Assembly (NCBI GenBank): GCA_019923605.1
Contig: JAHXGM010000007.1
Span: 1 to 33,221, forward strand
Source of the DNA: Candidatus Nealsonbacteria bacterium
Lineage (GTDB): Bacteria > Patescibacteriota > Minisyncoccia > Minisyncoccales > CSSED10-335
DNA length: 33,221 bases
Reading direction: 5' to 3'
Under the pieces are notes generated by a model. That model saw only the letters and a program-made list of their open reading frames with translations, did not search any database and had not been told where the DNA came from. The translations under genes and the position numbers were made by a program. Below are positions 1 to 33,221 of this stretch, in pieces. Each line of letters starts with the position of its first letter. Position 1 is the first letter of the stretch.

Positions 1-684
1 GAACAAGAACGAGCTTCGTTGCAATTATTGGTTTCAGAAAAAATCAAACAAGCCCTGTCTCAAGAAGACCTCGAGGTTCAGAGAAAAGCAGCGGAGATGA
101 TTGAGTACGCCCCGGAACAAGAACGAGCTTCGTTGCTAAAAATAGCTTTTGACGCAGGGCTGAGCAATGAGATAGTTAAATCTCCGTTATACGACAATAG
201 CAATTTCGACAAACAAAGGTTTAGAAGAAAAGCATTTGAAAAGACTGGTTCAGAAACTACGCTTGTCGGAGGCGCGTTGAAAGACAGGTTGATTATCAGG
301 CACATAGAACCGAAAGCATTTCTTGCTTGGCAGCAAATCTACGAAAATTATCAAGTGTGGAAGAATAACGGTTTTGATTATGTGCCGATTGAGCCAATCC
401 AATCATACAGACTTAATAAAAAAGGACTGGTTGATGTGTTTTCTGGCGTTTTGGATTTAAGCTTTACACGGTGGTCGAAAGTTTCAGGAGGAATGTTTAT
501 GCAAGAACTAAAGGAGCAAAAAAGGAAAATCATATCGGTTTTAGAGAGCCAAAACATACAGCATGGACATATACATGATAATAATTTTGTTCTTCGTTTT
601 TTTAGAAACAAGGACGGTAATCCTGATTTGAATCAAGTTCCAAGACTATATGCTATTGATTTTGACAGGGCGGTTTCTATATAA
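1..684 (+). CDS. Helical-repeat protein with kinase-like C-terminal domain (5' truncated)
   Basis: The reading frame is open to the window edge, so the true start lies to the left. The first 22 bases recur exactly at 115-136, 38 codons later in the same frame, giving EQERASL twice. This points to tandem 38-residue helical repeats of HEAT-like type at the N-terminus. The C-terminal half (about 240-684) resembles a divergent protein-kinase/aminoglycoside-phosphotransferase fold: an N-lobe-like segment with RHIEPKAFLAW, then HGHIHDNN (562-585) at the place of the HGDxHxxN catalytic loop, then IDFDRA (655-672) at the place of the DFG-type metal site. The catalytic-loop Asp appears to be His. Fold assignment rests on motif spacing only. 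It could be an active atypical kinase or a pseudokinase; the substrate is unknown. It is convergent with the ftsX block. Confidence 0.55.
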   Translation, partial: EQERASLQLLVSEKIKQALSQEDLEVQRKAAEMIEYAPEQERASLLKIAFDAGLSNEIVKSPLYDNSNFDKQRFRRKAFEKTGSETTLVGGALKDRLIIRHIEPKAFLAWQQIYENYQVWKNNGFDYVPIEPIQSYRLNKKGLVDVFSGVLDLSFTRWSKVSGGMFMQELKEQKRKIISVLESQNIQHGHIHDNNFVLRFFRNKDGNPDLNQVPRLYAIDFDRAVSI

Positions 685-1096
685 GGTTAATTGTATAGAT
701 TTTCCGATTTATATTCTCGTTACTTCGATAAACTATTCCAAATTAAGGGAAGAATTTTGCCCGCGAGCAGAAATAAGTAGTTCCGCCACTCGTGTGTAGC
801 ACGGAGCCAAGCAAAAAAATTGCCTTTACATTTTTTGATTTTGTGCGCACCGATTTTTAATTCTTAAAGGAAAAGTCCATTTTTCTGCGAGGCACAGCCG
901 CCGCAAAGTGACGGCTGGCGACGGGCAATTCGTCAGTTCAGGTTTCGTTTCTTGGATTTATGGATTAAATTTGGTAAAATGATAGAGAAAGTTTGAGAGG
1001 GTTTAGTTCGTGCAGCCAATTTGGACGATACAAACTCCATTTTTTAGCAAAAATCGGTTTTAGTTACCGAAAATAAGTTTGAAACGGAATACGCGG
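685..1096. other. Gene-free structured intergenic region
   Basis: I find no convincing gene here. The part at 750-931 is richer in G+C than its flanks and can fold into a long imperfect hairpin: TTGCCCG (757-763) pairs with CGGGCAA (922-928), and GCAGAAA (767-773) with TTTCTGC (882-888). Smaller hairpins lie inside, including AGCCG/CGGCT at 896-916 and the palindrome GTGCGCAC at 843-850. It could be an untranslated RNA, a repeat or a transcription-end structure between the convergent genes. It lacks the GAYAAYGTTY core of the attC-like sites on the right. Confidence 0.35.
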
Positions 1097-1167
1097 CTGC
1101 CAGGCTAGGACTCGAACCTAGATTAATGGAGTCAGAATCCATCGTCCTACCATTAGACGACCTGGCA
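1097..1167 (-). tRNA. tRNA-Gln (anticodon CTG)
   Basis: The minus strand folds into a 71-nt cloverleaf. The acceptor stem TGCCAGG/CCTGGCA is perfect, the discriminator is G (usual for Gln), the T loop is GGTTCGAGTCC and the D arm contains TAATGGTAG. The anticodon stem ATGGA/TCCAT carries loop TTCTGAC, giving anticodon CTG, which reads CAG. The 3' CCA is not encoded (CCG follows the discriminator), so it must be added by a nucleotidyltransferase. It lies just downstream of ftsX on the same strand. Confidence 0.95.
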
Positions 1168-1180
1168 ATATTAAAGGTGA

Positions 1181-2089
1181 TTACACCTTTAAATACTTTC
1201 TTGTTGTAATTAGGCTGGATAATGTTCCCAAGAGAATACCCACACCAAATTGTATCAAGATAATAATTGCAAAATTTTCTCTAAGATAGCTCATTAGATC
1301 TAACCCGGGAATAAAAATGCTTAGCTTATCTCCAAAGAATAATCCTGAGCCAAAAACAATTGCAAAAGAGAGAATTGTAGCAGAAAGACCAATAATTAAT
1401 CCTTGAATAATAAATGATGATAATATAAATCTTCTTGAAACACCTACTAATCTCAATACTTCAATCTCCTCTTTCATCCCATAGGCTGCTAATTTAACAG
1501 TACTAATAACGATAAGCATTGCAATTAACCCCATTGTTATGGCTAGAACAACACCAATCTTAGTAATAATATCAATGATGGCAAAAATATTTTCAATAAC
1601 TGCTCTCCGTCTAGCATAGTCTATTTCATCAAAAAATATTCTTGAAGGGCTATCTTCTAGAAAAGCTACAATATTATCATACCCCTCCAAAGTATCAGAC
1701 TTAATAACTAAAGTTGGCCTAAGAAACGAATCACCAATTTCAGCCACACCAGCCATAATGACTGGATTATCCTTATATCTTTGAATAAAATCTTCTAAAG
1801 CCTGAGATTGAGAAATGTATCTGATTTCTGTAACATCATCGAGCCCATCAATTGCATCTTTTGTCTCTAAAACAGTAACTTCATCAACATTTTCTTTGAA
1901 GTAAAGGCTGATACTCATTTTATCCTGAACATCATTAATTATTACCTGCCCGAAATCTCTTACGGCAAAAATTGAAATAGTCAAAAGTATGGTCAGAGAT
2001 ATAACAAAAACTCCTACTATCGAAAGACTAGTATTGCGACGAAAATTGATCCATCCTGCCTTAATAGTTCTTTTTAATGAAACAAACAT
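1181..2089 (-). CDS. ftsX: Cell division protein FtsX
   Basis: The 302-residue membrane protein has the FtsX layout: a short cytoplasmic N-terminus, TM1 at about residues 21-45, an extracytoplasmic domain (about 50-165) and three C-terminal TM segments. The family member sits in the inner membrane with the ATPase FtsE and transmits ATP hydrolysis to peptidoglycan hydrolases at the septum. The gene follows ftsE by 17 nt, the usual ftsE-ftsX order, and follows prfB further upstream, an arrangement also seen in Gram-positive bacteria. The ATG at 2089 gives MFVSLKR, a typical start. Confidence 0.93.
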   Translation of the reverse strand: MFVSLKRTIKAGWINFRRNTSLSIVGVFVISLTILLTISIFAVRDFGQVIINDVQDKMSISLYFKENVDEVTVLETKDAIDGLDDVTEIRYISQSQALEDFIQRYKDNPVIMAGVAEIGDSFLRPTLVIKSDTLEGYDNIVAFLEDSPSRIFFDEIDYARRRAVIENIFAIIDIITKIGVVLAITMGLIAMLIVISTVKLAAYGMKEEIEVLRLVGVSRRFILSSFIIQGLIIGLSATILSFAIVFGSGLFFGDKLSIFIPGLDLMSYLRENFAIIILIQFGVGILLGTLSSLITTRKYLKV

Positions 2090-2106
2090 AATTTATTGAT
2101 TATTTT

Positions 2107-2802
2107 TTATAGCCTAAATTTACCAGAAACTTCTTCTCTTATTATAGCGCCTTCGCTTAAACTAATAACTCTCTTATTAAGTTTATTTATGATTTCCTTA
2201 TCATGGGTAGCAAAAATAATAGTTGTCCCCTTCTCATTTATTTTAAGCAATAAATTAACAATATCAATTGTATTATAGGGATCGATATTTCCGGTTGGCT
2301 CATCGGCTAAAATAATATCAGGATTACATATCAAAGCTCTTGCAACCGCAGCTCTTTGCTGTTCTCCTCCAGATAATTCATGAGGAAAATGATAAGCTCT
2401 ATCTGAAAGATTAACTATTTCAAGAAGTTCTGGGATATTCTTTTTAATATCCTCGTCACTCATACCCAATCCCTCCATTACATATGAGATATTTTCGTAA
2501 ATATTCTTTTTAGGTAATAACTTATAATCTTGGAATATAACTCCAATCTTTCTTCTCAATTTATGAATATTTCCTGGTCCTAACTTTGAAATATCCTTTC
2601 CATCAAGAAGAATAGTACCACTATTCGGCTTTTCTTTTCCAATAATTAATTGAAAAAGGGTCGTCTTTCCGGAACCAGATTTACCAGTAATGAAAACAAA
2701 CTCTCCTTTATCTACTTTAAAAGATATTTCATTAAAAACTACTGCTTCTTTTTTAGCAAAATGGGCCGGATATTTTTTGGTAACGTTGTTAAAAGATATC
2801 AT
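2107..2802 (-). CDS. ftsE: Cell division ATP-binding protein FtsE
   Basis: A 231-residue ABC ATPase that works with FtsX at the division site. All nucleotide-binding motifs are visible: Walker A GKSGSGKT (residues 40-47), Q-loop Gln 91, signature LSGGEQ (143-148), Walker B IILADE followed by PTGNID (about 163-174), and the switch His in ATHD near residue 200. The phrase GVIFQDYKLLP is characteristic of FtsE. The start ATG at 2802 lies 9 nt after the prfB stop, so the two genes are probably co-transcribed. Confidence 0.95.
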   Translation of the reverse strand: MISFNNVTKKYPAHFAKKEAVVFNEISFKVDKGEFVFITGKSGSGKTTLFQLIIGKEKPNSGTILLDGKDISKLGPGNIHKLRRKIGVIFQDYKLLPKKNIYENISYVMEGLGMSDEDIKKNIPELLEIVNLSDRAYHFPHELSGGEQQRAAVARALICNPDIILADEPTGNIDPYNTIDIVNLLLKINEKGTTIIFATHDKEIINKLNKRVISLSEGAIIREEVSGKFRL

Positions 2803-2811
2803 TTTAATTTT

Positions 2812-3946
2812 TTATTTAATAATTTGTTTCTTTTTTTGCTGATGCGACCATCTAATTCCAGCCTCAATGAATTCATCTAAATTTCCTTCAAGAACTGATT
2901 CGGGATCTGATGTTTCAACTCCAGTTCTTAAATCTTTTACCATCTTATACGGATGAAGGACATACGATCTTATTTGACTACCCCATCCGAAATCAATTTT
3001 TTCTCCTTTTATTTTTTGAATTTCTTTTTCTCGCTTTTCTTCGTCATGACGAATCAATCTAGACATTAATATTTTCATTGCTTTTTCCTTGTTTACACTC
3101 TGCATTCTCTCGTTCTGTGAAGTAGCTACTATTCCGGTTGGGATATGGGTTATTCTGATGGCTGTCTCTCTTTTATTTACATTTTGACCTCCCGGACTAG
3201 ATGCTTTAAATGTATCCACCTTTATCTCATCTGGATTAATATCAATACGGTCATCCTTTTCATCAATCTCAGGTAAAACATCAACCATCGCAAAAGAAGT
3301 ATGTCTAAGACTCTTGGATGAAAATGGTGACAGTCTTACTAATCGATGAACTCCCCTTTCTGGTCTTAAAATGCCAAATACATATTTACCCCTAACCTCT
3401 AAAATTACTTCTTTAGTTCCAATTCTACCATCTGGACCTCCTGCTTCTCCAAAGGACTGATTAATTATTCGAACCTTAAATCCTTGCGATTCTGAATATC
3501 TTTCATACATCCTCAAAAGTATAGTAGCCCAGTCTTGTGAATCTTGTCCTCCTGCTCCAGCAAAAATATGTATTAAAGCATTACGCTTGTCATATTTTTG
3601 AGAGAGAAGAACCTTAATCTCTTCTTTTCCTATTCTTTTTTTAAAGTCTTTTGCCTTATTTATAAGGTCCAATAACATTTGATGATCCATTTCAAGATTC
3701 GAAAGATCCTCAAGGTCATTAAGCTCTTCATAGAGAGATTCAATTCTCTCCACCTCTTCTTTAAGAGAACTAAACTCTATGTTTAGCTCAGCAACTTTTT
3801 CTTTATTATCCCAAAATTCAGGATCAGAAAATTCATAATCTATCTGCTTAATTCTCTTTTTTTTATCTTCAATGTCAAAGATACTCCCCTAGGAAGAGGA
3901 GTTTTTCTTTAGTTTCTTCTATTAATTCTCTTAATTCTTTGATCAT
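2812..3946 (-). CDS. prfB: Peptide chain release factor 2 (programmed +1 frameshift)
   Basis: RF2 ends translation at UGA and UAA. The protein is made from two frames: ATG at 3946 begins 23 codons ending in CTT TGA, and the second frame continues from GAC at 3876 for 354 codons, 377 residues in all (usual RF2 about 365). The downstream frame carries the stop-codon recognition motif SPF (in VRLSPFSSKS) and the peptidyl-tRNA hydrolysis motif GGQ (in SPGGQNVNKR). The N-terminal part after the shift contains SDPEFWDN, typical for RF2. A call starting at 3753 (GTG) would miss the first 64 residues. The presence of RF2 argues against UGA recoding as in Gracilibacteria. Confidence 0.96.
3874..3892 (-). 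promoter_or_regulatory. RF2 autoregulatory +1 frameshift site
   Basis: On the minus strand the sequence reads CTA GGG GAG TAT CTT TGA C. The slippery CTT (3878-3880) precedes the in-frame UGA (3875-3877), and a Shine-Dalgarno-like AGGGGAG sits just upstream, as in the classical prfB site AGGGGGTATCTTTGAC. Low RF2 lets the ribosome slip to GAC at 3874-3876. Conservation of the TATCTTTGAC core is exact. Confidence 0.93.
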
Positions 3947-3956
3947 ACTAAGGGGT

Positions 3957-3985
3957 ATTATAATTAAAAAGTGCTAATAAAACAA
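3957..3985 (-). promoter_or_regulatory. Predicted prfB promoter, near-leaderless
   Basis: TTGTTT (3980-3985) and a consensus TATAAT (3957-3962) are separated by 17 nt. The prfB ATG begins 10 nt after the -10 box, so the transcript would start about 3 nt before the start codon, leaving no room for a Shine-Dalgarno sequence. The -35 box touches the 3' end of tRNA-Thr. Confidence 0.6.
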
Positions 3986-4055
3986 GCCCTCTACCGGGAT
4001 TGAACCGGTGTCTATGGTTTACGAAACCATTGCTCTACCACTAAGCTAAGAGGGC
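3985..4055 (-). tRNA. tRNA-Thr (anticodon CGT)
   Basis: A 71-nt cloverleaf on the minus strand. The acceptor stem GCCCTCT/AGAGGGC is perfect, the discriminator is T, the D arm contains TTAGTGGTAGAGC and the T arm GGTTCAATCCC. The anticodon stem ATGGT/ACCAT carries loop TTCGTAA, giving CGT, which reads ACG (Thr). CCA is not encoded. It sits between the ftsB-like gene (6 nt away) and the prfB promoter. Confidence 0.95.
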
Positions 4056-4061
4056 AAAAAA

Positions 4062-4451
4062 CTAACGAATTTTCCAAGTTAGAGGATTCCACCAAATGAA
4101 TTCTGAAATAACTTCCTTTTCTTTTTCTTCTACTTCCTCGGGAAAAGAAAAAACTACCACCTCCTCGCCCTCCTTTTTAAGAAGCAACTGCTCACGAGCC
4201 ATTTTTTCTATTAAATAGTCTTCTTCTGTTAGATTAATGCCCTCTAAATAATCGGCTCTTAATCTTAACTCATTCATTTCCTGCTCTTTTATTTCAATCT
4301 GAGCCTTGAGTTCAGACCTTCTTTGGTGTATCCTAATATTTGAAACCAATAGTAAAAAAATTAAAAATATTACAGCAAAAGAGAATAAAAAAGAAATTGC
4401 TCTCATCTCTAAAGACTTCTTTTCTTTTTTTCTTTTTAAACCTCTTATCAT
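4062..4451 (-). CDS. FtsB/DivIC-family septum formation protein
   Basis: The 129-residue bitopic protein has a basic N-terminus (RGLKRKKEKK), one TM helix (about residues 17-41) and then a coiled coil (about 45-78, RRSELKAQIEIKEQEMNELR). This is the layout of FtsB/DivIC/FtsL proteins, which form a trimeric scaffold with FtsQ/DivIB at the septum. The motif YLIEKMAREQLLLKKEGE matches the conserved region after the coil (E-x-x-AR-x-x-L-x-x-x-x-GE). The C-terminal tail ends in FIWWNPLTWKIR. It starts with ATG at 4451 and lies next to tRNA-Thr. Family membership is firm; the exact orthologue is not. Confidence 0.82.
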   Translation of the reverse strand: MIRGLKRKKEKKSLEMRAISFLFSFAVIFLIFLLLVSNIRIHQRRSELKAQIEIKEQEMNELRLRADYLEGINLTEEDYLIEKMAREQLLLKKEGEEVVVFSFPEEVEEKEKEVISEFIWWNPLTWKIR

Positions 4452-4454
4452 ATT

Positions 4455-4547
4455 ATGAAAAACAAAAAAATAAAATTTCTTTGGATCGCCCTCATTTGTT
4501 TTGTTATTTTCGGCATGATGTTTAGTATACTTGCCCCAGCTTTTTAA
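4455..4547 (+). CDS. Possible 30-residue single-TM microprotein
   Basis: ATG at 4455 to TAA at 4547 encodes a 30-residue peptide: a lysine-rich start (MKNKKIKF), a hydrophobic helix (LWIALICFVIFGMMFSIL) and the tail APAF. The positive-inside-then-TM pattern is that of a small membrane protein. It is divergent from the ftsB-like gene with 3 nt between the two ATGs and fills the gap before the lepA stop. I see no Shine-Dalgarno sequence, and any promoter would lie inside the ftsB-like gene. It may be chance. Confidence 0.35.
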   Translation: MKNKKIKFLWIALICFVIFGMMFSILAPAF

Positions 4548-4554
4548 TTATATC

Positions 4555-6348
4555 CTAATCCTTAAAAACTTTTAAGTAACTCTCCGTAGGGATGTTGATT
4601 CTGTCGCTTCTTTCTTGGAGTTTCTTCTTTCCTTTCTTCTGACGTTCCAGAAGTTTTCTCTTTCTAGTAACGTCTCCTCCATAAAGAGGAGCGGTTACAT
4701 CTCTTCGTTTTGCTTTAACTGTCTCGCGAGCAATTATCTTACCATAAATTCTAGCTTGGATTGCTAAAGAGAATTGTTGAGACGGAAGAACTTCTTTTAA
4801 TTTTTCAACAAGTTTTCTACCCTCGGTAAAAGCTTCGTCTTTGGCAATTATTTTTGAAAAAGCCTCCTCAACATTAAAACCAACTAGGACTTCCAGTTTC
4901 ACTAAATCCCCCTTTCTAAATCCAATTATATTATAATTGAATGAAGCATATCCTTGAGTAATACTCTTAACCTTGTCATGAAAACCAGTAATTATCTTTC
5001 TTAAAGGAGTTTCATAAACTATCATTATTTTGTCTCCTTTAAAATATTTAGTATCAATATACTTACCCCCAAAGACATTTAAAAGCTCCATTATTCCGCC
5101 CATATAGCTAGCTGGAGTCATAATTTCTAGCAACACCCAAGGCTCTTGGGTTTCTTTTATACCTGATGGGTCTGGCCAATCTGACGCAGACATTATGAGT
5201 TTCTCTTTATCCTTATTGTCTATTATCTTATAAACAACTGAGGGTGAAGAAATGACCAATTCTAAGTCAAACTCTCGACGTAATCTCTCGGATATAATTT
5301 CAACATGCAAAGACCCTAAGAATCCGCAACGAAAACCTCTGCCCAGAACTTCTTTAAATTCAGGCTCAAAGGTTAATGCGGGATCAGTTAATTTTAATTT
5401 TTCAAGAGCCTCTCTTAAGAGGCCGAAATCATCGTTACTCTCTGGATAAAAACTTACAAAGACTACTGGATTTAATTCCTTGTATCCTGGAAGAGGACTA
5501 ATGCCTCTATTTTCCAGTTGAGTAATAGTGTCTCCAACTCGAACCATTCCAGGTTCTTTAATGCCTGTCGCTATGTATCCCATCTCCCCTGACTTTATTT
5601 CTGGTTTAGAGGTAAGGGCTGGGAGAAAATATCCAATCTCTTTGGCATCACCCTTGGCATTTGTAGCAATTAGATATACTCTATCGCCTCTTTTCATAAC
5701 CCCCTCAACAACTCGACAATAAGATAACACGCCCTTAAAGGAATCATATTTAGAATCAAATATTAATGCTCTTAATGGTTTTTGATCATCAGCCTCAGGA
5801 GCTGGTATTTTTGTAATAATTTCTTCAAGGACTTTGTCTACATTTATATTATTTTTAGCTGATATTCTTAAAACTTGATCGGGGTGAACATCTATAATTT
5901 CTGAAATATCTTCAGCAACATCATCGGTTCTAGCCCCCGGAAGATCAATCTTATTTATAACTGGAATAATCACTAGCTTTTGCTTCTGGGCTAATTCTAA
6001 ATTAGCTAAAGTTTGAGCCTGTATGCCTTTGGTAGCATCCACCAATAGTACAACACCCTCAACTGCAGCCAAAGACCGAGAAACTTCATAGGAAAAATCA
6101 ACGTGACCAGGAGTATCAATCATATTAATTATATACTCTTGCCCATTAGATTTGTAATTCATTCTTACAGGCTGAAGTTTGATAGTGATCCCCCTTTCTC
6201 TTTCCAGTTCCATATTGTCCAAAAACTGCTCCTGCATTTTATCTCGAGTGACGGTTCCAGTTAACTCAAGAATCCTATCAGCCAAAGTTGATTTACCATG
6301 GTCGATATGAGCTATTATTGAAAAATTTCTAATATTTCCTTTTATCAT
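4555..6348 (-). CDS. lepA: Elongation factor 4 (LepA)
   Basis: A 597-residue translational GTPase that acts on ribosomes, possibly in back-translocation or in biogenesis under stress. GTPase motifs are complete: G1 AHIDHGKST (13-21), G3 DTPGH (78-82), G4 NKID (132-135) and the switch region RERGITIK. The LepA-specific C-terminal domain is present, with VTAPLYGGDVTRKRKLLER followed by KGKKKL. Length matches the family (about 600). The start at 6348 overlaps the end of murJ by 20 nt, so the two genes are translationally linked. Confidence 0.97.
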   Translation of the reverse strand: MIKGNIRNFSIIAHIDHGKSTLADRILELTGTVTRDKMQEQFLDNMELERERGITIKLQPVRMNYKSNGQEYIINMIDTPGHVDFSYEVSRSLAAVEGVVLLVDATKGIQAQTLANLELAQKQKLVIIPVINKIDLPGARTDDVAEDISEIIDVHPDQVLRISAKNNINVDKVLEEIITKIPAPEADDQKPLRALIFDSKYDSFKGVLSYCRVVEGVMKRGDRVYLIATNAKGDAKEIGYFLPALTSKPEIKSGEMGYIATGIKEPGMVRVGDTITQLENRGISPLPGYKELNPVVFVSFYPESNDDFGLLREALEKLKLTDPALTFEPEFKEVLGRGFRCGFLGSLHVEIISERLRREFDLELVISSPSVVYKIIDNKDKEKLIMSASDWPDPSGIKETQEPWVLLEIMTPASYMGGIMELLNVFGGKYIDTKYFKGDKIMIVYETPLRKIITGFHDKVKSITQGYASFNYNIIGFRKGDLVKLEVLVGFNVEEAFSKIIAKDEAFTEGRKLVEKLKEVLPSQQFSLAIQARIYGKIIARETVKAKRRDVTAPLYGGDVTRKRKLLERQKKGKKKLQERSDRINIPTESYLKVFKD

Positions 6349-7990
6349 TTTTTATTTTTAATTGTTTTTTAACTGAAAGAATGATTCCCTTTAATTCTCG
6401 TGACTTTAGTGAGTGTAAAACGGTTAAATATACTATAACTCCCATACTAAAGGAAAAAGTGGCTTGAAACAATACCGCCCAAAAAGTCGTTAGTTCAACG
6501 AAAACTACCGCTAACTTTAATGTGAAATAAGAAGCCACTATCATCACCAAAGAAGCAAATAAAGTTTTTTTAAAAGAATTCCAAATGCCCATAAAAGGAA
6601 GGTCCGGCATTCTTTTTTTCAAAAAATACAAAAGCAAAAAAAATTGGAATGTAGTGGCAAGTGAAACAGCAAAAGCTAGTCCGACTACTTGAATATCAGG
6701 TATTCCTTCTAATTTGAAAATAGTGTAGATAAATGGATGCAAAAATCCTCCCTCTCTAAAAAGAAAAGTAAACACAAAGGCGGAAATAATATTCAAGACA
6801 ACTGAAGCAACACTTGCTATTGCAGGAGTTCTGGTGTCCTGAAGTGAAAAGAAAACTCTTACAATTAAAGGTATAAAACTGCTAAACAATATTGCCAAGG
6901 AGAAAACTCCTAAGGCTGCGGCGGTAAGTCGAGTTTCAGCCCAATCAAAGTCTCCGCCTCCAAGCGCCAATCTTACAATTTGTGCTCTTAGAATAAGAGT
7001 CATTAAGCTAACTGGAAGCATTATAAAAATAATCCTTCGGAAAGCGGCCGAAAAATTATTGAAAAAACTTCTTTTTTCGCCGTTGGCTAAATGCTTAGAA
7101 AAACTTGGAAAAGCGGCCACTGCAAAAGAAACTCCAATTATTGCCACCGGAAATAAATAAAGATTATTAGCAAAATTAAAAATGGCCACACTGCCTACAG
7201 CTAGAAAAGATGCGATAAATGTAATAGCAATCAAGCTTATTTGCGAAGAGGCTTGCCCAACCATCCTAGGAATCATAAGCCTACCCATTCTCCTAATTCC
7301 CGGATCTTTTAAATTAAAAATGAATTTAAATTTATAACCACACTTTATCGCAGGGGGTATCTGTATTAAAAGATGTAAAAATGCTCCCAAGACTACGCCG
7401 TATGCAACACCATATATCGGAGTTTCAAAAAATCTAGAAAGGACCACAATACCAAAAATGATTCCGGAATTATAAAAGATTGGAGCTAACGCATAAATCA
7501 AAAAACGATCAAAGTATTGTAAAACTCCTGAAAAAACGGCCGAAATTGAAAAAATCAAAGGACTAATAAACATTATCCTAGTCAGAGAAACTGCTAATTC
7601 TTTTTGAGGACCGGTAAATCCTGGAACAATGATATCAACAAAGAATGGTGCAAATAGCCATACTATAGCACATAAAAAGCTGAAAATCGTAATAGCTACA
7701 CTTATAATATTATTGGTTAACTCCCAGGCATCTTCTTTCCTTTTTTGAAAATATTGAGAAAATAAAGGTAAAAAAGAGACAATTATGCCTCCGGTTATCA
7801 AAGTTGCTGAAATAAGATCGGGAAAACGAAAAGCGACGAAATAACTATCTAAGTCATGAAGCTCAAATTGACTAGCTAAAAGACGTAGCTTCAAAATTCC
7901 CAATAGCCCACTAATAAAAGTAGATAGGCCAAGAAGAAATGCTGCAAAAGTTATAGTTTTTGCCCTTGAATTTAATATTCTCTCAATCAT
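6329..7990 (-). CDS. murJ: Lipid II flippase MurJ (MviN)
   Basis: A 553-residue polytopic membrane protein of the MOP superfamily with about 14 hydrophobic segments along its whole length. It flips lipid II across the membrane for peptidoglycan synthesis. Family signatures include LRLLASQFELHDLDSYFVAFRFPD near the N-terminus (cut here to its key parts: LASQFG-like and FRFPDL), PLFSQYF, and FFSLQDTRTPA in the second half. Start ATG at 7990. It is the first protein gene after rnpB on this strand and overlaps lepA. Confidence 0.94.
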   Translation of the reverse strand: MIERILNSRAKTITFAAFLLGLSTFISGLLGILKLRLLASQFELHDLDSYFVAFRFPDLISATLITGGIIVSFLPLFSQYFQKRKEDAWELTNNIISVAITIFSFLCAIVWLFAPFFVDIIVPGFTGPQKELAVSLTRIMFISPLIFSISAVFSGVLQYFDRFLIYALAPIFYNSGIIFGIVVLSRFFETPIYGVAYGVVLGAFLHLLIQIPPAIKCGYKFKFIFNLKDPGIRRMGRLMIPRMVGQASSQISLIAITFIASFLAVGSVAIFNFANNLYLFPVAIIGVSFAVAAFPSFSKHLANGEKRSFFNNFSAAFRRIIFIMLPVSLMTLILRAQIVRLALGGGDFDWAETRLTAAALGVFSLAILFSSFIPLIVRVFFSLQDTRTPAIASVASVVLNIISAFVFTFLFREGGFLHPFIYTIFKLEGIPDIQVVGLAFAVSLATTFQFFLLLYFLKKRMPDLPFMGIWNSFKKTLFASLVMIVASYFTLKLAVVFVELTTFWAVLFQATFSFSMGVIVYLTVLHSLKSRELKGIILSVKKQLKIKNDKRKY

Positions 7991-7998
7991 TTGAAAGC

Positions 7999-8021
7999 AG
8001 CTTTTTTAGTATTAAAAAAGC
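7999..8021 (-). terminator. AT-rich hairpin after rnpB
   Basis: The palindrome AGCTTTTTTAGTATTAAAAAAGC lies between the 3' end of rnpB and murJ. It may help define or process the 3' end of the RNase P RNA, or attenuate readthrough into murJ. The stem is nearly all A/T, so it would be a weak terminator. Confidence 0.35.
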
Positions 8022-8406
8022 CCAAAAGGGTGGTAAGCCGAATTCTGTTCCCTTAAATAATGTTACCATTAAAAGGGCGACGATCATTTATCTGTTCCAT
8101 AAATTACTCTATGGAATCAAGCGAACCACTTTTTCCTTTTTACGAATAAAAAGGTTTGTTCTTGCACTCAAGTAAGGATTTAGCCGTTTCACCCCAAAGA
8201 TTACTCCTTGAATTCATCCCTTTATGAAAAAGGAGTTCGTCACCTCTCGGATCTGAACGTCACTGTTCGCACCTCTCTCTCCCCAAGAATTACCCTGAAA
8301 AAAGGATGGGTATTACCCACTACTTGCTCCCTATTAAAAAACAGGGGAGTGTTCGGACTTTCCTCCTTCTCAATTAAGAGAAAGCGATCATCTCACCCCT
8401 TTGAAC
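8020..8406 (-). ncRNA. rnpB: RNase P RNA, class A
   Basis: The catalytic RNA that matures tRNA 5' ends. Universal blocks are present on the minus strand: GAGGAAAGTCCGAACAC (CR I, 8349-8365), GGTGAAACGGC in the middle, and the 3' block ACAGAATTCGGCTTAC (CR V, 8033-8048). The ends pair as P1: CAAAGGGGTG (8394-8403) with CACCCTTTTG near 8021-8032. At about 387 nt it is of normal bacterial size. Open frames on the plus strand here are spurious. Exact ends are estimated from P1 pairing. Confidence 0.95.
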
Positions 8407-8413
8407 TATCCTT

Positions 8414-8441
8414 ATAATACCAGAAAAAGGCTGTTCGTCAA
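8414..8441 (-). promoter_or_regulatory. rnpB promoter
   Basis: TTGACG (8436-8441) and TATTAT (8414-8419) are 16 nt apart. A start 6-8 nt downstream falls at the 5' end of the RNase P RNA inferred from its P1 helix, which supports the call. Confidence 0.75.
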
Positions 8442-8496
8442 CAAATTTGACAAATATCTTTCCCGTAGTACAAAAAAGATTGAAATCTTAAAATAA

Positions 8497-8518
8497 AACC
8501 TCTTTAATCAAAGAGGTT
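8497..8518. terminator. Bidirectional Rho-independent terminator
   Basis: A perfect 9-bp stem AACCTCTTT/AAAGAGGTT with loop AATC. It is followed by CTTTTTT on the plus strand and by TTATTTT on the minus strand. Positioned 13 nt after the stop of the 88-residue gene, it would end the long minus-strand operon coming from secD and insulate rnpB. Confidence 0.75.
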
Positions 8519-8530
8519 CTTTTTTACAAT

Positions 8531-8797
8531 TTAAATTTCCGCCTCATCTGGAGTTAGACAATCAATATTTATTAGCTGAACTGATCTTTCTTCAAGATGT
8601 ACAGGGAATGGAGCACAATCTTCATTTTCAGCAGCATCAATCAAATTAGATACTGCCATTGCATATCCCTGACTAATTAAAAAATTTTTTGTATTTCGCC
8701 AAATAATCACTGATATAAAAGAAAGAGAGATTATCAATAAAATTGATAGTAATCCGATTATAATGTTTGTTTTGCTCATTCTTAATTTGTTATTCAT
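8531..8797 (-). CDS. Small membrane protein, function unknown
   Basis: An 88-residue protein with one N-terminal TM helix (about residues 12-33, IIIGLLSILLIISLSFISV) and a short outer domain ending in VQLINIDCLTPDEAEI. Two cysteines (in EDCAPF and IDCL) could form a disulphide outside. I recognise the general plan (N-terminal anchor, GYAMAVSNLI helix, then a short strand pair) as common for small unnamed proteins in these bacteria, but no function. It is the last gene before the terminator at 8497-8518 and lies 32 nt after rnhA. Confidence 0.7.
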   Translation of the reverse strand: MNNKLRMSKTNIIIGLLSILLIISLSFISVIIWRNTKNFLISQGYAMAVSNLIDAAENEDCAPFPVHLEERSVQLINIDCLTPDEAEI

Positions 8798-8829
8798 AAT
8801 GTTAATTCTAATTTTTTTATAAAATAATA

Positions 8830-9270
8830 TTAAAATAAAGTAGATCTTTTTTGCTCATCTAAAGCTTCGTTGGCCAATCTATCAGCTTCCTTATTCTTCT
8901 CTCTTGGAATAAGCTTAAAATCAACTTTAGCATATTCAGTTTTTAAATTCCATAGTTGTATGAAAAGATCTTGAATTCTTGGATTTGATACTTTATATTC
9001 CCCCTTAATTTGCTTTACCAACAACTCGGAGTCAGCCCTTATTTCAACTTCTGACTTCTTAGCTAACTGCTTACCAAATAGTGCTGTAAATTTCTTAAGA
9101 GCATGAATAACAGCCTGGTATTCCGCTTCATTGTTAGTAATATCTTCTCCTAGATAATGAGAATAAGTCTTTACAATCTCCCCCTTTTCATTACAAATTG
9201 CCACACCTACAGAAGCAGAACCAGGGTTTCCCCTTGATGCTCCATCTGTATAGATTATTACTTTTTTCAT
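8830..9270 (-). CDS. Ribonuclease HI family protein
   Basis: A 146-residue RNase H fold enzyme that cuts RNA in RNA-DNA hybrids, for instance primers and R-loops. Visible motifs: TDGASRGNPG with catalytic Asp 9, TNNEAEYQA with Glu 50, RADSELLVKQIKGEY with Asp 80, and NKEADRLANEA with Asp 130. The TNNxAEY form is that of the archaeal-type/RnhA-like subgroup rather than E. coli RnhA, which has TNNRMEL. The ATG overlaps the DHH gene stop by 4 nt, indicating translational coupling. Confidence 0.92.
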   Translation of the reverse strand: MKKVIIYTDGASRGNPGSASVGVAICNEKGEIVKTYSHYLGEDITNNEAEYQAVIHALKKFTALFGKQLAKKSEVEIRADSELLVKQIKGEYKVSNPRIQDLFIQLWNLKTEYAKVDFKLIPREKNKEADRLANEALDEQKRSTLF

Positions 9271-10421
9271 AAATTCTTAAAATATTTAATTAAATCTTTT
9301 TTAAAAGCCTCTATATTTTCATTCTTAATACTAAAACCTGCCGCTGGCGGATGACCTCCAAAAGCATTGAGTAATTTAGCACTTTTTTGCATTATCTCAA
9401 CTGCATTCATCTCTGGAGGAACTCTTACGGCTCCCCGACTCGTTTTCTTTGATTTATTATATAGAAAGACTGGCTTGCCGGTTCTCTGACAGATTTTAGA
9501 AGCAGTTGAGCCCAATAGAGCTATTTCCCAATCAGAACCGCCCTCAAAGACAACCGGAGACTCCAGGGACAGATTACTAATCGTCTTCTCAGTTAATTCC
9601 TTAACTCTCATCTGTTTTGCAATACTCTTATTAACTAATTTTTTAGCTATTTTTTTAACTTTGTGCTCGCTCTTTGATGTTAAAAGAACATAGCTTTCAG
9701 TCTTATGATCATCAATATCAGCAGCACTAAGAGCAGAAACCATTTTTTGAGCAATATCTCTAATCAAAAGGTCGCTATTGATATTATTATTTTCAAGCAA
9801 AGCCTTAAGTCCTAATCTTTTTGTTTTCAAAAGAGTTTCCAGTCCCTTATCAATAAAGAATTTATTATCCTCTTCCTGAATCATCATATCTGCTATTGTA
9901 GCCAGTGCAGTTAGTTCAAGAAAACTTTTTCTTTTTGATGACAATAATTTTTTACCCAATATCTCTTCAGCCAATCGAAAAACTAATCCGGTATTAGCAA
10001 AATTTTTAAAAGGAAAATCATCTCCCGGCTGTTTTGGATCCATGATAATTGAAGCATTGGGAAGTTTATCTAAGGGTTGATGATGATCAACGATTACTAA
10101 ATCAAAACCTATTTTTTTAGCAATTTCAGCTTCATTAAAATTAGTAATTCCACAATCAAGAACAATAAGGAGTGCGTCTTTTTTACCAAGTTTATCTTTT
10201 AAATATTTTAGTGCTTTATCATTTATTCCATAACCTTCTTTCTCTCGATCAGGGAAATATACAGTAAAAACTTTACCACCTAATTCTTCTATTACTTCTT
10301 CAAGAATAATAACCGACGAAGTTCCGTCGAGATCTGCATCACCGTAAAGAATTATTTTCTCCTTATCTTTAACAGCTTGCTTTATTCTATTTGCAACTAA
10401 TTCTATATTTTTAATCTTCAT
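9267..10421 (-). CDS. DHH/DHHA1 phosphoesterase (RecJ-like)
   Basis: A 384-residue protein with an N-terminal DHH domain: YGDADLDGTSS (residues 26-36, metal-binding Asp), LDCGI (88-92), VDHHQPL (111-117) and MDP (127-129). The C-terminal DHHA1 domain ends in GGHPPAAGFSI. This is the layout of RecJ-type 5'-3' single-strand exonucleases and related nanoRNases, but it lacks the long OB-fold tail of full RecJ (about 560 residues), so it may be a minimal RecJ or an oligonucleotide/cyclic-dinucleotide phosphodiesterase. It overlaps pgk by 11 nt and rnhA by 4 nt; the neighbourhood with RNase H suggests a role in replication or repair. Confidence 0.85.
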   Translation of the reverse strand: MKIKNIELVANRIKQAVKDKEKIILYGDADLDGTSSVIILEEVIEELGGKVFTVYFPDREKEGYGINDKALKYLKDKLGKKDALLIVLDCGITNFNEAEIAKKIGFDLVIVDHHQPLDKLPNASIIMDPKQPGDDFPFKNFANTGLVFRLAEEILGKKLLSSKRKSFLELTALATIADMMIQEEDNKFFIDKGLETLLKTKRLGLKALLENNNINSDLLIRDIAQKMVSALSAADIDDHKTESYVLLTSKSEHKVKKIAKKLVNKSIAKQMRVKELTEKTISNLSLESPVVFEGGSDWEIALLGSTASKICQRTGKPVFLYNKSKKTSRGAVRVPPEMNAVEIMQKSAKLLNAFGGHPPAAGFSIKNENIEAFKKDLIKYFKNL

Positions 10422-11559
10422 ATCCTAATACTTTTAATCCGGGTAAATTTCCTTGAGTCAAAAAATAAAGCATTGCACCCCCTCCGGTTGATACATGATC
10501 CATATTATCTCTAATTTTAAATTTATGTAAGGCTAATCCAGTATCTCCACCACCTATTATTCTAAATGCGCCGAAATTACGACTTATTGCCTTCCCTATT
10601 TCTCGTGTTCCGTTTTCAAATCTAGAATCTTCAAATAACCCTAAAGGTCCCGCCCATATTATCATTTTTGCATCTTTAATAATATCAGAATACATCCTAA
10701 TAGTTTCAGGACCTATATCAAAAATATTATCATCTTTTTTAGTCGCTCCCGGAGCAATAATATGAAGACAATCATCGCAACTCGAATCTGAAACTATTAA
10801 ATCAACGGGTAAATGTATTTTAGGCGATGTAAGTTCAATTGTTTTAATGACATTAACTACATCTTCTTCTGGCCAAGATCTATTAGGAGACATGCCCTTA
10901 ACAACTAGTACATCATTAGCTAACTTACCACCCAAAAGAACATGATCAGCCATTAAAAGAAAAGAATTTATTACCTTAGCTTTTGATGATATTTTTGCTC
11001 CCCCAATTATTACTACCAATGGTCTCCGTGGATCTTTTCTTACCTTCGAGAGAACGTTAACCTCTTTTACTAGCTCTATTCCGGCACAATTAGGTAATAA
11101 TTTGGGAAGCCAAAAAACCGAAGCGTGTTCTCTGTGACAAACCGAAAAAGCCTCATTTACATAATGATCTCCCAATCTAGCTATTTTTTTTGCAAATTCA
11201 ATACTATTATTTTTTTCTCCATCGAAAAATCTCAAGTTCTCTAAGAGATAAACTTTGGGAAATGGATCATTTTTAATTTCGGCCTCAATCTCACTGTTTG
11301 GCTCTTGAATAAAAGAAACCTTCTCATTCAATAATTCTTCGATTCTGGGAAGTATTTTTTTAGAACTCTTTTTGTCCCCCAAATGAGTCATTAGAATAAT
11401 TTTTGCCCCCCAAGAAAGAAGATATTGTATAGTTGGCAAAGCTGATCTTATTCTGAAATCATCATAAATAACTCCCTTTTCATCAAAGGAAACATTAAAG
11501 TCACACCTAACTAAAACTGTTTTACCTCTAAACTTATAATTTTTAAGTAATTTCATCAT
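10411..11559 (-). CDS. pgk: Phosphoglycerate kinase
   Basis: A 382-residue glycolytic enzyme that converts 1,3-bisphosphoglycerate and ADP to 3-phosphoglycerate and ATP. Key motifs: VLVRCDFNV (substrate loop), LTHLGD in place of the usual SHLGRP, LLENLRFF, HREHASVFWLP, VVIIGGAKISSK (nucleotide-binding region), WAGPLGLFE and GGGDTGLAL near the C-terminus. Slightly short compared with about 390-400 in most bacteria. Its 5' end overlaps the TraG-like ATPase gene by 17 nt and its 3' end overlaps the DHH gene by 11 nt, so it is embedded in a dense operon. Confidence 0.96.
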   Translation of the reverse strand: MMKLLKNYKFRGKTVLVRCDFNVSFDEKGVIYDDFRIRSALPTIQYLLSWGAKIILMTHLGDKKSSKKILPRIEELLNEKVSFIQEPNSEIEAEIKNDPFPKVYLLENLRFFDGEKNNSIEFAKKIARLGDHYVNEAFSVCHREHASVFWLPKLLPNCAGIELVKEVNVLSKVRKDPRRPLVVIIGGAKISSKAKVINSFLLMADHVLLGGKLANDVLVVKGMSPNRSWPEEDVVNVIKTIELTSPKIHLPVDLIVSDSSCDDCLHIIAPGATKKDDNIFDIGPETIRMYSDIIKDAKMIIWAGPLGLFEDSRFENGTREIGKAISRNFGAFRIIGGGDTGLALHKFKIRDNMDHVSTGGGAMLYFLTQGNLPGLKVLGYED

Positions 11560-13162
11560 TCTTCTTTTTTATTTTTCCCAATGAGTTTTGTAATGCACCC
11601 CTTAGTTTATTAACATCGACGCTTTTTTTTGGCTTTTCTGCCTCTTCTTTTTTATTTTTTCTAAAAAAAGAAAAAAGAACTGGCTTCTTAGAATTGATAT
11701 TATCAAGGGATACATTTTCCTCTTTATTATCCTCTTCCTTAGATGGTTTTTGTATTTTCTTTCTGCATGATTTACAGTAAATTGGACGAGTTTCGTCCGG
11801 CTTAAAGGTTACCTTGGTCTTCTTGTCACATTTTGAACATATGGCATCGTACAGTTCTAAAGACGACTCAAGAGATGTTACGGGAAGGACTGCTCCGCCA
11901 AACCATTTCTTAATCTTCTCTTCGGTCACTTCACGAGACTTACCATATCTTTCTCTCGATGAATTTATTATCTTGTCAACATCTACTTCTTTGGGAGGTT
12001 CAAGGGGGGGTAAAGTTTCAGCTGAAAACGGTCTTCCAGAAATACCGTCTATCATTAACTTAACGTAAATATTATACTTAGGAAGATTAACTAAATCAGT
12101 GGCCATAAATTCTGGACCAAATTCTTTTTCTAAAAATTCTGCATCTTCAGGACCAACTCTAAATGAAGTAATCGTCCCCATATTTCCAAAAACGGCATCC
12201 CTTACCTCTTCTTCCATTTGAGTAATATATTGATGGCCCAATATTAAAGAAAGGCGATATTTCCTAGCTTCCGATAGAATAGTTGCAAAAGAACTTGTAG
12301 CAAAATTCTGAAACTCATCAACGTATAAATAAAAGTCTTCTCTTTTCGGCTCTGGAATATCAACTCGTGACATAGCCGCCAACTGAAGCTTGGTAATAAT
12401 AAGTGAGCCTAATAATTTAGAGTTATCCTCACCAATTCTTCCCTTGGAAATATTAGCAATAAATATTTTCCTGGTATCCATTATCTCTCTTATGTTTATT
12501 GTAGATTTAACTTGACCTACAATATTTCTAATAAGAGGATTAGAAATAAATTGACCTACCTTATTTTGAATAGCAGCGGTGGCTTCCGTCTCGTATTGTT
12601 TGCTATACATTGCGTATTCATTAAGCCAAAAGGCTTTTATAATTGGATCCTCAACTTTTTCTACTACCTTTTTCCTAAATTCAGAATCAGAGAACATTCT
12701 GTTAATACCCAAGAGAGTAGCATCAGGATATTCTAGAAGAGCCAAGATAGTATTGTTAAGAATATATTCCATTCTTGCAGACCAAACATCGGGCCAAATT
12801 TTCTTGAAAACACCCATTAATCCCGATGATATTAGATGGCGTTGATCAGGATTAATATTTTCCATAACGTTAAACGCAATCGGATACGAAAGATCAGCCG
12901 GATTGAAATATATAACATCGTTTATTCTAGTGGGAGGAACAAACCTTAAAATATTATCCGCAGCTTCTCCATGTGGATCGATAAAACCAATTCCATGACC
13001 ATTCTGAATATCTTGAATCGCCATGTTTTCCATCATGGCTGTTTTTCCTACTCCAGTTTTACCAATAGCATAAAAATGACGCCTTCGATCGTCAAGTTTT
13101 ATTCCGAACTTCCTTCTTCTATTGCGAAAAGTGGTTTCACCAAAAAAAGTAATTTCCTTCAT
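11543..13162 (-). CDS. VirD4/TraG-like type IV secretion ATPase with C-terminal zinc ribbon
   Basis: A 539-residue P-loop ATPase of the VirD4/TraG/TraD coupling-protein group, which pumps DNA or protein through type IV secretion or pilus-like machines. Walker A is AIGKTGVGKTAMM near residue 38, Walker B is FYLYVDEFQNF, and the arginine/sensor region is GHQYITQMEEEV. There is no N-terminal TM; membrane attachment is probably supplied by the upstream neighbour. After about residue 400 comes a CxxC-x(n)-CxxC zinc ribbon (CSKC and CKSC) and a lysine-rich tail. I prefer ATG at 13162; a TTG at 13168 is possible. A core chromosomal copy in a housekeeping operon is usual in these bacteria. Confidence 0.85.
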   Translation of the reverse strand: MKEITFFGETTFRNRRRKFGIKLDDRRRHFYAIGKTGVGKTAMMENMAIQDIQNGHGIGFIDPHGEAADNILRFVPPTRINDVIYFNPADLSYPIAFNVMENINPDQRHLISSGLMGVFKKIWPDVWSARMEYILNNTILALLEYPDATLLGINRMFSDSEFRKKVVEKVEDPIIKAFWLNEYAMYSKQYETEATAAIQNKVGQFISNPLIRNIVGQVKSTINIREIMDTRKIFIANISKGRIGEDNSKLLGSLIITKLQLAAMSRVDIPEPKREDFYLYVDEFQNFATSSFATILSEARKYRLSLILGHQYITQMEEEVRDAVFGNMGTITSFRVGPEDAEFLEKEFGPEFMATDLVNLPKYNIYVKLMIDGISGRPFSAETLPPLEPPKEVDVDKIINSSRERYGKSREVTEEKIKKWFGGAVLPVTSLESSLELYDAICSKCDKKTKVTFKPDETRPIYCKSCRKKIQKPSKEEDNKEENVSLDNINSKKPVLFSFFRKNKKEEAEKPKKSVDVNKLRGALQNSLGKIKKKNDEIT

Positions 13163-13170
13163 AAGCAATG

Positions 13171-14499
13171 TTAATCTTCTACTGGAAGCTCATAAGGAGC
13201 TTCTCCTTTCTTAAATTCGACTCGTGGAAGTAATGATGACGGGGTTAATGTTCGTGACGGGAAGTGGTACAAGGTAGCTAATTCTTCAACGTTTAATATA
13301 AATTCTCCGCCAGAACTAGGAAAATAATAGGGAACGCGCATAATATATTTTCTAAAACTTTGTCTCTTTTTCAAATAAAGTCTCCTCTTAGGAAACCAAA
13401 AAGGATCATACCATTTCCTTCTAACCTTTGTTAAAGTTAGACCATCAGGAACCGGAGCGTTTAAATCATCGGTTACAAAATTAGTAAAATAACTCATTGG
13501 CAATTTTAGATTTGGCTTAAAAAAAACTCCCTTTTTGCCCAAGTAAACAAATCTGATATAGCATCTATACGCCGGCTTACTTAACTTCTTCTCAATAGCT
13601 GCAACTACATCCCTTTCTCCAGAAGTTAGTTTCATTTCAGGAGGAAGAATATCTTTTGACTTTTCCTCTTTCTTGGCAGGACCGTAGAACATCGTACTAA
13701 TAATCTCACCAATAAATGATTGCTTGGGAGCAGGCCCCCCCCTAAAAGTAAGCTTATCAATAATTTGCTTTCCCTGAGTTATCCACCTAAGGTCACCATC
13801 GACATCACTCTCTGAAACAGCTTTTGCCCTTATCTGGACCCACATTTGCTCTCCTTTTTTTAAGGTTGATAATCCTTCAAGAAGAGATGCTATCGGATCA
13901 ATTCTTTTTTCTTCCTTTGACTCCCTTTCAGTTTCAAATTCACGATAAGTTTTAATTGGATACGGATTTGGCTTTTTGAGCTTGTAGTCAGCCGCCCAAA
14001 GATCCCACTCCTTATTGGGCATATCACTCGGGACTCTTTTGGTATAATCTTCTACTTCAGCAATTTCAGCATCAGGAAATTGTGAATAAATATGACTCTC
14101 TACCATACCTCTAAATAAGGCATTACATCTTAATAAGAAATGTGGGACCCCATCAATTGATGCAACTTCAAAAGAATAAGCGGGAGTATCTTGACCATCC
14201 CACCATTTTTCTATTGGAGCAGGAGGCTGATGAATCTGCCAAAGGCCCATTAAAACTACCTCCATAGCCCTTATTGGCTTAAGAATATCATTTGGGACCC
14301 TTATTTCTAATAAAATATTCTTTTGCTTATCATCCCATATTTCATTTCTCCACCAAAGCCAAAGAAAAGATGTTGGCTTCCATAAAACAAAAGGAACTAT
14401 AACCCACCACCAATTTTCAATTATTAATAAAATAATAACTATATATGGCACTGCTGAGATTAATAGTGGATCTATTACACCTAGTATCTCTTCGGGCAT
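13171..14499 (-). CDS. Membrane-anchored partner of the TraG-like ATPase
   Basis: A 442-residue protein with one or two N-terminal hydrophobic segments (about residues 12-48, rich in Trp: IENWWWVIVPFVLW) and a large soluble domain. The final part FILNVEELATLYHFPS matches the strand just before the Walker A domain in longer, fused conjugation ATPases from Gram-positive bacteria, so this gene and the next look like a split version of one N-terminal-domain plus ATPase protein. Role inferred: membrane anchor and assembly platform of a secretion or pilus ATPase. The gap to the ATPase gene is 8 nt (ATG) or 2 nt (TTG). Confidence 0.65.
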   Translation of the reverse strand: MPEEILGVIDPLLISAVPYIVIILLIIENWWWVIVPFVLWKPTSFLWLWWRNEIWDDKQKNILLEIRVPNDILKPIRAMEVVLMGLWQIHQPPAPIEKWWDGQDTPAYSFEVASIDGVPHFLLRCNALFRGMVESHIYSQFPDAEIAEVEDYTKRVPSDMPNKEWDLWAADYKLKKPNPYPIKTYREFETERESKEEKRIDPIASLLEGLSTLKKGEQMWVQIRAKAVSESDVDGDLRWITQGKQIIDKLTFRGGPAPKQSFIGEIISTMFYGPAKKEEKSKDILPPEMKLTSGERDVVAAIEKKLSKPAYRCYIRFVYLGKKGVFFKPNLKLPMSYFTNFVTDDLNAPVPDGLTLTKVRRKWYDPFWFPKRRLYLKKRQSFRKYIMRVPYYFPSSGGEFILNVEELATLYHFPSRTLTPSSLLPRVEFKKGEAPYELPVED

Positions 14500-14508
14500 A
14501 TTTTGAAA

Positions 14509-15519
14509 TTAACTTTCTTTTATAATGTAGTGGCCGTCTAGATTCCTAGAGAAATATTTTCTGTTACTCAAATTTTGTAATATAGTGTTTTCTTTAACAA
14601 TTCTTTGCTCTGAAACTTTTTGTATAATCTCTTCCCTAGAAAGAGGATTTTTAGATTTTTGAAGAATTCTTGTTATAACTTCTTTTACTTCACCCGGTTG
14701 ATATCCCCATTCTTTTAAAGCATAAATACCCCTTCCTACCAAAACAAACCTTTCATCTTTAATCAATTCATTGTGAACAGTTTGAGGAAGCGCGCTCTTG
14801 TTAATAGCCATGGCTACTTTAGCAAAATGAAGTGGCGTGCCTTCTTTCTTTAGGACCAAGTAAGCTCTGTCCTTTATTCCCTTTGGATTAACCTCGGGCC
14901 AATTCTTTAGACCAAAAAATCCCTCATCATTTTGATGAATATGCTTTGATATTTCAAGATAGGAATTGAGTGGTTTATCAGAAAGGGGCGAAATCGTAGC
15001 ACAATGACTAATCTTTAATGGCTCGTTTTTTTCATCCAATACATTATGAATAGATCCTACTACCTCTTTAGCATAACTTATGTGTGATGGGTCTATCGCC
15101 CAAAAAGAATGAAAATCTTTTGTTTCAGAGAACCTAAAAAATGTGTCGTCTAAATTAAGAAGAAAGAAAATATGATTAACCCACTTTTCTTGACCAAGAG
15201 AAGAAAGATAAAGATCTTCTTTTTTTACTCCTCCAAAGTCTTCAATTTTTTCTCTAAATTTTTTATAAACCTTGTTATACTTCTTGGTATTATTCTTAAT
15301 CTTAGTCATGCCGTCAAATTCAATCTGTCTAACTCGCTCTCTTGTAATTTGATAATCATTGCCAATTGATTCAAGCGATTCTCTTCTTATTTTACCCGAA
15401 GAAACAAAATTAGAAGAATTATTAGGGCCATTTAAGCCGAACCTTCTTGAGATAACATCCTTTGTCCGGTCAGGAAGATTTTTAACAAGTTCAGATGAAA
15501 TTTGATTATAATCAAACAT
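14509..15519 (-). CDS. Sigma-region-4 / HARE-HTH fusion DNA-binding protein
   Basis: A 336-residue protein. The N-terminal 90 residues hold a sigma70 region-4-like helix-turn-helix: DVISRRFGLNG, then RRESLESIGNDYQITRERVRQIE, the classical -35-binding motif. No region 2 (-10 binding) is visible, so it cannot act as a complete sigma factor. At about residues 218-280 is a HARE-HTH-like winged helix (DRAYLVLKKEGTPLHFAKVA, then FVLVGRGIYALKEWG), the fold also seen in the RNA polymerase delta subunit, and a further helical segment at the C-terminus (SREEIIQKVSEQRIV). Inferred role: promoter-binding regulator or RNA polymerase accessory factor. It lies between secF (2 nt) and the secretion-ATPase pair (9 nt). 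Confidence 0.75.
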   Translation of the reverse strand: MFDYNQISSELVKNLPDRTKDVISRRFGLNGPNNSSNFVSSGKIRRESLESIGNDYQITRERVRQIEFDGMTKIKNNTKKYNKVYKKFREKIEDFGGVKKEDLYLSSLGQEKWVNHIFFLLNLDDTFFRFSETKDFHSFWAIDPSHISYAKEVVGSIHNVLDEKNEPLKISHCATISPLSDKPLNSYLEISKHIHQNDEGFFGLKNWPEVNPKGIKDRAYLVLKKEGTPLHFAKVAMAINKSALPQTVHNELIKDERFVLVGRGIYALKEWGYQPGEVKEVITRILQKSKNPLSREEIIQKVSEQRIVKENTILQNLSNRKYFSRNLDGHYIIKES

Positions 15520-15521
15520 AT

Positions 15522-16418
15522 TTATTGATTAATTTTTTTCTCTTTCAATTTTAACCAAGATACTAAAAGTGGTCCGGCTAAAAATATTGAGGAGTAAGTT
15601 CCAAGCGATATTCCAAGTATCAAGGCCATTATGAAATATTTAAGTGTTTCTCCACCCAAAAAGAATATTGCAAAAAGAACAAATAGAGTTGTTAGAGAAG
15701 TATTGATTGATCTTCCAAGAGTATTATTTATACTCTTATCCACTATCTTTTCAAAATTAGCTCTTGGGTCAAGAGCAAGATTTTCTCTTATCCTGTCAAA
15801 AATAACCACCGTATCATTTATTGTATACCCTAGAACTGTCAAAAGAGCCACTGCGATTGGAATAGTGAATTGAACTCCGTAAAGATAACCAAGCAAAGAA
15901 AAAACTCCAATTACTATTAAAACATCGTGGAAAAATCCTATCCCGGCAGCAACCACTCCGTATTGCCATGATTTTATCGATCCTCCTTCAATACCAGTAA
16001 AAGTCATCGCAATATATATTACTATGGCTAATGAAGCTAAGATTATACTAATAATTGCATTATTACGTAATTCACTTCCGATAGCTGGTCCAATTGATTC
16101 AAAATAATTTACTCTTGCTTCAGACAGCCTATCTCTTAATTCTAAATAAGTATCATCTGAGATGTCCTTCATTCTGATTACAAATGAATTATCTCCGGCT
16201 GGCTGAATGGTTAATTCTCCCAAATCAAGGCCTGACAAAGTTCTTTTTAGCTCTTCAGTAGTTGGCCTATCTGATTCGTATTCTATTTCAATTATGCTAC
16301 CTCCGGTAAACTCTATTCCAAGGTTCATGCCAAAATTAATAAGAGAAAAAATCGCTACTCCTATTAAAGTTAAAGATAGCGCGTAATATGCTTTTCTGTA
16401 TTTAGTAAATTCAATCAT
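15522..16418 (-). CDS. secF: Protein translocase subunit SecF
   Basis: A 298-residue RND-fold membrane protein that, with SecD, uses the proton-motive force to pull exported proteins out of SecYEG. It has six predicted TM segments, LGIEFTGGSIIEIEY after TM1, the periplasmic P4-like domain (50-120), GYTINDTVVIFDRIRENL in TM4-5 and NTSLTTLFVLFAIFFLGGE. I choose ATG at 16418 (MIEFTKYRK), which sits 1 nt after the secD stop; the longer frame from 16463 overlaps the secD coding end and adds only a non-family extension. Confidence 0.95.
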   Translation of the reverse strand: MIEFTKYRKAYYALSLTLIGVAIFSLINFGMNLGIEFTGGSIIEIEYESDRPTTEELKRTLSGLDLGELTIQPAGDNSFVIRMKDISDDTYLELRDRLSEARVNYFESIGPAIGSELRNNAIISIILASLAIVIYIAMTFTGIEGGSIKSWQYGVVAAGIGFFHDVLIVIGVFSLLGYLYGVQFTIPIAVALLTVLGYTINDTVVIFDRIRENLALDPRANFEKIVDKSINNTLGRSINTSLTTLFVLFAIFFLGGETLKYFIMALILGISLGTYSSIFLAGPLLVSWLKLKEKKINQ

Positions 16419-16419
16419 G

Positions 16420-18093
16420 TTATTTCCAAAGTGATCTTTTATCAGCAAGCCTGCCTCCTTCAAAAGATTTCAAAAAATATTTCGTTATTATCATAGAAGA
16501 GAACATACTGACTGAGATACCAATAATTAGGGTTAAAGCAAATCCCTTTACAAAGCTTGTTCCTATAAAAAATAGAATGAAAGCTACAATCAGGGTCGTA
16601 ACATTTCCATCTCTAATTGATGACCAAGCCATATTAAAACCACTATCAATACTATCTCGGATATTTTTACCTAAAGCTAATTCTTCTCTCATTCGGGAAA
16701 AAATTAATATATTAGCATCAATAGCCATTCCGATAGATAGAATAAACCCAGCAATACCTGATAGGGTAAGCGTTACGGGAAGAGCTTTAAATATTGATAA
16801 GACTAATAATATATAAAGGGATAAGCTAAGAACTGCCAATATCCCAGGCAATCGATAAAAAATAATCATAAATATAGCTATAGCTAAAAATCCCCATAAT
16901 CCAGCTCCTAATGATTTGGTAAGCGAATCCATTCCTAAGGCTGGGCCAACACTTTGATGCGACATTAGCTGAATTGGAACTGGTAGTGCTCCACTCCTTA
17001 AACGATTAACAATCTCTCTGGCCTTTTCAAGGCTAGTGTCTCCGGTAATAACTGCTCTGCCTCCAGTAATTGTTTCTTGAATCATTGGAGCGTAAAGATC
17101 ATCTTCTGTTATTTTTCCATCACCAGTAGTATCAATTATTGACCTACCGTCTAAAAATATTGCTAAAGGCTGACCAACATTTCTTTCAGTTATGGCTGCA
17201 AATATTTGAGCCCCTTCTGCTGTAAACTCAAGTTCAATCTGGATTCTTCCAGTCAACGGATCTACAATATAACGAGCAGTCTTTAAGTGATGACCTCCCA
17301 ACTCGGTTCTTCTCCAAGTCAAACCATCTTGAATAGATCTTTTCTCAATTAAAATATGACTTGCTTTTATTTGTCCATCGTCATTTTCGTCTTCAGTTTT
17401 TTGAATGACATGATAACCGAATTGAGTTTCAATAATTTCAGATGATATCTCATCTTTAGATAGACCAAAAACTGCTTCCTCAAATTCAGGAACCATAATT
17501 CCTCGACCAAACCAACCTAAATCTCCCCCTTGATTGCCACTTCCAGGGTCATCAGAATAGCTACGTGCTAATTCACTAAAATCTTCACCGGCTAAAACTC
17601 TTCCTAATATCTCTTCTGCCCGCACTAATGCCTCGGCGTTATGCAGTTCTGCTTCAATCATTTGCTCTTCTTCAACATATAATTCTTTAAATTCTAGAAA
17701 TGGTGTTTCTCCAATCATTCTCATGGCTTCAGCCGAATCGACAACACCAGCTAACTCTACTACTAGCCTATCTCCCTTAATTTGAACTAAAGGATCGACA
17801 ATACCAAACTGATCAATGCGATGTCCAATAAGACTTTGTAGACTATCCATTCTTTGACTCCTTTCGCTCTCTGGAACATCAGAAAGATCTGCTTGATAAA
17901 GCATTTGTGTTCCTCCTTGAAGATCAAGTCCTAATCTAAACGGTCTTTCTGTAAAGTGAGAAAATTCAAGCCCTGTTTTATTATTCAAAAAATCTATTCC
18001 ACGATTAAAAAATCCCGGATAAACAAAAGTACCTAAAAGAACTCCGAATAAAAGAAAAATAGCACTCAATAATTTATAATATCCTTTTTTCAT
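16420..18093 (-). CDS. secD: Protein translocase subunit SecD with inserted parvulin-like domain
   Basis: A 557-residue SecD. Standard parts: TM1 (8-27), GLDLQGGTQMLYQAD (55-69), VVELAGV, and the six-TM C-terminal half with GMAIDANILIFSRMREEL. Between PFLEFKELY (131-139) and WRRTELGGHHLKTAR (260-274), where normal SecD is continuous, lies an insertion with a parvulin-type prolyl isomerase core: AEEILGRVLAGEDFSELA (159-176), GGDLGWFGRGIMVPEFEEA (189-207), TQFGYHVIQK (223-232). The first parvulin strand, ASHILI (244-249), comes after this core. A second small insertion, DTTGDGKITEDD (321-332), looks like a calcium-binding EF-hand loop. Both insertions are in the extracytoplasmic P1 domain. secD heads the longest operon in the window. 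Confidence 0.93.
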   Translation of the reverse strand: MKKGYYKLLSAIFLLFGVLLGTFVYPGFFNRGIDFLNNKTGLEFSHFTERPFRLGLDLQGGTQMLYQADLSDVPESERSQRMDSLQSLIGHRIDQFGIVDPLVQIKGDRLVVELAGVVDSAEAMRMIGETPFLEFKELYVEEEQMIEAELHNAEALVRAEEILGRVLAGEDFSELARSYSDDPGSGNQGGDLGWFGRGIMVPEFEEAVFGLSKDEISSEIIETQFGYHVIQKTEDENDDGQIKASHILIEKRSIQDGLTWRRTELGGHHLKTARYIVDPLTGRIQIELEFTAEGAQIFAAITERNVGQPLAIFLDGRSIIDTTGDGKITEDDLYAPMIQETITGGRAVITGDTSLEKAREIVNRLRSGALPVPIQLMSHQSVGPALGMDSLTKSLGAGLWGFLAIAIFMIIFYRLPGILAVLSLSLYILLVLSIFKALPVTLTLSGIAGFILSIGMAIDANILIFSRMREELALGKNIRDSIDSGFNMAWSSIRDGNVTTLIVAFILFFIGTSFVKGFALTLIIGISVSMFSSMIITKYFLKSFEGGRLADKRSLWK

Positions 18094-18100
18094 TTCTTAT

Positions 18101-18129
18101 ATTCTATATAAAAAAGATCCGTATGTCAA
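18101..18129 (-). promoter_or_regulatory. Strong predicted secD promoter, leaderless
   Basis: TTGACA (18124-18129) and TAGAAT (18101-18106) with a 17-nt spacer. The -35 is a full consensus match and the -10 matches five of six. The secD ATG (18091-18093) starts only 7 nt after the -10 box, so transcription should begin at or next to the A of the start codon. It probably drives the roughly 9.6-kb run down to the terminator at 8497-8518. Confidence 0.8.
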
Positions 18130-18254
18130 ACTTGGATGATACATTCTACTCCGAAGTGAAACATCGAAATAAATTAAAAGAGCATGTGTTTTCAGATAAA
18201 ATAATTAATGAGGTATCATTAATTAACCCAATAAACAACATGCCTTTACAATAG
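18123..18254 (+). other. Weak candidate small ORF and adjoining open frame between secD and the next gene
   Basis: The stretch 18094-18381 has no convincing gene. ATG 18123 to TAG 18254 could encode 43 residues (MSNLDDTFYSEVKHRNKLKE...). Directly after, in the next frame, an open stretch without its own good start runs to about 18430 and is rich in Lys (RTKIKKKEMAKLQEKK). The two could be one frameshifted remnant. The ATG lies inside the secD -35 region on the opposite strand, which argues against a functional gene. Confidence 0.2.
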
Positions 18255-18381
18255 AACAGAAAAATCAGCAATCTGTTCCGCTAAGAACCAAGATAAAGAA
18301 AAAGGAAATGGCAAAGCTTCAAGAAAAGAAACTGGTTTTGATATTTACTTTGCCTATCCATATCAAAAAGAAAGTTGAGAA

Positions 18382-19416
18382 TCAAATAGAATCCAAGCCT
18401 TGCGTCATTATCTCTTCTTCTGGAAGAATAAAATCTTGATCCATCATCATAGGAGCCATAAGCTCTTCAATGGTGATATAGTCATCTGGAATTTCTACAA
18501 CTACAGATTTCCCAAAATCATAAAAATTAATCTGAGCGTCCATAGATAATGTGCCTAACATATCATTATTAATCTCAGAAAGATCCATATCTCTTGTAAA
18601 ATCTAACCTGTAAAGGTAAAAATCTTTCTTTCCAATAAATACTTCCATTTCAATGTTTCCAAATTGATCCATCAACCTGTTAAATTCTTGGTAATCACTT
18701 TCGGTTGGCATATCAATCAAATAATCATCATCTGAAAGGCTAACTATTATTTCTACTAAATCCGGGGTGATATTCTTTATTACATCTTTATCTAAATGAA
18801 CAACAAGGTGGTATACATCAGTTCCGTTAATTTTTGTGTCAGGTAAAGCCTCTTTTACTTTCATCATATCGTTATCTTTGATCAGCTTCATAATCTTTTC
18901 AGTCACAATCTTAACTTTCCTATCCATTTCTTCAACATCATCAGTCGAAACCTCTACCTTAATCCATTGATTCCTAATCATGCTAAGATCCATCAAGGGA
19001 ATAACTGGAATAGTTGTAAGTCTATAATATACATCATTTCCAGAACCGATCGCATCACCAGTTAAGGTGAAAGATGTGCCCTCGATAGAAGCATTAAAAT
19101 CAAAATCTAGTTTACTAACATCAGCAACCATATCACTCTCTCCCGTCATATTATATGCAAATGCCACAGAAGAATCTTCGCCAACAACACCAATATTACC
19201 TTTCCATTCAAATCCATAACTATCTAGCTCACTCATTTTAGTAACCATATTACTCAAAATTCTTTCTGGAGAGGGACGAAAAATAAATGACCTTAGGGCA
19301 AAAACTGATCCACCCAATAACAAAAGAACTAATGCAATGAAAAGAACTTTATTTTTCTTGGGCTTCTCTTGGCTATACTCAGAGATTATTTTATCTTCTT
19401 CTATATTTTCACTCAT
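18382..19416 (-). CDS. Membrane-anchored protein, LolA/LppX-like fold possible
   Basis: A 344-residue protein with a charged cytoplasmic N-terminus, one TM helix (about residues 24-42) and a large acidic outer domain starting ERILSNMVTKMSELDSYGFE. Outer domains that begin with such a helix and continue as alternating beta strands (FEWKGNIGV, VAFAYNMTG, LDFDFNASI, KDFYLYRLDF) resemble the LolA/LppX lipoprotein-binding fold, but I cannot assign a family. Start ATG 19416 is preceded by a strong Shine-Dalgarno sequence (GGGGGAG, 19425-19431 on the plus strand); a TTG one codon earlier is less likely. A TATAAT box lies at 19462-19467, next to the end of the IS remnant. Confidence 0.7.
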   Translation of the reverse strand: MSENIEEDKIISEYSQEKPKKNKVLFIALVLLLLGGSVFALRSFIFRPSPERILSNMVTKMSELDSYGFEWKGNIGVVGEDSSVAFAYNMTGESDMVADVSKLDFDFNASIEGTSFTLTGDAIGSGNDVYYRLTTIPVIPLMDLSMIRNQWIKVEVSTDDVEEMDRKVKIVTEKIMKLIKDNDMMKVKEALPDTKINGTDVYHLVVHLDKDVIKNITPDLVEIIVSLSDDDYLIDMPTESDYQEFNRLMDQFGNIEMEVFIGKKDFYLYRLDFTRDMDLSEINNDMLGTLSMDAQINFYDFGKSVVVEIPDDYITIEELMAPMMMDQDFILPEEEIMTQGLDSI

Positions 19417-19475
19417 CAATTTGCTCCCCCATTTGCCAATTTAACTGGCCAACAAAGGAAAATTATATTATTAAT

Positions 19476-19749
19476 TGTACTATCCAACCACATTGGTAAC
19501 GAAATGATTAGAATTAATAGTTATTGATTGATCAACTGTTCGACTTTCAGCTAATCTTTGGATCTTATCAGATCGTGCTTTAGAATTTTCTTCTGATGAG
19601 ATTCTTAATTCTAATTCTAATAATTTTTGTTTAGGTGTCAAGTAATCAATTCCTCTATACCTTTTCTCAAATTTGGTATTAATTATTAGTTAGTTTTTTC
19701 GACCAACTAATATTATACTAAACCGTTACCAAAGTAGTTAGCAGTTACA
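19476..19749 (-). mobile_element. Insertion-sequence remnant 1, DDE transposase C-terminus between inverted ends
   Basis: The minus strand from about 19697 to 19480 encodes YRGIDYLTPKQKLLELELR and on to NVVG-stop, the C-terminal tail of an rve-type integrase/transposase (IS481/IS3-like). The ends are imperfect inverted repeats starting TGTA: TGTACTATCCAACCACATTG on the left and, read on the minus strand from 19749, TGTAACTGCTAACTACTTTG, both followed by GTAACG. The internal part is deleted, so the element cannot move alone. A second copy of the tail is at 26472. No clear target-site duplication is visible. Confidence 0.75.
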
Positions 19750-19948
19750 AATGAGCCATTGAGTTGACTTTAAAAAAGAAGTATCGGGTTATCCGCTTTA
19801 CCAGAAGGAATAGTATTTTAGCCCCTCTCTTTGAAACACAGAGTGACTTCTTTTTATGTTAAACCAATCTCGCTTGAACGCAAGATTTCAAAAATCTTTG
19901 AAATGGGTTTTGCGTGCCAATCATTCATAATAACTTTGTGGATGGTAA
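19750..19948. other. Intergenic stretch between IS remnant and DedA gene
   Basis: About 200 bp without a supported gene. It contains an AT-rich palindrome, ATTTCAAAAATCTTTGAAAT near 19886-19905, which may act as a transcription end for the DedA/PerM genes arriving on the minus strand. Confidence 0.3.
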
Positions 19949-20602
19949 CTACATTCGCCGTGCTTTAATTTTTTTTCTAATATAATAACCCAAAAAAGAT
20001 AAAAGTAGTAAGAAAAAAACAACTGAAAGAACATATTTTTCAAATTTTGAAATCATATCCGCATAAGTTACATATAATTCTCCGACCTGCCATCCAACCA
20101 AGCCTAGTACAAAGGCACGGACAAACGCTCCAAGGCTGGTAATAATAATAAATTTTTTAAACTGATAACGAACAACCCCACAGAAACCGGAGATTGCGAC
20201 TCCCGGTATAATTGGTAATACTCGCAAAACAAAAAGGGATATTTCATCGCCTTTGCCGCGCGTGAATCGTGCCTCTGATTTCTCAATATCATCCCAGTTG
20301 ATCCCGGTCCACTTTTTACTTTTTTCAATAACCGGCTTACCGCCGAAAAAACCGAGAGCATATACCAAGGTCGACCCAATAGTGATCCCAATGGATACCG
20401 GAAGAGCAATGGTAAAAGCTCCTCTAAGTACGATTTCTGTAAAAGAAACGCTGGTTGGGAGAAGAAAGAAACCAGCGGCGAGAGGCACTATGGGTGACGG
20501 AACCGGAGCAATAATTTCTTCAATAAGAGTTGCAAGAAAAACTCCCCATGCGCCATATTGTGAAATTATTGACTGGATATAGGTAATAAAATTTTCAATC
20601 AT
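19949..20602 (-). CDS. DedA/VTT-domain membrane protein
   Basis: A 217-residue DedA (SNARE-associated) family protein, thought to act in lipid scrambling or recycling of undecaprenyl-phosphate-type carriers. Evidence: GAWGVFLATLIEEIIAPVPS near the N-terminus with the family EEI-x-PVPSP motif, G-x-x-LGY/ALGFFGGKPVIEK, FTRGKGDEISLFVLRVLPIIPG containing the R-x-x-P-x-x-PG motif, and GAFVRAFVLGLVGWQVGE. The C-terminus is basic (YIRKKIKARRM). ATG at 20602 is preferred to the TTG at 20611. It lies 37 nt after the PerM-like gene. Base composition looks richer in G+C than the core genes. Confidence 0.88.
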   Translation of the reverse strand: MIENFITYIQSIISQYGAWGVFLATLIEEIIAPVPSPIVPLAAGFFLLPTSVSFTEIVLRGAFTIALPVSIGITIGSTLVYALGFFGGKPVIEKSKKWTGINWDDIEKSEARFTRGKGDEISLFVLRVLPIIPGVAISGFCGVVRYQFKKFIIITSLGAFVRAFVLGLVGWQVGELYVTYADMISKFEKYVLSVVFFLLLLSFLGYYIRKKIKARRM

Positions 20603-20639
20603 GGGATTCAACTAGTTAGTTTTATTTAAAAACCTCTCA

Positions 20640-21680
20640 CTAATTCATTATTTTATCTCGTGTTTTCAAGGAAAAATAAATATCAATCAATGCCAAACAC
20701 ACGCTCATAGAGAGAGGACCAAGCAAAAATCCCAAAGGCCCGAAAAGGGCGAGACCTCCAAGCACCGCCAAAAATACTGCCAGCGGATGTAGTCGCATGC
20801 TTCGTCCGACGAGTTTCGGCCCCAAAAAATTATCAACGAGACCGACAGCAGTTAGCCCCCACATAATAAGCCCCGCCCCGCCAAAGGCATTACCGGTAAG
20901 GAACAAAAAGATAATTGCGGGAACGATAACCAGCGCCGTGCCTATTCCCGGCACCAAAGCGACTATCGCGGCCACGCTTCCCCAAAGAACGGCATTGGGA
21001 ACTCCAAAAATCGTAAATCCTATGCCGGTGAGTATTCCTTGAAGGAGACCGATGGTGAGATTACCCTTTACGATGGCCGATACGGCAGATTGAAGTCTCA
21101 AAACGATTAACTCATTATCCTTATCATCAAGCGGACTTAATGCAACAAGGTAATCTTTTAGCTTGTGCCCATCCTTTAAGAAAAAATAAAAGGCGTTAAG
21201 AAATACGAACACGTTCAAAAGTATTTTTACAAAACTTGAGAAAATCCCGCCAAGATGTTGAACCAAGACTCCCAATCCCTGCTTAATATGTTGATTGATA
21301 TTCAACTCAAATGTTTCCGGAATCGGCAAAACGAGACGCGCTTGATCCAAAACTCCCTCAACCACCGCAACCAAATCATTTCGGTTTTCGCCCGAGAGTG
21401 TCAGATAGAGCCCTGTTGATTCTTTCAATATCAGAGTCCCAAGAAACGCTATTGGTAAAACAAAGAGAATTATGGCGGTAACGGTTGTGGCAAAAGCCGC
21501 AAAACTCGATCGCTCTCGCGTCAAACTCAAAAATTTTCCGTAGATAGGCTGAAAAAGAAAAGCGAACACAGCCGCCACAATAAGAGGAATTAGAAACGGC
21601 TGAACGATAAAATACACAACAACTATCGAAGCTGTGAGACAGAAAAGTAAAAAATAATTTGAATGTTGGTTATGGTTCAT
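20640..21680 (-). CDS. AI-2E/PerM family transporter
   Basis: A 346-residue polytopic membrane protein of the AI-2E exporter-like (PerM/UPF0118) family, about eight TM segments. Signatures: YFIVQPFLIPLIVAAVFAFLFQPIY at the N-terminus (key part FLIPLIVA-x-x-AFLFQPIY), an amphipathic middle, VFLNAFYFFLKDG, KGNLTIGLLQGILTGIGF, ALVPGIGTALVIVPA, and FLGPKLVGRSMRLHPLAVF. Substrates vary in the family, including export of small signals and Na+/H+ exchange. ATG at 21680 lies 2 nt after the stop of a truncated XRE gene, as if both were once in one operon. Composition differs from the core genes. Confidence 0.88.
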   Translation of the reverse strand: MNHNQHSNYFLLFCLTASIVVVYFIVQPFLIPLIVAAVFAFLFQPIYGKFLSLTRERSSFAAFATTVTAIILFVLPIAFLGTLILKESTGLYLTLSGENRNDLVAVVEGVLDQARLVLPIPETFELNINQHIKQGLGVLVQHLGGIFSSFVKILLNVFVFLNAFYFFLKDGHKLKDYLVALSPLDDKDNELIVLRLQSAVSAIVKGNLTIGLLQGILTGIGFTIFGVPNAVLWGSVAAIVALVPGIGTALVIVPAIIFLFLTGNAFGGAGLIMWGLTAVGLVDNFLGPKLVGRSMRLHPLAVFLAVLGGLALFGPLGFLLGPLSMSVCLALIDIYFSLKTRDKIMN

Positions 21681-21682
21681 AA

Positions 21683-21808
21683 TTATTTCCGAAATAAGTC
21701 ACGCACAGAAACATTCAACGATTTGGCAATTTTCTCAATGTTTTCCAGCGTTATATTCTTTTCGGCTCGCTCAATCATACCGATATATATTCGGCAAACG
21801 AGCCATTC
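21683..21808 (-). pseudogene. Remnant of an XRE-family HTH regulator
   Basis: The minus strand encodes RIYIGMIERAEKNITLENIE and then KIAKSLNVSVRDLF before TAA. This is the second half of a Cro/C1-type helix-turn-helix domain (usual form RTYIGMIERGEKNITL). The N-terminal half is gone; the frame hits a stop just above 21808. Only about 40 codons remain. Confidence 0.7.
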
Positions 21809-21839
21809 TTACGGGGACGGACGGGATTTTTGGCAGCGG

Positions 21840-21937
21840 CTATATTTTTTCTAACCTCTTTACTCTTTCTTCCACCAGCGGATGAGTCGAGAAAAGTCTG
21901 TCAAGAGCGATGGTTTGAATGGATTAACTATAAACAT
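21840..21937 (-). pseudogene. Remnant of HtpX-type M48 protease C-terminus
   Basis: In one frame the minus strand reads MFIVNPFK, and in the next frame TIALDRLFSTHPLVEERVKR and LEKI-stop. Both are signatures of the HtpX C-terminus (FIVNP... and LFSTHPPxEERIxRL). A small deletion between them has broken the frame, and the HExxH part is absent. This shows the island has lost genes by deletion. Confidence 0.65.
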
Positions 21938-22101
21938 CTACACTGTAGCTTCATATTTCAGTGCCCAATTAAGGGATGAGCACAGGAAGATTAATGAAGT
22001 TTTTTAAAGAAGATTTGGGTAAAATACTTTAGAATGATAGTTATAATGTTAGTCAATTATAGTAATATTTCTGATGGTCAATTCTATTCTCAAACATTCT
22101 T

Positions 22102-22464
22102 TTAAGACCTGTTGTAATCGTCAGCAATACGTTCAATGTCGTCTTCATTATGTTCACCAAATGAAACCTCTACGATAACAGCATTAGTAAGAGCCTCAAT
22201 GCGATGTAACTCTCTCTTCTTGATGAAAATGGTTTTTTGCGGAGTCAATACGCTCTTCTTGTTTCCTTTTTGAACTCTCACCTCACCTTCGGCAACAATC
22301 CAAAATTCACTTCTTTCGGCGTGTTTTTGCAGACTCAACAAATGCCCTTTTTTGATAAGCAGAATTTTCAGATGCCATTTTCCTCTACTTTCCGCAAAAT
22401 CATAAAACTTCCCCCAAGGTTTGCGTACAATATTGTGAAGTTGTTTTATATTAATCTTTTTCAT
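22102..22464 (-). CDS. Cupin, mannose-6-phosphate isomerase type II-like
   Basis: A 120-residue single-domain cupin like the C-terminal domain of ManC/AlgA (mannose-1-phosphate guanylyltransferase/mannose-6-phosphate isomerase). Family landmarks: RKPWGKFYDFAE near residue 14, LSLQKHAERSEFWIVAEGEV (43-62), IFIKKRELHRIEA, and DDIERIADDY at the C-terminus. The usual HHH of the metal site is reduced to a single His in KHAERSE, so catalysis is uncertain. Next to GH130 genes, which act on mannosides and release mannose-1-phosphate, a role in linking mannose phosphates to fructose-6-phosphate is plausible (inference). Confidence 0.82.
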   Translation of the reverse strand: MKKINIKQLHNIVRKPWGKFYDFAESRGKWHLKILLIKKGHLLSLQKHAERSEFWIVAEGEVRVQKGNKKSVLTPQKTIFIKKRELHRIEALTNAVIVEVSFGEHNEDDIERIADDYNRS

Positions 22465-22664
22465 TGTTCCAATTTTTATGTCTTGGAGATTCTGTAAACA
22501 AAATAATCAAATTAGTGATAAGCTTTTCTGCAATTAGTGTGTCTGCGGGAAAAAACTTCCTTTTAGGGCACCTAGAACTTTCCCCTATACCTACTCTTGT
22601 TAACTAAAATAGCGGCTCCAGCCTCCCGCAACAATTCGTAATGGAAAAGTTCGCTACTAAAATT

Positions 22665-23126
22665 TTATAAAGGTATGGTTTTCTCTGCGTATTTTTTAAG
22701 TAACCAGGAACTTGACTGGATTTTTCCGCCTCTACCAACATTAAAAATCATTTTACAGTCAATTTCATTACATACGGCAACTTCGGGTATATTATCTTTG
22801 GTTCGATCTCCTCCATTTGCAAAAATATGTGGGCGAACTTCTAATAATTCTTTACAAATACTCATATCTTTTGAGTTTTCAGAATGTTTTGTGACCACCA
22901 CTTTATCGACGCAACCTATTGCTTCTAAAATTTCTTTTCTTTCATCTTGCGGCATAAACGCACGCCCTTTTTTTACCTTGAGCCAGTTATCGTTATTTAA
23001 AATAACAACCAATACATCGCCAAATTTTTTTGCTTCTTTAAACATTCGGATATGGCCCACGTGAATTGGGTCAAAACCTCCGCTTACGGCAACAATAATT
23101 TTTTTGTTTTTCTTTTTGATAGTCAT
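22665..23126 (-). CDS. HIGH-motif nucleotidyltransferase (cytidylyltransferase-like)
   Basis: A 153-residue Rossmann-fold nucleotidyltransferase. The nucleotide site GGFDPIHVGHIRMFKEA (residues 16-32) is the GxFDxxHxGH motif. The order VLNNDNW, then PQDERKEILEAIGCVDKVVV, then FANGGDR resembles RfaE2/HldE adenylyltransferases and glycerol-3-phosphate cytidylyltransferases. The substrate cannot be told; a sugar- or polyol-phosphate is likely. I choose ATG at 23126 (MTIKKKNKK), 1 nt after the GH130 stop; the longer frame from 23189 only overlaps that gene. It ends the GH130 operon. Confidence 0.82.
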   Translation of the reverse strand: MTIKKKNKKIIVAVSGGFDPIHVGHIRMFKEAKKFGDVLVVILNNDNWLKVKKGRAFMPQDERKEILEAIGCVDKVVVTKHSENSKDMSICKELLEVRPHIFANGGDRTKDNIPEVAVCNEIDCKMIFNVGRGGKIQSSSWLLKKYAEKTIPL

Positions 23127-23127
23127 A

Positions 23128-25047
23128 TTAGTATTTAGAAGCTTTGAGCATTTTAAATAATTCCTGAAGCGATATTGTGGCCACGCCAATTACTTTATCC
23201 GCTCCTCCATAGTATATGAATACTTTATCTTTAATAAGAACCGCCCCGCACGGAAAAACAACATTCTGGATTTGTCCCTCTTTTTCATACAGCATCTCGG
23301 GTTCTAAAAGCGGTTCATCAGAACGAGCAATGATTTTTTTTGGGTTCTTCAAGTCAAGCAAAAGCACACCTACCCGATAAAATTTATCTTCTTCAGAAAC
23401 CCCATGATAGAAAAGAATCCAGCCTTCTTTGGTTTTGATCGGTGGGGCGGCTACGCCGACTTTCAGGTCGTCCCACATTCCTTTTCTTGTGGTAATCCAA
23501 CGATATTCTTCCAATTCTTTCATAGCCTTAAAATTCAGATCGCGAACGAATGCCAAATCAATATCGTCGCCGATTCGATGAACGATAATATATTTCTCAT
23601 TAATTTTTTCCGGAAAAAGAACGGCGTTTTTATTAGCAAAATCGTGTGGCGAAACGGTAATTGGCCTTGACCAGTCCCATTTTTTCTTCAGAAAATTTTC
23701 AACCATAATCCATGTCAAAGCCACGCGTGGAGGATTTTTACCATCAAAAGCGGTGTAAAACATATAAATCTTATTGCCGATTTTGGTAAGGCGGGGGTCT
23801 TCACAACCAGAATTTCCTCCCGGCTGATTTTTTTGTTCAAACGATTCTCGGGGAACATAAATAGGTTCCGTCAAACGTTCATCAATGTGGACGCCGTCTT
23901 TACTTGTGGCATAGCCCAAAACCGAAGTGTTGTCTTCAGACATTGCGCGATACACAATATGGACTTTGTCGTCCAGATAAATGGCACCGGGATTAAATGT
24001 CGCTTTAGATTCCCATAAATGCTCCTTCTTTGCTGTAATAATCGGGTTTTCTTTAGCACGGTTGAGTTTAATTGATTTTCCGCTTCCTAAAATCCTTTCC
24101 ATTAAGATGGGGAGGTCAATAAAAGCAAGGCAACAGGTAGTATCAGTTGCTCCGTAATAAAGATGAATCAGATTTTTTTCCAAAATCGCGCCTGCGGGGA
24201 AAATGACATTGGGCACGAGACCGATTCTCTCATAATATTCCTCCGGTGTTAAAAGCGGTCTCTTGGTACGACCAATAATTTTGAGCGGGTTTTTGAGATC
24301 AAGAAGAACCGCTTCAATGGTAAAAAGCCGCTCTCCAGAGAAATAATTTTTAATATAGGAATAAATCAAAAGCCAACCACTTTTAGTTTTTATAGGTGGA
24401 GCACCGACTTCAATATGATCTTGAGGCCTGCGTTGGAGCGGCAACGAATATCTTTCGAAATTCTTGTACCATTTCTGCCAATAACTTTCCGACCATAAAT
24501 CACTTTCTTTTTCAAAAGAAGCGAGGCAAATCTGTGCTGGTGGCTTATCGGTGTGAACAGTAAGCACGGCCCACATTTTTCCATTTATCTTTTCCGGAAA
24601 AAGCGCCATTGCCTTGGCATTGAAGGGCGTAACGAGATGTTTCTCCTTAATTGTTTTCAAATCCCTGCTTATCGCAAGACCTATTTTAATTCCTTCGGTT
24701 TTTGGAGGCCAAACGGAAAGCGCCGTGTAGAAAATATAATATTTGTTGTTAAGTTTGGTGACTCGAGGATCTTCACAACCAAATTTTTCCCAAGATTCTT
24801 CCGGAATGATAAAATGCCGACGATTTGAAAAATTAACTCCGTCTTTGCTTTGGGCAATGCCGATATTCGAAACCATTAACTTTGTTTGAGCAAGAGCGTG
24901 ATAATGTGGCAGAGAAAGAGCACGGTAAAGAAGATAGGTTTCTTTTCCTTTCTTTATCGGACAGCCATTAAAAACCGCTTCCGCTTCCCACGACTGGTCT
25001 TTATTTGGCTTTAATATTGGATTTTCATCCGAGCGTTCAATAAACAT
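23128..25047 (-). CDS. Tandem GH130 glycosidase/phosphorylase (two domains)
   Basis: A 639-residue protein made of two GH130 five-bladed propeller domains, about 1-318 and 328-639. GH130 enzymes split beta-mannosides, most by phosphorolysis to alpha-mannose-1-phosphate. Each half starts ENPI(L/I), has YRA on an early strand, the catalytic motif GCEDPR (Asp 93 and Asp 417), LFPEKI, APPIKT, and ends FP(A/C)GA...YYGA/G. The FYHG histidine (548) is kept only in the second half; the first half has IYSY there, so the halves may differ in activity. There is no signal peptide. Other GH130 proteins are single-domain, so the fusion is uncommon. It follows the split GH130 gene by 1 nt. Confidence 0.9.
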   Translation of the reverse strand: MFIERSDENPILKPNKDQSWEAEAVFNGCPIKKGKETYLLYRALSLPHYHALAQTKLMVSNIGIAQSKDGVNFSNRRHFIIPEESWEKFGCEDPRVTKLNNKYYIFYTALSVWPPKTEGIKIGLAISRDLKTIKEKHLVTPFNAKAMALFPEKINGKMWAVLTVHTDKPPAQICLASFEKESDLWSESYWQKWYKNFERYSLPLQRRPQDHIEVGAPPIKTKSGWLLIYSYIKNYFSGERLFTIEAVLLDLKNPLKIIGRTKRPLLTPEEYYERIGLVPNVIFPAGAILEKNLIHLYYGATDTTCCLAFIDLPILMERILGSGKSIKLNRAKENPIITAKKEHLWESKATFNPGAIYLDDKVHIVYRAMSEDNTSVLGYATSKDGVHIDERLTEPIYVPRESFEQKNQPGGNSGCEDPRLTKIGNKIYMFYTAFDGKNPPRVALTWIMVENFLKKKWDWSRPITVSPHDFANKNAVLFPEKINEKYIIVHRIGDDIDLAFVRDLNFKAMKELEEYRWITTRKGMWDDLKVGVAAPPIKTKEGWILFYHGVSEEDKFYRVGVLLLDLKNPKKIIARSDEPLLEPEMLYEKEGQIQNVVFPCGAVLIKDKVFIYYGGADKVIGVATISLQELFKMLKASKY

Positions 25048-25048
25048 A

Positions 25049-26220
25049 TTATTTTTTCTTTAGGGTTTTAACTTTAAGTTTCGGCTTGGTCTCTTTTACC
25101 AATGCTTCAACAAATTCTTCGAAAGGGGCCGAGGCAACGCAAACGTAACTATCCGCGCCACCGTAATACACAAGAAGCGAGTCATCTTTTACCACCGCTC
25201 CGGTCACATAAACAACTCCTGGTTTGAAACCAACATTTTCATAAAATTCATTCGGTTCTAAAACCGGTTCCCTTGAACGACTAAGTATTTTAGTCGGATC
25301 GTTAAAATCCAAAAGCATCGCCCCGACTTTATACTTACTAAAATCACATTCCTCCATCGCTTGATAGAACACCAACCAACCGTATTTAGTTTTCAAAGGT
25401 GGAGCGCCTGCTCCCCTGACCCAACTATCCCAGCAATTTTTTCTGATTTTACTGTTATAGTAACTTTTAATGTATGTTCTGCCGTTAAAATTTAAATCAT
25501 CAAAGTAATCTATTAAAATTTCTGGGTTAATGCTGTGCAAGATGGCATACTTGCCGTTTATTTTTTCTGGAAAGATAACCCAATTCTTATGAACTTAATT
25601 TCTGGGTTAATGCTGTGCAAGATGGCATACTTGCCGTTTATTTTTTCTGGAAAGATAACCCAATTCTTATGAACTTCCCCGGGCGGCGAGATTAATACCG
25701 GCGGTTTCCAATTCCACCTCTTATTTAAAAAGTCATTAACTTTTATTGAAGCAAGCGCTACCCGCAATCCTTCATCGCATGCAGTATAGGTCATATAAAG
25801 TGTATCTTCCTCATTTACTCTGACAATGCGGGGATCTTCGGCTCCCCCAAAACTCCCGCCGGAAAAATAAGAGAAGACATTGAAAGAAGGACGCTGTCCA
25901 GTTTGGTGTTCATAAATCGGATAAGAAAGCCGATCATCAACATAAAAACCGTCATTTGAAGCCGCATAACCAAAACGGGAAAGGCCATCTTCTCCGATGG
26001 CTCTGTAGAGAAAATGAACTTTGTCGTTAAGCAAAATTGCACCGGGATTGAAAGTTTGCCAAGCTTCCCAACTGTTTTCAGTCTTTGACGAGATTATCGG
26101 ATTCTCCTCAAATCTCATCAGCGTAGCTGTCTTTACTGCTTTTTTCTTTTTAGAAACATCTTTCTTCTTACGCGCGGCAACTCGCTCTGCAGGAAGTTTT
26201 ATTTCTTTTTTTATCTTCAT
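25049..26220 (-). pseudogene. GH130 gene split by an 80-bp tandem duplication
   Basis: Two frames, 26220-25558 and 25540-25049, form one GH130 protein. The first has a Lys/Arg-rich N-terminus, ENPIISSKTENSWEAWQTF, YRAIGE, GGAEDPRIV (catalytic Asp) and FPEKINGKYAILHSINPEI; the second repeats HSINPEI and continues through GAPPLKTKYGWLVFYQ to VYYGGAD. The break is an exact 80-bp duplication (not a multiple of three). Removing one copy gives a continuous 363-residue protein, normal for the family. As written, the gene makes a truncated protein. It is the first gene of the GH130 operon and runs 1 nt into the tandem GH130 gene. Confidence 0.88.
25517..25676. repeat. Exact 80-bp tandem duplication
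   Basis: Bases 25517-25596 and 25597-25676 are identical and directly adjacent; the match stops exactly at both ends. It lies inside a GH130 gene and shifts the frame. It may be a recent slippage event or an assembly join error. Confidence 0.97.
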
Positions 26221-26471
26221 ATTATTTATATTTTATTATAAAATTATTCGCTGTGTAAACTTTTAATTTTGACGCTGAACAGTGTTTCTTCTTGTCCTTT
26301 TTTCTCTAAATATTCTCAATTCCTTCTTAATTTCACCTAGTCGCATTTGTATGTTATTTAATATTTCAAGCTCTGTTTAAATTTCGAGGCGATTTTTTCA
26401 TCCAGTCTTTTTTCTTTTTTAAGTCCAGAAATAATATAGAGTTTCGCTATCATGATTTAGTATATTTAATT
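26221..26471. other. Region upstream of the GH130 operon
   Basis: No firm gene. On the minus strand TTTACA (26254-26259) and TAAAAT (26230-26235), 18 nt apart, could be the GH130 promoter, again with only 9 nt between the -10 box and ATG. Further up, ATG at about 26453 opens a 31-codon frame (MIAKLYIISGLKKEKRLDEK) that overlaps a second Lys/Arg-rich frame (MRLGEIKKELRIFREKR); together they look like a frameshifted small coiled-coil gene. Confidence 0.3.
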
Positions 26472-26743
26472 TGTACTATCCAACCACTTTGGCAACGAAC
26501 TGATTAGAATTAATAGTTGTTGATTGATTAACTGTTCGACTCTCAGCTGATCTCTGGGGCTTATCAGATCGTGCTTTAGAATTTTCTTCTGATGAGATTC
26601 TTAATTCTAATTTTAATAATTTTTGCTTAGGTGTCAAGTAACCAATTCCTCCATGTCTTCTCTCGAAGTTGTAGCGATACATATATTGATGAAGCTTCAG
26701 ATTAAATTCTTTCCTTTCTTTTTAAAAAATATCTTCAGTTACA
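26472..26743 (-). mobile_element. Insertion-sequence remnant 2, same family as remnant 1
   Basis: The minus strand (open 26721-26476) encodes NLKLHQYMYRYNFERRHGGI and GYLTPKQKLLKLELR, ending VAKVVG-stop, the C-terminal end of an rve/DDE integrase. It is clearly homologous to remnant 1 in DNA and protein and lies in the same orientation. The left end TGTACTATCCAACCAC matches remnant 1, and CAGTTACA (26736-26743) matches the last bases of its right end. The catalytic part is missing. Confidence 0.75.
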
Positions 26744-26764
26744 GATAAGGTAATATAAATAAAG

Positions 26765-26787
26765 TCCCCCACTTTAGAAGTGGGGGA
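26765..26787. terminator. Strong hairpin terminator
   Basis: Stem TCCCCCACTT/AAGTGGGGGA (10 bp) with loop TAG, followed by TTTT on the plus strand and by a T-rich CTTTATTTAT on the minus strand. It ends the YtxH-like gene and separates it from the IS remnant. Confidence 0.8.
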
Positions 26788-26802
26788 TTTTAAAATATCT
26801 AT

Positions 26803-27192
26803 CTACTTTTTAATAATTTTCTTCTTGGTAGCTGGCTTTTTCTTTGGGGCATTACTCTTCTGAATACTAGACCAATAACTCTTGAATTTCTTGGATAATT
26901 CTTCAACCTCTTTCTCACTGATGTCCTTTGCTTTCTTGTATTTATCAGTAACTTGATCAACTATTTCCTCATAAATATCCTTATTAACTTCTTTGAGGGA
27001 TTCAACTTTTTCTAAAACTTCTCCCTTCATTTTGAGCATCCACCCCTTTAGTTTCTTTCTGTTTTTGCCCCCTTTAGGACCGTACAGGAAATAGCCAGCA
27101 ACAGAAGTGGCTGCTACCAAACCTACGATAGTGATATCTTTTCCCACCTTTTTGATCGTGGCTTCTTTTTTTGTTACTTTTTTCTTTGCCAT
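26803..27192 (-). CDS. YtxH-like small membrane protein
   Basis: A 129-residue protein: Lys-rich start (MAKKKVTKKEATIKK), one TM helix (about 19-38), then GYFLYGPKGGKNRKKLKGWM, the typical YtxH-like sequence (LLFAPKSGKETR in the family), followed by a long amphipathic helical part and a Lys/Pro-rich tail. YtxH proteins are associated with general stress in Firmicutes; the function is not known. The start is 4 nt after the neighbouring membrane gene, matching a ytxG-ytxH-like pair. Confidence 0.65.
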   Translation of the reverse strand: MAKKKVTKKEATIKKVGKDITIVGLVAATSVAGYFLYGPKGGKNRKKLKGWMLKMKGEVLEKVESLKEVNKDIYEEIVDQVTDKYKKAKDISEKEVEELSKKFKSYWSSIQKSNAPKKKPATKKKIIKK

Positions 27193-27196
27193 ATAA

Positions 27197-27526
27197 TTAC
27201 TTTTTTTTAGTTTTATTGCGACCTTTAGGTTCCAAAAAATTTTTAGAAATATTTTTAAATAGCCTAAAGAAAATTAGGGCACTAGTCTTTGTCTCTTTCC
27301 TAATCTCTTCAACATCAGTAATTATTTTATCTCTAACCTTATCAGTACCTGAAGATATTTTTTCAGTTTGATCTTTTAAAATAGAAGATATGATTTTTAA
27401 ATTCTTTAATATCTTATAAGCAAAATATAATGCCATCGCTATAAATATCAACCAAAATAAAGTTATGAGTATTACTGAAAATCCGGTGATAAAAAAGAAT
27501 AAATCTGATTTTACAAATGATTCCAT
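27197..27526 (-). CDS. DUF948/YtxG-like membrane protein
   Basis: A 109-residue protein with one N-terminal TM helix (about 10-38) and a coiled-coil-prone stretch (KILKNLKIISSILKDQTEKI...VRDKIITDVEEIRKE), ending in a basic tail. This is the plan of DUF948/YtxG proteins, usually next to YtxH. An extended -10 (TGGTATAAT, 27581-27589 on the plus strand as complement) lies about 50 nt upstream. No enzymatic motif. Confidence 0.6.
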   Translation of the reverse strand: MESFVKSDLFFFITGFSVILITLFWLIFIAMALYFAYKILKNLKIISSILKDQTEKISSGTDKVRDKIITDVEEIRKETKTSALIFFRLFKNISKNFLEPKGRNKTKKK

Positions 27527-27837
27527 AAATAATATAAAAGCTATTTATCAATTTAAATAATACCAACCACTAGACAATTAATTATACCACAGTCTTATAA
27601 AAAAGAATGCTGTGGATAACTTAAAGAAATGAAAAGAGCTCTTAAGGAGTCTTTTAATTTCGGGAAATCTTTTTTTAATTTTCCCTACATTCGCCTCTTC
27701 GTCAAACCATACGACGAAGACCCCCTTGTGCTCTTCAACATGAACACAAGTTTTTAAAACCCAAAGAGTCTCTCTGTTCTCATGGCCCGCCGTAACTTTT
27801 ATTAGCCCAGTGGTAGTTTATGATTACAAGTAAAATA
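27527..27837. other. Intergenic region with hairpins, open frame without start, and one DnaA-box-like site
   Basis: Between the YtxG-like gene and the ABC-F gene. On the minus strand a frame of 79 codons (27817-27578) is open but has no ATG, GTG or TTG; it reads in part VEEHKGVFVVWFDEEANVGK, which looks protein-like. On the plus strand there are hairpins TCTTCGTC/GACGAAGA (27695-27719) and CTTGTG/CACAAG followed by TTTTT (27725-27755). TGTGGATAA (27611-27619) is an exact DnaA-box consensus, but single. This may be a decayed gene or a structured RNA. Confidence 0.3.
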
Positions 27838-29313
27838 CTATCCATTAAGCTTCCCTGTCTCTAAGTCTAAAGTATTATCAATACGAATTTTTCTTACAAA
27901 ATCTGGCACATGACTTACTACAATCATAGCTCCGTCATATTTGTTTAAAGCCTCAGCAATAATTGGAATATGGCGAAAATTTATATGATTGGTTGGCTCA
28001 TCCAAGATAAGAAGTCCTGGCTTTTGCAAAACAAGCTTGGCAAAAGCAACTAGTCCCTTTTGTCCTTCAGATAAATCTCCTATTTTTTTCTTTATTAATT
28101 CGTCAGTGATAAGAAATCCGGCTGCTATACTTCTCATTCCCTGTTCTGTTTGATCCTCAGCAGTTTGAAAAAGAGATTTATAAACAGTATCTTCGAAATT
28201 TAAAGTTGAGAAATCTTGACGATAATAACCCACCTTTATATCAGGAGATATCTTAGAGCTACCTGAATTATTTTTTGCAATTAATTCCAAAAGAGTGCTT
28301 TTACCAATACCATTTGGTCCCTTTAACAAAAGATGTTCATTTCTTCCAATTTCTAGATTTATACTTTGCTCAATTATTTTATCTCCCCTAATAGACTTGA
28401 ATTTAAATATTTTGAGGATTACTCCAGACATCTCAGATTGTGACGGGATAATAAAAGGTCTAATCGTTTTGTCTTCTTTTCTTGTAATAACTTTCTTGCT
28501 TTCAGATTCTTCTGCTTTTTCCCTCATCTTTTTAGCCACCAGACGCAACTTCCCTCCCTTTTTTGCGAAAAAGTTTGCCTTTTCCTTATTCTCTATAATC
28601 TCCTTTGCAAGTTGTGCGTTTTTCCTATTCTCTCTTTCTTGTCGAGCGGTGATTTGCTTTTGCACATCGAAGTAATTACCTGTATATTGTTCCACTTTTC
28701 TTGTGAATGTATCAAGATACAAAACACCATCTGTAAAAGAATTTAAAAAAATAGCATCATGAGAAATGACTATACAGGTCTTTTCGTATTCAATTAAAAA
28801 TTTTGCAAGATGCTCTATTCCTTCTTTATCTAAATTATTGGTTGGTTCATCAAGTAAAAGAAGATCCGGATTTTGAATAAGAGCGGAGGCGAGCAATAAT
28901 CTTGCTTGTTGACCACCCGATAAAGACTTAACTGTTTTATCATGTGAAACTTTAAGATTGACCACATCTAAAACACTGTCTATTTTCACATCAATATCGT
29001 ATATTTTCTTTCCAAGAGATTTTGAGAGATATTTATGAAAAAAGTCTCGAACCGTAAGATTCATTTCATCCCGAAGAATTACTTGCCGAGCAATGGCAAT
29101 AGAAATATCATTATCAGCAATTACAGTTCCATCCTCTGGTTGAATATCTTTAGTGATAAGGCTAAATATAGTGCTCTTTCCAGCACCGTTTTGGCCCATA
29201 ATAGTGGTTTTAGTAAATTGACGAATAGCAAAGTCAACCTCATCTAAAAGAGGGTTGCTTTCTTCATAGCCAAATGAAACTTTATTGAATTTAAGGATTG
29301 ATTTGTTTTTCAT
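27838..29313 (-). CDS. ABC-F family ATPase
   Basis: A 491-residue protein with two ABC ATPase domains and no TM segment, the ABC-F plan; such proteins act on the ribosome (translation factors, antibiotic protection). Domain 1: Walker A GQNGAGKST (40-48), signature SGGQQARLLLA, Walker B LLLLDEPTNNLD. Domain 2: GPNGIGKST, LSEGQKGLVAF, LLILDEPTNHI. The linker between (about 205-290) is charged and helical, with KKGGKLRLVAKKMREKAEE. Shorter than EttA (about 555) and without its arm. The subfamily is not clear; resistance function is not implied. Confidence 0.9.
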   Translation of the reverse strand: MKNKSILKFNKVSFGYEESNPLLDEVDFAIRQFTKTTIMGQNGAGKSTIFSLITKDIQPEDGTVIADNDISIAIARQVILRDEMNLTVRDFFHKYLSKSLGKKIYDIDVKIDSVLDVVNLKVSHDKTVKSLSGGQQARLLLASALIQNPDLLLLDEPTNNLDKEGIEHLAKFLIEYEKTCIVISHDAIFLNSFTDGVLYLDTFTRKVEQYTGNYFDVQKQITARQERENRKNAQLAKEIIENKEKANFFAKKGGKLRLVAKKMREKAEESESKKVITRKEDKTIRPFIIPSQSEMSGVILKIFKFKSIRGDKIIEQSINLEIGRNEHLLLKGPNGIGKSTLLELIAKNNSGSSKISPDIKVGYYRQDFSTLNFEDTVYKSLFQTAEDQTEQGMRSIAAGFLITDELIKKKIGDLSEGQKGLVAFAKLVLQKPGLLILDEPTNHINFRHIPIIAEALNKYDGAMIVVSHVPDFVRKIRIDNTLDLETGKLNG

Positions 29314-29386
29314 AACAGTTTAGAGCATACGACATGTTTTTAAAAAAGAAAAGGACTATGCCTATTAAAGATATTATTAATTAAAA

Positions 29387-29411
29387 TAAAAACCCGACAT
29401 ATATTTCGGGT
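29387..29411 (-). terminator. Rho-independent terminator after rubrerythrin gene
   Basis: On the minus strand ACCCGA-AATATATG-TCGGGT (29392-29411) is followed by TTTTTATTTT. It lies 21 nt after the rubrerythrin stop and upstream of the ABC-F gene, so it isolates the two units. Confidence 0.85.
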
Positions 29412-29432
29412 AATTAATTAATTACGACTATC

Positions 29433-30020
29433 CTAGAACTGCTCACACTTAATTTGAAAATATCCTTTAGGATGATCACAAGATGGACATATTTCCGGAG
29501 GATTAACACCTACATGTTCTCTACCACACTCAAGACAATACCAAGTAACTTCGGTTTCTTTCTTAAAAATAGTCTCCCTATTAAGTTGCTCTAATAATTT
29601 TAAGTACCTTTCCTCGTGATGCTTTTCTGCTTCAGCAATGGCTCGCAGTCTAGCAGCAATCCTAGAAAAACCCTCTTCCTTAGCAGTATTAGCAAATTCT
29701 GGATACATTTCACTGTGTTCATAATTTTCCCCTTTAATAGCGGCTTTTAGATTCTCCTTAGTTTCTCCAAGAATTGTAGGACAACCCGCAACCACTTCTA
29801 TTTCGTTTAACTCAGGATTATTATCTTCACTCTTTATTTCATTAATCATCCGCATGATCCATTTAGCATGTTGACGTTCATGCTCAGCAGTTTCTTTAAA
29901 GATATTGTGAATTTGGATAAATCCTTCTTCTTTAGCCTTGTTAGCATAAAGATCATATCTATTTCTAGCCTGACTTTCTCCAATAAAAGCCATTGCAAGA
30001 TTTTTAAGTGTTTGATTCAT
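29433..30020 (-). CDS. Rubrerythrin
   Basis: A 195-residue non-haem iron protein that reduces hydrogen peroxide in the cytoplasm of anaerobic or microaerophilic cells. The N-terminal ferritin-like four-helix bundle carries the di-iron ligands: GESQARNRY (Glu 15), [25 protein letters not shown] and [11 protein letters not shown]. The C-terminal rubredoxin domain has the two CxxC knuckles: YCLECG and [11 protein letters not shown]. Length matches the family. It starts 4 nt after the upstream eight-cysteine gene and is followed by a good terminator. Confidence 0.96.
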
Positions 30021-30024
30021 TTTT

Positions 30025-30705
30025 TTAAGGTTTGTTTGTTATAAGTTCTTCCGCTTTTTTAAATAAATAACCTATTCTAGTTTCTCGAACTACTGCCCCG
30101 TATTCTTCTTCAACTTTCATAAAACATAATGCTGATTCTTCAGACAAAACCCAGGTACACTCATTGTCTATAAATTCACAAGCCATTCCTTGTTCCAAGC
30201 ACTCCATACCGGCAAGAAATTCACAGGTACTTATGGAATCAGGGTCACTTGAACATAATTCTCTAGCACAACCGCCAATAAAACATTCCGATGTTAATAA
30301 TTCCTCTTCAATTAAAACAATCCTTAATGCTATTCCCTGTGTCGGATAAGTTTGTAGAACTGGCCCGTCTACCCAAATTTCTACCCTTGATCCAATCGTT
30401 AATCTTCCAAAATCTATGCTTAGCCCATTTTTGTCTATAATTTCTGTATTTTCTCCTATTGTAAGCCAAATAACTTCACCAATAAATTGATTCGGATCAC
30501 CGGTATATACATCTCCCTCAATCCCTTCGGCAACTAAAATTTTCTCTTCAGAAAGTGAGTAAATATTTCCTATCATATCAGGTTTATCTATTACAATTTC
30601 ATCATCGGGCTGATCTGTTCCATTAGAAATCATATGGATTCCATAGAAGATTAGTGCGAATAGCAAAACAATACCTAATAAAATATAAATTGATGATTTT
30701 TTCAT
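30025..30705 (-). CDS. Membrane-anchored protein with DUF3221-like and eight-cysteine domains
   Basis: A 226-residue exported protein with an N-terminal TM/signal anchor (about 6-26). Residues 45-135 ([19 protein letters not shown], then [11 protein letters not shown], then [19 protein letters not shown], ending [12 protein letters not shown]) resemble the DUF3221/YobA-type OB-like fold. The part after it contains exactly eight cysteines with spacing C-x4-C-x4-C-x11-C-x7-C-x6-C-x6-C-x10-C, starting CFIGGC, which matches an eight-cysteine-cluster domain of unknown role, probably disulphide-bonded or metal-binding. Co-transcribed with rubrerythrin (4 nt), which suggests a link to redox or metal stress (inference). 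Confidence 0.7.
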
Positions 30706-30757
30706 TCTGATATATGAATTTTAATTGCTATCTTAATATATCATAAAATTAAAGACC

Positions 30758-30919
30758 AAACAATATGTTTTGATAAATAAATTTATTTTGTTAATTAATT
30801 TACATTTATATAAAGAGACAACGAAGAACTCACCAGAAACAATATGTTTTGATAAATAAATTTATTTTGTTAATTAATTTACATTTATATAAAGAGACAA
30901 CGAAGAACTCACCAGAAAC
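30758..30919. repeat. Exact 79-bp tandem duplication
   Basis: Bases 30758-30840 recur identically at 30837-30919 (83 matching bases at an offset of 79). The unit is AT-rich and non-coding and contains GAGACAACGAAGAACTCACC. Together with the 80-bp duplication at 25517 it raises the question of assembly errors. The rest of 30706-30970 holds no gene I can support. Confidence 0.97.
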
Positions 30920-30970
30920 TGGATTTTAGAAGGCAACTAAGCCAAAAATTTCGTCTTGCTTCTTTATTTT

Positions 30971-31195
30971 TTAAAGCGACGCGGAAAACCTCCTCAAAAA
31001 GATAAAAAATGTATGTCGGACAACGTTTCCCGATGAAACTTGGGCCGGAAAGAAAATTTTACTCATTATTATATTAATAAAGGAAATTTTCTGGAGCCGC
31101 TCATCGTGTTGTTGCCTCAACAATTCTAATATCTTATCTTTGAAAAAATAAAAAATTCCGAAGATTATTATGATTATTAAAAGTAAAAATTCCAT
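30971..31195 (-). CDS. Small TM-protein ORF of the short cassette
   Basis: A 74-codon frame starting MEFLLLIIIIIFGIFYFFKD, a single TM helix followed by a charged segment (KILELLRQQHDERLQK). After about residue 28 the frame runs through the attC-like palindrome 31018-31114, and its last part (VRHTFFIFLRRFSASL) looks non-coding in style. If the palindrome is a cassette end, the original gene was a mini membrane protein whose stop has been lost or lies in the attC. Coding status is uncertain. Confidence 0.4.
   Translation of the reverse strand: MEFLLLIIIIIFGIFYFFKDKILELLRQQHDERLQKISFINIIMSKIFFPAQVSSGNVVRHTFFIFLRRFSASL
31018..31114 (-). other. attC-like site 0
   Basis: Plus strand: GGACAAC, GTTTCCC (unpaired), GATGA (31032-31036) ... 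TCATC (31101-31105), GT (unpaired), GTTGTTG (31108-31114). ACAAC pairs with GTTGT and GATGA with TCATC; inside, AGAAAATTT-type arms continue the fold. It shares GACAACGTTT with the other sites. Weakest of the four, and it overlaps a frame. Confidence 0.5.
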
Positions 31196-31223
31196 AAGTG
31201 GTAAAAAATTATTAAATTATTTT

Positions 31224-31309
31224 GGATAATGTTTTTGGCTATGCAATGTTGCGACCGTAGGGAGTAATATAGGTAAAGCGAAGCGGAACCGCATAGCCAG
31301 TGTTATATG
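31224..31309 (-). other. attC-like site 1
   Basis: Plus strand: GGATAAT, GTTTTT, then GGCTATGC (31237-31244) pairing perfectly with GCATAGCC (31291-31298), then AGT and GTTATATG. The outer ATAA/TTAT boxes pair across asymmetric spacers of 6 and 3 nt. The loop contains AAGCGAAGCGGAA (31276-31288), which recurs at 33193-33205. Confidence 0.68.
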
Positions 31310-31329
31310 ATGTTTAGACCACCATTCAT

Positions 31330-32085
31330 TTATCCTTTATTCCAAAAACGTTTGTTGTTTTTCTGCTCTTTATCTTTTAATGCTTGAAACAAATCTATCT
31401 TGCAAACATTAGCTAAGTCCAACAAATAAATAAAAACATCGGCTAATTCATGTTCTAGTTGAGCGTATTTATCTTTTTTGTCTTGATCAATTTTTAATCC
31501 AACATATTTTCTTAATGCCTTAGCAAGTTCGCCTATTTCCTCAACCATCAACAACATAATGTCGGTTGGTGTTTCTTCATCAAAACCACGTTGAACAATA
31601 ACATTATGAATGTATTCTTGTAAACTTTTTACAGATGAACGGTTATTGATTGTATTTATTAAATAACTCTTTTTATTCAATAATTCTTTTTTAACTTCAA
31701 TTGGAGTAGCAACTTTTCCAGAAAAAAGTTTTAATGTAAAATCTTCTGATTGTTCTTTTGTATAGATTGGTTTTCCTAGTGCGATAGCCCAACCCAACTC
31801 CAGAGTGGCTGAAGCTCCAATATATCCATCTAAATTATAGATATAAAGAGCATCTGCTTTTTCAATTGCATCTAAATGCCGTTGTTCCAAAGTTTTTGGG
31901 TCATCGGTATCATCTGTTTCCAAAATGACAAATTCATGTTCAGGATTTATAACTTTTGAAAGTTTTGGTGAAAGAACTTGTATATCCAATTCATCAAATT
32001 CTTTTATTATTTTTGAAATACCTTCAAAATATTTTCTAAAAGAACCAGAAACAACGATTGATAGTTTTTTTGATTTATTAGTCAT
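31330..32085 (-). CDS. Nucleoside 2-deoxyribosyltransferase-like / MazG fusion
   Basis: A 251-residue two-domain protein. The N-terminal part (about 1-115) has a Rossmann-like fold of the nucleoside deoxyribosyltransferase/DNA glycosylhydrolase type: VVSGSFRKYFEGI, then LEQRHLDAIEKADALYIYN, then GYIGASATLELGWAIALGKP, where the Glu of TLELG is at the usual nucleophile position. The C-terminal part (about 165-251) is MazG-like: MLLMVEEIGELAKALRKY with the EExxE motif and LEHELADVFIYLLDLAN with ExxD, the magnesium site for nucleotide pyrophosphohydrolysis. Inferred role: removal of modified or viral nucleotides, or nucleotide depletion. It is a cassette-like single gene between sites 1 and 2. 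Confidence 0.82.
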   Translation of the reverse strand: MTNKSKKLSIVVSGSFRKYFEGISKIIKEFDELDIQVLSPKLSKVINPEHEFVILETDDTDDPKTLEQRHLDAIEKADALYIYNLDGYIGASATLELGWAIALGKPIYTKEQSEDFTLKLFSGKVATPIEVKKELLNKKSYLINTINNRSSVKSLQEYIHNVIVQRGFDEETPTDIMLLMVEEIGELAKALRKYVGLKIDQDKKDKYAQLEHELADVFIYLLDLANVCKIDLFQALKDKEQKNNKRFWNKG

Positions 32086-32154
32086 AGTAATTTAGTTAAA
32101 GATTAAAATTTATAAAGTTTGGGATAAATCTTATTTTTATAATATCATAAATTT

Positions 32155-32303
32155 CAGATAATGTTTAAGAATATCTGATGTTTTTGTCTCGGTTCCTTAT
32201 TATATTTCAAAAAAAGAGACAAAAATATAGGTTGAAAGAATTTTTTACACATTGTTAATAATATTGATAAAAAATTACTGAACCAGACATTCTTTGTTAT
32301 CTG
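32155..32303 (-). other. attC-like site 2
   Basis: Plus strand: CAGATAA (32155-32161) pairs with TTATCTG (32297-32303); after unpaired TGTTTA and TT come AGAAT and TCTG arms pairing with CAGA and ATTCT, with one mismatch between. An inner arm, TTTTTGTCTC/GAGACAAAAA, forms a second stem. 149 bp, at the long end for attC sites. The right half-box CAGATAA (minus-strand reading) is the exact complement of the first bases of the preceding cassette (TTATCTG at 33089), as expected for a cassette. Confidence 0.68.
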
Positions 32304-32333
32304 ATGTAAGTAATATTTATTTTACTCCTTACT

Positions 32334-33035
32334 TTAAAAATTTTCCTTTAATAACCACTTGTTTAGAAAACTTTCAATATCTTGATTGGCAGACCATTGC
32401 TTAGTCATTGTCTTGAACATTTTCTCACAACCAGGATATGGCTTAACATCTTTAGAACCAACAATATTTTTGTATGGTTGCCAGTTTTCAATTACTGTAT
32501 TGAAAGTTTCCGAAACTTGCCATACATATTTTGGGTTTTTGTCTCTAAATTCGTCATTTTCTTTTATTTTATATTTACTATTGATGTAGTCAAAGAAAAT
32601 AAAATGCAACATCTCATGAGCAATCGTGCTGATCGGATTCCATTTATTGTTGGAATATGGAAAGTAAAAAGTTTTCTCTTTGATATTTCTGGGAAACATC
32701 AGATATATAGAAACATATCCAATATATTTTCCTTTTGGCCAGTCGTGCCCTAAAAAAATTTTATCAACAAGACTGTAAAATTTGCACTCAATTTTTAACC
32801 ATCGCTTTTTTGTTTCTTCAACTCCTTTTAAAATTTCCTTTTCGTTCATTTTATGGATATGCTTCGTGTATTCAGAAATAATTTTGTTTCTTTCGGAAAG
32901 AAAAAACTTTTTACTGGTTATATATTGGAAATTTAGAGGCAAAAACCAATCCACGAACTCGCCATGATTAACAAACCGCTTAGCGTTTTGGACGTCAGCT
33001 TTTATATCTATGGCAAGTTTCAATTTCGGTTTCAT
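32334..33035 (-). CDS. HExxH putative zinc metalloprotease
   Basis: A 233-residue soluble protein with STIAHEMLHFIFFDYI, an HExxH zinc motif at about residues 138-142, and downstream WQVSETFNTVIEN, where the Glu of SETFN or IEN could be the third zinc ligand as in gluzincins. No signal peptide or TM is visible, so it should act in the cytoplasm. I know no family name. As the only gene of a cassette-like unit it may be a toxin-like or stress-related peptidase; this is speculation. The ATG at 33035 is 54 nt from the cassette start; the stop is 31 nt before attC-like site 2. Confidence 0.65.
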   Translation of the reverse strand: MKPKLKLAIDIKADVQNAKRFVNHGEFVDWFLPLNFQYITSKKFFLSERNKIISEYTKHIHKMNEKEILKGVEETKKRWLKIECKFYSLVDKIFLGHDWPKGKYIGYVSIYLMFPRNIKEKTFYFPYSNNKWNPISTIAHEMLHFIFFDYINSKYKIKENDEFRDKNPKYVWQVSETFNTVIENWQPYKNIVGSKDVKPYPGCEKMFKTMTKQWSANQDIESFLNKWLLKENF

Positions 33036-33082
33036 ATTAGAGGAAAATTTTTTATTAAAAAGGAAATAAATATTGCTTATTT

Positions 33083-33182
33083 CAGATAACGTTCAGGTAT
33101 ATGCGAAGTTCCGAGCTTTGAAGAGAGGAGGAATTTGGAGAAAAGGCGGGCTGAGCCTTTTCTTGCATATACCTTGTTAGGC
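33083..33182 (-). other. attC-like site 3
   Basis: Minus strand: GCCTAAC (a full RYYYAAC box), AA, GGTATATGC then AAG ... CTT, one extra C, GCATATACC, TGAAC, GTTATCTG. The inner arms are perfect except for the single extrahelical base, a hallmark that sets strand choice in attC recombination. The plus-strand GTTAGGC (33176-33182) fits GTTRRRY exactly. Best match of the four to canonical attC. Confidence 0.72.
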
Positions 33183-33221
33183 GTCCCGAATGAAGCGAAG
33201 CGGAATGAGAGCGCAGCATGG
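33183..33221. other. Truncated edge of a further unit
   Basis: Only 39 bases remain. They contain a second copy of AAGCGAAGCGGAA (33193-33205), also found in the loop of attC-like site 1, so another cassette or attC-related segment probably continues to the right. Confidence 0.3.

Follow-up and report, generated by a model that had tools for sequence, protein, structure and literature searches.

A parvulin domain of permuted order interrupts SecD in Candidatus Nealsonbacteria and other Patescibacteria

The secD locus

The window, by which we mean the whole stretch of DNA analyzed (33,221 nucleotides, contig JAHXGM010000007.1 of Candidatus Nealsonbacteria bacterium), carries a secD gene whose product scores 371 bits against TIGR01129, with a cut-off of 244. 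The P1 base, the P1 head and the six-transmembrane RND motor are present in that order according to Pfam, and Asp459, the proton-path residue of the membrane part, is kept in all 58 aligned SecDs. This canonical SecD has a complete parvulin in permuted order set into its P1 domain, with the base on one side and the head on the other. The features referred to below are as follows (window coordinates, strand, description and basis).

16420..18093, minus strand: SecD gene with inserted parvulin, 557 aa (ORF; TIGR01129 secD, E 7.3e-111)
17683..17844, minus strand: SecD P1 base, N-terminal part, residues 84-137 (Pfam SecD_1st)
17326..17673, minus strand: whole insertion, about residues 141-256, between P1 base and P1 head (gap versus Thermus and E. 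coli SecD)
17392..17670, minus strand: parvulin core, residues 142-234, comprising helices 1-3, strand 2, helix 4 and strands 3-4 (Rotamase_3; AlphaFold2)
17410..17412, minus strand: active-site His228, on strand 4 (GYH; H in 54/58)
17344..17370, minus strand: relocated parvulin strand 1, IKASHILIE, residues 242-250 (AlphaFold2 strand; rotation test)
17356..17358, minus strand: active-site His246, on relocated strand 1 (H in 54/58)
16978..17319, minus strand: SecD P1 head, residues 259-372 (Pfam SecDF_P1_head)
16468..16974, minus strand: SecD transmembrane/motor part, residues 374-542 (Pfam SecD_SecF_C)
15522..16463, minus strand: SecF, overlapping the end of secD, without a parvulin (TIGR00966, E 3.6e-79)

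Several neighboring features were recorded alongside these. Directly after secF, a single gene (14509-15519, minus strand) encodes a sigma-70 region 4 together with a HARE-HTH domain. A TraG/VirD4-like coupling-type ATPase with a treble-clef zinc finger (11543-13168, minus strand) lies in a gene run that also includes a phosphoglycerate kinase and a DHH-family protein. Upstream of secD is a single-transmembrane protein (18382-19419, minus strand) whose only match, to DUF6612, is sub-threshold. The SecD P1 head contains an EF-hand/dockerin-like loop, DTTGDGKITEDD (17098-17133, minus strand), which is invariant in the eight insertion-bearing SecDs of the window's order. This loop was ruled out as a parvulin-linked feature because it also occurs in SecDs that have no parvulin (L017, L018, L020 and others; L numbers are our own labels).

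Sequence evidence for the permuted order

The initial annotation had proposed that a parvulin core interrupts P1, and the Pfam order SecD_1st, Rotamase_3, SecDF_P1_head bears this out; it had marked residues 150-249, within the larger insertion delimited here. Rotamase_3 (PF13616) matches residues 147-234 with an E value of 7.3e-28 (97.9 bits against a cut-off of 22.5). This match begins at position 28 of the 116-position profile and runs to 114; positions 1-27, where strand 1 resides, have nothing to match ahead of the core. The N-terminal strand is therefore absent from where it usually stands. The insert contains the motifs AGEDFSELA, GGDLGWFGRG and FGYHVIQK, and KASHILI comes after the last of them. 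A KASHILI-type strand is the usual start of a parvulin, and ASHIL is invariant in the eight relatives from the window's order.

In a phmmer search of PDB chains, the insert matched PrsA1 (6xd8) in two segments: KASHILI fell on its N-terminal residues 4-15, and the core on residues 21-95. The permutation signal from 6xd8 is thus direct, although the KASHILI strand alone is weak (1.7 bits). When the strand was moved to the front, a single alignment ran over 4-95 of 6xd8 and over 264-362 of SurA. For a rotation test, a profile was built from nine strictly conventional free-standing parvulins, and 60 single-core SecD inserts were scored against it in three versions: native, with the strand rotated to the front, and with the rotated tail shuffled. 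Rotation improved the score of every insert (60/60), by a median of 9.0 bits and by 12.4 bits for the window's own insert, while the shuffled-tail control gave a median gain of 1.1 bits and a maximum of 7.9. A first reference set of free-standing foldases gave no gain on rotation, because that set is itself permuted. Together with the ORF, these results uphold the earlier observation that ASHILI follows the core.

Structural model of the insert

An AlphaFold2 model was generated using 58 permuted relatives. Its mean pLDDT was 90.4; the insertion, which has no counterpart in most SecDs of the window's order, was modeled at about 93-98 over most of its length, falling to 81 in the linker that follows residue 250. 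DSSP assigned helices at 142-167, 172-179, 183-186 and 202-209, and strands at 191-195, 226-234 and 242-250, with short third-strand bridges near 216-222. All four strands and four helices of the parvulin fold are found in the model, the third strand being short, and the element order H-H-H-E-H-E-E-E is a complete parvulin inventory with strand 1 last. No substitute strand occurs in the model between the SecD strand at 133-140 and helix 142-167; the 133-140 strand is the only one ahead of the core and belongs to the SecD base (SecD_1st). The strand at 242-250 lies next in sequence to strand 4; the initial annotation had suggested a model to see whether ASHILI completes the parvulin sheet. The strand would occupy its usual place in mid-sheet, between strands 2 and 4; we infer this pairing because it and strand 4 are spaced as in a hairpin and strand 2 would otherwise lack a partner. 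Foldseek searches of the PDB with both models mostly gave SecDF and RND pumps; among parvulins, 8hm3 ranked highest, with a modest match (E 4.1e-7, rmsd 4.7 over 130 columns).

A strand exchanged between two SecDs, so that each completes the parvulin of its partner molecule, would leave a sequence pattern identical to that of a circular order. Since the monomer model forms both strands with high confidence and with only a short turn between them, we regard such a swap as extremely improbable.

Active-site residues

Parvulins have two conserved active-site histidines, corresponding to H146 and H239 in Staphylococcus aureus PrsA (PMC2678132). In the 58 aligned SecDs, His246 of the relocated strand and His228 of strand 4 are both present in 54 and both absent in four, and neither ever occurs singly (uncorrected Fisher p 2.4e-6). 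The four double losses come from two families, and so amount to about two independent co-losses; all four inserts concerned are among those with the weakest rotation gains. Asp182 is kept in 54/58 and Phe204 in 50/58. By alignment, we take Asp182 to be the equivalent of Cys113 of Pin1. The pairing of the histidines is not universal beyond SecD, since in the window's class many of the permuted foldases that stand alone (L158-L175) have lost the histidine of strand 1 and kept that of strand 4.

Distribution in Patescibacteria

A survey of SecD proteins had been proposed with the initial annotation, and the insertion proved to be widespread in Patescibacteria, with the single-core order permuted in every case sampled. 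It is present in 8 of 100 genomes of the window's order (window genome included), all permuted, and these eight supplied the sole parvulin matches among the 100; most genomes of the order have neither a SecD insertion nor any parvulin. A parvulin in SecD was found in about 45 of 384 genomes in the class sample and in at least 65 of 380 in the phylum sample. A scan of genome contigs yielded six loci, only one of which, a Falkowbacteria SecD, has the insertion. The named relatives are all Patescibacteria; L003, which has two cores, is a SecD from Falkowbacteria.

The SecD insert is the sole parvulin of the window genome (559,529 bases, scored 100% complete), which also encodes an FKBP protein resembling trigger factor and a cyclophilin that has a hydrophobic segment at its N-terminus. 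The cyclophilin (L156, 220 aa) is probably a second extracytoplasmic prolyl isomerase.

Free-standing relatives

The relocated strand is not confined to SecD. It lies between the core and the C-terminal helix in 20/20 PrsA-like membrane-anchored proteins in L073-L094, and many proteins in L158-L197 share this arrangement. Because the free-standing foldases were collected with a permuted profile, the proportion of permuted forms among them is biased; their existence is unaffected. Eight Patescibacteria proteins have the normal strand order. Among these, L186 is co-linear with the permuted L087, L179 and L085 except for the position of the strand, and L187/L190 are co-linear with the permuted L180/L091, with the strand in front in the former and behind in the latter. 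Trees of the short parvulin core were too poorly resolved to show how many permutation events occurred, in which direction they went, or where the window's copy came from.

SecD architectures across the phylum

Five forms of SecD were seen, which we designate A to E. Form A has no insert. Form B has a single permuted parvulin; all 60 sampled were permuted and none conventional. Form C, of about 690 aa (the two-core SecDs L003 and L095-L114), consists of a first core with its active site mostly lost, a KASHIL-type strand, an intact second core and a trailing strand whose histidine is usually lost. L097 alone retains the core 1 histidine and is one of only two two-core SecDs with a histidine on the trailing strand. 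Form D comprises SecD-SecF fusions of 1025-1112 aa with a plan similar to that of form C; in the fusions L115-L124 and L134, an intact conventional parvulin lies amid degenerate parvulin-like sequence inside the SecD P1. The middle strand and core 2 of L122 and L123 would share a site, because their histidines are lost together. Form E, of about 790-980 aa, has further parvulin-like stretches; L126-L131 and L153, SecDs of roughly this size, have insertions of 360-420 residues in which several decayed parvulin units seem to accompany one that is intact. The intact site of forms C to E is in conventional order, and these sequences are most simply read as a decayed permuted parvulin that encloses an active one of conventional order. 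L135 and L136 are without the enclosed unit, and in the tree their core falls with core 1 of their own family (support 87 within a branch of 95), so that they look like deletions from a two-core form.

The existence of two-core SecDs, and of single cores such as L135 and L136 that group with core 1 of their two-core relatives, could be taken to mean that the window's insert is the remnant of a tandem pair, with KASHILI as the leftover start of a lost second domain lying outside the sheet. The initial annotation had offered a relic of two tandem domains beside a circular permutation. The histidine of a leftover strand would not be kept and lost together with that of the core, nor would such a strand stay invariant across families, and the model offers no other strand for the sheet. 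The free-standing foldases share the arrangement, the relocated strand being followed in them only by the usual C-terminal helix. With one complete domain and no second core in the window's insert, we consider the tandem remnant highly unlikely. Strong support for a circularly permuted parvulin inserted in SecD comes from the rotation test, from the modeled secondary structure, from histidines that are gained and lost as a pair, and from conservation in 60 SecDs.

Discussion

We consider it likely that the extracytoplasmic P1 arm of this SecD carries an intact, circularly permuted prolyl isomerase of the parvulin type, which would be held at the SecYEG exit and would most likely act on the emerging chain. 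The domain would start at helix 1 and end with the strand that is normally first; this relocated strand would form a hairpin with strand 4, fill its usual mid-sheet place and supply one of the two active-site histidines. SecD would keep the enzyme at the SecYEG exit. The insertion site, between P1 base and P1 head, is on the side where the chain emerges. P1 makes large movements that are coupled to the passage of protons through SecDF (PMC8669966). In the course of this swing, the parvulin would meet proline-containing stretches of the emerging chain and most likely bind and isomerize them, which would most likely help to stop the chain from sliding back or misfolding. Its role is thus most likely that of a prolyl isomerase/chaperone delivered by P1 to the emerging chain at the translocon exit; catalysis, chain binding and an effect on translocation are inferred here. 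The idea in the initial annotation that substrates could be isomerized as they emerge is thus plausible.

The permuted parvulin might instead fold as described and serve as a holdase or as a structural spacer of the P1 arm, and not as an enzyme. The four SecD inserts that lost both histidines retain the domain, so that catalysis would be dispensable in some lineages. The outer permuted copy of the two-core SecDs likewise keeps its scaffold with the active site lost. Against this reading, 54/58 relatives have His228, and the count is the same for His246 and for Asp182; moreover, SecDs with a decayed outer copy also contain an active conventional one. We therefore find a holdase or spacer doubtful and retain the prolyl isomerase as the preferred reading.

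On a wider view, Patescibacteria may have evolved a topologically new parvulin, with strand 1 last, and used it both in stand-alone secretion foldases and in the SecD motor. The order would have switched between permuted and conventional more than once, including the active conventional form nested in a decayed permuted one, and in SecD prolyl isomerization would be built into the translocation cycle. We give this broader proposal an even chance of being correct. The SecD insertion unites a secretion motor with a putative folding enzyme on a single polypeptide; the position of the enzyme would report the path of the emerging chain, so that the way in which SecDF deals with such chains, a question of long standing, becomes testable. 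The parvulin also offers a natural circular permutation in which close homologues, co-linear in all other respects, cleanly show the states before and after the change; such cases are uncommon. Profile libraries expect the normal order and report such a domain as truncated, so that it is easily missed in annotation.

Comparison with known systems

The window SecD matches known SecD/SecDF proteins (TIGR01129; Thermus SecDF 3aqp, E. coli SecD 5mg3) at full length over base, head and six-helix motor, and shares with them the proton-path Asp and a SecF next door. The solved SecDs (3aqp, 5mg3) differ in having no counterpart of the parvulin of about 115 residues between base and head. With the parvulins of PrsA, SurA and Pin1 (PF00639, PF13616), the insert shares all secondary-structure elements, the His pair, Asp182 and the Met200/Phe204 region, whereas strand 1 is first in those proteins and last in the insert, which is moreover embedded in SecD. 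The parvulin fold has four strands and four helices in the linear order beta-alpha3-beta-alpha-beta2 (PMC2678132); in the insert strand 1 follows strand 4, and we therefore class it as a permuted variant. The component parts, SecD and parvulin, are known. We found no description of a SecD-parvulin fusion or of a permuted parvulin in the open-access journal literature searched.

The closest arrangement of the strand is that of the Patescibacteria PrsA-like foldases (L073-L094, L178-L182), in which it is likewise relocated after the core. They differ from the SecD insert in being separate proteins with a SurA/PrsA-like N-terminal domain, and their homologues L186, L187 and L190 have the normal order. 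In E. coli, separate parvulin-family proteins act at the translocon, namely PpiD (PMC9643414) and SurA bound to SecYEG-SecDF (PMC9987972). They resemble the proposed role of the SecD insert in bringing a parvulin-family protein to the translocon, but they are separate partners of conventional order with no covalent link to SecD.
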